Source of the DNA: Candidatus Poribacteria bacterium
Lineage (GTDB): Bacteria > Poribacteria > WGA-4E > WGA-3G
DNA: 64,000 bases
Assembly (NCBI GenBank): GCA_022825825.1
Contig: JAJDWA010000048.1
Location: 1-64,000 of the forward strand
Reading direction: 5' to 3'
Part shown: piece after piece, positions 1-64,000 of the stretch
Numbering within the stretch: position 1 is the stretch's first letter
Layout of the letters: each line of letters starts with the position of its first letter
Translations under genes and position numbers: made by a program
The notes under the pieces: generated by a model
What the model saw: the letters and a program-made list of their open reading frames with translations, nothing else
Told to the model about the DNA's origin: nothing
Database searches by the model: none

Positions 1-96
1 ACAAGCTGCTATGAGGTGGCAGAAGAAAGGTATCAATCCAGTGCTTTCCGCACGCTGTTTGATAAAAAATGGGGCGTGGGACAGATATTGGAATGA
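1..96 (+). CDS. C-terminal fragment of an unknown protein (cut by window edge)
   Basis: Reading frame 1 is open from the first base to a TGA at 94-96 and gives a 31-residue tail ending in WGVGQILE. No start lies inside the window. The composition (mixed charged and aromatic residues) fits a real protein tail, but I do not recognise the family. The next gene, HyuA-like, runs toward it on the other strand, so the two genes would be convergent. The frame could also be open by chance because it is short. Confidence 0.35.
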   Translation, partial: TSCYEVAEERYQSSAFRTLFDKKWGVGQILE

Positions 97-258
97 ACTC
101 CCACAGGCAGCATGACCTTATAACCGAAACTTTACACACCCCTAACGATATTATAGGGTTGAAAAAAATTGAAAGATACGTTAGCATAATCAATTAACGA
201 AATGTTAACATATCTGATAAAAAATGTCAAATTTTGAGTTTGGGAGGTTTGGAGGGAA

Positions 259-2286
259 TTATCCGTGCTGCAAAATCAGATTTCCATACACATCAACGAC
301 GGCAGAGAAATTGGGTGGAACAACAGTCGTCGCGCTAAATTCTGTTATAATTGCTGGGCCTTCTACCCGATTACCGGGATGCAACGACTCCCGTTGATAG
401 AAATTGGTCGGATACACTTTACTGTCAAAAATAACGCTGTTTTGTGTAATCTGTGCATCCGAAGGATCAGTATCTGTCAGCGGTTCAGAGGTGAGTGCTG
501 GTTTTTCAGTTTCACCGATGGCAGAGAGACGCAGGGTTACTACCTCTACTATCGCCTCAGGACGCGCATAACTAAATCGCTGTTCGTGCATGGCATGAAA
601 TTGACTCACAAAATCCATATCTACATTTATAAAAGGAACATTCAACTCATAAGATTGCCCCTCATACCGCATATCCAGTGAACGGTTGATAATGAGTTGC
701 GATAAATCAAATCCTTCCGTTTCCATATCACCTTTTGCGCGGGTGAGCAGTGCGTCAAAACCGTTCTCTAATTGGTTGTGTAGATTCGTGCCGCTGTCTT
801 CAGTTTTCCATAGCACCGTCTGTGAGTAATCCTTGACAACATCTGCAAACAACATCCCATAAGCAGAGAGCAACCCGCCATTCGGTGGAATAAGTACAGT
901 ACGTATACCAAGATTTTCGGCAAGAAATGCTGCGTGCAATCCGCCTGCGCCGCCGAATGATACGAGCGTGAAATCACGTGTATCAAACCCGCGTTCAACG
1001 GATATTACTTTGATAGCACGTTCCATTGCTGCGTTGGCAATCTTCAAAATACCATCTGCCGTTTCAAGTGTCGACAGTCCAATTTGCTCAGAAAACTTTT
1101 CAATATATTGTCGCGTAGTTTCGGATTCCAGAGACATCTGTCCCCCTAAAAACTGTGTTGGTGAAATACGTCCCAAGAAAAGATTCGCATCCGTCACAGT
1201 AATTTCTTTGCCATTGTTACCGTAACATATCGGTCCGGGGTCAGCCCCTGCACTTTCCGGCCCGACACGTAACGCACCACCCGAATCTACAGTTGCGATA
1301 GACCCGCCACCTGCACCGACGGTATGAATGTCAATCAACGGCACTTTGATGGGCAGACCGCTGATGGTGCTTTCAGTCGTCATTGAGATACCGTCATCAC
1401 ATAAGCTGACATCCGTAGAAGTGCCACCCATATCAAAAGTAATAATCTTTTCATATCCAGCTGTTTTGGCGATGTGATAAGCACCGATAACCCCGCCAGC
1501 GGGACCAGAAAGCACTGTTTGGATACCCGCAGATTCAAAATTTCTTGTAGAGACACAACCACCGTTTGAGAGCATCAATCGGAAAGACTTGGGAAAACGT
1601 TCTGATTCCGTTAGTGTTGAGAGATGTCTTTCCAACGTAGGGCGTATATAGGCGTTTGCGACAGTAGTACTGAAACGCGCATACTCACGGTATTCGGGCA
1701 AGATTTCGTGAGAACATGAAATCGGAATATTAAGCGAGGCGAGATGATCTGCGGCGATCTGTTCATTTTTCGGATTTATGTATGAAAACAGAAAACAGAT
1801 CGCAATTGCGTCTAATTCTAACGTTGTGAGCTGTGTTGTGAGCATCTCAAGATCAGTAGAGGAAATTTCAGTTTGTATATCACCTGTGTGCAGAGTCCGT
1901 TCTCGGATACCGAATCGGCGATCTGCAGGTACAAGTGGTGCTGGACGTTGGACAAATATATCGTAAAGATTTGGGCGCGCCTGCCTTCCGATTTCTAAAA
2001 CGTCTTCAAACCCTTTTGTGGTGACAAGTGCAATACGCGCACCTCTGTGTTCAAGTAGTGCGTTTGTAGCAACAGTAGAACCGTGAACAATGTCCACGCC
2101 ATCATGAGAATCTATGTTGTGCCGATTTAGTATCTCACTCACACCTTTTATAACAGCGTATGCTGGATTGCGTGGTGTGGAAAGTACTTTATGTGTCCAA
2201 AGAGAACCTTCCACAGACATGATGATGTCGGTGAAAGTACCGCCGGTGTCAACACCGATTTTTGTTATATTTTTCTGTTTTTGCAT
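259..2286 (-). CDS. hyuA: Hydantoinase/oxoprolinase family protein, HyuA-type subunit
   Basis: The 675-residue protein has the features of the HyuA half of ATP-dependent hydantoinases, 5-oxoprolinases and acetone/acetophenone carboxylases: an N-terminal phosphate-binding motif GVDTGGTFTD near residues 11-20, a GPAGGVIGA stretch near 260, FDMGGTSTDVS near 285 and a GGAGGLHA motif in the C-terminal third. These are glycine loops of an actin-like ATPase fold. In the known enzymes HyuA works with a HyuB subunit, usually encoded next to it; no HyuB is visible here, so the partner may lie elsewhere or to the left of the window. The exact substrate cannot be read from sequence. The start is an ATG at 2286 with no strong Shine-Dalgarno. 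It seems to be a single-gene unit. Confidence 0.85.
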   Translation of the reverse strand: MQKQKNITKIGVDTGGTFTDIIMSVEGSLWTHKVLSTPRNPAYAVIKGVSEILNRHNIDSHDGVDIVHGSTVATNALLEHRGARIALVTTKGFEDVLEIGRQARPNLYDIFVQRPAPLVPADRRFGIRERTLHTGDIQTEISSTDLEMLTTQLTTLELDAIAICFLFSYINPKNEQIAADHLASLNIPISCSHEILPEYREYARFSTTVANAYIRPTLERHLSTLTESERFPKSFRLMLSNGGCVSTRNFESAGIQTVLSGPAGGVIGAYHIAKTAGYEKIITFDMGGTSTDVSLCDDGISMTTESTISGLPIKVPLIDIHTVGAGGGSIATVDSGGALRVGPESAGADPGPICYGNNGKEITVTDANLFLGRISPTQFLGGQMSLESETTRQYIEKFSEQIGLSTLETADGILKIANAAMERAIKVISVERGFDTRDFTLVSFGGAGGLHAAFLAENLGIRTVLIPPNGGLLSAYGMLFADVVKDYSQTVLWKTEDSGTNLHNQLENGFDALLTRAKGDMETEGFDLSQLIINRSLDMRYEGQSYELNVPFINVDMDFVSQFHAMHEQRFSYARPEAIVEVVTLRLSAIGETEKPALTSEPLTDTDPSDAQITQNSVIFDSKVYPTNFYQRESLHPGNRVEGPAIITEFSATTVVPPNFSAVVDVYGNLILQHG

Positions 2287-2332
2287 CAGTTAATATACGA
2301 TATATTTTAGAATTACTTGGACACTCTGCTTC

Positions 2333-2354
2333 GGCGAGGTTAGGAAACCTCGCC
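2333..2354. repeat. Dispersed palindrome, AGGA loop
   Basis: A perfect 9-bp stem, GGCGAGGTT / AACCTCGCC, closes on the loop AGGA and is followed by TACCGAGG. It is one member of a family of intergenic palindromes in this window (also near 5861, 15007, 15312, 29253 and 63694) that share the loop core TTAGGAA or its complement. It lies between hyuA and the dehydrogenase gene. Confidence 0.7.
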
Positions 2355-2420
2355 TACCGAGGAAGAGAACATCTATTTATTATAATATATTAAGGTAACA
2401 GGTTATTGTCCGATTTTTCG

Positions 2421-3380
2421 TTACACAACCACATTTTTGGGATTACCTTCTAAAAAAGCAATGATATTGTCAACAACGCCTTCATTCAGCAGATCAACAC
2501 CTTCGGGAGTCATATCTGCGCAATGCGGTGTTAAGATAACCTGTTCACATTTTAGAAGCGGATGGTTTGCAGGAGGAGGTTCCTGTTCATAAACATCAAT
2601 CGCGGCACCGCCGAGGTGTCCGCGGTTTAGCGCGTGAACAAGTGCGTCTGTGTCGACTATTTGTCCGCGTGCTACATTAATTAAAAGCGCGTTCGGTTTC
2701 ATCAATGCAAGTTCCCGTTCACCGATAAGGTGAAAGCTATCATCTGTTAATTTAACGTGTAGACTCACAACATCAGACATCCGAAGCAAATCCTCAAAAG
2801 AAACATATTCAATACTAAGTTGCTTTGCACGTTCAGCAGACGGATGGTATGTCCATGCGATAACGTTCATCCCGATTGCGTTAGCGAGACGTGCCATTTC
2901 CGAACCGATGTGTCCAGTGCCGATAATTCCAATCGTCTTCCCTTGTAGATAAACGTTATCTATACGCGGCCATTTTCCTGATTGCATAGATGCAGTCATA
3001 AAAGCAGCGCGTTTCGCGAGCGCAAACATTAAACCGAAACTGTGTTCCGCAACAACGGGAGCCGTTCGCCCCGGTTGATTACAAACAGCAATCCCTCTCT
3101 TTTTTGCTTCATCAAGATCAATCATATCGGTACCAATTGAACAGAGCGAGATTAACTTCAGTTTTGGCAAATACTTTAAAACATCTGCGTGCCATTTAAC
3201 CATCCCGCGTGAATTAATGAGGATATCTGCTTTCTTAGCACGTCGTATTTTCTCTTCTGTAGTTTCTGGACGATCCGTATATAGGACAACGTCTCCATAA
3301 GGTTTTAAACGTTCCAGGTGCGGTGAACCTTGAATTTGGGGCGGTGCGTCACCGGGAACAACAATTTTGAGTCGAGCCAC
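2421..3380 (-). CDS. D-isomer-specific 2-hydroxyacid dehydrogenase
   Basis: This 319-residue protein reads as an NAD-dependent D-2-hydroxyacid dehydrogenase of the SerA/glyoxylate reductase group. The Rossmann loop GTGHIG sits at residues 154-159. The family's catalytic Arg, Glu and His are visible as Arg239 in NVARG, Glu267 in DVYEQEP and His286 in LTPH. Length matches the short form without a regulatory ACT domain, so it is unlikely to be a feedback-regulated phosphoglycerate dehydrogenase. It starts with GTG at 3380, three bases after the stop of the upstream BMP-type binding protein, and its Shine-Dalgarno (GAGGAAA) lies inside the end of that gene. The two are therefore very likely translated together. 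The substrate is not determinable from sequence. Confidence 0.9.
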   Translation of the reverse strand: MARLKIVVPGDAPPQIQGSPHLERLKPYGDVVLYTDRPETTEEKIRRAKKADILINSRGMVKWHADVLKYLPKLKLISLCSIGTDMIDLDEAKKRGIAVCNQPGRTAPVVAEHSFGLMFALAKRAAFMTASMQSGKWPRIDNVYLQGKTIGIIGTGHIGSEMARLANAIGMNVIAWTYHPSAERAKQLSIEYVSFEDLLRMSDVVSLHVKLTDDSFHLIGERELALMKPNALLINVARGQIVDTDALVHALNRGHLGGAAIDVYEQEPPPANHPLLKCEQVILTPHCADMTPEGVDLLNEGVVDNIIAFLEGNPKNVVV

Positions 3381-3383
3381 AGA

Positions 3384-4397
3384 TTATTTCCTCTTCTTTT
3401 CGGTGGGTTTGGTTTGCGAACGCAAATGCGGCACTAAAATCTCTTCTGCAATAATTTTCGTTTTGAATTCCTCAACCTTTTTCAAAATCTCTTCAGATAA
3501 GAGTGCTTTGTTGTTCTTATCAACAATATATTCTATCCCACCCTCTTTTAGACCGTAATTTTTCAATCCACCTGTGAATGTTCCGGACACAACATTTTCA
3601 ATCATCTGATAGACGGACAATTCTACACCTTTAATTATACTGGTGAGTACTTGACCGGGAACTAAACCGTTTCCATTTGAATCGACCCATATAATATATT
3701 TCTTTGTCTCTTTTGCTGCTTCGAGTACACCTAACCCGCTGGCGCCAGCTGCAGCGATAATTATATCTACACCTTTATTGTACTGTGCAAGAGCCAATTC
3801 TTTTCCCTTCGCTGGATCGTCAAATGCCTGTGGGGTAACCCCGACATAATTGACAAGAAGTTCTACTTCTGGATTGGTAGCCTCAATTCCTGCTGCAAAT
3901 CCGATTTCAAATGCTTCAACGAGTGGAATCTTCATACCGCCGACAAATCCCACCTTTTTTGTTTCGGTTTTTAGTGAGGCGATCACACCAGCGAGAAATG
4001 TCCCCTCGTGTGCCTTATAAATAAGCGATGCCACATTGGAAGGTTCTGCGACAGCATCAATCAGTGCGAAGCTGACATTTGGAAAATCAACGGCGACACG
4101 GTTCATCGGTTCACGAAAAAGGAAACCGACACCGATGATGAGATCGTATTTCAATTTTGCGAGGCGGCGTAATGCCATCTCGGTATCGGTGCTTTGGCCG
4201 GGATTAACCTCTGTGAGTTTAATATCCCATTTATCAGCAGCTTTTTTCGCACCAGCGTACGCAGCGTCACAAAAAGAGAGATCCCCTCGACCGCGCACAT
4301 CGTAAATTAAACCGACTTTAATTGCTGCAGGTGCAACCTCAACAATTACGAGGCATATAATTAAAAGAGAGATAGAGAGACACAATTTTTTCTTCAA
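3384..4397 (-). CDS. BMP family (PnrA-like) periplasmic substrate-binding protein
   Basis: A 337-residue exported protein. The first ~25 residues form a signal peptide with a hydrophobic core and an APAA end, with no clear lipobox cysteine, unlike the lipoprotein members of the family. The mature part begins KVGLIYDVRGRGDLSF, typical of BMP/PnrA/TmpC binding proteins, whose known members bind purine nucleosides for ABC transporters. No ATPase or permease gene lies beside it, so its transporter must be elsewhere or it has been recruited for sensing. It starts with TTG at 4397 after a strong AAGGAGGAAGC site. It is first in a two-gene unit with the 2-hydroxyacid dehydrogenase. The C-terminus is Lys/Arg rich. 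Confidence 0.88.
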   Translation of the reverse strand: MKKKLCLSISLLIICLVIVEVAPAAIKVGLIYDVRGRGDLSFCDAAYAGAKKAADKWDIKLTEVNPGQSTDTEMALRRLAKLKYDLIIGVGFLFREPMNRVAVDFPNVSFALIDAVAEPSNVASLIYKAHEGTFLAGVIASLKTETKKVGFVGGMKIPLVEAFEIGFAAGIEATNPEVELLVNYVGVTPQAFDDPAKGKELALAQYNKGVDIIIAAAGASGLGVLEAAKETKKYIIWVDSNGNGLVPGQVLTSIIKGVELSVYQMIENVVSGTFTGGLKNYGLKEGGIEYIVDKNNKALLSEEILKKVEEFKTKIIAEEILVPHLRSQTKPTEKKRK

Positions 4398-4850
4398 GAC
4401 GCTTCCTCCTTTTCGAAATATTGGATTGAAGAAATGAATTAGATTTATAAGGCATAAATGGTGAAATACGATATGAGAAATTTAACATTGATAGACGGAC
4501 CTGAATTAATGTATATCCTGCATGTAAACACAAAATGTTAAAAGAAAACGAATCGGCACAAATATATTTAGGGTGTTCCCTGTTGCAGAAATTGGATGAC
4601 ATGGAAATGTGAAGTCGAAAAAAATAACGAATAATGAAAGAGGTAATTGAAAATAAAGATAACCAGCTTGGCGAAAATTATTTTTAATTAGCATACACCA
4701 TTGCGATTGCAAATGCAACATTTTTGTTGGCGGGTCAGATCAAAAAAATTTTGTAACAGATAAAGGTTGGCAGATGGAAATAACAGAATATGAAGTGTAA
4801 CTGTACAGGCATTTAATGACGTATTGTACGTGCAAAACGTCATTAAAATG
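4398..4850. other. AT-rich gene-free stretch between BMP gene and integrase
   Basis: About 450 bases separate the divergent BMP and integrase genes. No reading frame here looks like a protein. The right end holds an inverted repeat beside the integrase promoter (listed separately). A TTGC-N2-TTGCAA-N2-GCAA arrangement lies at 4701-4718 and could be a protein-binding site. I found no convincing promoter for the BMP gene. Confidence 0.5.
4813..4846. promoter_or_regulatory. Inverted repeat upstream of the integrase promoter (possible operator)
   Basis: Perfect 10-bp arms TTAATGACGT (4813-4822) and ACGTCATTAA (4837-4846) are separated by 14 bases and end five bases before the -35 box of the integrase gene. 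Position and symmetry suggest a regulator or recombinase binding site; the protein that binds is unknown. Confidence 0.5.
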
Positions 4851-4879
4851 TTGACCCAGAAAGCAAAAAATGCTACAAT
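4851..4879 (+). promoter_or_regulatory. Sigma-70 type promoter of the integrase gene
   Basis: TTGACC (4851-4856) and TACAAT (4874-4879) are 17 bases apart, and TGC stands directly before the -10 box (extended -10). The gene start is 32 bases downstream. Confidence 0.7.
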
Positions 4880-4910
4880 CAAAATCGTCAAATTTTTATG
4901 GAGAACCTAA

Positions 4911-5522
4911 ATGGCGAAATCAAAAAGAAGAAAAGTTCAACAACCTCGAGTACTTGACGAATTACAACAGAGAATCCTTTTAGAAGCACTTAAAAATAGA
5001 GAACGCGATAGAATGCTCGTACTCTTTTGCCTCCGAACTGGACTCCGAAACGCTGAAGCATGCGGCATGAATATCGGAGATGTACTCAAATTTGGAAACA
5101 TCGTCACCACATTGGAAGTCCGATCAGAAATCGCTAAGAATAAGGTGTCAAGAAGAATACCCCTTGTCCACGACGTCCGAGACGCACTCCACGATTTCTT
5201 GCAATGGAAAACAGAACAGGGTGAAAAAGACGAATCGGACAGCCCACTGTTTTGCACGCTCCGCACAAAAAATCGCCTGGCGCCCCGCGACTTTCAACGT
5301 ATCATGGAAGCAGCATCAGCAATGTTAGGGCTAAGGTTCACCCCCCACGATTTACGCCATACCTTCGGCACTGAACTCTATCGCGCAACGCACGATTTAG
5401 AATCGGTACGCATTGCATTAGGACACACAAGTTTAGATGCAACGCTTATCTATATGCATACCAGCCCCGATATATTGCGGCAACGCTTTGAAACTGCGTT
5501 CAGCAGGCAAACACAAGACTAA
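4911..5522 (+). CDS. Tyrosine recombinase / integrase, catalytic domain only
   Basis: The 203-residue protein contains a complete tyrosine-recombinase catalytic set: Arg46 in TGLRNAE, Lys78 in the beta-hairpin, His146-x-x-Arg149 in PHDLRH, His172 in LGHTS and nucleophile Tyr181 in YMHT. It therefore should be active. It lacks the N-terminal SAM-like core-binding domain that XerC/D and most phage integrases carry (usual length near 300), beginning instead with a basic MAKSKRRK segment. Shine-Dalgarno GGAGA precedes the ATG. It stands alone, with its own promoter, an upstream inverted repeat and a downstream 63-bp inverted repeat; no phage or cassette genes are adjacent. It may be a resident recombinase, or the last trace of a mobile element. 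Confidence 0.88.
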   Translation: MAKSKRRKVQQPRVLDELQQRILLEALKNRERDRMLVLFCLRTGLRNAEACGMNIGDVLKFGNIVTTLEVRSEIAKNKVSRRIPLVHDVRDALHDFLQWKTEQGEKDESDSPLFCTLRTKNRLAPRDFQRIMEAASAMLGLRFTPHDLRHTFGTELYRATHDLESVRIALGHTSLDATLIYMHTSPDILRQRFETAFSRQTQD

Positions 5523-5555
5523 ATTAAATCCCGTCCACACACCGCTATGCAAAAT

Positions 5556-5583
5556 TTGCTTTCCACGGTATTTTAGGTATAAT
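5556..5583 (+). promoter_or_regulatory. Promoter-like site before a 63-bp inverted repeat
   Basis: TTGCTT (5556-5561) and a consensus TATAAT (5578-5583) are 16 bases apart. Transcription would begin almost exactly at the left arm of the inverted repeat 5588-5650, with no reading frame behind it, which suggests a small RNA or a site transcribed by chance. Confidence 0.4.
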
Positions 5584-5587
5584 CATG

Positions 5588-5650
5588 TTGGATTTGATAA
5601 AAAAATGCGTTGTACGCCAACGTGAGTATTAATTTTTTAATCAAATCCAA
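5588..5650. repeat. Nested inverted repeat just downstream of the integrase
   Basis: Perfect 11-bp arms TTGGATTTGAT (5588-5598) and ATCAAATCCAA (5640-5650) continue inward, after one mismatch, as an A-run facing a T-run (six more pairs). Inside lies a second hairpin, CGTTG-5-CAACG (5608-5622). It could be the recombination (att) site of the neighbouring recombinase or the body of a small RNA. Confidence 0.6.
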
Positions 5651-5763
5651 GGAATTTTCTTACCAGAACAATTTAAATTTCAATTACCAGATTTTCTACG
5701 TTTTCCCCATCCTCTCAATTTATTTGAGAAAAATGAAATAGAAACGGTTAGAAAATTTTAAGG

Positions 5764-5792
5764 TTGACTTTTTTTCGCTTTAGGCGTATCCT
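5764..5792 (+). promoter_or_regulatory. Candidate promoter for the LamG-like pair
   Basis: TTGACT (5764-5769) and TATCCT (5787-5792) are 17 bases apart. The first gene begins about 200 bases downstream, so the leader would be long and would include the palindromic repeat at 5832-5913. Confidence 0.4.
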
Positions 5793-5831
5793 ATTAACAA
5801 GATTTCAACACCCTGATGAAGATTAAAAATA

Positions 5832-5913
5832 AATTAGGTAATTTGGCCTCAAACCCGGTAGGTGCGGTTTCCTAACCGCACCGGACTTTACAAAAAACTG
5901 AAATTACCCAATT
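5832..5913. repeat. 82-bp palindromic repeat with TTTCCTAA loop
   Basis: The centre is a perfect 9-bp stem GGTGCGGTT / AACCGCACC (5861-5869, 5874-5882) around loop TCCT. The outer ends AATTAGGTAATTT (5832-5844) and AAATTACCCAATT (5901-5913) pair with one mismatch. It looks like a small mobile palindromic unit of the family seen at several intergenic sites here. Confidence 0.7.
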
Positions 5914-5995
5914 AAATTATTAACCTTCATGTGGGTGTGCGATTCTTGACAAGTGTTCACATGATCTAAAAACATTACGAAAAAGGAGGGTTACG

Positions 5996-6679
5996 ATGAA
6001 AACGATTTCTATAACTGTACGGAAATTTGCCGTTTTGAGTTTTCTTGCGCTTTTTGCCGTGTTGCTTTCTCTGCCTTCATTTGCAGGCACCCAACTCTGG
6101 GATTTTGATAAAAATGCGGAGGGTTGGAAAGTTGCTAACGGCACGTGGGCAGTCAAAGACGGTGTCTACAAGCTTAGCAGAGGTGCTGAAGCCGAGCATT
6201 CCCTCGTTGGTGAAGAAGATTGGGATGACTATACGATTGAAGCGAAAATTCGGGTTGATGAGCACCATTGGGCAGGACTTGTGTTTCGCGCCAAAAGCGA
6301 AATGGAATATTACGTCTATTATTTTAATGTACCAGATAATAAGACAGAACTCTGGCGACACAAAGTTGGAGGTTGGGGTTCACGAGACAATCTTGATCAG
6401 ATTCCCGCTGTTGGCGGAGTCAAGATTAAGAACGGGGAATGGATAGATATGAAGGTAGAAGTTGAAGGGGATACCTTCAAGTTGTACATTAATGACGAAT
6501 TGCAAAAAGAAAATAGTGATGGTGTTTATGGTGAAGGCAAAGTTGGGGTTTGGGGATGGGATACTGCAGCAAGTTTTGACGATTTCACCGTTTCCGGTAA
6601 AAATATCAAGGATACACTTGCCGTGGACCCAAACCGAAAACTTACAACAACATGGGGGCGTCTAAAAGAGCTTCGCTGA
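5996..6679 (+). CDS. Secreted LamG/DUF1080-like protein, copy 1
   Basis: A 227-residue protein with a signal peptide (residues 1-30, ending SLPSFA) and one beta-sandwich domain of the concanavalin/LamG or DUF1080 kind. The first motif, LWDFDKNAEGW, is followed by GTWAVKDGVYKL, YTIEAKIRVDE and DDFTVSG, the usual strands of these folds, which bind or cleave sugars; no catalytic residues can be named. The next gene encodes a close paralogue, so the pair arose by tandem duplication. The protein ends in KLTTTWGRLKELR, a tail shared with two other exported proteins in this window. The start ATG follows AAGGAGGGT. Function beyond an extracellular carbohydrate-related role is not known. Confidence 0.85.
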   Translation: MKTISITVRKFAVLSFLALFAVLLSLPSFAGTQLWDFDKNAEGWKVANGTWAVKDGVYKLSRGAEAEHSLVGEEDWDDYTIEAKIRVDEHHWAGLVFRAKSEMEYYVYYFNVPDNKTELWRHKVGGWGSRDNLDQIPAVGGVKIKNGEWIDMKVEVEGDTFKLYINDELQKENSDGVYGEGKVGVWGWDTAASFDDFTVSGKNIKDTLAVDPNRKLTTTWGRLKELR

Positions 6680-6697
6680 CAACCCTTTACTACTTAA

Positions 6698-6720
6698 GCA
6701 CGCTTTCAAAGTGTGCATTT
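6698..6720 (+). terminator. Weak terminator-like hairpin after copy 1
   Basis: GCACGC (6698-6703) pairs with GTGTGC (6711-6716), with AT pairs and a small loop inside, followed by ATTTTA. It may reduce read-through between the two paralogues. Confidence 0.35.
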
Positions 6721-6809
6721 TACATTGATTGTACTCAGACTTGTGAAATCTGGGCTTTTCAATAATTGTTCCATAAGTCTGGGGTACTTAACAATAAAAA
6801 AGGAGAATT

Positions 6810-7472
6810 ATGAAACGTTTATTTTTAATTATGCTCGGATTCTGCTTCATAGCTGTTATTGCCTCTACCGGTTTCGCAGGTGAACAACTATGGACATTTG
6901 ACTCTAACGTTGACGACTGGAAGGTTGCCAATGGTAACTGGAGCGTAGAAGACGGTATCTATAAGCTTAATAAGGGGGGCGCAGCGGAACATTCCCTCGT
7001 TGGTGATGTTGCTTGGACAGACTACACCATTGAAACGAAAATTCGGATTGATGAAGGTAACTGGGCAGGTATCGCATTCCGCGCAAAAAGTGAAATGGAA
7101 TACTATGTCTTTTATTTTAACGTGCCGGATAACAAAACAGAACTGTGGCGGCACAAAACCGGTGGTTGGACTGCCCGCGACAATCTCGGTCAGCTTCCGG
7201 GAAAGAATATCACAATTGAAAGAGGCAAATGGCATGACATGAAAGTTACCGTTGGCGGTGACATGATGGCACTCTCAATTGATGGCGAAGAACAAGGTCA
7301 ATTTGCTGATGCTGTATACGGTGCTGGCCAAGTCGGTGTCTGGGGTTGGGAAACTGGTGTAAGTTTTGATGACTTCAAAGTCTCTGGAGATGATATTGAA
7401 GGAGACGTTACCCCGGTTGAGCCTCTCGATAAATTAGCGACAACATGGGGACGTATCAAAAGGGATCGTTAG
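6810..7472 (+). CDS. Secreted LamG/DUF1080-like protein, copy 2
   Basis: A 220-residue paralogue of the preceding gene with the same layout: signal peptide ending STGFAG near residue 24, then LWTFDSNVDDW, GNWSVEDGIYKL, YTIETKIRIDE and YYVFYFNVPDNKTELW. It differs mostly in the loop between NLGQLPG and the last strands. It ends in KLATTWGRIKRDR, the same kind of tail as copy 1. The ATG follows AAAAAGGAG. A good terminator lies 42 bases after the stop, so this is the last gene of the pair. An exported protein binding sugar or polymer is the likely role; the ligand is unknown. Confidence 0.85.
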   Translation: MKRLFLIMLGFCFIAVIASTGFAGEQLWTFDSNVDDWKVANGNWSVEDGIYKLNKGGAAEHSLVGDVAWTDYTIETKIRIDEGNWAGIAFRAKSEMEYYVFYFNVPDNKTELWRHKTGGWTARDNLGQLPGKNITIERGKWHDMKVTVGGDMMALSIDGEEQGQFADAVYGAGQVGVWGWETGVSFDDFKVSGDDIEGDVTPVEPLDKLATTWGRIKRDR

Positions 7473-7513
7473 TTAACTAATTCATGTGAACGTGCATTGT
7501 AAGAAATTACTCC

Positions 7514-7552
7514 AAGGGAGGCGTTTCAGTTATCAGGAAGTGCCTCCCTTTT
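7514..7552 (+). terminator. Rho-independent terminator
   Basis: AAGGGAGGC (7514-7522) pairs perfectly with GCCTCCCTT (7542-7550) and runs into TTTT. It ends the LamG-like gene pair. Confidence 0.75.
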
Positions 7553-7579
7553 AACTAAAATTGTCCAAATGAAAGCTCT

Positions 7580-9340
7580 ATGAAACGGTGTAGTTTTTTT
7601 CAAATACGTATTGAGTTTATTTTCGTAGTATGTTGTCTCTTGCTTGCTGTTCGGTCTCAAAGCGAAGAAAACCTGACGCTAAAAGCACAGATTGATTCCT
7701 ATCAGAAACAACTCGCTGTGGATGCTACACGGGTTGGTATTCGGTTAAAATTAGCGAAAGTTTTTCTTCAAATCGAGGCATACACACAAGCAGTTGCAGA
7801 GTATCGTGAAGTCATATCGTTCGTAGGCACTGTATCCGATCATGATCTCGCTTTACCTGAGGGCTATTATGGATTAGGATTGGCTTATACGGGACTTGAG
7901 AAATTTGACGAGGCTATAGAAGCATATCAAAGTGCAATAAAGTACGCGCCTGAGTGGGCACATATTCATGCAGCTTTAGGCGCGGGGTATGCGAACCTAC
8001 ACCGTTATGATGCGGCGCTAAATGCCTACAAAACCGCACATGACCTAAAACCTAACGATGCGATGATTCACCACCAGTTAGGGAATATTTATAACAAACA
8101 GGGAAAACATTCTGAAGCAATAGCACATCAGCAACGGGCAATAGCAATTTCACCCACATTGGCATCGGCACACTATCAGTTAGGTTTACTTTATACACAA
8201 GAAAATTGGTTGGCAAAGGCTATCTCTGCTTATGAAACCGCTTATGCGGCAGACCCAGAACTGATTGAAACACTCTACAATCTTGCGCAAGTGCATAGAC
8301 GAAATGGGGATAGACAGGCTGCGCGCGAAAAAATGCAACTGTTTGAAAAACAAAAAATGGTAGTAAAACCGATACAGGAATTACGCGGTGCATTGCAACG
8401 AACAGTTGAACCGATCCAAAGAGCCGGAATTCTCGCTAACATCGGTAGGCTTTATCTCAAAAGTAAGTATTATGAGAAGGCAGTTAGAGAATATGAGAAA
8501 GCAATCGCGTTAAATCCGAAAGCGGTTGAGGCATATAACGGTGTCGGGATTGCTTATGCAATGCTCAAAAGGTATCCGGAAGCCATTGAGGCGCAACAGA
8601 AAGCATTGGCACTGCAACCAGAGTTCGCGGAGGCACATGCTGGTCTCGGTTTAGTATATCTCATGCAAAACAGAACTGAATTAGCACTTAAACATTACCG
8701 ACAGGCTGTTAGGTTGAATCCCCAGTTTTTTGAGGCACATCTAAAGATTGGCACAATTTTGCTAAATCAAAAACAGTATGTAGAAGCAGCTTCAACATAT
8801 CAGAAGGCTATAGCACTGAACCCAGACAATGCAGAAGCATATCATAATTTAGGTTTGTGTTATGCACATCAAGATAAAACCAAAGATGCGTTGTTAGCAC
8901 TACAAAAGGCAGTTGATATAGCAAGAAGTTCCCAAGTTTCCAATACAAATCAGGATATAAAAATCTTATTTCTCCCTGAGACGTACTATATGATAGGTGA
9001 ACTTCATGCACAACAGGAAAATTATGGAGCATCAGAATCTGCATATCTATCATCAGGTTTGCCGAAAGCGTATAACGCCCTTGCTCAACTCAGCGCGAAG
9101 ATCGCAAGTACTTATGAAAAACAAAGTAAACGTAGAGAAAAATTAAAAACGGCTGCATCGTATGCTCAAACTGCCATTCGCTTAAATCCGAATATCGCAA
9201 GTTACCACAACACGCTTGCACTAATAGCATACCGAAATGGTGATTATCTGACAGCTGAAACATCCATCCGAAAAGCGATTGAACTTGCTCCTAAAAACCG
9301 TAACTATCAAGAAGGGTTAAAACATATTTTAAAAAGATAA
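7580..9340 (+). CDS. Exported tetratricopeptide-repeat protein
   Basis: 586 residues. An N-terminal hydrophobic stretch (FIFVVCCLLLAV, residues 14-25) looks like a signal peptide or anchor. The rest is nearly all TPR units; repeated marks such as GNIYNKQGKHSEAI, GLGLVYLMQNRTELAL and NLGLCYAHQDKTKDAL, each ending in a proline-containing turn (LNPN, LQPE), give around eleven to twelve units. TPR solenoids are protein-binding scaffolds, so it probably assembles a complex at the cell surface or periplasm. No partner gene is adjacent. The ribosome site before the ATG at 7580 is weak. No enzymatic domain is visible. Confidence 0.85.
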   Translation: MKRCSFFQIRIEFIFVVCCLLLAVRSQSEENLTLKAQIDSYQKQLAVDATRVGIRLKLAKVFLQIEAYTQAVAEYREVISFVGTVSDHDLALPEGYYGLGLAYTGLEKFDEAIEAYQSAIKYAPEWAHIHAALGAGYANLHRYDAALNAYKTAHDLKPNDAMIHHQLGNIYNKQGKHSEAIAHQQRAIAISPTLASAHYQLGLLYTQENWLAKAISAYETAYAADPELIETLYNLAQVHRRNGDRQAAREKMQLFEKQKMVVKPIQELRGALQRTVEPIQRAGILANIGRLYLKSKYYEKAVREYEKAIALNPKAVEAYNGVGIAYAMLKRYPEAIEAQQKALALQPEFAEAHAGLGLVYLMQNRTELALKHYRQAVRLNPQFFEAHLKIGTILLNQKQYVEAASTYQKAIALNPDNAEAYHNLGLCYAHQDKTKDALLALQKAVDIARSSQVSNTNQDIKILFLPETYYMIGELHAQQENYGASESAYLSSGLPKAYNALAQLSAKIASTYEKQSKRREKLKTAASYAQTAIRLNPNIASYHNTLALIAYRNGDYLTAETSIRKAIELAPKNRNYQEGLKHILKR

Positions 9341-9425
9341 CCTTACGGATGCAATTTAAGGCTTTTCCACTTCCTGCACTACCCCATGCCAGCTACCGAT
9401 TCATCAACGACGGTGTTAAAAGTCG

Positions 9426-9454
9426 TTGCATTGCACCCAGCCTTGTGATAGAAT
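9426..9454 (+). promoter_or_regulatory. Promoter of the UbiD-family gene
   Basis: TTGCAT (9426-9431) and TAGAAT (9449-9454) are 17 bases apart with TGA directly before the -10 box (extended -10). The gene begins 34 bases downstream. Confidence 0.6.
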
Positions 9455-9487
9455 AGACACTAAAAATATCTTTCATGAGGTTAAAAA

Positions 9488-10933
9488 ATGGCATATCCCA
9501 GTCTCAGAGATTTCGTAAAGGCACTTGATAAAGCAGGCGAACTTAAACGTATCAAAACAGAGGTATCACCCGACCTTGAAATAAGCGAGATCACCGACCG
9601 CGTTAGTAAGGCTGGTGGCCCCGCGCTGCTGTTTGAAAACGTTGAAGGCAGTGAGATGCCATTGCTCATCAATACTTACGGGTCTTATACACGTATGGCA
9701 ATGGCACTCGGTGTAGATGACCTTTCACGCATTGCCTATGAAATTGAAGGCATGATTAAAATCGGGCCACCTGAGTCGTTGCTGGATAAAGTCAAAATTC
9801 TCCGAATCCTATCACAACTCACCAACTTCCCACCAAAAACCGTCAAACGCGGAGCATCTCAAGAGGTTGTCCTTACAGGCGAAGACGCATCGTTAGACAG
9901 GCTGCCACTCATAAAATGTTGGCCGATGGATGCAGATAAGTATATTACGTTACCGCAAGTATTTACGCACAGTTTACAGACAGGGCAACGGAATGTTGGC
10001 ACTTATCGGTTGCAAAAACTCAATCCCCATGCATTAGCAATGCATTGGCAGATTCACCACGATGGCGCAGCACACCACCGGGAATACAAACAGGCGGGCG
10101 AACAGATGCCTGTGGCGATTGCTATCGGTGGCGATCCAATTATGTCCTATATCGGCACTGCACCGCTGCCATCAGGGATTGATGAACTGTTGTTCGCTGG
10201 ATTCCTACGAAAATCCAATGTTGAAATGGTAGCGGCAAAAACGATTGATATGATGGTGCCTGCTGATGCGGACATTGTCATTGAAGGTTTCATTGAACCA
10301 GATGAAACCTGTATTGAGGGACCATTCGGTGACCACACCGGTTTCTATTCCATGCCTGACGAATACCCTGTTTTTCGCATTAGTGCTATTACCCACCGCA
10401 AAGACCCTATCTACCAAACCATTATTGTCGGTAAACCGCCAATGGAAGATTGTTATATGGGTAAAGCCACCGAACGTATCTTCATGCCGTTGATTAAAAC
10501 GCAGCTTCCTGAACTTGTTGATATGAATCTGCCTCTATTCGGTGTATTTCATAACTTCGCCCTGATTTCAATAGACAAACGTTACCCCTTCCACGCCAAA
10601 AAGATTATGCACAGTTTTTGGGGACTTGGACAACTAATGTTCAGCAAAATTATTATTGTGGTTGACAAAGACGTTGATGTTCAAAATGTAGAGGAAGTCC
10701 TTTTTTATGTCGGAAGCAATGTAGACCCGAAACGGGACGTTACTATTGTTGAAGGTCCCGTTGATGTGCTTGACCACGCTGCACCGCTTATCGGCGCTGG
10801 ATCAAAGATGGGTATTGATGCCACAACCAAGTGGGAAGAAGAAGGTTACCACAGGGATTGGCCCCCAGAAATTCAGATGTCTGACGAAATTATTGAACTT
10901 GTCAACGAACGGTGGAAGAAATACGGATTGTAA
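9488..10933 (+). CDS. ubiD: UbiD family (prenyl-FMN dependent) decarboxylase
   Basis: 481 residues, close to the ~490 usual for UbiD. Recognisable stretches are GTYRLQKLNPHALAMHWQIH with the following HHDGAAHH, EMPVAIAIGGDP-like and the PFGDHTGFY loop. In the family these form the prenylated-FMN and metal-binding site and the catalytic Glu/Arg/Glu set. UbiD enzymes decarboxylate aromatic or alpha,beta-unsaturated acids; in ubiquinone or menaquinone biosynthesis the substrate is a polyprenyl hydroxybenzoate. No UbiX (cofactor maker) is in the window, and no other quinone genes are adjacent, so a different aromatic acid is possible. Start ATG follows GAGG. A thioredoxin-reductase-like gene follows 67 bases later on the same strand. 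Confidence 0.88.
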   Translation: MAYPSLRDFVKALDKAGELKRIKTEVSPDLEISEITDRVSKAGGPALLFENVEGSEMPLLINTYGSYTRMAMALGVDDLSRIAYEIEGMIKIGPPESLLDKVKILRILSQLTNFPPKTVKRGASQEVVLTGEDASLDRLPLIKCWPMDADKYITLPQVFTHSLQTGQRNVGTYRLQKLNPHALAMHWQIHHDGAAHHREYKQAGEQMPVAIAIGGDPIMSYIGTAPLPSGIDELLFAGFLRKSNVEMVAAKTIDMMVPADADIVIEGFIEPDETCIEGPFGDHTGFYSMPDEYPVFRISAITHRKDPIYQTIIVGKPPMEDCYMGKATERIFMPLIKTQLPELVDMNLPLFGVFHNFALISIDKRYPFHAKKIMHSFWGLGQLMFSKIIIVVDKDVDVQNVEEVLFYVGSNVDPKRDVTIVEGPVDVLDHAAPLIGAGSKMGIDATTKWEEEGYHRDWPPEIQMSDEIIELVNERWKKYGL

Positions 10934-11000
10934 ACAAAATTGTCCTTTTTATAGTTAACAATTCATATATTAGACATGCAATGTTTCAGAGAGATACGAA

Positions 11001-12074
11001 ATGGCAGAAACAATTTACGATATGGCTGTAATTGGTGCTGGACCAGCAGGAACACAAGCAGCGGTTTCCGCAAGTCATCAGATGCGGCATGTGTTGGTGC
11101 TACATTCCGGTAAGGTAAGTTTCAGTCGTGGCAGAGCATATTGGTCAAAGTCTGTTGAGATTGAGGATGCACCCGTTTTTCCCGGCATTATCGGTCCCAA
11201 CTTCGCAAAAGAACTCATGAAGTGGATGGAAAGTCGTCCTGTCGTCCAATTCATGCTCGGTGAGGAACACCGAAAAACAGGCATTGAGATCAAGGACGGT
11301 CTCTTAATCCGACTGACACGAAACAACGGTATCTTTGAACTGGAAGCATCAACGAAGGTTCTCAAGAAAGATGCACCGTTGCAGATAGAACATTTCAAAT
11401 CTCGCACCGTCGTCGTTGCTTCAGGATTTGATGACAAATGGCCCGATATTGAGTTTCAACCTGATGCAGAGCGATTGTATAAGCAATACGCCACTGTGTT
11501 TCGTTATGCTGGCAATAAAAAAGGGTGGCATGTATGCATCCGCTGCGATGGACATTTGCACGTAAATGAACACCTTGCACTCCTCGGCGTGGGCGATTAT
11601 ATCTATGAAGCAGCGATAGGCGCGCAAGACTTCACTGATAAAATCACTATCCTCACAAACGGGCGGCCACACGGGATGTCACCTCCTATTCTCAAGCAGA
11701 TTAAAGAGAGAAAAATCAATATTATTGACACAAAAATAAAGCGACATATCGGTGAGAAAACGGATCTCCTCGGTTTTGAGATGATTGATGGCACTGAGTT
11801 ATATTTCCACGGCTTCCTCGTTGATGAGGGCTTAATTCCGAATACCAAGTTTTTGGATGAGTGGGACTACCAAAAAGATGATGAGGGCTTAATTATTGCT
11901 AACGAAGACATGCAGATGTTAGATAGTAACGGTGAACCTATTCCCGGTCTTTTTGCTGCAGGAGACATCATCTCTGGGGAGCGAAACTTAATCGCAACCG
12001 CTTTTGCACTTGGTCAAGAAGCGGGCTTATCTGCATCTGACTCGCTGCGAAAATGGCACTATCCAAAAGCTTGA
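11001..12074 (+). CDS. Thioredoxin-reductase-like FAD/NAD(P) oxidoreductase
   Basis: 357 residues. An FAD-binding GAGPAG loop at residues 12-17 opens the protein, and LFAAGDI near the C-terminus is the second FAD contact of this class. In between, Cys179-Ile-Arg-Cys182-Asp-Gly matches in place and form the CATCDG redox centre of low-molecular-weight thioredoxin reductases, followed by an NAD(P)-binding-like GVGDYIYEAA. The family transfers electrons from NADPH to a disulfide partner. The protein is longer than ordinary TrxB (about 310-320) because of extra sequence between the FAD loop and the redox centre (residues 35-150), so the partner may differ. No thioredoxin gene is adjacent. Confidence 0.8.
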   Translation: MAETIYDMAVIGAGPAGTQAAVSASHQMRHVLVLHSGKVSFSRGRAYWSKSVEIEDAPVFPGIIGPNFAKELMKWMESRPVVQFMLGEEHRKTGIEIKDGLLIRLTRNNGIFELEASTKVLKKDAPLQIEHFKSRTVVVASGFDDKWPDIEFQPDAERLYKQYATVFRYAGNKKGWHVCIRCDGHLHVNEHLALLGVGDYIYEAAIGAQDFTDKITILTNGRPHGMSPPILKQIKERKINIIDTKIKRHIGEKTDLLGFEMIDGTELYFHGFLVDEGLIPNTKFLDEWDYQKDDEGLIIANEDMQMLDSNGEPIPGLFAAGDIISGERNLIATAFALGQEAGLSASDSLRKWHYPKA

Positions 12075-12166
12075 TTAATGAAATAGAATGTAAGTTTTTT
12101 CGTTTTAATTTATAGTGTAGAAGTTTACTTGTTTTAAATTTCGCTATAAACCGTAAGGAATATTTT

Positions 12167-14995
12167 ATGACACCAAACGAAAATCAGAAAACGCTCTATA
12201 TTATTGACACGCTCGCTGAAATTTTCCGATCATTTTATGCGATCCAAACCCGATTGGTTAGCGGTGTCACTGGAGAACCCACCAATGCGATATACGGCTT
12301 TACGACAACACTGATCAAACTCTTATCCGATTATAAAGCACAGTATATGATTGCCGCCATTGATACCCCCGGGGACACTTTTCGAAACGAACTTTACCCC
12401 GACTATAAAGGACATCGGAGGACTCCACCGGATGACCTCGTCACACAGATCCCCCGTATTCAACAAGTACTTGAGACCTTTGAAATTCCTGTCATCGGCA
12501 AACCGGATCTGGAAGCAGATGATATTATTGCCTCTGTCACACAAATGATACTCGATTCGCCTGATACACAAGACGTGCATGTGTGCATCATTTCTAAAGA
12601 CAAAGACCTTGAGCAATTACTCTGTGACCGAGTTACGATGTTTGATATCCGTAACGAGAAAACGATTGATGTTCCCGCACTTATGGAAAATAAGGGGATT
12701 ACACCGGACCAAGTCATTGATACGCTCGCTTTGATGGGGGATACTGCAGACAATGTGCCGGGTGTTGAAGGTATTGGGCCGAAAACTGCTGCCAAGCTAA
12801 TGCAAGATTTCGGTTCGCTTGAAAACATCTACGCAAATATAGACAAGATTAAAGGAAAACGTCGTGAAAATTTAGAGAAAGCACAGGAATATATCTCTCT
12901 TTCCCAAGAACTTGTTACACTTAAGCGTGATGCGGAACTGGATTTCTCTTTGGAACAAGCACGCATCAAACCGCCTGACCTCAGTAAAATCAACCCTTTA
13001 TTTGATCAACTTGAACTCAAACGTTTTCACAAACCTATCGCTGATTTGGCTGCAGGGAGTGCGGTATCCGATCAGGTTAAAACTGATGTTCAAACCACAA
13101 GAAGAGAACGATTGGAGGCGATGGAAGATAAAAAAGAAGCTATCTTGGAAGAAGGGAATTTTACGACCGCAGAATCTGGCAACTATACGGCAATCACTAC
13201 GGAAACACAGTTGACTGACCTTGTTGAAACACTTCCGACACAACCGATTATCTCCGTAGATACAGAAACAGATGGCTTGTATCGTAATGCTGCCTTGTGT
13301 GGTATTAGTTTCTCTTGGGAGCCAAAGCAAGGCGTTTATGTGCCTATCCGATCTTCTAATCCTGAAAAGCATTTGGATCAGGAAACAGTCGTATCTAAAC
13401 TCAAGCCGATTTTGGAAAATCCAGAACTGCCAAAATGTGGACACAACCTAAAATTTGATGCAAGTATCTTCATTCGGCACGATATTCAACTGCGGGGCGT
13501 TGTTTTTGATACAATGCTGGCAAGCCAGCTCGTTGATCCACGGCAACCCTCACATAATCTGGATAATCTTGCACTACTCCACTTAAATCATAAGATGATC
13601 CCGCTCTCAGACTTGATTGGTGATAAAGAAGATTCCACATCGATTGATAAAATTCCTTATGAGGTGGTAACGAAGTACGCTTCGGAGGATACTGATATCG
13701 TCCTTCAACTCTATCACTATTTTAAACCGAAACTTAAGGAAACCGAAACCACCGAATTAGTTAGAGAGATAGAATCTCCTCTCGGTCCAGTGTTGGCTCT
13801 GATGGAGTTTAACGGTATCATGTGTGACACTGAGGAATTGAAAAGGCAAACCGGTGTGGTTGAACAACTGGTGAATGAACGCGAAAAAGAGATACACGAG
13901 TTAGTAGGGTATTCATTTAATACGGATTCTCCGGCCCAGTTGGCAGACATTTTGTTTGATGAAATCGGTTTCAAACCCGTGCGGCGCACTAAAAGTGGCA
14001 AACGTTCAACGGATGTGAATGTGCTTGAAACACTTGCCTTACAAGAGGATGTAAACAATCCGAAAACAACTGTGCCACGCTTAATTGTAGAATATCGCCA
14101 ATTTCGCAAGCTTCAAAGCACCTACCTTGGACAGCTGCGACACTCTGTCAGTGAGGCTACACACCGTATTCATACACACCTATATCAACTGACAACAGCG
14201 ACTGGACGATTAAAGTCTGACGGGCCAAATCTTCAAAACATTCCTGTGAGGACCGAGATTGGACGACAGCTGCGACGGGCATTCAGAGCACCGGACGGGT
14301 ATAAGTTAATCTGTGCCGATTATTCGCAGGTTGAACTTCGCGTCCTTGCCCATTTCAGTGAGGACCCCAAACTGATGGAGATATTTATACAAGATTTGGA
14401 TATCCATACATCCGTTGCTGCAGAAGTTTTTAAGGTGACGCCAGAAGATGTATCACGAGAACTCAGAGACAAAGCCAAAATCGTCAATTTTGGTATCATC
14501 TACGGTGTTTCGCCTTCAGGGTTAGCACGCCGAATTCAGGGGATGAAGGTAGATGAGGCAAGAGAATTGATTACGGATTACAAAGAACGGTTTCCAGGTA
14601 TCAACGCCTTTTTCCAGGCATGTGTCCAGCAAGCGTTAGACCAAGGTTATGTCTCTACTTTAACCGGTCGGCGCCGTGCTATCCCTGAAATCTTTGAACA
14701 TTCCCAGAGCAGGCAAAGCCTGGGGGAACGGTTAGCCATTAACACTGTTATCCAAGGCACCGCAGCGGATTTGATAAAAGCTGCTATGGTCAAAGTTCAA
14801 CACAGAATTGACAAAGATCAGTTGCCGATGAAGATGCTATTGCAAATCCACGATGAACTTATTCTTGAAGCACCGAATGAATTGGCAGAAGCACAAGCTG
14901 CAATTGTCTCCGAAGAGATGGAAAACGCATTACCACTTCGCGTGCCGCTTCGGACAGAAACAGGTATTGCGGATAATTGGATGGACGCGAAATAG
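12167..14995 (+). CDS. polA: DNA polymerase I
   Basis: 942 residues, close to the E. coli enzyme (928). Domain order is complete: 5' nuclease (1-300) with DTPGDTFR and KDKDLEQLL motifs and a helix-hairpin-helix region (VEGIGPKTAAKL); 3'-5' exonuclease (about 345-535) with an intact Exo I DTETDG, Exo II GHNLKFD and Exo III YASEDTD, so proofreading should work; and the family A polymerase (about 560-942) with DYSQVELR, RDKAKIVNFGIIYG and QIHDELILE motifs. It fills gaps and removes RNA primers in replication and repair. It seems to be a single gene; a palindromic repeat follows 11 bases after the stop. Confidence 0.97.
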   Translation: MTPNENQKTLYIIDTLAEIFRSFYAIQTRLVSGVTGEPTNAIYGFTTTLIKLLSDYKAQYMIAAIDTPGDTFRNELYPDYKGHRRTPPDDLVTQIPRIQQVLETFEIPVIGKPDLEADDIIASVTQMILDSPDTQDVHVCIISKDKDLEQLLCDRVTMFDIRNEKTIDVPALMENKGITPDQVIDTLALMGDTADNVPGVEGIGPKTAAKLMQDFGSLENIYANIDKIKGKRRENLEKAQEYISLSQELVTLKRDAELDFSLEQARIKPPDLSKINPLFDQLELKRFHKPIADLAAGSAVSDQVKTDVQTTRRERLEAMEDKKEAILEEGNFTTAESGNYTAITTETQLTDLVETLPTQPIISVDTETDGLYRNAALCGISFSWEPKQGVYVPIRSSNPEKHLDQETVVSKLKPILENPELPKCGHNLKFDASIFIRHDIQLRGVVFDTMLASQLVDPRQPSHNLDNLALLHLNHKMIPLSDLIGDKEDSTSIDKIPYEVVTKYASEDTDIVLQLYHYFKPKLKETETTELVREIESPLGPVLALMEFNGIMCDTEELKRQTGVVEQLVNEREKEIHELVGYSFNTDSPAQLADILFDEIGFKPVRRTKSGKRSTDVNVLETLALQEDVNNPKTTVPRLIVEYRQFRKLQSTYLGQLRHSVSEATHRIHTHLYQLTTATGRLKSDGPNLQNIPVRTEIGRQLRRAFRAPDGYKLICADYSQVELRVLAHFSEDPKLMEIFIQDLDIHTSVAAEVFKVTPEDVSRELRDKAKIVNFGIIYGVSPSGLARRIQGMKVDEARELITDYKERFPGINAFFQACVQQALDQGYVSTLTGRRRAIPEIFEHSQSRQSLGERLAINTVIQGTAADLIKAAMVKVQHRIDKDQLPMKMLLQIHDELILEAPNELAEAQAAIVSEEMENALPLRVPLRTETGIADNWMDAK

Positions 14996-15006
14996 AACGT
15001 CCAGGC

Positions 15007-15030
15007 AGGCGAGGTTTCCTAATCTCGCCT
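15007..15030. repeat. Dispersed palindrome behind polA
   Basis: AGGCGAG (15007-15013) and CTCGCCT (15024-15030) flank the loop GTTTCCTAAT. It is the family member nearest polA and may also act as its transcription end, although no T-run follows. Confidence 0.6.
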
Positions 15031-15186
15031 ATTGCAACTATAAAGTCTACTTATACTTGTAAGAAGCGAACCTCTCTTACCCTTCCTCTTGTATCTACAT
15101 TTATATTTTGGTTCTCTATTTGGAGCTCCATTCCTACAGGAATCTTGTGTGTCGTCCGAGGGAACTCCGATTTCCAACTATCACTA

Positions 15187-15356
15187 ATACCAAATTAACA
15201 GGATTAATCTTGTTTATTAGCATTAGGCAGAATACGCCAAATCAACGGTATGAATCATGGCGAATGCGCGTATGGTATTCGCCATGATTCCCCGTGTGGT
15301 ATTCTGCATCGGTTAGGAAACCGCACCTACCGAGATGGATCGCGTTAATTTGGTAT
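15187..15356. mobile_element. MITE-like element, 170 bp
   Basis: The ends are exact inverted repeats, ATACCAAATTAAC (15187-15199) and GTTAATTTGGTAT (15344-15356). Inside are nested inverted repeats: GCAGAATAC (15227-15235) with GTATTCTGC (15299-15307), and a perfect 14-bp hairpin GAATCATGGCGAAT (15252-15265, 15277-15290). A TTAGGAA-type palindrome half lies at 15312-15331. A shorter copy sits at 63622-63735. It has no coding capacity, as expected for an element moved in trans. Confidence 0.65.
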
Positions 15357-15420
15357 AATACCAATAAATTTAGAGTAGACACTCCAATTGCTGAAATAGA
15401 ATTGAATTGTAAAATCAAAT

Positions 15421-15449
15421 TTGACAAATTTGTTAATTTGTAGTATCAT
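15421..15449 (+). promoter_or_regulatory. Strong sigma-70 promoter of the RRM gene (long leader)
   Basis: TTGACA (15421-15426) and TATCAT (15444-15449) are 17 bases apart. A 10-bp palindrome ACAAATTTGT (15424-15433) overlaps the -35 box. Transcription would start about 240 bases before the RRM coding region, giving a long untranslated leader. Confidence 0.6.
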
Positions 15450-15693
15450 ATTAACGTTTGGGAAATGTGATGGTGTCTGCGACGCAAATTATGCACAGTA
15501 TTTTGACAGTTTTACGGTTTGGAACCAGAAGCATTCTTGTAGATTGTGAAGCGGCTTCCGAAAGAGATTGATGAGAATCCAGAGTTCATTTTTACCAATC
15601 TTCGCTTACTGCCAAATGCCTGCCTATAGAACATGCTGACAGTACTCAGTTTTCTCACATTCCCGTTATTTCAATTTCAAAAGGAGAAACGAG

Positions 15694-15981
15694 ATGAACA
15701 TCTACGTTGGCAATGTGCCCTATGCAGCCACAGAAACAGACTTGGAAGAACTCTTTGAGCCGCATGGACCACTTACGTCGGTAACAATTATCCGTGACCG
15801 GTATGATGGTCGTTCTAAAGGGTACGGGTTCGTTGAGATGGAAAACCAAGAAGATGGTGAACGCGCAATTGAAGCACTTGATGGTCAAGAGGTTATGGGA
15901 CGTCCGTTGAAGGTTAACCCTGCTCGCCCACGCGAACGACGTTCTGGACCGCGCTATCAAAGCCGCTACGAAGAAGAGTAA
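15694..15981 (+). CDS. Single-RRM RNA-binding protein
   Basis: 95 residues forming one RNA recognition motif: RNP2 IYVGNV at residues 3-8 and RNP1 KGYGFVEM at 42-49, followed by a short Arg/Pro-rich tail (RPRERRSGPRYQSRY). It is the size and layout of cyanobacterial Rbp-type proteins, which bind single-stranded RNA and in several species respond to cold. The gene has an AAAGGAGAAACGAG ribosome site, a strong promoter about 240 bases upstream and a set of hairpins behind it. The long leader fits post-transcriptional control, but that is an inference. No neighbouring gene is linked to it. Confidence 0.92.
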   Translation: MNIYVGNVPYAATETDLEELFEPHGPLTSVTIIRDRYDGRSKGYGFVEMENQEDGERAIEALDGQEVMGRPLKVNPARPRERRSGPRYQSRYEEE

Positions 15982-15986
15982 TACAC

Positions 15987-16005
15987 TGTGAGGAAATACC
16001 TCACA
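15987..16005 (+). terminator. Hairpin after the RRM gene
   Basis: TGTGAGG (15987-15993) pairs with CCTCACA (15999-16005) over a 5-base loop and is followed by ATTTT. A second hairpin, ATTTAGCC / GGCTAAAT, follows at 16019-16040. Confidence 0.55.
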
Positions 16006-16067
16006 ATTTTCATGCAAAATTTAGCCGTGTGTGGCTAAATATGGATTATTCAAGCAAGTAGAATAAT

Positions 16068-16098
16068 AATGCTCCTGTTGATTTGCAACAGGAGCATT
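16068..16098. terminator. Bidirectional terminator between convergent genes
   Basis: A perfect 13-bp stem AATGCTCCTGTTG (16068-16080) / CAACAGGAGCATT (16086-16098) with a 5-base loop stands between the RRM gene and the oppositely oriented AAA gene. AT-rich sequence on both sides would allow termination in either direction. Confidence 0.65.
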
Positions 16099-16121
16099 CT
16101 GTTTATAACAGCACTAAATTC

Positions 16122-17972
16122 TTAAGCACTCAATCCAAGTTCTTTGCCGAGTTCCATCAATCGAACGTTAATCTTTGTTTTGTCAATCCGGTTTTCGTTC
16201 ACAAACTCTCGGTATGGTGGCGGCAGCCTATCTGGTAGCATAGCACGGGAATTTGCCTCTTGTAAAGCCAATAATGTCATAAACATTCGCATCTCTGGAG
16301 AATAGTCTGGCATAAAATCTGCTACCACTTCGCGTAAATCTTCTTCTGTGAAAGTAGAACGATTTTTTCGTTTTGCAAGATTATGGCTCCGTCGTGCAAT
16401 TAGATTGAGATCGTTAACACTCACGCCCCGTAGTTTTTCGTCTCTTGTAATCTCCTGGAAATCAATTTTTTCCTGTGTGTGAAATCGACAGAAAAACTGT
16501 AAAATACCGGCTCTACTTTCCCGTATAGGTGGGAGCAGTACCAATTTGTGACTGAAGATCTCAGGGCGTCGAAAGATAGGCGGGATTAGATCAGGACGAC
16601 TTGATGTCCCAACCCATATTACCTTACCATGCAAGGAAGTGTCACTGATAGCATTCGTGAGAATAGCAGGAAAGGGGCGTTCCAAGTTCGCTGTTTTCAT
16701 GCTTGTATGGGGCGAAGCTTGCTCAATTTCATCCATAAATACAACGACTGGTGCAAGCCCGCGAATAAAGTTAATAGCGGAATTCAAGTTTCTATCGTAG
16801 CTTGCCCCGTTGTCATTAATGCTGATGGATACTTCGCTTATCTGACTTGCGTAACGAAGTCGGACAAACGCCATATTTGTCTGTCCAGCTAACATACGCG
16901 CTGCAAAAATGTTTCCGTTACCGGTTGGTCCAAGTAGAAGCAGCCCGCGCGGCACGCGCCTCAAATCCTGCTCATTTAAACCGTCTACAACATCTTGAAT
17001 GACCCTTGTTACATGATTTGACCAATGCTGTTTCGGTTCGGTGAGTGGTTCACTTACTTCAATAATTCCGTGACTAAATGTCTTGACGCTCTGGTACCGA
17101 TAGTTGGCGAGTATTCGGCCTTCCACTTTTTGTTTTAAAGAAGCTGCGTGCCGTACCAAGTCGTGGATACCGAAAAGATTTAAACCTGCCATATCTCGTG
17201 CTAAGGTTTGCTTTTCGCGATCATTCCCAAGGTTTAATCGTACTTCTACCTTCTGATCTGGAGAATCTTGTTCTGAAATTTCTTGCGGAATAGTACTCAA
17301 GTGCTCAATAAACTCCAAACGTTCTTCGAAATCTGGGAACGGCACCTCCACTATAGGTATTTCTTGATTCACAAGAAAATGCGGATGAATATCGTAAGTA
17401 TTTTGTGTAAGGAGTAGAATTATATGCTTTTTCCTACGAATTTCAAGGTCTGATGCCCAATTTTGAAGTTGATGGAAGAAGAATTGTAGGTTATCTGTTG
17501 CACCTGTATCAAACATAGGATCGTTCGGGGCAATCTGTTCAAGGTTATTGATAATCAAACCTATCCTGACCCTTTCTTGTTTCAGGAGATCATGCAGCTT
17601 GTTTGCCAATTCCTTTGTCGGCAACGGCTCGCTTTTAAGAAATGGATCCTCATGAAGTTTATGAAGTGCAAGTTGACTATTAATTCTTTTGCGATCATCA
17701 GTCTCTGCTGGAGGTCCTTGGTCTTTAGGAATAAGCCCTAAAATTTTCTGTGTTTCTATCCACTTTCCCGCATTGGGCCACGTAATCCCTTGTGTTGCGT
17801 TGTATCCAAGGACTAAACGGCACCCGAGCACATTCAGTTGCTCCATCAAATAGTCTATAGCGGGTAAATAACCGTAGGCTTCATCGTGTTGCAAATCATG
17901 CACATTAAAGTGTAATAAAAATTGATGTGCAGCAGCGACTTTGAATTGTGATTCAATCTGTTCCCAAAACAT
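16122..17972 (-). CDS. Tandem AAA protein with a degenerate Walker A (Ycf46-like layout)
   Basis: 616 residues with two AAA-like halves. The N-terminal half (about 1-290) has no P-loop but shows LIINNLEQIAP and VEVPFPDFEERL segments that look like a Walker B region and an AAA helix. The C-terminal half (about 320-560) reads as an ATPase core: LLLLGPTGNGNIFAAR near 350 in the Walker A place, VVFMDEIEQ near 412 as an intact Walker B, GTSSRPDLI as sensor 1 and RRPEIF with the arginine-finger arginines. In Walker A the essential Lys is Asn and the following Ser/Thr is Ile; I confirmed this in the DNA. The layout resembles cyanobacterial Ycf46. It may bind but not hydrolyse ATP. Divergent promoters separate it from the kinase gene. 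Confidence 0.75.
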   Translation of the reverse strand: MFWEQIESQFKVAAAHQFLLHFNVHDLQHDEAYGYLPAIDYLMEQLNVLGCRLVLGYNATQGITWPNAGKWIETQKILGLIPKDQGPPAETDDRKRINSQLALHKLHEDPFLKSEPLPTKELANKLHDLLKQERVRIGLIINNLEQIAPNDPMFDTGATDNLQFFFHQLQNWASDLEIRRKKHIILLLTQNTYDIHPHFLVNQEIPIVEVPFPDFEERLEFIEHLSTIPQEISEQDSPDQKVEVRLNLGNDREKQTLARDMAGLNLFGIHDLVRHAASLKQKVEGRILANYRYQSVKTFSHGIIEVSEPLTEPKQHWSNHVTRVIQDVVDGLNEQDLRRVPRGLLLLGPTGNGNIFAARMLAGQTNMAFVRLRYASQISEVSISINDNGASYDRNLNSAINFIRGLAPVVVFMDEIEQASPHTSMKTANLERPFPAILTNAISDTSLHGKVIWVGTSSRPDLIPPIFRRPEIFSHKLVLLPPIRESRAGILQFFCRFHTQEKIDFQEITRDEKLRGVSVNDLNLIARRSHNLAKRKNRSTFTEEDLREVVADFMPDYSPEMRMFMTLLALQEANSRAMLPDRLPPPYREFVNENRIDKTKINVRLMELGKELGLSA

Positions 17973-18056
17973 ATTCTTTCTCCATGATAAAAGATAGTGT
18001 TAGGTAAGGTCTGATGCTATAATTTGCTGGAGGCGCAATCCATCGTTTCATTAAAT

Positions 18057-18086
18057 AGGATAACATAAAAACTCTACCGAAGTCAA
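18057..18086 (-). promoter_or_regulatory. Promoter of the AAA gene
   Basis: On the minus strand TTGACT (18086-18081) and TATCCT (18062-18057) are 18 bases apart, with TGT before the -10 box. It is back to back with the kinase promoter. Confidence 0.55.
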
Positions 18087-18098
18087 ATGATTCAGAGT

Positions 18099-18127
18099 TT
18101 GACAATAACCCTTATTTATGGTATTCT
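18099..18127 (+). promoter_or_regulatory. Promoter of the uridine kinase-like gene
   Basis: TTGACA (18099-18104) and TATTCT (18122-18127) are 17 bases apart with TGG directly before the -10 (extended -10). It overlaps an upstream in-frame ATG at 18118, which therefore cannot be the translation start. Confidence 0.7.
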
Positions 18128-18171
18128 ATTCTTATTTACAGCTAATAACAAATTTGAATGAAAGCGTAAAA

Positions 18172-18819
18172 ATGGCAAAAATTGATTCGATTAAACCAAT
18201 CACCGTTGGGATTATGGGTGGTTCAGCCTCTGGAAAAACAACGTTCGCCACTGCTTTGGCAGAACAACTTGCTGAATTTTCACCTATAACGTTACACCAA
18301 GACTCCTATTTTCGGGATTGGTCAGAATACACACCTGAAGAACGCGAAAAAGTTGTAACAGCCAATCATCCGGACGCAGTGTGTTGGGATGTGCTTATTG
18401 CTGATGTTGAAAAACTTCGTTCGCGAAACCCGATTGAGACACCTATACCCGGAACCCGTGCAGCGCAACGTGGTGATGAAAAGAAAATTATAGAACCAAG
18501 CGATGTCGTAATAGTGGAGGGGCACCTTATCTATTGGAATCAACAGCTCCGTGAGTTAATAGATATTAAAATCTTTTTGGATGTTGACGCACATGAACGT
18601 GTGCTGCGGCGAATGCTCCGCGATGTCGGCACACGCAGCGGAAGCCTTGAAAGCGCAATCAGTTGGTACCGACGAGATGTACTCCCTAATTTCCCAATTT
18701 ACACAGAACCTTGTAAAAAATATGCGGACCTAATTATTCCGTTTTTGAATGATAATCCTGTAGCCTTGCAAACTGTTACCGCGGGTATACGCGCTCAACT
18801 TTCGGACCAGAATAAATAG
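18172..18819 (+). CDS. udk: Uridine kinase-like P-loop kinase
   Basis: 215 residues when started at the ATG at 18172; the longer frame from 18118 is rejected because the promoter's -10 box overlaps that ATG. The P-loop GGSASGKTT lies at residues 16-24. HQDSYFRDW matches the conserved DxFY-like loop, VIVEGHLIYW is the Walker B-like strand, and DVDAHERVLRRMLRD gives the arginine-rich lid. Length and motifs fit uridine/cytidine kinase, which phosphorylates uridine and cytidine with a nucleoside triphosphate in pyrimidine salvage. A related phosphoribulokinase/uridine-kinase fold enzyme with another substrate is possible. It is transcribed alone and away from the AAA gene. Confidence 0.8.
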   Translation: MAKIDSIKPITVGIMGGSASGKTTFATALAEQLAEFSPITLHQDSYFRDWSEYTPEEREKVVTANHPDAVCWDVLIADVEKLRSRNPIETPIPGTRAAQRGDEKKIIEPSDVVIVEGHLIYWNQQLRELIDIKIFLDVDAHERVLRRMLRDVGTRSGSLESAISWYRRDVLPNFPIYTEPCKKYADLIIPFLNDNPVALQTVTAGIRAQLSDQNK

Positions 18820-18877
18820 AATATCCCCTCTCTTCCTCTCCTAATTCATTTATAATTCCCCATTACCGTCCGCCTTT

Positions 18878-18917
18878 TTGACATAGACACCATTTCAAAA
18901 TGGCACGGATATGTCAA
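18878..18917. promoter_or_regulatory. Dyad element upstream of sigma-54 promoters (possible enhancer site)
   Basis: TTGACATA (18878-18885) and TATGTCAA (18910-18917) are exact inverted repeats around an inner hairpin CCATT / AATGG (18890-18894, 18899-18903). It lies about 165 and 225 bases before the two sigma-54-type promoters, the distance at which enhancer-binding proteins usually act. Confidence 0.45.
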
Positions 18918-19080
18918 TATGGCAGATGGATTTTTCATATAAATTAACTCGTATGTTTTCTTATTAAGGATCAAAATTAGAATCTTACCGCAGTCAATTT
19001 CCCCACAAGATTTCTATAGATTCAGTAAGCGAGCAGGCTTTTTACGCTATTGCCACTTATTCTGGATAAAAAATGGTGTT

Positions 19081-19097
19081 TTGGCATATAAATTGCT
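19081..19097 (+). promoter_or_regulatory. Sigma-54-type promoter, distal
   Basis: TTGGCATATAAATTGCT has GG at -24 and GC at -12 with the exact 10-base gap of the sigma-54 consensus (TTGGCAC-N5-TTGC). It is one of two such sites before the Hsp20 gene. Confidence 0.6.
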
Positions 19098-19142
19098 TAT
19101 AACTATAAATAGTTGGTAAACAATTGAAATGTGTCAAAAAAA

Positions 19143-19159
19143 TTGGCACAGGACTTGCG
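19143..19159 (+). promoter_or_regulatory. Sigma-54-type promoter, proximal
   Basis: TTGGCACAGGACTTGCG matches TTGGCAC-N5-TTGC fully, GG at 19145-19146 and GC at 19157-19158. Predicted transcription starts near 19170, with the Hsp20 ATG at 19201. This is a near-perfect match and the better of the two sites. Confidence 0.75.
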
Positions 19160-19200
19160 TATAAAATTTACATAAACCTAAAATCAAAAGGAGAAGAAAA

Positions 19201-19653
19201 ATGAGACATTTAGCAACACGCAGACCGGTAGGAAATCTTTTCAACCTCCATAACGAGATGGGAAAAATCTTCGGAGATCTATTCGCTTCTCAGGAAAGTG
19301 AAACCAGTGGTGAGTCCACTTCTTGGATGCCCACAGTAGACATCTCTGAAACGGAAAACAGTTTTGAAATTCTTACCGAACTTCCGGGAGTTACAGAAAG
19401 CGATGTCCGCATCTCCGTAACTGACAACCTACTCACGATTAAGGGTGAAAAACAGCAGGAAAAGGAGACAGATGACAAAAACTACCACCGTGTAGAGAGA
19501 AGGTACGGTAGTTTCCAAAGGAGTTTTACCCTTCCGAGGAATGTTGAAGCCGCTGATATTAAGGCAGGATACAAGGATGGGGTTTTGACCCTCACTATTC
19601 CAAAGTCGGAAGCGGCAAAACCGACTGAAATCCCGATTTCGGCAAATGCTTAA
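19201..19653 (+). CDS. Hsp20 small heat-shock protein, copy 1
   Basis: 150 residues: a short variable N-terminus with LFNLHNEMGKIFGDLF, an alpha-crystallin domain (about 45-140) with PTVDISETENSFEI, ELPGVTESDVRIS and the signature GVLTLTIPK, and a tail ending in TEIPIS, a variant of the I-x-I motif that plugs neighbouring dimers. Such proteins form oligomers that hold unfolding proteins in an ATP-independent way. It is the first of three Hsp20 genes in a row and lies right behind two sigma-54-type promoters. ATG follows AAAAGGAG with good spacing. The gene is followed by a hairpin at 19666-19701. Confidence 0.95.
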   Translation: MRHLATRRPVGNLFNLHNEMGKIFGDLFASQESETSGESTSWMPTVDISETENSFEILTELPGVTESDVRISVTDNLLTIKGEKQQEKETDDKNYHRVERRYGSFQRSFTLPRNVEAADIKAGYKDGVLTLTIPKSEAAKPTEIPISANA

Positions 19654-19665
19654 CACAAAATAATG

Positions 19666-19701
19666 ATGCACGCCTCTTTCCTATAACCTTGAGGCATGCA
19701 T
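19666..19701 (+). terminator. Hairpin between Hsp20 copies 1 and 2
   Basis: ATGCACGCCTC (19666-19676) pairs with GAGGCATGCAT (19691-19701), one mismatch. There is no T-run, so it may stabilise the mRNA end or attenuate read-through rather than stop it fully. Confidence 0.45.
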
Positions 19702-19746
19702 ACTATAACACAGGCGATAAGCCTTCACACTATAAGGAGAAGAAAA

Positions 19747-20202
19747 ATGACTTATTTGACTTTACGCAAACCAGTAGCAAATCCTTTCAAATTCTATAAT
19801 GCTCGGTTCATGCCATTTTTCGCAAGGCCTGGTACACAAGAATATAGATGGAGACCGTCGGCTGACATTACAGAAACAGATGATAGTTTTGAAGTTCGGG
19901 CAGAGCTTCCGGGTGTAACAAAGGACGATGTCCAAATCTCTGTCAAAGATAACCTCTTAACCATAAAGGGAGAAAAACGGCAGGAAGAAGAGGATGATTC
20001 CAAAGATTATCGGCGAGTCGAACGGCGTTATGGAAGCTTCGAACGGAAATTTGCGCTGCCACCGAAAGTCGAGACTGACAGCATCAAAGCTGAATTCAAG
20101 GACGGTGTCCTGACGTTGTCTATCCCAAAACCTGAAGAGACAAAACCGAAAGAAATTCCAATCGTTGCTGAATCAGCTGCGGATGCTCCGCAGGAGAGTT
20201 AA
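19747..20202 (+). CDS. Hsp20 small heat-shock protein, copy 2
   Basis: 151 residues from the ATG at 19747, chosen over an upstream in-frame ATG at 19696 because AAGGAGAAGAAAA stands right before it, as in copy 1. The alpha-crystallin domain shows PSADITETDDSFEV, ELPGVTKDDVQIS, NLLTIKGEKR and GVLTLSIPK. The C-terminus carries KEIPIVAES, again a weak I-x-I. It is the paralogue next to copy 1 and probably shares its transcript, since no promoter is seen in the short gap. A strong terminator follows the gene. Confidence 0.95.
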   Translation: MTYLTLRKPVANPFKFYNARFMPFFARPGTQEYRWRPSADITETDDSFEVRAELPGVTKDDVQISVKDNLLTIKGEKRQEEEDDSKDYRRVERRYGSFERKFALPPKVETDSIKAEFKDGVLTLSIPKPEETKPKEIPIVAESAADAPQES

Positions 20203-20220
20203 AATAATTCCATAAACAAT

Positions 20221-20258
20221 AGGGCAGGTACAATTGATTGTGCCTGCCCTGTTAACTT
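20221..20258 (+). terminator. Strong terminator hairpin after Hsp20 copy 2
   Basis: AGGGCAGGTACAA (20221-20233) pairs with TTGTGCCTGCCCT (20238-20250) with one wobble over a TTGA loop. GTTAACTTT follows. Copy 3 therefore needs its own signal. Confidence 0.65.
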
Positions 20259-20321
20259 TGCATCACTTATTTCGAACATTTCATAGGTATAGTGGTCAAA
20301 TACTAATGAAAAGAGAATAAT

Positions 20322-20349
20322 TCTTGTATTCTAAATTTAGAATACAAGA
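20322..20349. promoter_or_regulatory. 28-bp perfect palindrome before Hsp20 copy 3
   Basis: The arms TCTTGTATTCTAAA (20322-20335) and TTTAGAATACAAGA (20336-20349) are exact complements without a spacer. It ends seven bases before the Shine-Dalgarno (AAGGAG, 20356-20361) of the third Hsp20 gene. It may be an operator, or in RNA a hairpin that affects ribosome access. Confidence 0.65.
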
Positions 20350-20368
20350 TTAGAAAAGGAGAATTGAA

Positions 20369-21064
20369 ATGAAAAATAGACCACAACCCGGTCGCAGAGG
20401 TGCTTTCCAGGGGCCACGGAGACGTCGTCCGACACAAGAAACCGGTCCCAGACAGAACAGGAGACATCGTCACCGTTCGCGACAGGCTGAGGCTGAAAGA
20501 CAGGGACCACAATCACAAGCAAGAGGTCCACGACGACACCGACCACTTGTAGCACGCGGAAATTGGGAACATCGGCCACCGAGAGGTAGGAGAAATCGTC
20601 GCCGTTCAGCACACGCAAACTTCAGACCACATCATCCAATGCGTGATATTTTCCTACACCACAATCGGATGCGGCACGTTTTTGACAGAAGGTTCGCGTA
20701 TCGTGAGGGAAAAATGAAAAGAGGAAAATTCAATTGGCATCCACCCATTGAGTTTTCTGTTTCTGAAGATAAGTATGAAGTGTTAGTTGAACTTCCTGGC
20801 GTTTCACAAAACGATGTTAGTGTTTCTGTAACTGACGATCTATTGAAGGTAAAAGGGAAAAAGGAGCGGAAGCAGACAGATGAAACACAACACCCACGCC
20901 GGTCGGAATTGCGATATGGAAGTTTTAAACGTGTACTCCCACTTCCACCGAATGCGAAAGTTGATGATATAAAAGCCGAATTCGAGGATGGAGTTTTGAC
21001 AATTGAGATTCCGAAAACGGAAGAGGCAAAACCAACGGAAATTCCGATCAACGTTGAGACTTAA
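20369..21064 (+). CDS. Hsp20-type protein with an Arg/Gln-rich N-terminal extension, copy 3
   Basis: 231 residues. The first ~80 residues are dominated by Arg, Gln, Pro, His and Gly (for example RRHRHRSRQ), a low-complexity, highly basic region not found in copies 1 and 2. Then follows HHNRMRHVFDRRF, a weak Hsp20 N-terminus, and the alpha-crystallin domain (about 120-225) with PPIEFSVSEDKYEV, ELPGVSQNDVSVS and GVLTIEIPK. The tail TEIPINVE keeps an I-x-I-like motif. The basic arm might bind nucleic acid or drive condensation; this is inference. It has its own ribosome site and a perfect palindrome upstream. A bidirectional terminator follows it. Confidence 0.9.
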   Translation: MKNRPQPGRRGAFQGPRRRRPTQETGPRQNRRHRHRSRQAEAERQGPQSQARGPRRHRPLVARGNWEHRPPRGRRNRRRSAHANFRPHHPMRDIFLHHNRMRHVFDRRFAYREGKMKRGKFNWHPPIEFSVSEDKYEVLVELPGVSQNDVSVSVTDDLLKVKGKKERKQTDETQHPRRSELRYGSFKRVLPLPPNAKVDDIKAEFEDGVLTIEIPKTEEAKPTEIPINVET

Positions 21065-21112
21065 TCCACCATATTGTAGTGCAGGGCCTCTGTGCCTTGC
21101 AAAAATAAGAAC

Positions 21113-21148
21113 AGGCTAATGCTAAAAAGCATCAGCCTATTTTTATTT
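21113..21148. terminator. Bidirectional terminator (Hsp20 copy 3 / aquaporin)
   Basis: AGGCTaATGCT (21113-21123) pairs with AGCATcAGCCT (21128-21138), one mismatch, followed by ATTTTTATTT; an A-rich run stands on the other side. It separates convergent genes. Confidence 0.65.
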
Positions 21149-21159
21149 AATATTACCAA

Positions 21160-21813
21160 CTACTCGGTTTCAGCACCTTTCTCTTTTAAAACACCGATAT
21201 AGAGAAATGCTGCGAGCATCGCACCTACGCACGGGCCGACAAAATAGAGCCAAATATCAGCGTAATTACCGCTTGCAATAGCAGGGCCCAACGTCCGTGC
21301 AGGGTTGAGCGAAGCACGTGTCAAAGGACCACCCATCAAGATGCAAAGCACTAAAGTTAACCCGATAGCGAGTCCAGCAAAGTTCCCCGCCTTTCCACTT
21401 ACAGCAGTATTGAATATCGTATTAACGAGGAAAAATGTTAGGACGATTTCAACGATCAGTCCCTGCATCGGAGTTACACCGGTAGTTAAAATAGTTACAC
21501 CCAAATCACCATCTACCGGTAGTACTGCTTTAAGCACCAATGCCCCTGCAATTCCACCAGCAAATTGAACAATCCAATATCCTATGGCTGCACCAAATCG
21601 AATTTCACCTGCTACCAAGAGTCCAAGCGTCACAGCAGGATTAATATGTGTGCCTGAGATATGTCCGTAGGCATACGCAAATGCCACAATGACCAACCCG
21701 TGGGCAAGTGCAACGCCTACTAAGCCTCCTTTATCAATTGCTAACGCACCTGCACCGATAAAGATCAGCGCGAAAGTGCCGACAAATTCAGCAACCAAAT
21801 TTCGTGTATTCAT
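21160..21813 (-). CDS. Aquaporin-type MIP channel
   Basis: 217 residues with six hydrophobic segments and both NPA boxes: HINPAVTL (Asn58-Pro59-Ala60) and SLNPARTLGP (Asn170-Pro171-Ala172). The Arg after the second NPA is the selectivity-filter arginine. Thr follows that Arg where glycerol facilitators have Asp, so it is nearer to AqpZ-type water channels than to GlpF. It lets water, possibly small uncharged solutes, cross the inner membrane. The ATG follows AAAGGAGGTAAAA. A promoter lies in the gap to the sulfatase gene upstream, although it might also be read from that operon. Confidence 0.9.
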   Translation of the reverse strand: MNTRNLVAEFVGTFALIFIGAGALAIDKGGLVGVALAHGLVIVAFAYAYGHISGTHINPAVTLGLLVAGEIRFGAAIGYWIVQFAGGIAGALVLKAVLPVDGDLGVTILTTGVTPMQGLIVEIVLTFFLVNTIFNTAVSGKAGNFAGLAIGLTLVLCILMGGPLTRASLNPARTLGPAIASGNYADIWLYFVGPCVGAMLAAFLYIGVLKEKGAETE

Positions 21814-21832
21814 AAAGTTTTACCTCCTTTTT

Positions 21833-21861
21833 ATGTTAATCAAAATCGTATTTTGCGTCAA
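21833..21861 (-). promoter_or_regulatory. Promoter of the aquaporin gene
   Basis: On the minus strand TTGACG (21861-21856) and TAACAT (21838-21833) are 17 bases apart, just upstream of the ribosome site of the aquaporin gene. Confidence 0.45.
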
Positions 21862-21882
21862 GAAATTAGTAAAATTAATGGG

Positions 21883-23241
21883 TCAAAGTGGCCATCTATT
21901 TTGGAATTGTTCAACCATAGCCTCAGGCCCGCCGTGCTGCCCCAAGAATTCCAAAAACGCTTGGTAGAGTCGGCGTGCCTCGTCTGTATCGGACTCAAAC
22001 CGATTCTTCAGCTGTTCAGGATCCGAAGGAAGATGGAATAGATGTTGCGGTGCCCCTTTATTCTCCAATAATAAAGACCATGTGCCGTCAGTAACACTTC
22101 CGTGCGGACTTCCGCCATCAGGACTCCATCCGCCACCCCATGCACCGTGGGTTATCGCATAATCTCTGCCTGTGTCGGTTTCTCCCATGACAATTGGCAG
22201 CAAGCTACTGCCTTCTACCTGTTTGCCGCGTTCTGCCCCAAAAGCATCAATCACAGTTGCAGGAATATCAATAATACTCACAAGCGCATCTGTGTGGCGG
22301 GGTGTGACTTCAGGATAATAAATAAGCAAAGGTATATGAACAATCTCTTCGTACATACCGAGGTTTTTCGCAATAAGTCCATGCTCACCTAACAGAAAGC
22401 CGTGATCTGCCATGAAGATGATCATCGTGTTTTCCATCAATCCCATATAATCAATTTTCCGCAGCAGATGTCCAATCCAGTTGTCTACAAGACACGCTTC
22501 GGCACGGTAGAGTGCATTGAGACGTTGGGTTGTACGTTCGTCCATATTGTTTGGACCGTAGGTTGGATAGATAGGTTCCGGGCCGTCGTAATCGTCTGGG
22601 TCAAACCGTCTGATATACCAATCCGGCACATCCCATGGCTCATGCGGGTCAAAGGTGTCTACCATCAGATAGAAATTTTCGTGTTGATAATTGCGTTCCA
22701 GCCAGTCGCACGCAGTTCGCACCGTTTGTGCAACGAAGGTATCCGCTTCATTTCTCCGAGAATCGCTATTTTTAAGATGGTTGAAGATTCCCGCGGGTAA
22801 CTTGTTCGGATGTGGGCGCGTGTGTTCACGATAGCGCAGTCCTTCTTCTGTATCAAAGTCATAAGGGTGGGTTTCTAATAGATCGCTTTCCTGTCCACGA
22901 ATCCACTTCCACCCTGTAAAGCCTCGATTATATAGAAATCCGTTGTTAAGATGGTGTGGCGTATCCGCAATCATCATGCTGACAACACCTGCTTTTGTGA
23001 GTGCGTTCGCAATGACAGGCACGTTACGTTGCAGCGGTTCCCATCCCCGACGACAAATACTGACCTCGCCAGTTACCAAGTCGCCACGGATCGGCACGGT
23101 TGGGTAGCTGCACACATAGGCTTTGTCAAAAACAACGCATTTTTCAGCGAAGGCGTTGAGTGCAGGACTATAACCCTTGCCTCCAAAAATTTCTAAGTTA
23201 TCTCGTCTGAATGTATCTGAAATAATGTGAATAATATTCAT
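21883..23241 (-). CDS. Sulfatase-family hydrolase with Thr at the nucleophile position
   Basis: 452 residues of the alkaline phosphatase/sulfatase superfamily. Asp9 in IISDTFRRD is a metal ligand, LTP-like and DTFDPHEPWD regions follow, and FMADHGFLLGEHG with a later HIPLLIYYP are the second metal-binding part. The sulfatase signature C/S-x-P-x-R-x4-TG reads T-V-P-I-R-G-D-L-V-T-G, so residue 48 is Thr where formylglycine is normally made from Cys or Ser. Formylglycine cannot be formed from Thr, so this is probably a Thr-nucleophile phosphodiesterase-like enzyme or a different hydrolase rather than a true sulfatase. It sits in an envelope gene run. The ATG has a GGAGTG ribosome site. Confidence 0.85.
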   Translation of the reverse strand: MNIIHIISDTFRRDNLEIFGGKGYSPALNAFAEKCVVFDKAYVCSYPTVPIRGDLVTGEVSICRRGWEPLQRNVPVIANALTKAGVVSMMIADTPHHLNNGFLYNRGFTGWKWIRGQESDLLETHPYDFDTEEGLRYREHTRPHPNKLPAGIFNHLKNSDSRRNEADTFVAQTVRTACDWLERNYQHENFYLMVDTFDPHEPWDVPDWYIRRFDPDDYDGPEPIYPTYGPNNMDERTTQRLNALYRAEACLVDNWIGHLLRKIDYMGLMENTMIIFMADHGFLLGEHGLIAKNLGMYEEIVHIPLLIYYPEVTPRHTDALVSIIDIPATVIDAFGAERGKQVEGSSLLPIVMGETDTGRDYAITHGAWGGGWSPDGGSPHGSVTDGTWSLLLENKGAPQHLFHLPSDPEQLKNRFESDTDEARRLYQAFLEFLGQHGGPEAMVEQFQNRWPL

Positions 23242-23279
23242 GTTTCACTCCAAATTTGACATCTATGCGGTTCGTTAGA

Positions 23280-24683
23280 TTATACCCTATTTTCGTTTTC
23301 TTGTGGTAAATTTTCCTTTTCTCGCTCTGCTATTTGCACAACAGCAGGCAATAAACCGTAAATTCCCCAGAACGGCACACCGATCGCATCACCGTTCAGT
23401 AGATTATTCACAATAAAATGCACCATCAAAGAAATTTCAGCTGCCATCAGACCAATAACAGTGGCGCGGTAAAAGCCATCCTCAATCCTTTTGAGGGCAC
23501 GAAAGCCGTAACGTAAGAACGCAAGGTTGAGCCATATCCATACTGCTAACCCGACAATTCCCAGTTCAGCCATAACTTGAAGATATTCACTGTGTGCTCC
23601 CAACTGAAACTGTGCTATGTAGCTGCCCACAAGCGAAACATCTTCCTCGTAGAGCATGGCAAAAGCCCCGTACCCCTTACCCAAAATAGGGCTTTCAAGA
23701 AACATAGTGGTGGCTTGTCCCCATCGCATGAGGCGTGCTCGGTTAGAGGCATAATTAACATCTACTGTAGACGAAATACGTTCAACGACTGCACTGTAGA
23801 CACCGGGCAAACTTAAACATACCAATAAGACGAGACACACAACGCCAATAAACAGAATCTTTTTCTGTGTGACACCTCTGCCCAATTGTATTAGCATGAA
23901 TCCAACTGCAACGATAACAGAGAGCCATACCCCCCTCGAAAAACACATAATTAGACCTATTCCGAAGCAGACAAACCACCCTATCCACATAACACGGTCA
24001 TATTGTTGATTATCAAATAGCAGACGACTCAGACAAATTAAAAAGAAGATTGCCGTGAATGAACCGTAGACTGAGTAATTCGTGAACGGAGAACTCCGGA
24101 ACGCACTTGTCCACTGCCATTGATCAATATGGTAGAGCAACACAATAACCGTCCAGACAACAGCAATTGCTGCACTTGGAAAGGAGGAAATAAATAAACG
24201 ATTTAAACTTTGGCGATGTTGCACTAAATCATATAGGACCAAACTGAACATTATGTAGGTAGAAGCACGAAACGCGCCTTTTAAAGTACCAAATAGGTCG
24301 GGCGTATTAATGGCGGATAGGAATGTGACAAATATAAAGGCACAAACAGGCAATAAAAATGGAAAGGTCGGGATGGTCTTTTGCTGTCCCAGCACGTAAT
24401 CTAAGATCTTTTTTAACCAATAAACAGCACTGAGCATGCCTAATAACGGCTCAGTCGGTGTTTGAATTTCAAGAAATTGCGGAATTATGTAACGAAAGGA
24501 GAAGGGAAGGCAGATAAAGAGGACATAGAGAGCTAACTCCATGCCGAAGAATACAAATGACCCTGTTGCAACTAATAGACACAAAACAGCAAGCGGTGTC
24601 TCTGAATAGTGTCCAAGAATACCCCCGAACACAATGAAAATTAAAAACGGAAGGGGACGGGCTACTTGTTGTTTGAAGGACAT
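23280..24683 (-). CDS. O-antigen ligase-like membrane protein (Wzy_C)
   Basis: 467 residues with about eleven hydrophobic segments. The Wzy_C-type region shows FSRGVWLSVIVAV near the middle, then GKGYGAFAMLY and AHSEYLQVMAELGIVG in the large extracytoplasmic loop, where the His and Glu are typical of O-antigen ligases and polymerases (WaaL/Wzy). Such enzymes join lipid-linked sugar chains to an acceptor at the outer face of the inner membrane. The acceptor here is not known. It lies 12 bases after an outer-membrane-like protein gene and 38 bases before the sulfatase-fold gene, so the three are likely one operon. No glycosyltransferases are nearby. Confidence 0.8.
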   Translation of the reverse strand: MSFKQQVARPLPFLIFIVFGGILGHYSETPLAVLCLLVATGSFVFFGMELALYVLFICLPFSFRYIIPQFLEIQTPTEPLLGMLSAVYWLKKILDYVLGQQKTIPTFPFLLPVCAFIFVTFLSAINTPDLFGTLKGAFRASTYIMFSLVLYDLVQHRQSLNRLFISSFPSAAIAVVWTVIVLLYHIDQWQWTSAFRSSPFTNYSVYGSFTAIFFLICLSRLLFDNQQYDRVMWIGWFVCFGIGLIMCFSRGVWLSVIVAVGFMLIQLGRGVTQKKILFIGVVCLVLLVCLSLPGVYSAVVERISSTVDVNYASNRARLMRWGQATTMFLESPILGKGYGAFAMLYEEDVSLVGSYIAQFQLGAHSEYLQVMAELGIVGLAVWIWLNLAFLRYGFRALKRIEDGFYRATVIGLMAAEISLMVHFIVNNLLNGDAIGVPFWGIYGLLPAVVQIAEREKENLPQENENRV

Positions 24684-24695
24684 CCGTAAAAACGA

Positions 24696-25412
24696 TTAAA
24701 ACTGCGATCTAACCCCGAATCCAATCGCAGTTCCATCAAGAATTATATTTAGTGGCTGAGGGCCGGTGGTTTCAACGGTTTTTAAGATTCGTTTTAATTC
24801 AAAACTGATAGACACGTTATTTCCTATAGCTGCGCGAGTCCTGTGTTGCGATTCCCATTGAAACAACTCAACACCCGCTATAACATAACCTGTTGTAGTC
24901 GATGCGCTATCATTAAGCGATATACCTTGTGCTGCAAGCACATCAACTATACCGCCATCAAAGTTGGCTCTCAAAAAACCGATGCCGGCACCGAAATAGA
25001 TCGGCAAATATTCATATAGGAGCACCGGACGATAGATTAACTGATAGGATATGGGCACAAGCGTGGCCGTGAGAGATGTTGCAGTCGGTGGTGGTATATC
25101 GAGTTGCGTTTGCCAATAGCCAATTTCTATTCTTGAATCAAGTTCGGGTATGTGCTGAAAGACGATTGAAAGCGTTGGCATCATAGCAACCGGAGTTTTG
25201 GATACGCCAGCACTCTGTAGAATATTAGTTAGATCCCCTAATTCTGGTTTATAAGAAAAGACAGAAAACTGCAGTGATGAAGTTTGTAGGTGTTGTCTAA
25301 AAAAACTGTTTAAGATAGATGGGGGGCGTGCTGCTTGTCCATTGGAAGGTTCAGCACGTGAAGTGTTGGAAATAATGAACACTGATAACAGAATTATGAC
25401 AAGATAACGCAT
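24696..25412 (-). CDS. Predicted outer-membrane beta-barrel protein
   Basis: 238 residues. A signal peptide (about 1-20, ending TSRA) leads into a run of alternating hydrophobic and polar strands: YKPELGDL, DSRIEIGYWQTQL, LVPISYQLIYRPVLL, LPIYFGAGIGFLRA, TTGYVIAGVELF, IGNNVSISFELK. The protein ends in an aromatic residue, Phe (IGFGVRSQF), as needed for BAM recognition. I do not recognise the family; OmpW-like and PorV-like barrels are similar in look. Placed directly before an O-antigen ligase-like gene, it may serve polysaccharide export or be an envelope structure protein. Confidence 0.65.
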   Translation of the reverse strand: MRYLVIILLSVFIISNTSRAEPSNGQAARPPSILNSFFRQHLQTSSLQFSVFSYKPELGDLTNILQSAGVSKTPVAMMPTLSIVFQHIPELDSRIEIGYWQTQLDIPPPTATSLTATLVPISYQLIYRPVLLYEYLPIYFGAGIGFLRANFDGGIVDVLAAQGISLNDSASTTTGYVIAGVELFQWESQHRTRAAIGNNVSISFELKRILKTVETTGPQPLNIILDGTAIGFGVRSQF

Positions 25413-25477
25413 TATTTTGAGTATTCACGCTACAAAAACTGAGATAATATCTGAATTCCTAAGACAGGTACAAAATT

Positions 25478-25512
25478 AAAAAAAGTAGGATGCCCAAGAT
25501 TAGGGCATCCTA
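25478..25512 (-). terminator. Terminator of the OmpA-like gene
   Basis: TAGGATGCCC (25486-25495) pairs perfectly with GGGCATCCTA (25503-25512). On the minus strand the hairpin is followed by a T-run (A7 at 25478-25484 on the plus strand). Confidence 0.8.
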
Positions 25513-25556
25513 ACAACACTGGGCAGTAAATTGAGTAAATCCGAAAGGATAACAGG

Positions 25557-26432
25557 TTACATCATAGAACCGGATGGATTAAGAATCACTTCTACCCGGC
25601 GATTCATCGCTCTACCAGCAGCGGTATTTTGCGATGCGACCGGATCAGTATGTGCTTTTCCAACAGCCTTAATTCTGGCAGCGTCAACACCTTTGCTTTT
25701 TAAATATTTAACAACGGAGTTTGCTCGTGTTTGAGACAAATCCCAATTGCTTCGGTGACTACCACGTAATACCGGCGTTCCATCTGCATGTCCAACGACA
25801 AGTATTTCAGCTTCCGGGTTTTCCATAATTTGGCTAACGATACCATCAACCATCTCTTTAGCTTTGCTTGACAAACCTGTTTGCCCACTGCCGAAATTGA
25901 CGGTAACCAAAAGCGTTGGTTTTGAGGCAGCATCAGCTTTGAGTTCGGTAATATCTTCTAACATAGCAGCAATTTGAGACATGACTTTCTTCAAATCCAT
26001 GCCCTGTGCATTCAGACTATTGGCAAGATCCGTAACCTGTTTTTGGACCTTAGCATCTTCAGCTTTTGCAAAATCCCTCGCTTTTTTACCCTGACTATCA
26101 ATGCTTTTTGCTAAGTCAGCGCGAGCTTTTGCGATCTCTTCTTTGGTTTTTTGCTCGGCAGCAGCGATAGTATCAGCATCCCCTTGCTGTGATGTGGCAA
26201 TTGCCTCATCCTTCATTTTGGAGATAGCCTCCATCGTGGCCTTATTATTTTGATCGACCTTTCCTTCAAGCTTTGTAACTTGTGCTTTAATTTCAGTAGT
26301 GGACTGGTCAATCTGTGTAACGTGCTCATTTTTCCACATTTCAAACTCTTCTTGGCTTAACTTACCGCAACCAATAGCGGTAATGCTTATTACCAAAAGA
26401 GTAGTAAAAGTAAGTGTTCCTATAGTTTTCAT
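25557..26432 (-). CDS. OmpA-family lipoprotein
   Basis: 291 residues from the ATG at 26432, chosen because GGGAGG stands six bases before it; the longer frame from 26468 has none. The N-terminus is a lipoprotein signal with lipobox-like ITAIGC, so Cys near residue 22 should be lipidated. A long coiled-coil-like Lys/Glu/Gln-rich region (about 30-170) follows, then an OmpA domain (about 175-285) with VVGHADG, NWDLSQTRANSV and NRRVEVIL, including the Asp and Arg that bind peptidoglycan diaminopimelate. The likely role is to tether the outer membrane to the wall. The gene has its own promoter and terminator. Confidence 0.88.
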   Translation of the reverse strand: MKTIGTLTFTTLLVISITAIGCGKLSQEEFEMWKNEHVTQIDQSTTEIKAQVTKLEGKVDQNNKATMEAISKMKDEAIATSQQGDADTIAAAEQKTKEEIAKARADLAKSIDSQGKKARDFAKAEDAKVQKQVTDLANSLNAQGMDLKKVMSQIAAMLEDITELKADAASKPTLLVTVNFGSGQTGLSSKAKEMVDGIVSQIMENPEAEILVVGHADGTPVLRGSHRSNWDLSQTRANSVVKYLKSKGVDAARIKAVGKAHTDPVASQNTAAGRAMNRRVEVILNPSGSMM

Positions 26433-26499
26433 GGAATTCCTCCCAAAAATTGATGCGTAAGTGTGCAATGTATTTACTCCACAATAAGATTATTATAAT

Positions 26500-26528
26500 A
26501 GTTTAACACAATTTCGCGTTTAATTCAA
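26500..26528 (-). promoter_or_regulatory. Promoter of the OmpA-family gene
   Basis: On the minus strand TTGAAT (26528-26523) and TAAACT (26505-26500) are 17 bases apart with TGT before the -10 box. About 70 bases separate it from the ATG at 26432. Confidence 0.5.
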
Positions 26529-26606
26529 TAAAAATTGATATGTAATTGTTTTTGACAAGAATCAATGTATCAAAACTTAACGGGACTTATACCAAATTTA
26601 CGGGAT

Positions 26607-26966
26607 TTACCTTTTTTCCGCCTGTGAATCAACTTCAGGTTCAAGAACAAACTTAAGTTTGTCAATAGCACGGTTAATTGGTAATTCGTAAAATTTTTGT
26701 AACTCCCGTAACTCATTTGCTATGTCAAAAGCGACAAGGATCGGAATTCGCGTATGGTCATAGCCTTTCTGCGTAAAACTTTCTATCCGCTGCTTAACAT
26801 AAGTGACCAAGATGTCAATGTCCTCAGCGGTTAACTCCTCTGTCGGTTTAATAGAATAAGGGACACCTAAAATAACAAAACGTATGGCTTTACCTTCTCC
26901 AGTAGGTTGTTTTTCTTCCTCTGTTTGCTGTTCGCTTTGTATATCTGTTCGCTGTTCGTCTTGCAT
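26607..26966 (-). CDS. zapA: ZapA-like cell division protein
   Basis: 119 residues. After an acidic, Gln-rich head (DIQSEQQTEEEKQ, about residues 8-20) the body reads KAIRFVILGVPYSIK, then YVKQRIESF and RIPILVAFDIANELREL, and ends in a helix rich in Leu and Lys. This matches ZapA (short beta strands followed by a coiled coil), the protein that bundles FtsZ filaments at midcell. The N-terminal extension is unusual. The start has an AAAGGAAC site. It lies 99 bases before the aroE stop in the same direction, so the two could be co-transcribed. Confidence 0.7.
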   Translation of the reverse strand: MQDEQRTDIQSEQQTEEEKQPTGEGKAIRFVILGVPYSIKPTEELTAEDIDILVTYVKQRIESFTQKGYDHTRIPILVAFDIANELRELQKFYELPINRAIDKLKFVLEPEVDSQAEKR

Positions 26967-27065
26967 ATTTGTTCCTTTCAGAAAAAGTTCATAATTTACG
27001 CCGCTTGTGTCTGGATTATAAACGAGTTTTAATAGAGTTAGAGAAATTACTAAACCTGTTTTCTG

Positions 27066-27944
27066 CTATGAAAGTGCTTGTCGCATGGTTTTCACACACG
27101 GTTCAACACCTGTCCACCGTGCAAAAGCGATTGCTCCCTGATGCACCAGCATACCGATTCCACCAACTATTTTGCATCCTTTTTCATCTGCTGCTGTTAA
27201 TAACGTTGTCATGGGCGGAGTGTATACAATATCGTAGACGGTAGTGCTCGGTTGCAACCAATTCGGGTCAACCAAAAGTGGATGTGAGGTATCCATACTT
27301 GATGAGGCAGTATTGACGAGCAATGCGCTACCTTTCACCGCATCTGGCAAACGGGAATCCTCTAATCCCAGGCCTTCAAGTATGGTTTTATGTCCGGTTA
27401 CCTCCTGCACATTGATCTTTTCGGAAAGTTCTTCTGCTAATGCGACCGCCTTTGATACCGTTCGATTGGCAATAATGACTGAACGCACACCTGCAAGTGC
27501 CAAAGCGACCACAACTGCCCGCGCTGAGCCACCTGCACCTAACACAACAACATCTTTTCCGATTGGCACGGATGCGCCTGTCTCCTCCAACGCTCTTAAA
27601 AATCCAGGAGCATCTGTATTTTCACCATGTATCCCTTCATCATTAAAAGTAAGTGTATTTACAGCACCAATGAGTTCCGCCTCCCGCGAAATAGATGTCA
27701 AAAATGGAATGACCGCTTGTTTATGTGGCAGCGTGACATTGATTCCGACCACGTTGAGTGCCTTAAACCCATGCATCGCCTCAGCGACTGCGTCAGCAGC
27801 CACATGGAACGGAACATAAACATAATCAAGTCCTGCTTTGGCAAGGGCAGCGTTATGCATTTGGGGTGAACGACTATGTTCTACCGGTGCGCCTATTACC
27901 CCAACAATTTTTGTGTGGCCGGTGATTGTGTGTAATTTATCCAT
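27066..27944 (-). CDS. aroE: Shikimate dehydrogenase
   Basis: 292 residues. The N-terminal shikimate domain has GVIGAPVEHSRSPQMH, NVTLPHK with catalytic Lys75 and NTDAPGF with Asp111; the NADP-binding loop VLGAGGSAR begins near residue 135. This is the full catalytic dyad of AroE, which reduces 3-dehydroshikimate in chorismate synthesis. At 292 residues it is slightly longer than E. coli AroE (272). No other shikimate pathway gene is nearby. The ribosome site is weak (TTTAGATGG). Confidence 0.93.
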   Translation of the reverse strand: MDKLHTITGHTKIVGVIGAPVEHSRSPQMHNAALAKAGLDYVYVPFHVAADAVAEAMHGFKALNVVGINVTLPHKQAVIPFLTSISREAELIGAVNTLTFNDEGIHGENTDAPGFLRALEETGASVPIGKDVVVLGAGGSARAVVVALALAGVRSVIIANRTVSKAVALAEELSEKINVQEVTGHKTILEGLGLEDSRLPDAVKGSALLVNTASSSMDTSHPLLVDPNWLQPSTTVYDIVYTPPMTTLLTAADEKGCKIVGGIGMLVHQGAIAFARWTGVEPCVKTMRQALS

Positions 27945-28044
27945 CTAAAAAATCGGGCGGACAAAGCCCTTCCACAAGAGACATGTCCTTATGTTAACAT
28001 CTATAACTTGAACAACGTGAAATCCGACATGATCTGCGTCTGAA

Positions 28045-29112
28045 TCAATCCGTTTGCTTGAGGTGTCCCCACTGAAGCGTGAGTTTACCCACGGGCGACA
28101 CTACATACGGACTATTACTTACCCAATCCACGGCAATATCACTCACGGGACGTTCTAACAAAGTTGTTATTTTTTCGGTAGCAATATGATACTTATAAAT
28201 ATTGCTGGATGGAACTTCATCAGGGGGCAGTTCTGGTTCGTTCAACTTTACCTGACGCGCACTGAAAACTACCGATTTGCCATTATCTGTCCAGTCAATA
28301 CTTCCAGGATCCCAGTGGATCGGTATATTTAACTGCTTAAACGTTTTACCATTTAGATCACAGATATAATACTGATACGCCTTCGGGGTATTTATTATGC
28401 CATTCGGGCCCTTTTTCTGCTGGGTAAACTCTTCTTGTGTATACAGTATCTGTTTCCCTTTCGGTGACCAACGTGGATTGTGTCGAGTTATGAACAATTC
28501 ATCCTGTGGTGCTTCCGGTACCAGTCTCCGCATATTATCGCCATCGGAATCCATAATATAGACATTTCCACCCGTCCCGATAAAAGGAACATCGTGTATT
28601 AGAAATACAATTTGTTTGCCATCTGGCGACCAATCCGGGGAAATGATGTCATGATCAGAAATTTTCTCAAGCTTACCGCTCTTAAGATGCAGCACGTAGC
28701 CGTTATTATTCCATTCACCATCTATTTTCTCCGACCTTGCAAATACAACTTTTTCTCCATCGGGTGAAAAAGTTGGATAGAAATCGAACATATTATTTCT
28801 TATAGGGTGGGTGATGTGTCGGATATTCGTGCCGTCAGCATTCATCAGATGGATTGTAGAGTGGCCTGGATACACAATCTGGTTGCCATCAGCTGACCAG
28901 CGCGGATGCCCAGCCTCCGGTGAAGCGGTAATTAGCGTTAAATTGCTGCCATCATCCTCCATAGTATATATTTCATAAACACCTTCAAAATGAAAAAAAC
29001 CATCAAAATCAACATGTTTACCACGTTTTGATATAAAAACGATTTTGGCACTTGCAACAGTTGAAAAAAGCAGCAGCAAAAGGCATAAGATTGTCCATTT
29101 CCAAAACCGCAT
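28045..29112 (-). CDS. Exported TolB-like beta-propeller protein
   Basis: 355 residues from the ATG at 29112, which has GGAGGTCTAAA before it and lies behind the promoter; the longer frame from 29181 starts upstream of the transcription start. A signal peptide (about 1-22) is followed by PD40/WD40-like blades with DGSNLTLITASP, PRWSADGNQIVYPG, FSPDGEKVVFAR, PDWSPDGKQIVF and RWSPKGKQILY, as in TolB. No C-terminal TolB partner or Pal gene is next to it, so it may have a different role. It ends in KLTLQWGHLKQTD, the same tail type as the two LamG-like proteins. It is probably a periplasmic or surface protein. Confidence 0.85.
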   Translation of the reverse strand: MRFWKWTILCLLLLLFSTVASAKIVFISKRGKHVDFDGFFHFEGVYEIYTMEDDGSNLTLITASPEAGHPRWSADGNQIVYPGHSTIHLMNADGTNIRHITHPIRNNMFDFYPTFSPDGEKVVFARSEKIDGEWNNNGYVLHLKSGKLEKISDHDIISPDWSPDGKQIVFLIHDVPFIGTGGNVYIMDSDGDNMRRLVPEAPQDELFITRHNPRWSPKGKQILYTQEEFTQQKKGPNGIINTPKAYQYYICDLNGKTFKQLNIPIHWDPGSIDWTDNGKSVVFSARQVKLNEPELPPDEVPSSNIYKYHIATEKITTLLERPVSDIAVDWVSNSPYVVSPVGKLTLQWGHLKQTD

Positions 29113-29171
29113 TTTAGACCTCCGTTGATCTTGCAAGAGACTCCATCGTAGCTGTTCCATAAAATAACAGT

Positions 29172-29200
29172 AATATAGCAATATTGCGAAAAGTTGTCAA
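29172..29200 (-). promoter_or_regulatory. Promoter of the TolB-like gene
   Basis: On the minus strand TTGACA (29200-29195) and TATATT (29177-29172) are 17 bases apart with TGC before the -10 box. It is among the best promoters in the window and settles the translation start at 29112. Confidence 0.75.
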
Positions 29201-29252
29201 TAAACCATCCAGGATGGATGTGTAAAGTTTCTGTACATATTGCCACCACTGG

Positions 29253-29278
29253 TAGGAGCGGCTTCCTAAACGCTCCTA
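29253..29278. repeat. Dispersed palindrome with TTCCTAA loop
   Basis: TAGGAGCG (29253-29260) pairs with CGCTCCTA (29271-29278) around GCTTCCTAAA. It belongs to the same intergenic palindrome family as 2333, 5861 and 15007. Confidence 0.65.
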
Positions 29279-29352
29279 TCGGTCATGGGAAATCAACTTT
29301 ACCGAATCAAAAAATTAATCTTCATCAAAGCGCGCCTACCAAATAGGATCAA

Positions 29353-29365
29353 GTTATTTTGGTAT
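29353..29365. repeat. Lone MITE end
   Basis: GTTATTTTGGTAT (29353-29365) matches the right terminal repeat of the MITE-like elements at 15344-15356 (one base different). No matching left end is within reach, so it is probably a decayed element joined to the palindrome at 29253. Confidence 0.4.
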
Positions 29366-29371
29366 AATATG

Positions 29372-32300
29372 CTAATCTGAAGCGAGCAATTTCGCCACCT
29401 TCTGTTTCGCTTCTTCCATTGTCGGATACCGAATTTCCCTATATCCTCGAACGGTTTCAGGGCATTCTAATGCTTGGACATGTTTGTCATAGTTTCCATC
29501 ATCAGTTGGGTCAAATGTATCTATCACTTCTCGAATATACCAATTTCGGAATTCCTTCTCTTTTGCGTGCCACTGCGATAACCAGCGTCTCAGAAATTTC
29601 ATCCGTTTCATCAGGTGCAACATCCAATTTCGCGTATCAACATCATGTTCAATATCGAAACCCATCACAGTAAAATGGGGGCGATTGAGATGAAGATAGC
29701 GAATTTTATCACCGTTTCTCTCATCAACATTATAGCGGACCTTATCGCGGGCAAGTTTTTCTTTACTTGTTAGCAGATGTGAAACATATACTTCATCCTT
29801 AATCAGCATCACTTTGTGTAAGTATTTTATAGCAGATTTTGTGGCGCGATAATCACCAAAGTCTTTTTCGTAAACTTGTTCAATCTTCTCAATGTATAAC
29901 TGCGCGTAGTTTATATTTTCAAACTGAATCAGATCGTAGATATAGAGTGCAAGACTACGATGTGTCGGGTCATCCAACTGAACTTTCTTAACGATTCCCT
30001 CGACTAAATTGACATAAAAATCAACAAGACGTTTACCTCTGAATTTTTCTGATAGGATACCACTTTTTTCTTTTAATGTCTCTGCATAAGTTTGTTTTGA
30101 AACATCGGATATATGTTGCAGTAGATTGCTATCAACGTTTTCCTGGACTGCGAGGTATCTACCAATCTCAAAAGCATTAAGATTTTGTTGTAAATCGGAA
30201 CGCCTGACCATCTGCTTCAAAGCAAGTTTCAACGGTTCCAATGCAAGTGGCATTAAGCCGCGTTGGAACGCGACCCCTATTAGCATGATATTCGCGTACA
30301 GTTTTGTGCCGAACAATTGTTCCGAAATGTCAAACAAATTGATCCCAACATACGCATTCGTATTTTTCTCAATAGTCCCTTCTAAATCATCAGGCTCAAA
30401 ACTATCTTTCCCGATGAGGGTTGTCATTGTCTCTGTTTTTGCGGTATTAACAACGGCGGCAGTACGTCCAGACGATGCAACACGGAAGACCGATTCGGCT
30501 GAAATGCCCCGAACCGTCTCTAAAATATCAAGCCCTAAGACAAGATCCGCCTTGCCGTAAGGGATAATCGGTGAAATCTTGTAACCATTAGTTGTATAGG
30601 TAACGTGTGTATAAACGCCCCCATTCCGTATCGCTAAACCCTTTCTATCACAGAAATGCACATCATATCCTTGAATATACCCTGCAACAACAAGTATTTT
30701 AGAGATTGTGCCGATACCCATTCCACCGACACCAGCTGCGTATGCACTCCATGCTTTATCAAAAGTTTGTGGCGGCGGTGGCGGCAAAGGGGCGGCTCCG
30801 TTTATTCCCAGTCGTGAAAGCAATTCAGATAACTCTGAATCTTCCCACATATTCGCAGCGTTTTCGTCCTTCTGTTTTGGCTTCTCAATTTGCTGAATAT
30901 GTTGCGTACGAGGGGGACGTTTGCGTGTTACGATAACTTCTTCAAAGGAGGGACATGCCCATTTAATTCGCGCACAAGCACCATCGGTTACACAATTAGA
31001 ACGATCAATAGCGATTTTGTCCCCGTAGTCGGTATCAACAATTTTTAGGGCAGGACATCCCGTAGATTTTGTGCATTCTAAACAAAATTCACAGACTTCC
31101 GGTGTAATATTGATATGTTTTTCGACCTTTAAGAAGCCCTCTTTTTCTTTAATTGCTTGCTGTTCACGTCGGAGGCGTCTATGGAAAGTAATTGCACATT
31201 CTTTATCTGCAATAATAATTTTCACACCATCTCTCAAAATCGCCTTCTCAAGATATTTTTTATAGTTCAACCGATCTTCCGGATTCACTCGGACAATCGT
31301 AATCTCGGAATTTCCAGCCAGTCCCTGTACAACTTTTTCTATGTCTTGGGCAAAAGTTGGATTCCCAAGGATGTCTATTTCGCCGGCAGGTGTCGGTTGG
31401 TGTCCTGTCATGGCTGTTGTTTGGTTATCTAAAATAATATAGGCGATATCTTGGTTATTTTTGATGGAATCGGAAATTGCGGACATACCACCGTGAAAGA
31501 AGGTTGAGTCCCCCATAAAAACGATCTGCTTATTGACAATGAAGGGATCAATACCAGCGCCAGCACCACCACCTAAAGTCATTGCAGAGAGATTGTGCAT
31601 CAAGCGTGGAAAGGGTTCGTATTTTAGCATTGAATAGCACCCGATATCTCCGTGAAAAACAAGATCAATAGGCGGTGAACTGTGATGCTTCTGCATATAC
31701 GCGGCATCTATAAATTGATTTGTAATTTCCAGAAGAACACTGGAGGAATCTCGGTGTGGACATCCGGGACAGAAGGTTGGGGTACGTGCTGGAATATCAG
31801 TCTTGATATGAGCGACCTCTTGCTGCAGCTGCGCCTCCTTTTCAAAAAGTTCAGTATCAACAGGGACGCTTTTGGTATATTGAGTATTTTTTCCGTTGTT
31901 TGAAAAGAGAGACATTAAACGTTGAATTAGAATAGAAGCGTCTAATCCCGCTTCTATTGGAATGCCAGGTAACTTTTCCGGGAAATGTTTACCCCACACT
32001 TTGACGGACTTATCCAGGTTCCCCTCCTGATACTTATGTGTTAGGAATGCCTTAATTTCATTTTCCAGAATAGGGCGTTTCTCTTCAATGACAAACAGTT
32101 CATCTACTTCTTCCGCAAACTCATAGAGGATATCTTCGTCAAGCGGGTGTGTCATACCGAGTTTGAGGATAGGGATGGAACCGCTGAGATTTAGTTCGGA
32201 TAAAGCATGTTCCAGATAAACATAACTGAAACCAGACGTCACGAATCCGATTCTATGTTGAGCTTGAACCGATGCTGAATTTCCATTACCATTTGTCGGA

Positions 32301-33043
32301 TAGAGGATTTCGTTGATACCCAAACGTTTTGCTGTTTCAAGCGCGGCGGGTAGACGTTCACGAAGTGTTTCTACTTCAATGCGAGCAGTATCAGGAGGCA
32401 AAACCACGCGATCGTCTATAGAGATTAACTCCGTATTCAATTCTGTTCGTGCAATTTGGCTAATAGTAGGATAACAGTTGGGATTAAGCTCAACATTTCC
32501 ACCGCCATCTGCCTGATTCTGCGTGGTTAAATAGCAGGTATAGAGGTTTGCATCAGCAGAAATTTCGAATGCGTAATTAATCCAATTCTTCATCTCTTGC
32601 CAAGTGGATGGTTCTAAAAGCGGCATATAGAGATGCCGCGCTAAAAACCGAGAATCTGCGGGAACTTGTGTGCTATAGGACCAGGTATCATCACCCACCA
32701 CAACGACAGCACCACCGGTTGTACCTGCCAAATTACTAATGGCAAGTGCATCAGACGCAACGTGCAACCCAACGCTCTTCATAAACGCAATTGCCCGCAT
32801 ATCTGCCATCTGCGAACCGTTTAACCGGGCTATGCTTAACGCCTCATTATTGGCTATCTGCGCTACGATTCCATTTGATTTCAGGAGATCCGCGTTGCGT
32901 TCAAGGACATCAAATACCTCAGCAAGCGGTGAACCGGGATATCCTGTCATTAGGCTGACCCCGCTTTCTAATGCACCTTTGACGAGCAACTCACAGCCGG
33001 TATAGACGTTTGTGCCGTTTGATTGTGTAAACCTTTCATCCAT
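29372..33043 (-). CDS. Fused indolepyruvate/2-oxoacid:ferredoxin oxidoreductase
   Basis: 1223 residues from ATG 33043, which has AAAGGATC ahead of it; the longer frame begins with a GTG at 33073 inside recN. The protein joins pyrimidine-binding and thiamine-diphosphate domains (CPGCPHRDSS, GDIGCYS, MGDSTFFHGG), a ferredoxin-like Fe-S segment with repeated Cys (EFCLECTKSTGCP, NCVTDGACAR), the gamma domain (GVGGMGIGT) and a C-terminal DUF6537-type region. It oxidatively decarboxylates an aryl or branched 2-oxoacid to an acyl-CoA, passing electrons to ferredoxin. It is the last gene of a four-gene unit with recN, nadK and the DUF368 gene. The substrate is not proved. Confidence 0.85.
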   Translation of the reverse strand: MDERFTQSNGTNVYTGCELLVKGALESGVSLMTGYPGSPLAEVFDVLERNADLLKSNGIVAQIANNEALSIARLNGSQMADMRAIAFMKSVGLHVASDALAISNLAGTTGGAVVVVGDDTWSYSTQVPADSRFLARHLYMPLLEPSTWQEMKNWINYAFEISADANLYTCYLTTQNQADGGGNVELNPNCYPTISQIARTELNTELISIDDRVVLPPDTARIEVETLRERLPAALETAKRLGINEILYPTNGNGNSASVQAQHRIGFVTSGFSYVYLEHALSELNLSGSIPILKLGMTHPLDEDILYEFAEEVDELFVIEEKRPILENEIKAFLTHKYQEGNLDKSVKVWGKHFPEKLPGIPIEAGLDASILIQRLMSLFSNNGKNTQYTKSVPVDTELFEKEAQLQQEVAHIKTDIPARTPTFCPGCPHRDSSSVLLEITNQFIDAAYMQKHHSSPPIDLVFHGDIGCYSMLKYEPFPRLMHNLSAMTLGGGAGAGIDPFIVNKQIVFMGDSTFFHGGMSAISDSIKNNQDIAYIILDNQTTAMTGHQPTPAGEIDILGNPTFAQDIEKVVQGLAGNSEITIVRVNPEDRLNYKKYLEKAILRDGVKIIIADKECAITFHRRLRREQQAIKEKEGFLKVEKHINITPEVCEFCLECTKSTGCPALKIVDTDYGDKIAIDRSNCVTDGACARIKWACPSFEEVIVTRKRPPRTQHIQQIEKPKQKDENAANMWEDSELSELLSRLGINGAAPLPPPPPQTFDKAWSAYAAGVGGMGIGTISKILVVAGYIQGYDVHFCDRKGLAIRNGGVYTHVTYTTNGYKISPIIPYGKADLVLGLDILETVRGISAESVFRVASSGRTAAVVNTAKTETMTTLIGKDSFEPDDLEGTIEKNTNAYVGINLFDISEQLFGTKLYANIMLIGVAFQRGLMPLALEPLKLALKQMVRRSDLQQNLNAFEIGRYLAVQENVDSNLLQHISDVSKQTYAETLKEKSGILSEKFRGKRLVDFYVNLVEGIVKKVQLDDPTHRSLALYIYDLIQFENINYAQLYIEKIEQVYEKDFGDYRATKSAIKYLHKVMLIKDEVYVSHLLTSKEKLARDKVRYNVDERNGDKIRYLHLNRPHFTVMGFDIEHDVDTRNWMLHLMKRMKFLRRWLSQWHAKEKEFRNWYIREVIDTFDPTDDGNYDKHVQALECPETVRGYREIRYPTMEEAKQKVAKLLASD

Positions 33044-33065
33044 TTTTATGATCCTTTGAGTGGGA

Positions 33066-34772
33066 CTATCCACTCAATAGTTCACGCGCATGTGCCAGTC
33101 CGACTTCCGTCTCTTTTCCACCGTGCATACGGGCGATTTCTATGACTCGTTCAGCTTCTATCAACGGTTTAGCATTAATCAACGTTCGTTCACCCACTAC
33201 CTCTTTCTCAACCAGAAAATGACGATCAGCGAAACGGGCAATCTGCGGTAGATGTGTGATGCAGATAACTTGGGCAGATTGAGAAAGTTCTTTCAATTTC
33301 ATACCAACGATATCAGCGATTTTGCCACCGATGCCGCTATCAATCTCATCAAAAAGCACAGTCGGGATGTTGTCAACTTGAACCAACACTGTTTTTAGTG
33401 CCAGCATGACACGTGATATTTCCCCGCCCGATGCGATTCTTGCTAACGGACGCAACTCAGACCCGACGTTAGGCGCAATTAAGAACTCAACTTTATCCAT
33501 GCCATGCTCGCGAAAAGCATACCGTTTTTCATCAATTAGGAATAGACCGTTATCATCTTGGACCGGCTCTACCGCTGTCCGAAATTCCGCTTTCTCCATT
33601 CCCAACTCTTGGAGTTCCTTTTCTACCAATGTTGAAAGTCTTTCAGCAACTTTTTTGCGTTTTTCGGACAACGCAATACACAATTCCTGCGCCTCCAGTT
33701 TTATTTCACGAATTTGCGCTTTAAGTTCATCACTCTTTTCAGAACCGAGTTCTAAATCCTCCAACTTACGTTCTGCTTCGGCATGGTAATTTATCATCTC
33801 CGAAATCGTGTTACCATATCGCCGCTTGAATTTAGAAATAAGTTCCAATCGATCAGTTACTTCGGCAAGACGCATCGGATTAAACTCCACAGTGTCTGCA
33901 TATTGCCGAATTTGTGAAGCAATATCCTCAAGCTCATATAACGATGAATCTATCCGCTCGCTCAACTCTGAAAGACTTGCATCCATTTCAGACAATTTAG
34001 AAAAGGTCTTAGCGGAATCTCTCAGATTTTGTAATACTGAAACGCTACCTCCAGAACTTGTGCCTCCAAATTCCGCTTGTCCTTGACCATCAAGTTGTTC
34101 ATACACCAAATTGGCGGACTCGTATAATTCTTCTGCATTATTTAGTACTCGCATTTCAGCATTCAGCTCTTCCTCTTCACCTTCTTGGAGATTTGCTGAA
34201 GCAAGTTCCTTCACCTCAAATTCAAGTAGTTCCTTTTCGCGTTCCGATGTTCGCAATGTATGTAATAGTGAATCCATCTCCCGTTGCAAATCAAGCAGAT
34301 GGTGATACTTTTCACTAACCTGTTGACGTTCTGTGTCGGTTTCCCCGAAGTCGTCTAACAACTCAAGATGCATTTCGGTTCTAAACAACGATTGATGTTC
34401 GTGTTGCCCATGGATATCAACCAATAAAGCGCCGATTTCTTCTAACTGTTTTAAATTTGCCAACTCCCCATTGATACGACATCGGCTTCTACCATTTGCA
34501 CTTATTTGTCTTGAGAGTACTAGGGTATCTTCCGACTCTGTATCTATGGGCAGCGGTGATGATGGCACAACACTGACTTCCACAGCCGCAAAATCAGTGC
34601 CCTCCCGCACAATATCAGCAGAAGTTCGTTCACCTAAAACCAAACCAATTGATTTAAGGATAACGGATTTCCCTGCTCCTGTTTCACCGGTGAAGATGTT
34701 TAATCCCGGTGAGAGTTCCAGTTCAAGTGCGTCTATTAGGGCAATGTTGCGGATAGAGATCGCTTCTATCAC
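33066..34772 (-). CDS. recN: DNA repair protein RecN
   Basis: 568 residues, near E. coli RecN (553). An SMC-like ATPase: Walker A GETGAGKS at 29-36, central long coiled coil with the Q-loop region (DIHGQHEHQSLF), ABC-type signature around ASGGEISRVMLALK and Walker B VLFDEIDSGIGG. It joins broken ends in recombinational repair. It starts with GTG at 34772 after GAAGGAAAAAA and lies 30 bases behind nadK, as commonly seen in bacteria where nadK and recN are neighbours. No SOS (LexA) box was looked for in detail, as the gene is inside an operon. Confidence 0.95.
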   Translation of the reverse strand: MIEAISIRNIALIDALELELSPGLNIFTGETGAGKSVILKSIGLVLGERTSADIVREGTDFAAVEVSVVPSSPLPIDTESEDTLVLSRQISANGRSRCRINGELANLKQLEEIGALLVDIHGQHEHQSLFRTEMHLELLDDFGETDTERQQVSEKYHHLLDLQREMDSLLHTLRTSEREKELLEFEVKELASANLQEGEEEELNAEMRVLNNAEELYESANLVYEQLDGQGQAEFGGTSSGGSVSVLQNLRDSAKTFSKLSEMDASLSELSERIDSSLYELEDIASQIRQYADTVEFNPMRLAEVTDRLELISKFKRRYGNTISEMINYHAEAERKLEDLELGSEKSDELKAQIREIKLEAQELCIALSEKRKKVAERLSTLVEKELQELGMEKAEFRTAVEPVQDDNGLFLIDEKRYAFREHGMDKVEFLIAPNVGSELRPLARIASGGEISRVMLALKTVLVQVDNIPTVLFDEIDSGIGGKIADIVGMKLKELSQSAQVICITHLPQIARFADRHFLVEKEVVGERTLINAKPLIEAERVIEIARMHGGKETEVGLAHARELLSG

Positions 34773-34802
34773 GGTTTTTTCCTTCTAAAAACCCAAAATA
34801 TC

Positions 34803-35666
34803 TTATTTGATTCTTTCACCTAACATCAACTTTTCGCGCAATGCTTTATAGTAGCTATGATTTTGAGATCGGATAAGTTGAATTGTCCGTTTTGCCTTAC
34901 GTACTTTTATCTCTGCTTCTCTTGCAAGGGTGTGCGTTTCGCGTTGTCCGTCAATAAATAGATCTAAGCGTTCATAAGTGGAATGCATCTCCACTTTTAT
35001 CTCCGCGTCCCCGTGTGCGATAAACGGACGCACTGTGAGGCTGTGCGGTGCGATCGGCGTCAGTAAAATCGCCTCCAACTGTGGTGCTACAATCGTCCCA
35101 CCACACGAAAGCGAATAGCCTGTTGACCCACTCGGTGTTGCAATTATCAATCCATCTGCATTATACGGAATAAACAGTTCACCATCAACATAAGCGTTCA
35201 ACTCAATTAACCGTGTATAGTGCCGAATGACAACATCGTTCAGCGCGAACGCATGGAACGGTTGCGGACTTTGGCTATTCACAACAACTTCTAACATCAT
35301 CCGATGTTCTATCCGATAATCACCCCGTAACGTTGCTTTTAAGGTCGGTTTAAGTTCATCCAACGAAGCATCTGTCAAAAACCCAAGGTGTCCGATATTA
35401 ATTGCGAGAATCGGCACATTTTCAATCTGTGGTGTATGCGCTGCACTGAGAAGCGTCCCATCGCCACCGAGCACCAGAACCAATTCCGCCTCCTGGACCA
35501 TCTCCTCAGTTGTCCTTCCCGTGAGCGGCAGTCCAAGTGCTTCTGCTTGTTCATCAGGAATCAGTGGGACTATACCTACTTTCTTGAGTAGTTCTGATAC
35601 GTCAGCCACAACTTGCGGGGCATTTTCCTTAGTGGTATTGACAAAAAAACCGACCTTTTTCGTCAT
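34803..35666 (-). CDS. nadK: NAD kinase
   Basis: 287 residues from ATG 35666; the longer frame from 35729 lies in the tail of the preceding gene. The ATG overlaps the DUF368 stop by four bases (ATGA) and follows GAAGGAGA. Core motifs are GGDGTLL, NADGLIIATPSGSTGYSLS and GGTIVAPQLEAILLTPIAPHSL, typical of NadK, which makes NADP from NAD with ATP or polyphosphate. Length is near the usual 290. Tight overlap suggests translational coupling with the DUF368 membrane protein. recN follows. Confidence 0.93.
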   Translation of the reverse strand: MTKKVGFFVNTTKENAPQVVADVSELLKKVGIVPLIPDEQAEALGLPLTGRTTEEMVQEAELVLVLGGDGTLLSAAHTPQIENVPILAINIGHLGFLTDASLDELKPTLKATLRGDYRIEHRMMLEVVVNSQSPQPFHAFALNDVVIRHYTRLIELNAYVDGELFIPYNADGLIIATPSGSTGYSLSCGGTIVAPQLEAILLTPIAPHSLTVRPFIAHGDAEIKVEMHSTYERLDLFIDGQRETHTLAREAEIKVRKAKRTIQLIRSQNHSYYKALREKLMLGERIK

Positions 35667-36661
35667 CCCGTCTCCTTCTCTAATCGGGAAAACCCTAAGA
35701 TTATCCCGCAACCGATCAGAAAAACACAAACAGTGATGAGCAAATTCATATCTAATTGCGGAAGCAGATGCGCCGTATCATAGTGTTTTTCACCAACTGT
35801 CACTGAAGCACGAAATGGCCACAAACCGTATAAAGACCCTACCATTAACCCCATTAAAAAAGCAATTGTCAGATTGCGAAAGCGTGCAAGCAGAAAGTTC
35901 AGCAACCTTGTAAATGCTAATAAACCGAACAGACATCCGATTGCAAAAATAGCGAGTATCAGTCCGTTACTGAGAATTGGGGGACTTATGTCTCCTTTAA
36001 ATAATGTTGGCACATCCTCCATGAAGTCCTTAATCGCTGTTACAAGCGGAAAATATACACCGAATGCAAGTAGTAAAAACGAACCGCTGACACCAGGAAG
36101 GATCATTGCTGAAATCGCCAGAGCACCACATCCAAAGAATATCGCCAGCGTCCCAATTGATACTTCTAACCCTTTATCTGACTCTGATGTTAAACCGGCA
36201 GCAGATTTTTTGAATTCCTCAGCAAAAACAAGCAATGCAACAGCTGCAAATAGGACTAACAACTCCCGCCAACTAAACCCTTTTAACATCCGTGCCGGTA
36301 TCAAAATAGATGTCAAAACTAAACCAAAAAAGAAGCCATAAGTCGCATCGTGGTGAAAGTTTAAAAGATAAACTATCAAGTTGGACGAGACCAACACAGC
36401 TGCAACAGCACCAATTCCTAATATCATCAGGAAACCGAAATCAATACGGCGGAGTTCATCTTGAAAATCTAAAAACGCCTTCTTTCTAAAGGTAAAAATG
36501 CTTAGCAATCGCTTAGCAGTAGAAGTTCCGATATTGCGTAATGCAGTAATTAAGCGTTCATAAATTCCTAAAACAAGAGCGAGGGTGCCTCCACTCATCC
36601 CCGGAATAATGTTAGCGATACCTATCAGAAAGCCGTTAACGAATAGACGGAGTGCATCCAT
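35663..36661 (-). CDS. DUF368 membrane protein (PopT-like undecaprenyl phosphate translocase)
   Basis: 332 residues with about nine hydrophobic segments. Near the start IANIIPGMSGGTLALVLGIYE and later LPGVSGSFLLLAFGVYFPLV give the two matching DUF368 signatures with Gly/Ser/Pro-rich re-entrant parts. Proteins of this family (PopT) have been shown in some bacteria to recycle undecaprenyl phosphate across the inner membrane, which supplies wall and O-antigen synthesis. It is the first gene of the nadK-recN-oxidoreductase run and overlaps nadK by four bases. A TTGACA/TATAAT promoter stands upstream. The role here is by family only. Confidence 0.85.
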   Translation of the reverse strand: MDALRLFVNGFLIGIANIIPGMSGGTLALVLGIYERLITALRNIGTSTAKRLLSIFTFRKKAFLDFQDELRRIDFGFLMILGIGAVAAVLVSSNLIVYLLNFHHDATYGFFFGLVLTSILIPARMLKGFSWRELLVLFAAVALLVFAEEFKKSAAGLTSESDKGLEVSIGTLAIFFGCGALAISAMILPGVSGSFLLLAFGVYFPLVTAIKDFMEDVPTLFKGDISPPILSNGLILAIFAIGCLFGLLAFTRLLNFLLARFRNLTIAFLMGLMVGSLYGLWPFRASVTVGEKHYDTAHLLPQLDMNLLITVCVFLIGCGIILGFSRLEKETG

Positions 36662-36771
36662 ATTTTGGTGTGTTGAAAGCAGTCAGCTTCTAATGTTATA
36701 GCATCTGCCTCACTACAATTCTCCATTCCAGTAAGCTGCAAAAAAGTAATTTTTATTGAATACTGTCAAGA

Positions 36772-36801
36772 ATTATACTATAAAAACCAAAACTATGTCA
36801 A
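36772..36801 (-). promoter_or_regulatory. Promoter of the DUF368-nadK-recN unit
   Basis: On the minus strand consensus TTGACA-type TTGACA (36801-36796) and TATAAT (36777-36772) are 18 bases apart, about 110 bases before the DUF368 ATG. Confidence 0.7.
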
Positions 36802-37569
36802 CCGTTTATATAAAGGGTTATAAGTTTAAGGGGCAGATATGAAATTTTATAGGTATTTCAGAATGCTGATTCGGCATAGATTATTATATAAGCAAATTTA
36901 CTTCAAATTCGCTTTCAAACGCAATAATTTAGTAATTCCGAACAATATATCTAATACGTATCAATTATGGCTATAAAAGCGAAATTTGAGGCGTTTGAGC
37001 GATATAAAACCAACAAATGTTATCATATTTCTAATAATCAATTGAATTTCACAAACAGCATATATAAAAATAAGCAGAAGTATAACAGTAAGCTTTAGTA
37101 ATACAACGATAAACTTGATAATGAGACTTATTATCTATAAAAGTAAATGATATTGAGACTCATTTACTTTTATAGATAATAATAAAGAATCTCAATATCA
37201 TTTACATGAAGTTACCGACGTTAACTTCATAGTTCAATTTCGTGATTATATTTCGATATTTACTATAATGTGAAAACATATCGCGTTCATAATTCTTTCT
37301 TCTCCCTCCAACGTAAGTTCGGCTAAAATTTTGATTTTCACCTCTGTAGAAAACGTTAAAATTTCAGAGTTCGTTTTAAGAACCTATACAAAAAACATCT
37401 GATAAATCCAGTTACAATAAGGATTACGACATTTTTACAAAACAGAAATTTCGCATTTTACTTTAAAATTTTAAACAGATTCATAGAAAATATTTTTACC
37501 AATACATCAGCATATACGCTTAAGCGTGAGTAAAATCCAACTCCTCATTACACCTATTTAAGAAATCAA
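36802..37569. other. Gene-free AT-rich stretch with structured RNA-like elements
   Basis: About 770 bases without any convincing gene between the divergent promoters of the DUF368 unit and the nucleoside hydrolase. It is very AT-rich. The clearest structure is the overlapping hairpin set at 37128-37230. Several smaller A/T inverted repeats occur. It could hold a small RNA, a replication or chromosome-binding site, or decayed DNA. Confidence 0.5.
37128..37230. ncRNA. Overlapping alternative hairpins (candidate structured RNA or binding site)
   Basis: A 23-bp perfect stem joins 37128-37150 and 37160-37182 around a 9-base loop. The same left arm region (37143-37158) is also an exact 16-base complement of 37190-37205, so two mutually exclusive hairpins exist. 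A third stem ATGAAGTTA (37206-37214) / TAACTTCAT (37222-37230) follows at once. Switching between pairings resembles attenuators or riboswitch-like elements, but no gene follows directly (the next starts at 37631). The strand of any transcript is not known. Confidence 0.45.
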
Positions 37570-37600
37570 TTGACTTTTAAGCCTGATAATGTGATACACT
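37570..37600 (+). promoter_or_regulatory. Promoter of the nucleoside hydrolase gene
   Basis: TTGACT (37570-37575) and TACACT (37595-37600) are 19 bases apart; TGA before the -10 box can compensate the long spacer. The gene begins 31 bases downstream. Confidence 0.5.
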
Positions 37601-37630
37601 ATAGAAAATCCAGATCAAAAGGCAATACTA

Positions 37631-38548
37631 ATGAACTTTCTAAATCTGTCTGAATCAAGACGTTTTGAGATGTTACAACCACCAGAGGGGCGCGTCCGGA
37701 TGGTCCTTGATACAGACACCTATAACGAAATTGACGACCAATTTGCAGTTGTTCACGCGCTTCTCTCACCCGATGAACTCAACGTTGAGGCGATATATGC
37801 TGCCCCCTTTCACAACAACCGTTCTGCAAATGCTGGAGACGGCATGGAGAAAAGCTACGATGAAATTCTGCGGCTATTAGACTTTCTTGATGTTAATTCT
37901 GATGGTTTTGTTTATCGCGGTTCAAGAGCATTTCTTCCTGATGGAGAAGTTGCTGTGCCGAGCGAAGCGGCAACCGATATGATTGAACGCGCACTAACAG
38001 ACACCGATGATCCTCTCTACGTTGTCGCTGTTGGTGCAATCACAAACGTTGCTTCTGCTATTTTACTTGAGCCTGAAATCATCAAAAATATAGTCGTGGT
38101 ATGGCTTGGTGGCAACCCGTTGTACTGGTCTCATACACGAGAATTTAACCTTGCACAAGACATCTACGCAGCACAATTGGTTCTCGATTGTGGTGTGCCA
38201 TTTGTGCATCTGCCCGCACGCGGTGTCGTTTCACATCTACACACAACAGTCGCAGAGATGGAACGTTATGTTCAAGGACAGGGAAAAATCGGAGATTATC
38301 TCGTCGAGATTTTCAAAGATTATCACAAGGACCACTTCGGTTGGTCAAAGGTTATTTGGGATATATCTGCGACAGCGTATCTGGTCAATAGCAGCTGGGT
38401 GCCAACAGAAATTGTGCATAGCCCTATCCTGACAGATGCTGTAACGTGGAGTTTTGATAACAGTCGGCACTTTATGCGTATTGCGATAAGCGTGAATCGG
38501 GATGCAATCTTTCGTGACCTTTTCCAAAAGTTGCAGCAGGCGAGTTAG
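37631..38548 (+). CDS. Nucleoside hydrolase family protein
   Basis: 305 residues of the inosine-uridine nucleoside hydrolase fold. The N-terminal metal site is VLDTDTYNEIDDQ: Asp residues stand as in the DxDxxxDD motif of the family, but two residues are inserted before the last pair. Later, VAVGAITNVASAIL, VVWLGGNP and HTREFNLAQD resemble the substrate and second metal region. These enzymes split the N-glycosidic bond of nucleosides to base and ribose. The insertion puts it in a less studied subgroup, so substrate is open. It is convergent with the PhyH gene 12 bases away. Confidence 0.85.
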   Translation: MNFLNLSESRRFEMLQPPEGRVRMVLDTDTYNEIDDQFAVVHALLSPDELNVEAIYAAPFHNNRSANAGDGMEKSYDEILRLLDFLDVNSDGFVYRGSRAFLPDGEVAVPSEAATDMIERALTDTDDPLYVVAVGAITNVASAILLEPEIIKNIVVVWLGGNPLYWSHTREFNLAQDIYAAQLVLDCGVPFVHLPARGVVSHLHTTVAEMERYVQGQGKIGDYLVEIFKDYHKDHFGWSKVIWDISATAYLVNSSWVPTEIVHSPILTDAVTWSFDNSRHFMRIAISVNRDAIFRDLFQKLQQAS

Positions 38549-38560
38549 AGGTCTTTCTGC

Positions 38561-39391
38561 CTATAAGGATAAATGCCATTCATCGCTACAGATAATCTCA
38601 ATTTGGTCTTTCGGTTTATAGTAGTCCGTTGGATGGAAATCCTCTCCCATATCGCCAAATAACCTTCTGCGGCGCGGTGTCATTCTATCCAATACATGCG
38701 TGGGAAGTTTGTCGTAATCGTAAGGTCTGCACCACATCTGCCCATAACGAAATGTGACGCTTTTTCGGATACGGTCGGTCCGATTCGGCCCGACTCCGTG
38801 CCACAATGCCCACGGAAAAATGACCACATCCCCTGCCTCAGCGAGAACTTGGATTGCCCCTTTAGGATACGCGCCTTTCTCAAATCGCTTTTCTGGAAAC
38901 GGCTCTTTATGGCTTCCCGGAACACACATAAAATTGGCTTGGTCAGGTTCAGAAAGGTCAGTCAAGAAAAATTGGATTTTGAATTGTAAGGGAAGACTGT
39001 CAGCGTGCGGGTGAATCCGTTGAAGTGAAGGGCCGGCATCGGTATGAAATCCCATCAACGCTTCCGTATCAGGATGGCGCACATAGATTTGTGTCCCCAT
39101 GATCTGCAAATACGGGCCCATCAATGATAAGATTGTGCCGAAGGTGCGTGGGTGGTCGGTAAGCAGATCAAGCGCATCGGTTCGTTCAATTGCACGGATT
39201 ATGGTATATGCTCCCTTTCCAAAACGTGTTCCTTGTAGACTCGGTGTCTGCTGGACGTAGGTTTCTATTACCGAATCTACTGCTTCCAACAGTATCTCAA
39301 TTTCTTTCGGTGAAAGCACCTGTTTTATGAGAAGATACCCTTGTTCTTGCCAATGTTCTTGTTGTGTTTCTGTTAGGTATGGGGATTCCAT
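38561..39391 (-). CDS. Phytanoyl-CoA dioxygenase-like Fe(II)/2-oxoglutarate enzyme
   Basis: 276 residues from ATG 39391, which has AGGAAACAATCC before it and lies behind the promoter; the frame open to 39451 is rejected because it begins at the promoter. The Fe(II) facial triad is visible: His116 and Asp118 in MGFHTDAG and His198 in ALWHGVGPN, with the 2-oxoglutarate-binding Arg in RTDRIRKS just after. A cupin-like core lies between. PhyH-family members hydroxylate fatty acids, antibiotics, osmolytes and others; the substrate here is unknown. The gene has a strong promoter of its own. Confidence 0.88.
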   Translation of the reverse strand: MESPYLTETQQEHWQEQGYLLIKQVLSPKEIEILLEAVDSVIETYVQQTPSLQGTRFGKGAYTIIRAIERTDALDLLTDHPRTFGTILSLMGPYLQIMGTQIYVRHPDTEALMGFHTDAGPSLQRIHPHADSLPLQFKIQFFLTDLSEPDQANFMCVPGSHKEPFPEKRFEKGAYPKGAIQVLAEAGDVVIFPWALWHGVGPNRTDRIRKSVTFRYGQMWCRPYDYDKLPTHVLDRMTPRRRRLFGDMGEDFHPTDYYKPKDQIEIICSDEWHLSL

Positions 39392-39422
39392 GGATTGTTT
39401 CCTATGTAGGTGTTTTGGTCGT

Positions 39423-39451
39423 ATTATAAATGATGTGTAATGTAGCGTCAA
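39423..39451 (-). promoter_or_regulatory. Promoter of the PhyH gene
   Basis: On the minus strand TTGACG (39451-39446) and consensus TATAAT (39428-39423) are 17 bases apart. The ATG at 39391 lies about 30 bases further on. Confidence 0.75.
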
Positions 39452-39590
39452 GCAATTCTGATACTAATAATCTCATTGTCATTCAGTTTTGTATTTTTCT
39501 CAACATTTTGGGCACAGTCGCGACGAGGAGGTCGCCCTACAGGAAGAGGTTTTACAGAGAAGAGAGAATTGAATGACTATGCTAAAATCC

Positions 39591-39619
39591 TTGATTTTCG
39601 GACAGGCATGCCGTATACT
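39591..39619 (+). promoter_or_regulatory. Promoter of recG
   Basis: TTGATT (39591-39596) and TATACT (39614-39619) are 17 bases apart, 38 bases before the recG start. Confidence 0.6.
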
Positions 39620-39656
39620 ATTCATACTGACCGAAAAGATATTTTGAAGGAAAAGC

Positions 39657-42422
39657 ATGAACGATTTTAAGCAAATTCTGTCAACTATTAGTCGTCCATT
39701 CCAACAAGAAATCCGCAAAGGCTGCCAAGATGACGTGGTCATAAACGGTATGGGTGCTTATGTGGAACTTTGGGTAGGCCATGCGAAAGCACTTGAACTG
39801 ACTGCTAATGAAAAGCAGTTTATCAACCAAATCGCCGCGCTTTTTGCTAACTATCCCGATATGTCTCCGACAGAACGCCAAAAGGCTATTCAAACTGCCA
39901 CAGAACAGATTAATTCCACGCTCTCTGGCAAGCCGATAGATGAAACGCCTACAACAACCAGCGTTGACGTTCAGAAACCTCCCACAACCAACGAAGGTGT
40001 GAACGTAGCAAACAAAAAGCCTATCCCCACACCCTCAAAACAGGTTGAGAACTTGCCCCTATTTCAAAATGCCAATGTTTCTCAAGGGACAAGTACCGCA
40101 TCGGAAAACACTCCGATTCCTGAAAAAACTACACCAAGAAACTTTGATCAGACTCGCAACGCCACCCTATTCCCACTTGATGCTACCCCTGCGATACGTT
40201 CTGAAAATGCTGAAGACTCGGACGAAATACCTGTGATACTTGGAGATACACCTGTTTCAACGGATGTTGAATCACTTGAATTTCTCAATAATCCACTCCA
40301 ATATGTCAAGGGGATAGGTCCACGCCGTGCAGAAATGTTAGCAGATGAGATAGATATTCATACTGTAGGAGCATTGTTAGAATACTATCCACGTGACTAC
40401 ATAGATAGGTCAAAAATGGTAGAAATATACAATGTGGGTCGTAGAGAAGATGGCGAACCAGAGACGATTCAAGGGAAGGTTGTCAATCATGTAACAACAC
40501 CACCAGTGACGAAAGGTCGCAAAAGCATCGGCAAAGTCTCAATTTACGATGGCACAGGGGTTGCGATACTGGTCAATTTTGGGCGCCGTATCGGGTATAT
40601 CAAATCTATACTGCCTGTTGATACAGAGGTGGTTATTAGTGGAAAATTCACACGCCGCTATAATGAAACCCAAACAATAGACTATGAATTTGAAGTATTT
40701 GACGAAGAGAACCTGATTCATACAAAACGTATTGTGCCGAAATATCCGCTCACCGCGAAACTCACCGCGAAAATGCTTCGCACAGCGGTTCGCAATGCTT
40801 TAGATGCGTATGGTGATCAGATTCCCGAAATTTTACCACTCTCACTCCGCCAAAAACACCAGCTGATAGACAGGCAGCAGGCAATTAATGAGATTCATTT
40901 TCCCTCCTCAGAAGCACATCGGCAAGCGGCACAGCGGCGGCTTGCGTTTGATGAATTCTTCCTACTTAGCCTCGGTATGGAGATGCGTAAAGATGACAGA
41001 ACGTCACAAAACGGTATCCAATTTGAGATTGAAAGCGCGCTGCATAACAGCGATTCACTGCTTAGAAAATTCGTAGGTTCGTTACCGTTTAAGTTAACTA
41101 ATGCACAAAAACGGGTTTTCAAGGAAATCAGAGAAGATATGCAGAACAAACGGGTAATGAACCGATTAATTCAGGGAGACGTCGGTTCGGGCAAAACTGC
41201 TGTTGCTGCAATGGCACTATTGTGTGCGATTGAGAACGGGTATCAAGGCGTGTTAATGGTACCGACCGAAATCCTTGCAGAGCAACACTATCATAATCTT
41301 TCTACGCTGTTAACACCGCTGGGTGTAAAGGTTGTGCTTCTTAAAAGCGATTTACGGAAATCTGAACGAGAAGAAGCATTGACAGCCATAACCGATGGCA
41401 CTGCTAACCTCATTATCGGCACACAAGCACTGATACAGGAAGGTGTAGATTTTCACAAACTTGGACTTGTTATCATTGATGAACAACATCGTTTCGGTGT
41501 GATGCAACGCGCAACGCTCCGAGGCAAAGCAAAATCATCTGCATCGCAGGAAAATGATGCCGAAGTGCAGCTATCGCCCGATGTACTTGTTATGACAGCC
41601 ACACCGATTCCGAGAACTTTATCCTTAACAATTTACGGTGATCTAAACGTGTCCGTAATTGATGAGATGCCACCAGGAAGACAGAAGATTGAAACCCAAT
41701 GGATAAAAGAGAAGGACAGAACGGAATTCTACGCAAAACTGGAAAAAGAGGTGCTACGTGGGAAACAGGCTTATATCGTCTATCCGCTCGTTGAAGAATC
41801 CGAAAAACTTGAGGAGTTGAAAGCCGCTACAAGTATGGCAGAACACATACAGAATGATGTCTTTCCACACCTGCGCGTTGGATTACTGCATGGACAGATG
41901 AAGTCTATAGAAAAGCAGGATGTAATGTCAAGTTTCAATGCGCGTGAGATCGATATCTTAGTTGCAACGACAGTGATTGAAGTTGGGATTGATGTGCCAA
42001 ACGCAACGCTGATGGTCATTGAAAACGCGGAACGGTTCGGATTAGCACAGTTGCATCAGTTGCGTGGCAGAGTCGGCAGGGGTAGCGATAAATCATTCTG
42101 CTACCTCGTTGCAACGCCAAAAACAGATGATGCATACAGACGGATCCAGGTAATGGTGCGTTCTAATAACGGATTTGAAATAGCTGAAGAAGATTTGAAT
42201 ATCCGCGGTCCGGGCGAATTCTTTGGCACGCGCCAATCCGGAATTCCAAATTTTAAAATTGCCAATATCATCAGTGATGCGGCACTTTTGGAAACAGCAA
42301 AGAAAGAGGCGATGCAATTAGTCAAAGACGATCCGCAGTTAAGAGACTCCGAACATCAACTAATGAAACGGATGTTAAATGCACACTGGAAAGGACACCT
42401 TGAAATAGCATCTGTTGGGTAA
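39657..42422 (+). CDS. recG: ATP-dependent DNA helicase RecG with an N-terminal extension
   Basis: 921 residues, where RecG is usually near 690. A head of about 200 residues, with a Thr/Pro/Asn-rich linker (about 85-190), precedes the standard part: wedge domain beginning PLQYVKGIGPRRAEML with a helix-hairpin-helix look, helicase motif I GDVGSGKTAVA, motif II DEQHRFG, motif III TATPIPRTL, then QLRGRVGRG (motif VI) and the RecG C-terminal GEFFGTRQSG. RecG remodels stalled forks and Holliday junctions. The extra head might bind a partner or DNA; its function is not known. The oxidase gene follows 40 bases later, probably in the same transcript. Confidence 0.95.
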   Translation: MNDFKQILSTISRPFQQEIRKGCQDDVVINGMGAYVELWVGHAKALELTANEKQFINQIAALFANYPDMSPTERQKAIQTATEQINSTLSGKPIDETPTTTSVDVQKPPTTNEGVNVANKKPIPTPSKQVENLPLFQNANVSQGTSTASENTPIPEKTTPRNFDQTRNATLFPLDATPAIRSENAEDSDEIPVILGDTPVSTDVESLEFLNNPLQYVKGIGPRRAEMLADEIDIHTVGALLEYYPRDYIDRSKMVEIYNVGRREDGEPETIQGKVVNHVTTPPVTKGRKSIGKVSIYDGTGVAILVNFGRRIGYIKSILPVDTEVVISGKFTRRYNETQTIDYEFEVFDEENLIHTKRIVPKYPLTAKLTAKMLRTAVRNALDAYGDQIPEILPLSLRQKHQLIDRQQAINEIHFPSSEAHRQAAQRRLAFDEFFLLSLGMEMRKDDRTSQNGIQFEIESALHNSDSLLRKFVGSLPFKLTNAQKRVFKEIREDMQNKRVMNRLIQGDVGSGKTAVAAMALLCAIENGYQGVLMVPTEILAEQHYHNLSTLLTPLGVKVVLLKSDLRKSEREEALTAITDGTANLIIGTQALIQEGVDFHKLGLVIIDEQHRFGVMQRATLRGKAKSSASQENDAEVQLSPDVLVMTATPIPRTLSLTIYGDLNVSVIDEMPPGRQKIETQWIKEKDRTEFYAKLEKEVLRGKQAYIVYPLVEESEKLEELKAATSMAEHIQNDVFPHLRVGLLHGQMKSIEKQDVMSSFNAREIDILVATTVIEVGIDVPNATLMVIENAERFGLAQLHQLRGRVGRGSDKSFCYLVATPKTDDAYRRIQVMVRSNNGFEIAEEDLNIRGPGEFFGTRQSGIPNFKIANIISDAALLETAKKEAMQLVKDDPQLRDSEHQLMKRMLNAHWKGHLEIASVG

Positions 42423-42462
42423 TTGGTTGAGAAACACATAATCATCTTACATTTAAAGTAAA

Positions 42463-43689
42463 ATGGCACAACATACAGAAGTTTTAATCGTAGGTGGTGG
42501 TATTTGGGGACTAAGTACCGCCTACCATTTAGCAAAGTTGGGGCAAAACGGTGTTCTCGTGCTGGAGCGCAATGAGGCAATCGCTGCGGAGACAACACCT
42601 CAAGCTGCGGGCCTTGTCGGTCAGATAAGGTCTTCAACACCTATGGTGCAGGCAGTCCGATATGCCCTTGAGCTGTTTTCTCAATTTCCGAAGGAGACCG
42701 GACATGATATCGGTTTGCATCAAACTGGAAGTTTGATGGTGGCACTTACGCCAGAACGGATGGAGGCTTACACACGTCAAATTGAAAAGGCTAACCTAAA
42801 CGGAGTTGAGGCAAACTTTGTTTCCCACGCGGAAATGGCTCGTCTTGTCCCTGCAATGGACATAACCAAGGTTGAGGGGGGATATTTCGTCCCTAAGGAC
42901 GGATATGTTGATCCTCAACAGTGTGCTTTTGCTTATGCCGCAGCAGCGAGAGATTTAGGTGTTCAAATCCAATTGAATACCCCTGTAACAGGATTGCGGC
43001 AGCATAACGGGGAGATCCTTGGTGTAGAGACAGAAAAAGGTTTTATTGCATCAAATCATGTCGTAATTACCGCTGGACCGTGGGGTGCTATGCTCTCCGA
43101 GAAAGTTGGTGCAACCACGGCGGTACAACCGATCCGCCATCAACGCGTTCACACGGCGCCGACTCCCGGAATCCCTGACCATCACCCAGTTGTGCGTGTC
43201 ACCGATGTCAGTTGCTATCTGAGACCTGAAAAAGAAGGTTATCTCTACGGGTTCTTTGAACCGGAGCCAGTCAGCATTGATTTGGAAGCGATGCCTGTTG
43301 ACTTTAGAACAGCAGATATTGAACCACCTGTGGAGGTGATGACAGAGGCGCGCAGACGACTTACTCCAATTTTCCCGATTTTAAAAGACCTTGAAATTGC
43401 CGAATATAGACGCGGTATGACGACATTTGCGCCCGATGGTGCTTATCTCATTGGTCCTGTGCCGGGAATTGACTGCCTCTATTTAGCCACTGGTTGTGCT
43501 GCTTTAGGGATTGCTGGTTCCGCAGCAGTAGGTCGATGGCTGGCAAAGTGGATGATCAAAGGAGATCCTGACGAAGATTTAACTATGTTTTCACACCAAC
43601 GGTTTGGTCCGCAAGCCACTAATCAGGAATGGTTGCGCCGAGAAAGCGAACAATTTTACGCAAACTACTACCGTATTCGTACAGAGTAG
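42463..43689 (+). CDS. DadA/SoxB-like FAD amine oxidase
   Basis: 408 residues of the DAO (glycine/D-amino acid/sarcosine oxidase) family. The FAD motif GGGIWGLSTAYHLAKLG lies at residues 11-27, with VLERNEAIAAETT as the second dinucleotide part. GAYLIGPVPGIDCLYLATGC near the C-terminus is the FAD/covalent-flavin region of DadA and sarcosine oxidase beta subunits. The likely reaction is oxidation of a secondary amine or amino acid, reducing FAD. No partner subunit is visible. The short gap to recG suggests co-transcription, although the two functions are unrelated. Confidence 0.85.
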   Translation: MAQHTEVLIVGGGIWGLSTAYHLAKLGQNGVLVLERNEAIAAETTPQAAGLVGQIRSSTPMVQAVRYALELFSQFPKETGHDIGLHQTGSLMVALTPERMEAYTRQIEKANLNGVEANFVSHAEMARLVPAMDITKVEGGYFVPKDGYVDPQQCAFAYAAAARDLGVQIQLNTPVTGLRQHNGEILGVETEKGFIASNHVVITAGPWGAMLSEKVGATTAVQPIRHQRVHTAPTPGIPDHHPVVRVTDVSCYLRPEKEGYLYGFFEPEPVSIDLEAMPVDFRTADIEPPVEVMTEARRRLTPIFPILKDLEIAEYRRGMTTFAPDGAYLIGPVPGIDCLYLATGCAALGIAGSAAVGRWLAKWMIKGDPDEDLTMFSHQRFGPQATNQEWLRRESEQFYANYYRIRTE

Positions 43690-43804
43690 TAGTTCCCAAT
43701 AGCTCTGAATATAGATGTGAGCGATGTGAGCTATATAATTTCACAATAAACAACTTATGACAATACCTTTCGGAAGTTGAACTCGATTTGATAACTTTTC
43801 AATT

Positions 43805-43846
43805 TTAAAACTCGGGGGTGAAGTTTCTTCGTTTTCGTTTCGCCAT
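43805..43846 (-). pseudogene. Remnant of an IS3-family OrfA start
   Basis: On the minus strand a 13-residue frame reads MAKRKRRNFTPEF and stops. This is the hallmark N-terminus of IS3-family transposase OrfA (KRKRR-x-FTPEFK). One extra T in a T-run breaks the frame after Phe; beyond that no transposase sequence is recognisable. A ribosome site (AAGGAG) and TGGTATAAT -10-like sequence precede it. It is most likely the relic of an insertion element. Confidence 0.45.
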
Positions 43847-43930
43847 CGGATACTCCTTACCAGTAGATGGATATTATACCACAATCTTATCTTAGAGAGT
43901 GGCCCGAATTTCCGATGGCAGTACACAAAC

Positions 43931-46900
43931 TTACACACCGCCATGCGGACTCCACTTTATCATATAATCAGCTGGCATTTCATGAATAAACATGGATGCA
44001 GAACGCTCGCGGTCACCATAACGATAGATAGTGGAGGACAGATAGAGCTGATCCTGTGCACGCGTCATTCCGACATAGAACAGACGCCGCTCCTCCTCAA
44101 TTTCCTCTTGCGTCATAGCCCGTTTCCACATCGGAAAACTACCCTCCTCCATCCCGATGATAATGATCACCGGAAATTCTGTGCCCTTTGCAGCATGTAG
44201 TGTCATTAATGTAACCTGTTCAGTTTTGTCATCCATTTCGTCAAAATTGGTAAGCAATTTCTGGTAATCCAAAAAGTCGGATAGACTTTTTCGATCACTA
44301 ACTTTACCAAATTTCAACAATAGGTTTCGGAACTTCGCTTTTGCCTCTATCCATTCTGTATCTTCTCTGAAAATTGGCAGATCGGATTGTGCCAATTGAT
44401 TCATGAATTCTTTTGTCTGTTCTTTTTCTGTCGGATCAAGTGGGAGATCGTCAGGTAAAGTAGAATGATGCGCCTTGACAAACCGCTTTGCAGCATTCAA
44501 AAATGCACTTACTTCGTTCAAGTCGTTGCGTTCGTCAGGGACACCTGTTTTGGAAAGGATACCAATTCCGACGAATGGCAGAAATTCTGTGAGCGATTTC
44601 ACCTCACGCTTTTGCAAATCAATCCTTATCAATTCTTTGAAGATTTGTCTATTGGTTTCAACGTCTTCCATCGCTCTATGCAAACGTCCATGTTCAATTC
44701 CAAATTTCTCTGCAAGTGCATCAATGCCTCGACGCTGCCGTGGTAAAAGCTTTCGCGCCGTAACAAGTGTATCGTAGTACGGATTTGATAAGTTTTTTTT
44801 CAGGTATGTCTGTAAATCGCGTCCGAGAATCGGATTATCATATCGCGCGACATTATGCCCAATTAAGATGCGATCTTGAATGAAACTACAAAATTCGGGG
44901 AGAACTATTTCAATACTCGGTGCATCTTTAACGTCCTCTGTGCTAATTCCGTGAACGCGTGTGACCGCAAGCGGAATGTATCCGCCAGGGGGTTTTATCA
45001 ATCGTTGAAAACTTTCTACTTCATTGCCAATTACATTCAAACGTTTCGCTGCAATCTCAACAATGTTGGCGTTTTTCGGATTAACACCTGTCGTTTCCAA
45101 GTCGTAGATAACCATATCTGCCATGTTTGGCGTCTCAAAACGGCTTAAAAGGCGTTGACATAGTTTTAACGCAGTGATACTCCACACACTATTTGCCCCA
45201 AGTTGAATCACACCTATCGCATCAGAGATAGTGTTGCCGATGAGAATTGTTCGTGCTGCTGTTCCCTTTTCTCCAAGTTCAGCAAAGTTTCCAATGAGTA
45301 AATTGACAGCGTTTTCGTTTAGTATTGAGTCACTTCCGCTGACATCCACAGGCGTAGATTGAGAACCTTGTTCCTCAACATTTAATTCTTTAGGCAAAAA
45401 TTGGATATGCACGTTTTTATTCAGATAAGTTTTGAGCGTCTGATGGATAATCTCTGCTGCACAATAGGTATCGATCCCGTAACTCGCTATAATCTGAATA
45501 GGTTCATCACGATCTAACGCGCTATAAAGCACATCCTGTGCAAGTGCCAAATTCTGCATTTCTGGTTGCTTTTCAATGATCGACAATTCTTTGGCACGGT
45601 AGGGAGAACGAAAAAGCTCTAAACGTCCAAAAAGTTTTCGCACAATTTTATCAATTTCTTCATCTTCAATTTCGTCCGACAACGACTCAAGTTGTTCCCA
45701 AAATCTATGGATATTTCGGCGCGTCAATGGACCGACATCTTCTGGATATTCTTCAATATTTTTTAAAAGTTCCGCCAACGTCAAGTCCTTACGTTGTGCT
45801 AACCACTTCAGGCGGACCCATGTCAAATCGTCAATCCGTTTTTCAGGAAAATTGATGGCGTTTTCAAGATCGCGTGGAAGTTGCCATTGGGTAAAACAGA
45901 GATAGGAGAGAATACCCTTAAGATTTTCGTCATCAAAAGAATTGGTCGCTCTAATCCGCTGAAATTCAATACCGGTTCGTAGTAGTTCTTCTTCCAACAC
46001 ATCGGCAAGTTTATGCGTCCGGTAAAAGATCGCAATATCACGATAAGAGAAGTTGCGTTGTTTTACCAAGTTACGAATGATCTTGATTATAGAACGTGCC
46101 TCCTCCGTAGGAGTGCTGAATGTGTAGTGATAGATATTTCGCCCCTCATCCTTGTGGGTTATAAGGGTGTGTTGTTGCTGCCGTAGGGGGTTCTGTGCGA
46201 TTACCTCCTGCGCAGCGTGTAAGATCGTCTCACTACATCGATAATGGTCGTCTAATTCAACCGTTTGAGGTGTAAAATCTGATTTGAAATTCTCAATATA
46301 CTGCGGATTTGACCCGCGCCAACTGTAGATAGATTGATCGGCATCCGCAACAACCATAAGATTGTGTTCGGGAGCCGCGCTGAGCAATTGCAGGAGACGA
46401 TATTGGACTCTGTTCACATCGTGGTATTCATCTACAAGGATATGAGATATTTGCTGATGATATTCTTGCTGCACTTCTGGATTTTTTTTAAACAGTGTAA
46501 CCGTTTTTATGAGAAGATCATCAAAATCAAGAGCGTTGTATTCGTCAAGTTTATGCTGATAGACTTTGATCGCATTTTCAATATTTTTTTCTGCATCCGG
46601 GTCGTCTATTTCAGCGACAATATCTGGATCAATGGACAACTCGTCCGATATATCGTTGCGTTTGCATTTTGCATCGCTGATAATATTCCGTAGTCGCCAT
46701 GGCGGATAGTTGTACGAATTTAGATTGAGTTCGTTGACAACTTCCAATAATATTTCGTCTTGGATTTCCTGATCAAAGATAGCAAAATTTTCACTCAATC
46801 CAATATGGTGGGCATGTTCTCTAAGAACTTTTACACAAAAAGCGTGAAAGGTGCTGACTTTAATGTTTGAACCGTGTGGTTCGCCAATTTCGTTGTTGAC

Positions 46901-47110
46901 GCGTTCGCGCATCTCTTGTGCAGCTTTATTGGTGAAGGTGATAGCAAGGATGCTTTCTGGTTTAATTCCGTGTTGGCGAATTAAGTAGGCGATGCGATGG
47001 GTGATGATTTTTGTTTTCCCGGTGCCAGGTCCTGCAATCACGAGCATAGGCCCATCTTTATGGACTACTGCTTCCACCTGCTTTTCGTTCAAATCATGGA
47101 GAATGTTCAT
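43931..47110 (-). CDS. UvrD/PcrA-type helicase with an inserted DnaQ-like exonuclease
   Basis: 1059 residues. Superfamily 1A helicase motifs are intact: Walker A AGPGTGKT near residue 27, motif II region DEYHDVNR, motif III DADQSIYSWRGS, and, far downstream, motif V-VI TLHAAKGTEFP and RRLFYVGMTRAQD. Between motif IV and motif V, about residues 665-825, an exonuclease of the DEDDh type is inserted: DLETTG, GHNVARYDN and HRAMEDV hold the catalytic acidic residues and His. A second inserted or diverged region precedes it (about 440-660). A helicase with a built-in 3'-5' exonuclease would unwind and trim DNA. The promoter is back to back with that of the WD40 gene. Confidence 0.9.
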   Translation of the reverse strand: MNILHDLNEKQVEAVVHKDGPMLVIAGPGTGKTKIITHRIAYLIRQHGIKPESILAITFTNKAAQEMRERVNNEIGEPHGSNIKVSTFHAFCVKVLREHAHHIGLSENFAIFDQEIQDEILLEVVNELNLNSYNYPPWRLRNIISDAKCKRNDISDELSIDPDIVAEIDDPDAEKNIENAIKVYQHKLDEYNALDFDDLLIKTVTLFKKNPEVQQEYHQQISHILVDEYHDVNRVQYRLLQLLSAAPEHNLMVVADADQSIYSWRGSNPQYIENFKSDFTPQTVELDDHYRCSETILHAAQEVIAQNPLRQQQHTLITHKDEGRNIYHYTFSTPTEEARSIIKIIRNLVKQRNFSYRDIAIFYRTHKLADVLEEELLRTGIEFQRIRATNSFDDENLKGILSYLCFTQWQLPRDLENAINFPEKRIDDLTWVRLKWLAQRKDLTLAELLKNIEEYPEDVGPLTRRNIHRFWEQLESLSDEIEDEEIDKIVRKLFGRLELFRSPYRAKELSIIEKQPEMQNLALAQDVLYSALDRDEPIQIIASYGIDTYCAAEIIHQTLKTYLNKNVHIQFLPKELNVEEQGSQSTPVDVSGSDSILNENAVNLLIGNFAELGEKGTAARTILIGNTISDAIGVIQLGANSVWSITALKLCQRLLSRFETPNMADMVIYDLETTGVNPKNANIVEIAAKRLNVIGNEVESFQRLIKPPGGYIPLAVTRVHGISTEDVKDAPSIEIVLPEFCSFIQDRILIGHNVARYDNPILGRDLQTYLKKNLSNPYYDTLVTARKLLPRQRRGIDALAEKFGIEHGRLHRAMEDVETNRQIFKELIRIDLQKREVKSLTEFLPFVGIGILSKTGVPDERNDLNEVSAFLNAAKRFVKAHHSTLPDDLPLDPTEKEQTKEFMNQLAQSDLPIFREDTEWIEAKAKFRNLLLKFGKVSDRKSLSDFLDYQKLLTNFDEMDDKTEQVTLMTLHAAKGTEFPVIIIIGMEEGSFPMWKRAMTQEEIEEERRLFYVGMTRAQDQLYLSSTIYRYGDRERSASMFIHEMPADYMIKWSPHGGV

Positions 47111-47197
47111 CTGTGTTCACCACAAAAATTTTGTTGTCTTTAGGGTTTAATATGGCACGATATCACGACATGGCAGCTTTCACCTTCACAGGTGTTT

Positions 47198-47226
47198 AGT
47201 ATATCCTATTTAACACGAAAATACAA
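47198..47226 (-). promoter_or_regulatory. Promoter of the helicase-exonuclease gene
   Basis: On the minus strand TTGTAT (47226-47221) and TATACT (47203-47198) are 17 bases apart, about 90 bases before the ATG. Confidence 0.55.
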
Positions 47227-47248
47227 GTCTTTTTCAGTAGTAACTATT

Positions 47249-47277
47249 TTGACTCTCATAGCAATTTATGGTATGAT
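47249..47277 (+). promoter_or_regulatory. Promoter of the secreted WD40 gene
   Basis: TTGACT (47249-47254) and TATGAT (47272-47277) are 17 bases apart with TGG directly before the -10 box (extended -10). The gene begins 63 bases downstream. Confidence 0.7.
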
Positions 47278-47339
47278 TTGATAAACGTTGAAAATTAGCA
47301 AGTACAAATGGATTCCATAAGAAATAGGGAACTCAATAA

Positions 47340-49100
47340 ATGAAAATCACAAGGGACATCCTTTTCATTTCACTTTTCACCATAACTTTGTTTAGTCTAA
47401 ATCTCTTTGCACAAGACTATAATAGATGGAAACTTCCTGAAGGAGCAAAACTACGGATTGGAAAGGGCATAGTGCATGATATAAAATATACGCCGGACGG
47501 TGAACGGGTCGCTGTAGCAACCAGTATCGGAATTTGGATATATGATGCCCGGACGCACGAAGAACTCGCCCTTCTCACAGGGCATACAAGTTGGGTAACA
47601 GCAATAGACTTTCCTGCAGACGGCCGTTTCCTGGCAAGTGGGAGTTTTGATGGAACTGTCCGATTATGGGACATAAATACTGGCAAACAAATTGCAGTTT
47701 TCGCTGGACATAGAAGTAGCGTCCGAAGCATCGCAGTGTCACCTAATGGCAAGACATTAGCCAGTAGTGCGTGGGAAACGCTTATTCTCTGGGATATAGA
47801 AACAGGTAAACAACTAAAACGCCACACCAAATACGATGGTGTTAATATGGGCCAACGTATCAAAAATTTCTTTAACCGATTTCTACAAGGAAGGCGAGTC
47901 AAATATGCAAATGATACAAATCCCAATGTGATTGATACATTGGCATTCTCGCCTGATGGGAAAACCTTTGTGAGTGGACACTGGGACGGGGTTGTGCGAA
48001 TCTGGGATGGAGAAACTGGCGAGAGACTTTCAACGATTAGAGATCACAAACGTAACCACATAAAAAGTTTAGCATTCTCACCGGATGGCAAAACGTTTGT
48101 CAGTGGTGCATGGGTGCACAACATCCAATTACATACTTTTGAAAATGACAAATATCAAGCACGTCCTATACACTCGGTCAGTTTTCCCAGTAATTTAAAA
48201 TTTTCACCAAATGGCATTCTGCTTTTCGGGACTGGGCAATTAATTGATAACGATACTACTGGACAAAAAAATTTCGTTCACGTATGGAAAGTAGATACTG
48301 GCAGACTAATGACGTCCGCCCCTACCCCCGATGATATTAGGATGATAGCACTTGCATTCTCACCTAATGGAGATACCATCTTAACATGTAGTTGGGATGG
48401 CACATTTCACTCGTGGGATCCGGTAACACTCAAACATGCAATATTCACCACAGGACATGTTAGAGTTGGTGATACATTACAGTTTTCACCCGATGGGAAA
48501 ATATTAAACACAGTTGTGAGAAAAGACAAATTGTGGTTTTTTGATACAGTTACAGGCGTGCAAATATCGGCACCTAAAGAAAAAACCTATTCCACAAACC
48601 AAAAACCAACTTCTTCTGACCGCAAAATTTCCGCAGAAATTAATAAAGATCGAACGGCAATTAGTATAATAGATGTAGCAACTGGTACTGAAATCTCTCA
48701 CATTACAGGACATAAAGATATTATCTGGCGTTATAGTTTTTCACCTGACAGAGAAATGCTTGCTACAACAAGTAAAGATATGACTATTCGCTTATGGGAG
48801 GTTCCAACAGGCAAAGAATTACTTACGATCCCTGCGTATTCAAGATGGCCTACCGCTATAACCTTTTCGCCCGATGGAAAGATACTTGCGGGTGGTGGCG
48901 TGTATGATCAGAACATAAACCGTTCCAGTGTAATTCGTGTCTGGGAAGTTCCGAGTGGGAAAGTATTGAAAACACTCCCTGGACATATAGAAGGTATTAA
49001 GGCATTGCGTTTCTCAAATGATGGAAAAACCCTGGCAAGCAGCGGTGACGGCACTATCCTTCTCTGGGATTGGGAAAAAATTAGTCAGTCCACAAGGTAA
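47340..49100 (+). CDS. Exported WD40-repeat protein
   Basis: 586 residues. A signal peptide (about 1-24, ending LNLFAQ) is followed by WKLPEGAKLRIGKG, then WD40 blades such as SIGIWIYDARTHEEL, GTVRLWDINTGKQI, GVVRIWDGETGERL and MTIRLWEVPTGKEL, about ten units in all, giving one or two propellers. The entry WKLPEGAKLR matches that of the cytoplasmic propellers at 56.6-63.5 kb, so all come from one ancestor, but only this one is exported. WD40 propellers bind proteins; no enzyme part is visible. The stop overlaps the end of truD by 16 bases on the other strand. Confidence 0.88.
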   Translation: MKITRDILFISLFTITLFSLNLFAQDYNRWKLPEGAKLRIGKGIVHDIKYTPDGERVAVATSIGIWIYDARTHEELALLTGHTSWVTAIDFPADGRFLASGSFDGTVRLWDINTGKQIAVFAGHRSSVRSIAVSPNGKTLASSAWETLILWDIETGKQLKRHTKYDGVNMGQRIKNFFNRFLQGRRVKYANDTNPNVIDTLAFSPDGKTFVSGHWDGVVRIWDGETGERLSTIRDHKRNHIKSLAFSPDGKTFVSGAWVHNIQLHTFENDKYQARPIHSVSFPSNLKFSPNGILLFGTGQLIDNDTTGQKNFVHVWKVDTGRLMTSAPTPDDIRMIALAFSPNGDTILTCSWDGTFHSWDPVTLKHAIFTTGHVRVGDTLQFSPDGKILNTVVRKDKLWFFDTVTGVQISAPKEKTYSTNQKPTSSDRKISAEINKDRTAISIIDVATGTEISHITGHKDIIWRYSFSPDREMLATTSKDMTIRLWEVPTGKELLTIPAYSRWPTAITFSPDGKILAGGGVYDQNINRSSVIRVWEVPSGKVLKTLPGHIEGIKALRFSNDGKTLASSGDGTILLWDWEKISQSTR

Positions 49101-50158
49101 CCGTTGAGTTCGTCTAACACCACAGTCGCATAACTACCTGCAGGCAGCGTAAAACAGAGCCTTAACCCGACATCAACAGACGTAACCTGATGCAATTCCA
49201 TAAGCATCCGTAGCGGGCGGCGTGTTCCCGGCAACCGAATTCCTGCTACTTTGCGAAACGCCTCGAATTTCACTCCTTCAGCGGCAAGTAATTCCATCTC
49301 CAACGCCAGTACTTCACCAGCAGGTCGCCGCATCTTATAGCCGAAGATCGGACCGGATGGACTAATCTCAAACATATCTACACGCGGCTGCTCAACCTTA
49401 GCGTTTTCAACAAGAAACGGTGCTCCGTTGCTGTATTTTATCGCAATATCACCATCCCAGAGTTGTCCCAAATTCGACATTCGCTTCTCCAAAATACAAT
49501 TAAACAGATATGCCTGATATGCGGATAAATACAGTTTCCGAAGCCGATGCGGAATACATGCGACTGCCTCTTCCAACGATCCTTTTTCTTTTTCCCGTTT
49601 TACCTGTTTTGCAAAATCGCTGGACTGTGTTGTTTCATCTGAAAGCACGTAATGTAATGCTTCTTCCCATTCTGATTTTATCAACGCTCTGCCTATCAGA
49701 TGCGAGTCATGTTTATTTCCAAATCGCTGCGCGCCGAACCGATTCGGTACCCCCTCAGTTGCTAACTGTGCCATCTTTTCTTCAACAAACAGTAGTGATG
49801 TCGGTGGCACATCACGTAACGTTATCTGAAACTGATTACCGCGAAGATGCCCCACACGTAACTTATGCGCGTGTCGTTCTGCCCACAAAATCTCAAGCGC
49901 AGGCAGCGTTAACTCCAAAACCTGCTCAGGCGGAACACCTTCCACAGATAATACCTGTGTTGTGACTGCGTATTTATCTTTCAGACCCGCATACCCAAAA
50001 TTTCTGGGATTTACATGCAGCGCATGTGCGATTTGGTTAATCGCCTCAAAGGTGCTAAGCTTCTGTTTTCGGATAGCAAAAAACGTGTGCGTGCCTACTC
50101 GCGACGGTTCATAAAGCGGTAGTTCTTCAACAATGAAATCGTCAGGTTCTATTTTCAT
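49085..50158 (-). CDS. truD: tRNA pseudouridine synthase D
   Basis: 357 residues from ATG 50158, which follows AAGGGTGAAA; the frame open to 50260 continues into the preceding gene and begins inside it. TruD motifs are FIVEELPLYEP, the catalytic loop GYAGLKDKYAVTTQ with Asp61, and GVPNRFGAQRFG. TruD changes uridine 13 of tRNA-Glu to pseudouridine in E. coli; homologues have similar roles. E. coli TruD has 349 residues. It lies 79 bases downstream of a TlpA-like gene and overlaps the WD40 gene end convergently. Confidence 0.92.
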   Translation of the reverse strand: MKIEPDDFIVEELPLYEPSRVGTHTFFAIRKQKLSTFEAINQIAHALHVNPRNFGYAGLKDKYAVTTQVLSVEGVPPEQVLELTLPALEILWAERHAHKLRVGHLRGNQFQITLRDVPPTSLLFVEEKMAQLATEGVPNRFGAQRFGNKHDSHLIGRALIKSEWEEALHYVLSDETTQSSDFAKQVKREKEKGSLEEAVACIPHRLRKLYLSAYQAYLFNCILEKRMSNLGQLWDGDIAIKYSNGAPFLVENAKVEQPRVDMFEISPSGPIFGYKMRRPAGEVLALEMELLAAEGVKFEAFRKVAGIRLPGTRRPLRMLMELHQVTSVDVGLRLCFTLPAGSYATVVLDELNGYLVD

Positions 50159-50237
50159 TTTCACCCTTAGATATGCAGTAAATTGCTTGGAGGCGTACAC
50201 AAATAGACAAGGTTTGAACCGCGTCTTTTCAATCGTT

Positions 50238-51530
50238 CTACTCGTTTTCGGATTTGTCATTAATTGCTTCTTCTACCAGATATTCTAACGCCGCGTCCCT
50301 GGCATCACTTGAGATTAATGTCCCATCTCTATCAATGAGCCAAGGTACTAGAGGACCTTCAATCTTATACTGCAGCGCGAGGGGACTTTCCATTCCTTGT
50401 CCAGTGAAAATCTGCCGCCAAGGAATGCTGTTTTCTTTGAGGTAATCCATTAGTTCCGCTTCATCATCGTCAAGACTGACACCGATAACATCAAATCCCT
50501 TGTCCTTATAGATATCGTAAACCTTTTTGATATTTGGCATCTCCCGCAGGCAGAAACCACACCAGACCGCCCAAAAATCAAGCAACACGACTTTCCCGCG
50601 ATACTGCTGCAACGAAATCGGTTTACCATCAAGGTCAATCGCTGAAAAATCAGGAACAAGCTTGCCAACCAATTCTGAATCGGGTGCAACCTTGAGATGA
50701 TATTCCTTTGCTAATTTGGAGTTACCAACCTTCCAATGTATTTCAGCGAGTTTATTGAGAACAAGGTAGTCATCTGGATACTGTCCTGCAAGTTTTTCAA
50801 AAACCGGAAGTGCTTCCTCGTCCCGTTTTACCATCTCAAGCATTTCAGCAAGGGCAAAACAGTTTCGCGCATCGTTAGGGTCCATAATTGATTTGAAACG
50901 GTCAATGGTATTGTCAGCATCTTTTTCTCGCCCGACTTCAATATAGAGACGGGTAAGTGCAGAATGCACATGATTGGACAAACGTCCACTGTTTGTCTGT
51001 CGTTGAAGTCCTGCTTCCAAAGCGGTGATAGCTTTTTCAGGAGTTCCATACATGTCTTCCGGTGTAGATTGCCAAATCTCGGATGACCGAAATACCTTAA
51101 AAGAGAAGCTTAAATTTAAGCAGTCAAACGACTGATTTGCATGATGCCGACAACGAGCGAGCGGTATAACATCTCCATACACGGCTCTATTTTTCTGTGT
51201 ACCTTCTCGATATTCAGGGTGAAATTGGTAGCCATAACTCACGGACATCTTCGGGTCAGCATTGAAAGCAGCAATTGCCTTACCACCACCTTTATCTGCT
51301 GGACACAATAAGAGGTTCGCATCTTGCAGGTATTTCGGATAAAGTTCAGAAAGCCACTCAGGAAAATCGCCGTGGTCATTGTGGTACGCCTGAACCGCCT
51401 TACCGATAGCAAGCAAATTTTGAGTGCAAATTTCGATATTCTTTTGGTTTTGTGCCTCAGATGGATTTTGTTTTGCTATTCCCATACTTGCCAAAACAAT
51501 CGGTAAACATAACACGGTACCTAAGTTCAT
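50238..51530 (-). CDS. Pseudopilin-like, TPR and TlpA-type thioredoxin protein
   Basis: 430 residues. After a signal peptide (about 1-20) a segment EICTQNLLAIGKAVQAYHND with FPEWLSELYPKYL and LLLCPAD resembles DUF1559/pseudopilin C-terminal parts, as does PLARCRHH. TPR-like helices (about 170-280) follow. The C-terminal 150 residues are TlpA/thioredoxin: VPDFSAIDLDGKPISL, FWAVWCGFCLREMP with a CGFC redox centre, and VPWLIDRDG with the cis-Pro. All parts align with the periplasmic half of the M56-TlpA protein at 53.4-55.7 kb, so it is a stand-alone paralogue. It should act in the periplasm as a thiol-disulfide protein. A short exported protein gene lies 15 bases before it. Confidence 0.85.
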   Translation of the reverse strand: MNLGTVLCLPIVLASMGIAKQNPSEAQNQKNIEICTQNLLAIGKAVQAYHNDHGDFPEWLSELYPKYLQDANLLLCPADKGGGKAIAAFNADPKMSVSYGYQFHPEYREGTQKNRAVYGDVIPLARCRHHANQSFDCLNLSFSFKVFRSSEIWQSTPEDMYGTPEKAITALEAGLQRQTNSGRLSNHVHSALTRLYIEVGREKDADNTIDRFKSIMDPNDARNCFALAEMLEMVKRDEEALPVFEKLAGQYPDDYLVLNKLAEIHWKVGNSKLAKEYHLKVAPDSELVGKLVPDFSAIDLDGKPISLQQYRGKVVLLDFWAVWCGFCLREMPNIKKVYDIYKDKGFDVIGVSLDDDEAELMDYLKENSIPWRQIFTGQGMESPLALQYKIEGPLVPWLIDRDGTLISSDARDAALEYLVEEAINDKSENE

Positions 51531-51545
51531 TTTAAAATATCCTTT

Positions 51546-52058
51546 TTATTTGTTCTTTTCCAAAAACAGTTCCTGAAATTTAGAAACTACACCGTTTGTC
51601 ATTTTTCCTAATCCATCTTTAGAAAACAGGTACAAACCTACTTGAGAATGTTCAATCAGATTTTCTGTGAGATTGTCAACGCGTTCCCAATTTGAAACAG
51701 CAACATCTGGTTTGAGAATATTATTGTCAAAATAATCAAGAAACTGGACACAAGCCGCAATATTATCGGTTTTTTGTTTATTCTCTCCAGCTCGTGCTTC
51801 CACAAGAACAACAGATAAGACATAAGATACACCTTCTTCAATTTCCAAGACAACATTTACATTTTCAATTTTACCAAATGCTTCAAGTAGGTGTTTTGTA
51901 ACTAATGGTAAAAGATCATTTTCACCTGCGATATCAAGAAGGACTTTGATTTTCTGTGGATTATCAGAAGTTTCTTGGACAGGTATGCTTTCTAACGAGA
52001 TTGCTATCAGACTTAGAATTACACTGACGACAAGAAAAAGCATCAAAAATTGTTTCAT
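51546..52058 (-). CDS. Exported protein of unknown function
   Basis: 170 residues. The first ~22 residues (MKQFLMLFLVVSVILSLIA) look like a signal peptide or anchor. The rest has no motif I recognise; the middle contains SYVLSVVLVEARAGENKQK and a Cys (NIAACVQFLDYF), and the C-terminus is charged. It is followed 15 bases later by the TlpA-like gene and has an AAAGGAAG ribosome site, so both are likely transcribed together. A small ATCTAT/ATAGAT palindrome lies at 52097-52111 just upstream. A role with the redox protein is a guess from position. Confidence 0.6.
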   Translation of the reverse strand: MKQFLMLFLVVSVILSLIAISLESIPVQETSDNPQKIKVLLDIAGENDLLPLVTKHLLEAFGKIENVNVVLEIEEGVSYVLSVVLVEARAGENKQKTDNIAACVQFLDYFDNNILKPDVAVSNWERVDNLTENLIEHSQVGLYLFSKDGLGKMTNGVVSKFQELFLEKNK

Positions 52059-52453
52059 TTTATTCTTCCTTTGGTATCTTTTTTTATTGGTGAGGTATCT
52101 ATAAAATAGATTCAGTATTAATAAGGATTTTAGTGCTGATAAATTGCCTTATGCTATCATGACGCGTTTTAAGGTAAAAAGGTTGCATAAAATGAATCTT
52201 AACGTGAACTCAATATCATACCGTTTCTGAATGATTATGTAACATTATGCCACGTTCAGCATAGATTTGGACATGATAGTAGACATGCTTCACGTGCCGT
52301 CCGCAAACGAAAAGATGACGGCACACGGAATGTGCCTACTACTTTGCATCGCACATCTTTTTTCTAATTGACAGTTATGGGTTTCGCAAGCTCTACGTGA
52401 TCTACAGTCAATAAGGTCATATTGAGTTTACAAAAGCCTTCTGAACTGCCTTA
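52059..52453. other. Gene-free stretch with hairpins
   Basis: About 395 bases. A palindrome ATCTAT-AAA-ATAGAT lies at 52097-52111. A perfect 8-bp stem GTGCCGTC (52294-52301) / GACGGCAC (52317-52324) sits in a longer imperfect inverted repeat with AGTAG / CTACT further out. This may be a further dispersed-repeat unit. No gene was found. Confidence 0.5.
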
Positions 52454-52951
52454 TTACTCCGCGAGTAGTCGTACACCATTTTCCCACCGATGCCGATGAG
52501 GTGATCCATGCTCGCGACTGTAGTCTGTATCTTTAGCTCTGTAAAAGACAATTTTGGAGCAAGTGACTTCAAACTTCGCACCACCAACAAGGAAATAAAA
52601 TTCCCATTGGATATCATCTCCATCAGAGTCAACCACCGTTTCAGAAATTCCCCATTTTGGTCCAGCTTTTGGACCATCATCCTTCTCTGATATGATTTCA
52701 TAAGATTTAACATCTATAAATTCAATTTGAATGAACTTATTATGTTCTTTTTTATACGGGTATGTGTTGACAGTCAGAATAATTGTTTGATTAGCGTTTT
52801 GGATCCCTATTGACTCACCTTCGTCATTTAAGGCTTTATAATTTTTAAACTTAATTTCAATCCCCGCAACGTAATCATCATGAAAATCGCAAAAATACTT
52901 TACTATATCATCAACTTCTTTAACATCAGTCGTTTCAAATTTTTCAGTCAT
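52454..52951 (-). CDS. Small soluble protein of unknown function
   Basis: 165 residues, no signal peptide or membrane segment. It contains VDDIVKYFCDFHDDYVAG near the start, alternating strands (TIILTVNTYPYKK, FIQIEFIDVKSYEI) and WEFYFLVGG. The composition is like that of a real acidic protein, and its ribosome site AGAGAAGTG is fair. I do not recognise the family. A long frame in another phase (52417-52713) overlaps it and is judged a shadow. It stands alone between two spacers, so it could be a laterally acquired gene. Confidence 0.55.
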   Translation of the reverse strand: MTEKFETTDVKEVDDIVKYFCDFHDDYVAGIEIKFKNYKALNDEGESIGIQNANQTIILTVNTYPYKKEHNKFIQIEFIDVKSYEIISEKDDGPKAGPKWGISETVVDSDGDDIQWEFYFLVGGAKFEVTCSKIVFYRAKDTDYSREHGSPHRHRWENGVRLLAE

Positions 52952-53397
52952 AATTCACTTCTCTATTTTTATTAAAATCTGGTTAGTTAATTTCAATTAG
53001 AACTCATAGCGAGTAAGAGCTAAGAATCGTTGAAAGTCACACGAAAGTTTATCATTGAATATGCTAAATAACGAAAACCTAAATAGGTTTCTTTGAGTTT
53101 ATCGTAGCTAAGAGCGAGTTTCCGGTAAGTTCCTTACCAACTGAAGGTTCGCTCTACTTATATCGGTCTTTGTCCATTTCTTTTTAAACCACCGGAACTT
53201 GCGCGCCATGACAATAGGTTCTTTGGCATTCCGACGGTCAAGTGTCAATATTTTTCTGGTTTTGTATATCAGTTATTTGATATGTTCTTTTTTGTATGTA
53301 GGCTGGGAGACAAGTAGTCTTATACTAAATTAACGGGATTTATCTAATTTTCTGGATATTAGGCGCGTGGACAAAACGCGCCTACTATAGTGTTGGC
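52952..53397. other. Gene-free stretch with nested hairpins and a MITE end
   Basis: About 446 bases. It holds AAACCTA/TAGGTTT palindrome sequence, a nested stem AGAGCGA (53111-53117) / TCGCTCT (53149-53155) with GGTAA-5-TTACC inside (53124-53138), and a degenerate MITE-like end with hairpin at 53321-53383. No gene was found. Confidence 0.5.
53321..53383. repeat. Degenerate MITE-like end with a CGCGCC hairpin
   Basis: TATACTAAATTAACGGGATT (53321-53340) resembles the left end of the MITE-like elements. It is followed by the hairpin AGGCGCG (53361-53367) / CGCGCCT (53377-53383). The element is probably decayed. Confidence 0.4.
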
Positions 53398-55734
53398 CTA
53401 TTCATTCTTGAGCGCTTCCACTACGAGACGTTCTAACTTCGCACCTCTGGCTTTACGTGAAATCAACGTACCATCTCTGGCAATAAGCCACGGTGCAGGG
53501 ATCGCGCTAATATGATACTGCCTTGCAAGCGGACTGTTCCATCTTTGACCGCTGAAAATCTGCCGCCAAGGAATATCATTTGTCTTGAGGTAGTTGCGCA
53601 ATCTTGTTTCATCAGTATCAAGACTGACACCGATGATATCAAACCCCTGATCCTTATAGGTATCGTAAACCTTCTTCACATTCGGCATCTCGACGATGCA
53701 CGGAGGACACCAAACCGCCCAGAAATCGAGTAAAACAACTTTCCCGCGGTATTGTTGCAGCGAGATCGGTTTACCATCAAGATCAGTTGCAGAGAAGTCA
53801 GGCACAACCTTACCTACCAGCTCTACCATAGGATCAGCCTTTTTCTCATATTCCACCGCGAGTTCTGAATTGCCAAGTTTCTCATGAATTCGCGCAAGTT
53901 CATTAAGAACGTGGTAGTTGTCAGGATACCGCTCCTCAAGTTTCTCAAAAACTTTACGGACTTCTTCATGCTGATTTGCGATCTCAAGTATTGATCCGAG
54001 GCGAAAATTATCCGATAGACTGTTAGGTCTCATGATCGATTTGAAACGGTTAACAAGACCCTCAACATCTTTTTCGCGCCCAACTTCAACGTAGAAACGG
54101 GCAAGCGTCGTATAGAAATGAAAGAACTCCTCATTATCTGCTTGTTGTTGAAGTCCCTTTTCCAAAGCCGTGATGGCTTTTTCGATGGTTTCGTACATCG
54201 CTTCCGGAGTGCTTTGCCAGACCCCAGGTGACCAATATATCTTAAAAGCGAAACTCAAGTTTAGACACTCAAACGGTTGATCCTCATGATGTCGGCAACG
54301 GACAAGCGGCAAAACGTCTCCATACATGAGACGTTCCTCAGTTTTATCCTCTCGGTACTTAGGGTGAAACTGGTAGTCGTAACTCAGGGGCATTTTCGGA
54401 TCCGCATTGACAAGAAAATGGGTCTTACCACCGTTTTCATCTGCTGGACAAAGCAAGAGGTTAGCATCTGGTAGGTATTTGGGATAAAGGTCTGATAGCC
54501 ATTGCGGAAAATCGCCATGCTCCTTCTTGTATGCTTGAATTGCCTTGCCAATTTCAAGTAGATGCTGCTTGCATATCTCAACATTCTGTTGTGCCTTCAC
54601 AGAATTATCTTGTGCCAGCTGGAACTTGGATGTCTCTTCTGGATCAACCGCTTGTACTAAATGCATCGCGCTCATCGGGACTGCAACGGAGATGAGGATG
54701 AGCAGCCCTATTCCTATGGCAACCTTTGTCACCGGATGGCGATTCAAATTTTCAGTGAGAACGGTTCGGAGTCTTCCTTCAATCTTTGAGCGGCGTACCA
54801 TCGCAACAGCAGTACGTGAAATAGACTTAGCCATCTTTACATTGCGTGTTATATCAAGTAAATGTCGAGCGTAATCGGCTGATTGATAGCCAGTATTGAG
54901 TACTTCGTCATCACATGCTTGCTCAGCCTCTATTCGCATCCGCCGCGCTGTAAACCACATGAATGGATTGAACCAGTACGCTGCGCACACAATCTGTGCG
55001 ATTGTTTGTATCAACCAATCCGATCTTTTGATATGGGCAGTTTCATGAAGCAGAACGGCACGGAGGCGATCCGTTTGCCAATTCGCGGCATCAGCTGGTA
55101 GCAAAATCACAGGACGAAAAATGCCCCACATCATCGGCACGGTAATTTTGTCGCTGAGACACACATTAAACTGACGATTCCAATTAAGATGCAACTGTTC
55201 AATCGTGCTGCCAAAATCGTGAGCACGGGCGGAGATGTGCCAAACTGAACCGATCCCAACAACCAAACGAACAAGAAAGAATGCACTAACACATGCCCAA
55301 ACTATTCCTATCCAATATGTCCAATGAATTGTTGGTAGTAAGCTGCTCTTGTCAGTTACAGGTTGCGGGTGTCGTGGTAGTGTTGGAACGGTTTGGGTTG
55401 ATGCCACGTTTTCTGACAAAGACATGCTTGGTGCAATCAAAACGGATGATGTGGTGGATTGAACGTCTTCTGTTAAATGAGGATGCTGAAATCTGATTGG
55501 TGTTTGCGGCAAAACGTTAACCTCCCACTTCGGAAGCGCGAGAGAAAACAGTGAGACGATGAGACATCCAACAATTGCCATTCCCCAGACAAAACTTCGC
55601 ATTGCCGCCGATTTGCGGCGGAGATAAAATGTGAGTAAACCTGCAGCAGCGAAAATTACAATACTTTTAATTGTGATGTTAACAAGAAATTTCAGCAATG
55701 GGTTTGCATAGAACATTTCAAATAATTGCATCAT
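53398..55734 (-). CDS. BlaR1-like M56 metallopeptidase fused to a TlpA-type sensor
   Basis: 778 residues. Three hydrophobic segments in the first 150 residues, zinc motif HETAH (His230-Glu231 to His234) with a further Glu271 in EAEQACDDEV, and a fourth hydrophobic segment near 340-360 give the four-helix M56 topology of BlaR1/MecR1. The C-terminal ~400 residues would then be periplasmic: a pseudopilin-like part (LLEIGKAIQAYKKEHGDFPQ), TPR-like helices and a TlpA domain with redox centre CPPC near 676-679. In BlaR1 the C-terminal sensor binds beta-lactam; here a thioredoxin-fold domain takes that place. The ATG overlaps the BlaI stop by four bases. The inferred role is redox- or thiol-dependent signalling. 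Confidence 0.85.
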   Translation of the reverse strand: MMQLFEMFYANPLLKFLVNITIKSIVIFAAAGLLTFYLRRKSAAMRSFVWGMAIVGCLIVSLFSLALPKWEVNVLPQTPIRFQHPHLTEDVQSTTSSVLIAPSMSLSENVASTQTVPTLPRHPQPVTDKSSLLPTIHWTYWIGIVWACVSAFFLVRLVVGIGSVWHISARAHDFGSTIEQLHLNWNRQFNVCLSDKITVPMMWGIFRPVILLPADAANWQTDRLRAVLLHETAHIKRSDWLIQTIAQIVCAAYWFNPFMWFTARRMRIEAEQACDDEVLNTGYQSADYARHLLDITRNVKMAKSISRTAVAMVRRSKIEGRLRTVLTENLNRHPVTKVAIGIGLLILISVAVPMSAMHLVQAVDPEETSKFQLAQDNSVKAQQNVEICKQHLLEIGKAIQAYKKEHGDFPQWLSDLYPKYLPDANLLLCPADENGGKTHFLVNADPKMPLSYDYQFHPKYREDKTEERLMYGDVLPLVRCRHHEDQPFECLNLSFAFKIYWSPGVWQSTPEAMYETIEKAITALEKGLQQQADNEEFFHFYTTLARFYVEVGREKDVEGLVNRFKSIMRPNSLSDNFRLGSILEIANQHEEVRKVFEKLEERYPDNYHVLNELARIHEKLGNSELAVEYEKKADPMVELVGKVVPDFSATDLDGKPISLQQYRGKVVLLDFWAVWCPPCIVEMPNVKKVYDTYKDQGFDIIGVSLDTDETRLRNYLKTNDIPWRQIFSGQRWNSPLARQYHISAIPAPWLIARDGTLISRKARGAKLERLVVEALKNE

Positions 55735-56120
55735 GATGAGGTGTCTCCTTTTTTAGCATTCTCAATGAGTTGGCTTAAACGGTCAAGTTCCTCATCCGAT
55801 AGGTCTGCGTCGGAAATTAATGTCATGACCGTTTTCTTAATGGATTTATCAAAAAACGTGTGAAAAATCTGTTTGAGCGCGGAACGTCCGGCCTGATGGC
55901 GTGGCTGCGTAGGACGATAGATGTAGCGCTTACCATCTTTTTTGTGGGAGAGATACCCTTTCTCCTCTAAAATTCGCAGCAATGCCCGAACTGTGGAGTA
56001 ACTCGGTTCATCGGGAAGGTCCTCAAGCGCATCTGCCACAGAAACGTGGCCGCGTTGATAAACGATATCCATCAGCTGCCGTTCCCGACGACTCAGTTTT
56101 GCAATACGGTTATCTTCCAT
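55731..56120 (-). CDS. BlaI/MecI/CopY-type repressor
   Basis: 129 residues. The N-terminal winged helix shows KLSRRERQLMDIVYQRG, EPSYSTVRALLRILEEKGYL and KDGKRYIYRP, as in BlaI. The C-terminal part, DLSDEELDRLSQLI, is the dimer helix. BlaI represses until cut by the cognate M56 peptidase. It is followed, with a four-base overlap, by the M56-TlpA gene. A palindrome TGCTAA-TATT-TTAGCA lies over its own -10 box, so self-repression is likely. The ATG follows GGGGGGTG. Confidence 0.9.
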   Translation of the reverse strand: MEDNRIAKLSRRERQLMDIVYQRGHVSVADALEDLPDEPSYSTVRALLRILEEKGYLSHKKDGKRYIYRPTQPRHQAGRSALKQIFHTFFDKSIKKTVMTLISDADLSDEELDRLSQLIENAKKGDTSS

Positions 56121-56145
56121 GTTGTCACCCCCCTTTTTTAAAACA

Positions 56146-56161
56146 TGCTAATATTTTAGCA
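56146..56161. promoter_or_regulatory. Putative BlaI-type operator
   Basis: TGCTAA (56146-56151) and TTAGCA (56156-56161) with a TATT spacer lie across the -10 box of the blaI-like promoter. The site is the only strong dyad in this upstream region. Binding is inferred. Confidence 0.6.
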
Positions 56162-56181
56162 CTTAAAAAAGTAAATGTAAA
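56153..56181 (-). promoter_or_regulatory. Promoter of the BlaI-like / M56-TlpA unit
   Basis: On the minus strand TTTACA (56181-56176) and TAAAAT (56158-56153) are 17 bases apart with TGC before the -10 (extended -10). Confidence 0.6.
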
Positions 56182-56605
56182 ATAAAATTCAAGGCAATCA
56201 GGGGTACTTAGTTTTCTATTTTTCTGGCGCATTCTATCACCTCTGCTAATGTTTCATAGTAAACCTAAATATGTAAACAACCTTACCGCTCCTACCGTAA
56301 CTTATAAATAGCAACTATAGTAGATTTGTAGGTTCACCCGCAAGTGAAAATGTGTGAGGCGCAATGAAGTGTGATTAAACGCGTTTTTTATTTGAAGTCA
56401 TATTGAGTAAAACATAAGGATGTAGTAAAATAAGGAAAGGCAAATACTTTATGTCCCTTTCTTTCCACTTTAGATACCTATTTCTTTCGGAGATCGCTCG
56501 GACAGAAACTTGTCCGTGGCAGGTGAGAACTCCGATTCCCGACTATTGTTTATACCTCACAATTTAGAATGGACAGACCATTAGTTAAAGACAAGGAGAT
56601 AATTT
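56182..56605. other. Gene-free stretch before the WD40 cluster
   Basis: About 425 bases between divergent units. A hairpin CGGACA (56499-56504) / TGTCCG (56511-56516) is present, and a text near 56526-56546 resembles that near 15165. The first WD40 gene has a ribosome site (AAGGAG) but no good promoter was found. Confidence 0.45.
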
Positions 56606-58621
56606 ATGGAAAACCACAAACCCTCAATTTCTGTGCCAGCAGGTCCATTCGAAGGTAATGTAACCACTTGGGCACTCCCCGAAGGCGCAATTGCTCGATT
56701 AGGACGCGGAAGTGAACCTAAAATGGCGTTCTCAGATGATGGGCAGTCTCTTGCCATTGGTACCTGCATAGGACTCTGGCTATATGACCTCGCAACGCTT
56801 TCCCCTGTTGCACTTTGGAATGCAGAACGAGGAGTGATAGAATCTGTTGCCTTTTCACCTAACGGAAAGTGGATAGCCGCCAGTCACTCAGGGCGAATGC
56901 TTAAGACTTGGAATGTCCAGAATGGCACGTTCTGGACACAAGTCAAATTAGAGACTTACGTAGATAGCGTAACCTTTTCCCACGATAATCGGTATATCGC
57001 AGTTGCTTATTCTGGCTATAGCAGATCTCCTGTGGTTGAAGTTTGGCATGTAGAAACCGGTAAGCCGTTTGCAAAATTCACTGCGGATGCTGATAGAGCG
57101 GGTATCTGCCGACCTATCAGTTTCTCACCTGATACTCGACTGATAGCGTCCACCTGCAGCTCCGCTACTACAGACGGGGCGGACTCAATAATAGTGTGGA
57201 GTATGGAAGGCGAACAAATTGCGTGCCTCTCAGCACACACCTATTGGGTAACTACCCTCTGCTTTTCACCGTGTGGGAAATTTCTCGCCTCTGGTGGTGA
57301 AGATGGCACCGTGTACGTCTGGGATGTTCATACTTGGCAACAAGTGAAGTGCTATACAGATTATGGTCGCGTCTATCGTATTATTCCATCTTGGACACCT
57401 GATGGAATTCTACGCGCAGCGATTGTCCATTATGACGATACCGGGCCCGCTACTATCTCTGTCCGTGACCTTGAAAGTGGAGAACAACTTTATAACGATC
57501 AAGTATGGGGCAATACTGTTCAATTCTCTGATGAGGGTGATTGGGGCAACACTGTCCTCCTTTCAAACGGTTCGCAACTTGCTTACGAGCGCCGACACGA
57601 GTTTATCAATGTATGGACTTCTGACAATCCTGTCAAACGTCAATTCACGCATTCGCCTATCTCGTTTCCAACATCAATGTTTTTTTCAGGGGATGGAAAG
57701 ACGTTAGCCGTGAAACACCACCAAGAGGGTGTCGTGTTATGGGATATTGCAAGTAAACGTTCGCGTCCTGCAATTAAGGAGGTATCGGCAGGGAAAAATC
57801 AGTTTGTGTATAAAACCGATAACGGAAAGCTTCATACCGCAAGCATTAAAGATAACACTGTTACACTTTGGGAGGCCGATAGTGACGGGATGCCACTTAT
57901 TGAAGCAACGGGACGAGAATACTGGAGTGCATCTCCCGCATTAGCACCGACAGGCACGCTTTTCGCTTACGCAGACGGGGATGGCACAGTACAAGTGTGG
58001 GATGTGCAGAATGGAGAGAAACTTTATGAATTGGCACATCCCCTTGAGCCAAGTGATGACAACGATGACGAAGATGAGGGTGATTTTGTTAATGCATTGA
58101 AATTCAGTCAGGATGGAAAATTACTCGTAAGTGAATCAAAATCTCATAGTGTCAAACTGTGGGACATGGTACTTGGTGAAGAGATAGAACTCTTACCAGG
58201 TGATAAAATCAAGAGCGTCCGATTTTGCAGGTGTGGACGGTACCATGCTTATTTAGGAAAAGAAGGAAAGCAATATTGGGATATCATCCAACGGGAATAC
58301 TGTGAGGATGTAACCTGTTCGTGTGATCCGCCATGGGGTGAAATAGAAAAAAGGCTGTCAATACCACCAGGATTCGAACATTTTGAGGGTCCAGGGGTAT
58401 ATTCTTTGTGTGGACAATACAGGGCAATTAGAACATCGCACAAGGATTTAAAGAGTGAACCTATTGATGTATGGGAAGTCGCGAGTGGTAAACATCTTGT
58501 CACTTTTAGCGGACATGTCTCACGTGTGTTGGAACTCGCCTTTTCTCCAGACAATAAACTTTTAGCCAGTGCAAGTCATGATGGCACTATCCTGCTTTGG
58601 GATCTGACTCCATATCTTTAG
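56606..58621 (+). CDS. Cytoplasmic WD40 protein A (sigma-less paralogue)
   Basis: 671 residues, no signal peptide or membrane helix. It begins with a short head, then TTWALPEGAIARLGRG, which opens the propeller. Blades include GLWLYDLATLSPVAL, VVEVWHVETGKPF, GTVYVWDVHTW, GTVQVWDVQNGEKLY and the last TILLWDLTPYL. The final WDLTPYL end and the TWALPEGAI entry are the same as in protein B and in the sigma-WD40 fusion, so it is the propeller part of that protein without the sigma factor. The ATG follows AAGGAGATAATTT. It is followed 17 bases later by protein B. It may compete for or modify the ligand of the sigma propeller. Confidence 0.85.
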   Translation: MENHKPSISVPAGPFEGNVTTWALPEGAIARLGRGSEPKMAFSDDGQSLAIGTCIGLWLYDLATLSPVALWNAERGVIESVAFSPNGKWIAASHSGRMLKTWNVQNGTFWTQVKLETYVDSVTFSHDNRYIAVAYSGYSRSPVVEVWHVETGKPFAKFTADADRAGICRPISFSPDTRLIASTCSSATTDGADSIIVWSMEGEQIACLSAHTYWVTTLCFSPCGKFLASGGEDGTVYVWDVHTWQQVKCYTDYGRVYRIIPSWTPDGILRAAIVHYDDTGPATISVRDLESGEQLYNDQVWGNTVQFSDEGDWGNTVLLSNGSQLAYERRHEFINVWTSDNPVKRQFTHSPISFPTSMFFSGDGKTLAVKHHQEGVVLWDIASKRSRPAIKEVSAGKNQFVYKTDNGKLHTASIKDNTVTLWEADSDGMPLIEATGREYWSASPALAPTGTLFAYADGDGTVQVWDVQNGEKLYELAHPLEPSDDNDDEDEGDFVNALKFSQDGKLLVSESKSHSVKLWDMVLGEEIELLPGDKIKSVRFCRCGRYHAYLGKEGKQYWDIIQREYCEDVTCSCDPPWGEIEKRLSIPPGFEHFEGPGVYSLCGQYRAIRTSHKDLKSEPIDVWEVASGKHLVTFSGHVSRVLELAFSPDNKLLASASHDGTILLWDLTPYL

Positions 58622-58638
58622 AACAAGGAGAAATTTTG

Positions 58639-60702
58639 ATGGAAAATAAAAAATCAGTAATTTCTGCACCCGCAGATGCTAAAGGAGAAGATGTAACAAC
58701 CTGGGCACTTCCCGATGGTGCGATTGCCCGTTTAGGACGCGGGTGTAGTCCTGACTTCACTTTCTCGCCAGATGGTCAGTCCCTTGCAATAGGAAACACA
58801 TTAGGTCTTTGGGTGTATGATTTGGAAACGCTATCTCCTATCGCGCTGTGGGAGGCAGAACGCGGGTTGATAGTTAGTGTTGCCTTTTCACCTAACGGAA
58901 AATGGATTGCAGCCTACAATTCAGACGAAATTTTAAAGGTATTGGACATCCAAAATGGCACTTGCTTAACACAAGTAGAAACAGATGAATATATTACAGG
59001 TCTGGTCTTTTCTCCTGATAGTCAATATCTCGCAGCCGCTTATGCACGTACTTCTACTGTTGAAATATGGCATGCTGAAACCTGCGAACAGGTTACCCAA
59101 TTCACTGTAGACACTGAAGAAGCAGCTTTCTATAGACCTGTTAGTTTCTCACCTGATTCGCAACTGATAGCATCTACATGTATCCCCGATACCGCTGACA
59201 ATGCAGAGTCGATAGTCGTATGGGATGTGCAAAGTCGTGAACAAATTGCGTATCTATCAGGACACACACGTAAAGCTGGAATTGATGCTAATATTTGGGT
59301 AACTACCCTCTGCTTTTCACCTTGCAGACAGTTCCTCGCTTCTGGTAGCGAAGATGGCACAGTGTACGTCTGGGATATTAACACTTGGCAACAAGTCCGA
59401 GAATATACCGATTATGGTGAGGTGTGTGGCATTTCACCATCCTATTCACCTGATGGAATTCTACGTGCAGCAATTGTTCATTATGACAAGACCGGTCCCG
59501 CTACTATCTCTGTTTGTAACCTGGAAAGTGGTGAACAACTTTATACAGATCAGGTATGGGGTAATACGACTGATTCTTCTCACCCCGTTGATGGGGGCAA
59601 CACTTTAGAATTTTCAAACGGTTCGCTACTCGCTTATGAATGTAGGCATGAATTCATCAACGTATGGACACCTGAATACCCATATAAGCGACAGTTTACA
59701 CATTCGCCTATTTCTTTTCCTGCCTATGAACGTACTTCTATCTCGTTTCCTACAGCAATGTTTTCAGATGACGGCAAAACATTAGCGGTAAAACATCATC
59801 ATGAAGGTGTTGTGTTATGGGATATTGCAAGTAAACGTTCACGTCCAGCAGTTAAAGTGGATTCAGTAGGAAAAAATCAGTTTCTATATAAAACCGATAG
59901 CGGAAAACTCTATGTTGCCAGCATCAAAGATGACAAGGCTGCACTTTGGGAAGCTGATAGTGACGGGATGCCACTTATTGAAGCAACAGGACGCGAGTAT
60001 TGGAGTGCAAGTCCTGCATTATCACCAACAGGCGAGTTATTTGCCTATGCTGATGCAGATGGAAACCTGAAGGTGTGGGATGTAAACAGTGGGAGTCAAC
60101 TCTATGAACTGAAACATTCTCTTAAGGAAAATGATAACGAGAATGATGAAACAATTTGTGACCTGCAATTCAGTTATGATGGAAAAATACTCGCAAGTGA
60201 ATCAAATTATCCTCACGCGCATGTCATTTCGTGGGACATGGAACTTGGTGAAGAGATTGATAATTCTCTAAATGATAATGTTATTACCCGAATCCTTGGA
60301 AGACTCGTCTTGAGATATTTGAAGCCAAGATCTCGTGAGGTCGTCCATATTTCTCATGATAGACAGTATTTATCTTCCATAGGAAATAACTCATACTTGT
60401 ATGATGTGAAACAGAATGACTACCTTACTCGGTTGACCTTACCACAAGGGTTAGAAGATATGTTTTGGGCTGCAAAATTTTCTATATGTGGGAAATATTT
60501 TGCAGCTGGGACATGGTGGCAAGAAGGTATGGAAAAAATGGCAATCTGTTTATGGGAGGTAGAAACCGGTAGACTGATTGTTACATTTAGGGGACATCCA
60601 ACAGATGTACATGCACTCGCCTTCTCTCCAGACAACAAACTTTTAGCCAGTGCCAGTTATGATGGCACTATCCTGCTTTGGGATCTGACACCTTATCTGT
60701 GA
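58639..60702 (+). CDS. Cytoplasmic WD40 protein B (sigma-less paralogue)
   Basis: 687 residues from ATG 58639, chosen because AAGGAGAAATTTTG stands before it; the frame open from 58597 begins inside the previous gene. It starts like protein A (MENKKSVISAP, then TTWALPDGAIARLGRG) and ends in the same TILLWDLTPYL. Blades include GLWVYDLETLSPIAL, GTVYVWDINTW, and NLKVWDVNSGSQLYEL. It is a tandem duplicate of A with many blades close in sequence. No signal peptide is present. A promoter-like leader follows, so it is the last gene of the pair. Its binding partner is not known. Confidence 0.85.
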   Translation: MENKKSVISAPADAKGEDVTTWALPDGAIARLGRGCSPDFTFSPDGQSLAIGNTLGLWVYDLETLSPIALWEAERGLIVSVAFSPNGKWIAAYNSDEILKVLDIQNGTCLTQVETDEYITGLVFSPDSQYLAAAYARTSTVEIWHAETCEQVTQFTVDTEEAAFYRPVSFSPDSQLIASTCIPDTADNAESIVVWDVQSREQIAYLSGHTRKAGIDANIWVTTLCFSPCRQFLASGSEDGTVYVWDINTWQQVREYTDYGEVCGISPSYSPDGILRAAIVHYDKTGPATISVCNLESGEQLYTDQVWGNTTDSSHPVDGGNTLEFSNGSLLAYECRHEFINVWTPEYPYKRQFTHSPISFPAYERTSISFPTAMFSDDGKTLAVKHHHEGVVLWDIASKRSRPAVKVDSVGKNQFLYKTDSGKLYVASIKDDKAALWEADSDGMPLIEATGREYWSASPALSPTGELFAYADADGNLKVWDVNSGSQLYELKHSLKENDNENDETICDLQFSYDGKILASESNYPHAHVISWDMELGEEIDNSLNDNVITRILGRLVLRYLKPRSREVVHISHDRQYLSSIGNNSYLYDVKQNDYLTRLTLPQGLEDMFWAAKFSICGKYFAAGTWWQEGMEKMAICLWEVETGRLIVTFRGHPTDVHALAFSPDNKLLASASYDGTILLWDLTPYL

Positions 60703-60730
60703 TTGTCTAAAGTCACAAATATGTAATTTT

Positions 60731-60798
60731 TATATTTTTTTAAACCTTTTTCCCGAAAACCCTCCTCTATACATTAAAACTGGCTCAGGAATTTGTTT
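60731..60798 (+). promoter_or_regulatory. Conserved leader/promoter of the sigma-WD40 gene, copy 1
   Basis: This stretch, continuing to 60806 in the coding region, is identical over 76 bases to the one before the second sigma-WD40 gene at 63807-63882. It includes CCCGAAAACCCTCCTC and TCTATAC, which could be a -35/-10 pair of an ECF-type promoter. Conservation before two sigma genes suggests self-control. Confidence 0.5.
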
Positions 60799-63501
60799 AT
60801 GCACAATGATTTTTTTGCTTTCAGTAATCTAACAGATGAAGAGCTGATTCGGCTCGTACAAAACAGGAACGAGGCAGCTTTTGCAGAGCTCATGTCTCGT
60901 TGGACACCACGGATTAGGAGTGTTGTTATCTCTAATTCGAGACAACGTCGAGACGCTGAAGAAATTCAAACTGACATCTGGGTAGCTGTATGGCAAAACA
61001 TCAGAGAACTCAGAAATGTGGAAAGCTTTGGTGCATGGCTGCATCGCATTGCTTACAACGCATGCAAGCGGTACTACACTTCGGCGCGTAAATCACGTAA
61101 TGAAATCCCACATCAACAGTCCGTGTTAGTTGAACATATAGACCAACATGCTGCAGCTCGGTATAGAGAAGCACAATTGATTGCTGATGTGAAAGAAGCT
61201 ATCTACAACCTACCACAAAAGGTGCGTTCTGTAGCAGAATTGTTTTATTTAGAATCGTGGCATATCAAAGAAATCGCGGCGGAGCTTAATCTCACTATTG
61301 GCACAGTTAAAACGAAATTAAGAGAGGTCCGAAAACGCCTGCGCGAAGAATTTGATGCAGAACCGATAAGAGGAGAAGTTATGTCTTCAAAAAATGTTGT
61401 ATCACACAGTCCAATGCAAATTGAGACAAAAAAAGCAAAACCGAGCCAAGTCCCCGCACAGCTGAATGTTGTTGCCAACGACACTACAGGGGGTACTTGG
61501 GCACTACCGGAGGGTGCAATTATTAGACTTGGAAAAGGGCACGCGGAAGATGTCAAACTTTCTCCAGATGGAACACATTTTGCTGTAGCCACTACGACAG
61601 GGTTATGGTGGTATGATGTTTCCTCAATGTCGCCTATTTCGTTATGGGAACCGGGTAAGGGACACGTTAGTTCCATCCATTTTTTCCCTAATGGTAAATG
61701 GGTCATCATATCTACTATACATGCTGGAAACAGTACCATCAAGGTAATGGATATTCAAAGCGGAGAGTGCATCATGCAGATTGACGATCATGATGCCTAT
61801 AGCGATCTTGCATGTTCGTCAAATGGAAAATGGGTCGCGACAGCATCTAAGAAAGGCGTTGTGAAGGTGTTGGATATCCAAACTGGTGAGTGCCTCGCAC
61901 AGATGGATCGTGGAGAACACAAATGGCAATCGAACGATATTACCAAACTCCAATTTTCCCCGGATGGCAAATTACTTGCCGCTGCCGCAGGGAATCCAAA
62001 CCTTTATTCAAACGACGAACTTTTAAACCCTGATACAGAAGGACCTCAAGTTTATGTTTGGTGTCCTGAAACGGGTGAGGTAATACTCAAGTTTGCAGAA
62101 CAAAATTTTACCTTTTCCTCGGACAGTCGCTTGTTAGCGGTTACATGTCCTGACGAAACCTTGAACGATGACGAAAGCGTTGACCGTTGGGTTTCAGTAT
62201 GGGATGTAACATCAAGGGAACACATTGCACAATTTACAGGGCATGACGATTGGGTAGATGCTATCGCTTTTTCACCGTGTGGACAATTCGTTGCATCAAG
62301 TGACGGGGTCCTACGGGTATGGGATATTGCAACAGGTTCAGAAAAGAAGGTTTTTCCTGACTTTCCTGACTTTAACAATTATTTCTACTCAGAGGATGGA
62401 GAACTGTTTGCAGTAATAATTCAGGGTTCAACTAATTCGTCTATTGAAGTATGGCATGTAGAACATCGTGAAAAGATATTTGAGATATCTGATCTTGGCG
62501 ATGGTTTGGCATATTCTTTAGCCAAAGTCTATATACAACAATTGGTTAAAACAGCATCCTACAAACAGACAGATGCAAAAATACCGGTATTCTCAGTGCG
62601 AGAACCTCAGTTCCCCTTGTGGCTCGTGATGCAGATAAATTGGTTGGATAACCAGACACTTGTGAGTAATGATACCACAGGAATAGTATTGTGGGATGTT
62701 GACAAGAAATGTTACCGAGATACAGTGTCCATAGATGGATGGATGGATGCTATCTCCGTTCTACCCTCTGGTAAAATGCTGGTTTCTTATTTTTCTGATG
62801 ATAGGAAAGTGTGTGTTGCCAGCATACCTGATCAGCTAATTGCTGAGTTCACTTTTCCTGATGAACTATTGGAATTGAATCGTTATCGTGCATTTGCACC
62901 GACTGGTGAGTATGTTGCGACAGGAAGTAGTGAAGGCACAGTCTATGTGTGGGATCTCAAGCAACCTGAGCACCCGATACGCCTCAAGGGACATACAGAT
63001 TACATTTACAGGTGTGCGTTTTCGTGGGATGGGAAACGACTCGTGAGTGGGGCAAGTGACGAGACTGCCCGTGTGTGGGATGTGGAATTAGGCAAAGAAA
63101 TTGCCAGATTGCCTATGGACGAGTCTTGCACAGCGTGGGGATTTGTGTTCTCACCCTGTGGTAACCTTATCGCGGGCTCTTTGGATAATGAGATCCGTTT
63201 CTGGTGTGCTAAGCAGTTCACAAAGGTCCGTTCAATACCGCAACCGGAGAAGAACAGGCAGACACATCCACTTGCATTTTCACCTTGTGGAAAGTATCTC
63301 GCAGCAGCAACTTGGTGGCAGGAGGATTCGGAAAATCTGGCAATTCGGATATGGGATGTTAATACAGGTGAACAAATTCATGCTTTCCAGGGACATAATT
63401 CACTCGTGCAATCGCTTGCGTTTTCGCCAAATGGCACAATGTTAGCGGTTGGTTGTTGCAATGGCACTATTCTCATCTGGGATATGAAACCGTATCTGTA
63501 A
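60799..63501 (+). CDS. ECF sigma factor fused to a WD40 propeller
   Basis: 900 residues from ATG 60799; an in-frame TTG two codons earlier is less likely. The first ~190 residues are an ECF sigma factor: sigma-2 with AFAELMSRWTPRIRSVV, DAEEIQTDIWVAVWQN and FGAWLHRIAYNACKRYY, and sigma-4 with LPQKVRSVAELFYLE and IAAELNLTIGTVKTKLREVR. A short link leads to GTWALPEGAIIRLGKG and the propeller blades (GLWWYDVSSMSPISL, GTVYVWDLKQ, ARVWDVELGKEI), ending TILIWDMKPYL. No membrane helix or signal is present, so the propeller is cytoplasmic and probably senses a signal or holds the sigma part. An internal ribosome site at 61371 may give the propeller alone. Sigma factors with C-terminal WD40 are known from planctomycete surveys; function is not known. 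Confidence 0.9.
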   Translation: MHNDFFAFSNLTDEELIRLVQNRNEAAFAELMSRWTPRIRSVVISNSRQRRDAEEIQTDIWVAVWQNIRELRNVESFGAWLHRIAYNACKRYYTSARKSRNEIPHQQSVLVEHIDQHAAARYREAQLIADVKEAIYNLPQKVRSVAELFYLESWHIKEIAAELNLTIGTVKTKLREVRKRLREEFDAEPIRGEVMSSKNVVSHSPMQIETKKAKPSQVPAQLNVVANDTTGGTWALPEGAIIRLGKGHAEDVKLSPDGTHFAVATTTGLWWYDVSSMSPISLWEPGKGHVSSIHFFPNGKWVIISTIHAGNSTIKVMDIQSGECIMQIDDHDAYSDLACSSNGKWVATASKKGVVKVLDIQTGECLAQMDRGEHKWQSNDITKLQFSPDGKLLAAAAGNPNLYSNDELLNPDTEGPQVYVWCPETGEVILKFAEQNFTFSSDSRLLAVTCPDETLNDDESVDRWVSVWDVTSREHIAQFTGHDDWVDAIAFSPCGQFVASSDGVLRVWDIATGSEKKVFPDFPDFNNYFYSEDGELFAVIIQGSTNSSIEVWHVEHREKIFEISDLGDGLAYSLAKVYIQQLVKTASYKQTDAKIPVFSVREPQFPLWLVMQINWLDNQTLVSNDTTGIVLWDVDKKCYRDTVSIDGWMDAISVLPSGKMLVSYFSDDRKVCVASIPDQLIAEFTFPDELLELNRYRAFAPTGEYVATGSSEGTVYVWDLKQPEHPIRLKGHTDYIYRCAFSWDGKRLVSGASDETARVWDVELGKEIARLPMDESCTAWGFVFSPCGNLIAGSLDNEIRFWCAKQFTKVRSIPQPEKNRQTHPLAFSPCGKYLAAATWWQEDSENLAIRIWDVNTGEQIHAFQGHNSLVQSLAFSPNGTMLAVGCCNGTILIWDMKPYL
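61371..61383 (+). promoter_or_regulatory. Internal Shine-Dalgarno and ATG in the sigma-WD40 gene
   Basis: AGGAG (61371-61375) stands five bases before an in-frame ATG (61381-61383), residue 195. It falls between the sigma-4 helix and the propeller, and a product from here would look like proteins A and B (short head, then WALPEGAI). Confidence 0.55.
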
Positions 63502-63806
63502 TTGTTCGCTTCCCCCCTTTATCCCGCCCCCTAACCCTCGCAAGCGAGGGGAGAACAGACGGGTGCAAACGTGTGTCCATAATTATAGGGCGGACTATAA
63601 ACTTCATCCAGTTTACGTCTAATACCAAATTAACAGGATTAATATTGTTTTATTGGGTACAGGCAGAATGCGCGTTTGGTATTCTGCATTGGTTAGGAAA
63701 CCGCACCTACCGAGACGGATCGCGTTAATTGGTATAATACCGAATAAACTGGAAGTCCGTGCTGCAGTACCGAGACAAAGTGTGTCTAAATAATTCTGAA
63801 ATCTGC
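63502..63806. other. Spacer with hairpin and MITE between two sigma-WD40 genes
   Basis: About 305 bases without a gene. It contains the hairpin CCCTCG-CAAG-CGAGGG (63535-63550), possibly the transcription end of the first sigma-WD40 gene, and the MITE-like element 63622-63735. Confidence 0.5.
63622..63735. mobile_element. MITE-like element, 114 bp
   Basis: Left end ATACCAAATTAAC (63622-63634) is identical to that of the 170-bp element at 15187. The right end GTTAATTGGTAT (63724-63735) lacks one T. It also has the inner TTGGTATTCTGC, the TTAGGAAACCGCACCTACCGAG part and GGATCGCGTTAAT, all shared with the first copy. The central hairpin of the long copy is missing. Confidence 0.65.
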
Positions 63807-63874
63807 TATATTTTTTTAAACCTTTTTCCCGAAAACCCTCCTCTATACATTAAAACTGGCTCAGGAATTTGTTT
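63807..63874 (+). promoter_or_regulatory. Conserved leader/promoter of the sigma-WD40 gene, copy 2
   Basis: The 76 bases 63807-63882 are identical to 60731-60806. They include the run of seven T, CCCGAAAACCCTCC, TCTATAC and the AGGA ribosome site. The sharp identity in a non-coding stretch points to recent duplication and/or selection as a promoter. Confidence 0.5.
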
Positions 63875-64000
63875 ATGCACAACGATTTTTTTGCTTTGAG
63901 TAACCTAACAGATGAAGAACTGATTCGGCTCGTCCAAAACAGGCACGAAGCAGCTTTTGCAGAGCTCATGTCTCGTTGGACACCACGAATTCGGGGTGTT
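63875..64000 (+). CDS. Second ECF sigma-WD40 gene, 5' part (cut by window edge)
   Basis: The 42 codons seen are nearly the same as the start of the sigma-WD40 gene at 60799: MHNDFFAL, LTDEELIRLVQNRH, EAAFAELMSRWTPRIRG. They form the first helices of the sigma-2 domain. The identical leader and close coding sequence show a tandem duplication. The rest, expected to contain sigma-4 and a propeller, lies outside the window, so fusion is inferred. Confidence 0.8.
   Translation, partial: MHNDFFALSNLTDEELIRLVQNRHEAAFAELMSRWTPRIRGV

Follow-up and report, generated by a model that had tools for sequence, protein, structure and literature searches.

A BlaR1-type receptor with a predicted non-beta-lactam sensor beside a BlaI-type repressor in Candidatus Poribacteria

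The analysed stretch of DNA, 64,000 nucleotides of contig JAJDWA010000048.1 from a Candidatus Poribacteria bacterium (hereafter the window), encodes a BlaI-type repressor followed by an M56 membrane protease whose predicted periplasmic part comprises a pilin-like domain, TPR helices and a TlpA-type thioredoxin fold. We consider it probable (roughly 60%) that the pair forms a BlaR1-type system, in which a transmembrane receptor with a sensor for something other than beta-lactams releases genes for exported proteins of its own module type from repression through cleavage of BlaI. BlaR1 and MecR1 are best known from beta-lactam resistance; here, in an uncultured phylum, the same protease and repressor are combined with outside parts of quite another kind, and one conserved DNA target recurs in two further phyla. 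The system offers a route to M56 receptor signalling independent of beta-lactam acylation, and lets one ask what the natural signals of the receptor family are and whether effectors are the source from which a sensor is copied. The locus has the following features:

53398..55734, minus: M56 protease / DUF1559-like / TPR / TlpA fusion (receptor), 778 aa
55731..56120, minus: winged-helix repressor of the BlaI type, 129 aa without any cysteine (PF03965 E 4e-30; MecI E 1.4e-8)
56146..56161, strand (.): candidate BlaI operator, TGCTAAAATATTAGCA on the coding strand (sequence, conservation 5' of blaI, tie to BlaI presence)
56153..56181, minus: promoter candidate TTTACA-17-TAAAAT, -10 inside the operator (sequence)
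55818..55823, minus: Thr100-Leu101 codons of BlaI, counterpart of the scissile bond Asn101-Phe102 in S. aureus BlaI (MecI alignment)
54727..55734, minus: receptor residues 1-336, membrane helices 16-34, 49-67 and 142-160 plus predicted cytoplasmic zinc protease domain
55033..55047, minus: HETAH zinc motif, H230-H234
54667..54723, minus: TM4, residues 338-356 (hydropathy)
54193..54603, minus: DUF1559-like (pseudopilin-type) domain with C388, C429, C480, H482, H483 and C490
53827..54192, minus: TPR helices of the receptor
53401..53826, minus: TlpA/ResA-type thioredoxin-fold domain
53698..53709, minus: CPPC, C676-C679
51546..52058, minus: 170-aa protein of unassigned family, N-terminal hydrophobic stretch
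50238..51530, minus: free copy of the periplasmic module with CGFC and a hydrophobic stretch at its N-terminus (63-64% identity with the fusion)

The blaI and receptor reading frames overlap by 4 bp, as the preliminary description had it, the common coding-strand bases being ATGA. BlaI matched the Penicillinase_R winged-helix model PF03965 with 104.9 bits (curated cut-off 22.6, E 4e-30). Its best NCBIfam model was TIGR02698 (CopY/TcrY), yet the score of 67.4 bits lies under the cut-off of 121.95. CopY/TcrY copper repressors carry a metal-binding cysteine motif, and no cysteine is present in the 129 aa of the window BlaI; this and the low score rule out a CopY-type metal repressor. By alignment to MecI the predicted cleavage position is Thr100-Leu101, unlike the Asn101-Phe102 scissile bond of S. 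aureus BlaI and the almost invariant Phe at known BlaI cleavage sites (PMC9834060), which counts against the BlaR1-type reading. The same Leu occupies the aligned position in all 20 BlaI rows compared.

The protease part of the receptor (residues 16-323) matched PF05569 with 114.6 bits against a cut-off of 31 (E 6e-33). Its HETAH motif is intact, as noted earlier, and E271-D275 provides the gluzincin ExxxD; H230, H234, E271 and D275 were invariant in a 15-row receptor alignment and each lies exactly 29 residues past H201, H205, E242 and D246 of BlaR1 (numbering per PMC9834060), HEXXH and ExxxD thus having the identical spacing in the two receptors. Four hydrophobic helices and the loop charges give an Nout/Cout pattern in BlaR1 order, judged by hydropathy and charge only, so that the protease is predicted inside and the C-terminal TlpA part outside the cell membrane rather than in the cytoplasm. 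Pfam and NCBIfam scans found no class-D beta-lactamase-like penicillin-binding domain in the receptor, and the best NCBIfam BlaR1 model reached 87.3 of 400 bits, covering the M56 part only. As far as sequence can show, this supports the earlier proposal that the receptor is BlaR1-like, cleaves its repressor and has no penicillin-binding sensor. A structure model of the full-length fusion, built with 15 close orthologues, was too poor (mean pLDDT 43.5) and was left out of the argument.

The TPR-like helices and the CPPC-bearing TlpA domain of the preliminary description were both recovered, with TPR matches at residues ~515-633 (best 1.5e-5; the start at 515 is the boundary of the module split used for homologue comparison) and an AhpC-TSA/Redoxin match at residues 640-762 (E 3e-22) containing C676-C679. 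The closest solved structures to the C-terminal domain are of the TlpA/ResA type (ResA 1st9, 4nmu, 4grf), and the NCBIfam ResA and TlpA models scored under cut-off. By fold and CxxC the domain fits the TlpA/ResA thiol-disulfide oxidoreductases, whose active-site surroundings it shares; it differs from them in ending a membrane protease and in lacking cysteines in 4 of 19 relatives. For the pilin-like part, hits to DUF1559 (PF07596) at E<=1 came from 21 of 40 family members, the best at 0.0011; the copy in the window gave none, and a profile search against the PDB gave no match up to E 10. The periplasmic part modelled well by itself (mean pLDDT 93.7, pTM 0.80), with a long N-terminal helix on this domain, and the pseudopilin-like nature suggested earlier is likely, if weak by sequence.

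The region marked in the preliminary description, which ends at 56181, also holds an operator-like palindrome at 56146-56161 that had gone unnamed. This site, of the form TGCTAA-N4-TTAGCA, lies across the -10 box of the candidate blaI promoter. It is the only match in the window to TGCTAAWWWWTTAGCA with up to 2 mismatches, and since shuffled windows gave 0.45 matches on average, this single match proves nothing by itself. Across genomes, the operator (WWWW form) was found in 27 of 30 with this BlaI, leaving 3 that have none, and in 5 of 54 without it (Fisher p 8e-14, relatedness ignored), while the reversed-pattern control occurred in 1 of 84. In 22 of the 27, an operator is no more than about 250 bp away from blaI, judged by the coordinates of blaI; also among the 27, it is placed one gene upstream in G030, away from blaI in G037, and on another contig than blaI in G018, G070 and G071. 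A TTGACA-(16 to 18)-TAAAAT promoter is found at the same place in 13 of 16 other fusion loci, a second operator copy often lies 42-44 bp upstream of the first, and the same operator stands 5' of blaI in one locus from Acidobacteriota (L069) and three from Gammaproteobacteria (L076, L087, L088). Sequence and conservation thus point to a palindromic operator over blaI's own promoter, to which BlaI would bind, and which makes the regulon findable in further genomes. Matches in G037 (four, none beside BlaI), G059 (2) and G060 (1), the latter two judged from one stretch each, had no shared gene adjoining and were taken as chance.

Full-length M56-TlpA fusions were found in 19 Poribacteria genomes, all of one family and each following a BlaI. 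Neither observation named beforehand as speaking against the proposal, a fusion limited to this genome without BlaI elsewhere or a cytoplasmic TlpA part, was therefore made. The sensor position itself is variable: the order-level relatives L042 and L150 carry a redoxin-type domain without CxxC, L169 (one genome) has a WD40 propeller, and redoxin and TlpA modules stand in tandem in two genomes, the TlpA-bearing module being alone in most. In L052 the sensor module clusters with free copies and the M56 part with other M56 sequences, which we read as re-exchange of the sensor with a free copy. For G030 (L022/L056), a natural division between receptor and sensor was considered and rejected; its two parts occupy different frames of one assembly, and the locus is therefore described as a broken copy. 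Among the titles and abstract openings listed by searches of freely available journal papers, none described an M56-TlpA fusion, and no paper in that literature combined BlaR1, M56 and thioredoxin.

What the periplasmic part responds to can be read in several ways. The preliminary description favoured periplasmic thiols or a redox partner, which would oxidise or reduce the CPPC pair and so switch the protease. Such a role would suit the TlpA/ResA-type structures, the intact CxxC of 15 of the 19 fusions including that of the window, E682 and P746, identical in 17 of 17 fused modules, and the clusters of relatives with their several genes of thioredoxin fold, among them one that probably encodes selenocysteine. 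However, in the other 4 fusions one cysteine of the pair or both are gone, through at least three independent losses, and the protease motifs are retained; three of these 4 (L018/L049, L024/L054, L026/L053) have exact operators before blaI, and in the fourth, from G018, the operator lies at the end of its separate contig. The free copies have also lost cysteines (C676 kept in 31 of 35, C679 in 32 of 35), so nothing marks the pair as specific to the receptor. We therefore rejected CPPC as a universal switch and, considering also the order-level relatives without CxxC and the WD40 case, regard thiol sensing as unlikely for the family in general; for the window protein itself, with CPPC, E682 and P746 intact, a redox role may hold.

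Metal sensing, with C388, C429, C480, H482, H483 and C490 holding a metal that sets protease activity, appears less probable still. All six are identical in each of the 17 fused modules compared, but the first five are equally constant in 35 of 35 free-copy rows, and the cysteines may simply form disulfides of an exported protein. The CopY/TcrY model, BlaI's top match albeit under cut-off, is offset by the cysteine-free repressor, and no copper transporter was present among the scanned cluster proteins (representatives only). A precedent is PetRP of Synechocystis, where a BlaI-type regulator is removed by a BlaR1-family protease upon a signal reported as copper and controls a small regulon (PMC13421787, PMC7896320). 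By this published description, PetRP shares with the Poribacteria pair the BlaI/BlaR1 type, a presumed non-beta-lactam signal and a small regulon; BlaI/BlaR1 systems for other signals are thus already known. Finally, the fusion might sense nothing and only tether an enzyme to the membrane, M56 activity being constitutive or set otherwise. The many free module proteins and the CxxC intact in most receptors would agree with this, yet the part changes between TlpA module, redoxin module without CxxC and WD40 while BlaI, M56 and operator stay, which is the behaviour expected of sensors and makes a mere tether very improbable.

For the preferred BlaR1-type reading, we infer the cleavage of BlaI and the signal path from sequence. 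With no stimulus, BlaI would occupy TGCTAA-N4-TTAGCA, cover the -10 box and so keep blaI, the receptor gene and the genes behind repressed. Binding of a periplasmic ligand or partner by the pilin-like, TPR and TlpA-fold module would induce a change passed along the long pilin-type helix, which joins the module to TM4, and through TM4 to the cytoplasmic zinc site; the protease would then cut BlaI near Thr100-Leu101 and free the operator. If the released genes encode exported proteins built from the receptor's own module type, the receptor's sensor would thus be a relative of the proteins under its control, in parallel to BlaR1, whose sensor is beta-lactamase-like and whose system produces a beta-lactamase. 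More tentatively, and with somewhat less than even odds, the chassis may gain sensors by capturing the cell's own proteins and thereby monitor ligands of the envelope proteins it controls; repressor type and operator are constant across phyla while the sensor part changes.

BlaR1/BlaI and MecR1/MecI of Staphylococcus aureus share with the Poribacteria pair the BlaI/MecI-type repressor with an M56 protease, the motif spacing, the four-helix Nout/Cout pattern and a sensor resembling a class of protein the system makes. BlaZ belongs to another beta-lactamase class than the class-D-like BlaR1 sensor. In contrast to these systems, the Poribacteria receptor has DUF1559-like, TPR and TlpA parts in place of the penicillin-binding domain, in its BlaI a Leu, not a Phe, aligns with the cleavage position, the operator is TGCTAA-N4-TTAGCA, and no beta-lactamase was found among nine window proteins scanned. 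Of the 13 BlaI-M56 loci seen outside Poribacteria, 5 (L071, L074, L075, L080, L082) have a gene of the TlpA type that overlaps BlaI or M56 or lies directly next to one of them. These Latescibacterota and Gemmatimonadota operons differ in that TlpA is encoded on its own, with CSPC in both proteins checked, the M56 proteins have ExbD-like and FlgD-Ig-like parts in the two scanned, BlaI is ~30% identical, and there is no TGCTAA operator.

The regulon looks local. In the nearly closed genomes G034, G082 and G081 (3, 1 and 1 contigs), the three checked site by site, all sites (3, 2 and 6) lie within 15 kb of blaI, and a genome-wide regulon was rejected. Candidate members are exported copies of the module; relatives add a probable selenoprotein, ABC-2 permeases and sigma-TlpA proteins to these. 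Full-length free copies lie downstream in 9 of 19 fusion loci, with one more cut by a contig end; 8 of 19 have none within the stretch read and the copy in L043 lacks the TlpA part, and sensing with a copy of the product is therefore not universal. In the window, the free copy has no operator in front, the genome has one WWWW-type operator and a 446-bp gap follows the receptor gene, so gene order alone, across that gap, suggests co-regulation. The 170-aa neighbour and its homologue gave no Pfam match, nor the homologue an NCBIfam match. In L019, L020, L047, L048, L053, L054 and L060, a homologue directly follows the receptor gene at a distance of up to about 30 bases.

The preliminary description placed a BlaI gene in a four-base overlap with an M56 peptidase gene, and the overlap is indeed the ATGA common to both genes:

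55731-56120, minus strand: blaI
53398-55734, minus strand: receptor gene (M56/DUF1559-like/TPR/TlpA fusion, 778 aa)

The window is contig 53 of a genome with 84% completeness that encodes one M56 protein above the Pfam cut-off. The M56 part comprises receptor residues 1-336, and His230, His234, Glu271 and Asp275 correspond to His201, His205, Glu242 and Asp246 of BlaR1 as numbered in the text of PMC9834060, shifted by exactly 29 positions. Hydropathy gives four helices (16-34, 49-67, 142-160 and 338-356); the loop 38-46 carries four Lys/Arg and no acidic residues, and the loop 67-137 four basic versus five acidic ones, a distribution suggesting that both termini lie outside, following the BlaR1 pattern. 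BlaI-type repressors are cut by M56 receptors such as BlaR1 (PMC9834060), and PetP is an M56-family protein cutting PetR (PMC7896320, PMC13421787); by family membership, the receptor described here would likewise cut its BlaI. The candidate cleavage position by alignment is Thr100-Leu101, where Leu is found in all 20 BlaI rows, other phyla included; in the BlaI set described in PMC9834060, Phe is nearly invariant at the cleavage position. As reported for PetRP, a BlaI/M56 pair with a non-beta-lactam signal is already known, and an M56 protein with a TlpA or DUF1559 sensor was not described in the literature searched.

The fusion is not limited to this genome, the case that the preliminary description had set against its own reading, but is widespread within one Poribacteria family. 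Among the 24 genomes of this family with a BlaI of at least 80% identity, 19 encode the full-length M56/DUF1559-like/TPR/TlpA protein directly 3' of BlaI, loci being assigned to genomes by the length of the contig or the position of blaI. In the other five, the receptor is frameshifted (G030), broken off by contig ends (G062, G079), present as one copy stopping within the pilin-like domain and another short at 200 aa (G078), or has its module replaced by a WD40 propeller (G072):

L169:2450-5332, minus strand: WD40-propeller BlaI-M56 receptor of G072, the propeller being the periplasmic part; operators present

The periplasmic module (approximately residues 365-778) was predicted at high confidence, with a pLDDT of 93.7 and a pTM of 0.80, from 82 alignment rows: a 42-residue helix leads into a small alpha/beta domain, after which come TPR helices and, last, a TlpA domain. 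Judging by their titles, the 50 PDB matches listed for the model all have a thioredoxin fold. On weak sequence evidence, the small domain probably belongs to the pseudopilin-type family DUF1559. The long helix of pilins begins inside the membrane, and we infer that the fourth transmembrane helix (TM4) occupies the place of that membrane segment.

The proposal that the CPPC motif serves redox sensing is weakened as a general mechanism: the motif is intact in the window's receptor and a CxxC is kept in 15 of the 19 fusions, but it is lost in four:

L016 thiol site: YGPC
L018 thiol site: CGPS
L024 thiol site: SRPC
L026 thiol site: SGPG

As L024 and L026 are sisters in the M56 tree and L016 and L018 are placed in other parts of it, at least three losses took place. 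The pilin-domain cysteines are retained in all four fusions, as are HExxH and the gluzincin motif. The module alignment held 52 rows, 17 fused (L167 and L170 were added later and are not among them) and 35 labelled free, the latter including the frameshifted receptor of L056 and one gene twice (L016, L046). Cys388, Cys429, Cys480, His482 and His483 were invariant in all 52 rows, Cys490 was present in 17/17 fused and 24/35 free rows, Cys676 in 14/17 and 31/35, and Cys679 in 15/17 and 32/35. The constant periplasmic cysteines of the receptor are thus those of the pilin-like domain and not of the thioredoxin site, and metal or disulfide chemistry at the pilin-domain Cys/His residues is as good a guess for the basis of the signal as the CPPC motif.

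The sensor part appears in several combinations. L052 falls among the other fusions in the M56 tree, and its module groups with free copies in the module tree, where the fused label changes four times, one change stemming from the frameshifted L056 labelled free. Further traces of shuffling are L174, which has TM4 and both modules without the protease and an operator in front, and L168, a second blaI locus of G066, in which the first 31 receptor residues are joined to TPR-TlpA. In two of the 19 fusions (L055, 1236 aa, and L060, 1243 aa), a further, older module sits between M56 and the newer module, and it shares 43-47% identity with almost all of the periplasmic part of L042, a receptor from another family of the order. 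The older module in L042 and L150 contains a redoxin-type domain in which no CxxC was found. This can be explained by a redoxin sensor lacking CxxC that gained the TlpA module and whose older module later disappeared on more than one occasion. Such a sequence of events is compatible with the M56 tree, in which 8 of 20 inner branches are well supported, but is not proven by it.

A candidate BlaI operator accompanies the locus. The sequence TGCTAAAATATTAGCA or near variants occurred in 14 of 17 aligned blaI upstream regions, with TACTAAATTTTTAGTA in L056, and 16 of the 19 fusion loci had an exact TGCTAA-N4-TTAGCA no more than 250 bp from blaI. The other three are L046, whose genome (G018) has its two sites at the end of another contig, and L047 and L048, where only 140 and 61 bases precede blaI. 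The site encloses a TAAAAT box spaced 16 to 18 bases from TTGACA; often there is another site 42-44 bases upstream of the first. Among 84 genomes of the phylum, the narrower form with a WWWW spacer was present in 27 of the 30 with a BlaI of at least 70% identity versus 5 of the 54 others (two-sided Fisher p 8e-14, relatedness ignored), and the reversed control pattern in 1/84. By coordinates the site adjoins blaI in 22 of the 27; it lies one gene upstream in G030, on a contig other than that of blaI in G018, G070 and G071, and away from blaI in G037. Of the BlaI genomes lacking the form (G035, G038, G079), G035 has a one-mismatch site before blaI (L163) and G079 an N4 site of non-WWWW type in the same position. 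Sites without this BlaI occur in G064, G067 and G069, from one genus (the first two approximately 80% complete, the site of G069 at a contig end), and in the distant G059 and G060. Outside the phylum, an exact site precedes blaI in L069, L076, L087 and L088 (BlaI 45-61% identical), and none was found before blaI in L067 (43%) or in L071, L072, L074, L075, L077, L079, L080 and L082 (approximately 30-36%). The window's genome has a single WWWW site; TGCTAATACGTTAGCA is found on its contig 65, and the reversed control in the same search also gave one match.

Near the cluster, sites other than those in blaI promoters precede TPR-TlpA or sigma-TPR-TlpA genes in L139, L140, L147, L154, L157, L159, L160, L161, L162 and L170, a list spanning nine genomes; in L138 and L156 such sites precede genes for ABC-2 permeases. 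Three sigma fusions (ECF sigma with TPR-TlpA or DUF1559-like/TPR/TlpA) were noted:

L139:13180-15285, minus strand: assigned by Pfam
L157:4859-7039, minus strand: assigned by likeness to L139
L037:556-2706, plus strand: assigned by Pfam

No membrane helix was predicted in the L139 protein, so its TlpA fold, which lacks CxxC, would be cytoplasmic.

Behind the receptor, in varying number, follow a 170-aa protein, free module copies and a two-part frame split by TGA. The free copy is full-length in nine of the 19 loci, contig-cut in one, without the TlpA part in one and absent from eight; in the window it lies behind the 170-aa gene, and 446 bp separate the receptor from the next minus-strand ORF. 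The end of the free-copy gene overlaps by 23 bases a TruD pseudouridine synthase gene (49085-50260, minus strand, E 4e-90). In G020, an RRXRR/IscB-like protein (L139:5833-7044, minus strand; Pfam above and the NCBIfam IscB model below cut-off) is encoded between the receptor and 170-aa genes.

The split frame encodes a probable selenoprotein:

L138:13463-15355, plus strand: probable selenoprotein in the cluster

It also occurs in L139, L140, L147, L154, L156 and L158, with a distant version in L153 and a contig-cut one in L155. The first frame ends in LDDESC at the TGA and reading continues in frame for 279-396 codons (L138 and the six further copies), through GSGK or GTGK, LRAGPLSS, TPR and a TlpA domain with a degenerate CxxC. 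In six of eight close copies the predicted fold includes a hairpin approximately 20 nt 3' of the TGA, and 53 of 59 relatives, G000 among them, have a tRNA-Sec scoring above the Rfam cut-off. The first half matched no Pfam or NCBIfam model and has homologs in 64 of the 84 phylum genomes (E≤1e-15).

WD40-repeat proteins are encoded near the window's locus:

47340-49100, plus strand: WD40-repeat protein (Pfam)
56606-58621, plus strand: WD40-repeat protein (Pfam)
58597-60702, plus strand: WD40-repeat protein by likeness to its neighbor, overlapping the end of 56606-58621
60793-63501, plus strand: WD40-repeat protein, 902 aa

The N-terminus of the last resembles an ECF sigma factor by eye, and the best 25 of its 46 Pfam matches are propeller families. 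An association of TlpA with BlaI-M56 is also seen outside Poribacteria, in Latescibacterota and Gemmatimonadota, where a TlpA-type gene overlaps blaI or the M56 gene in L071, L074, L080 and L082.
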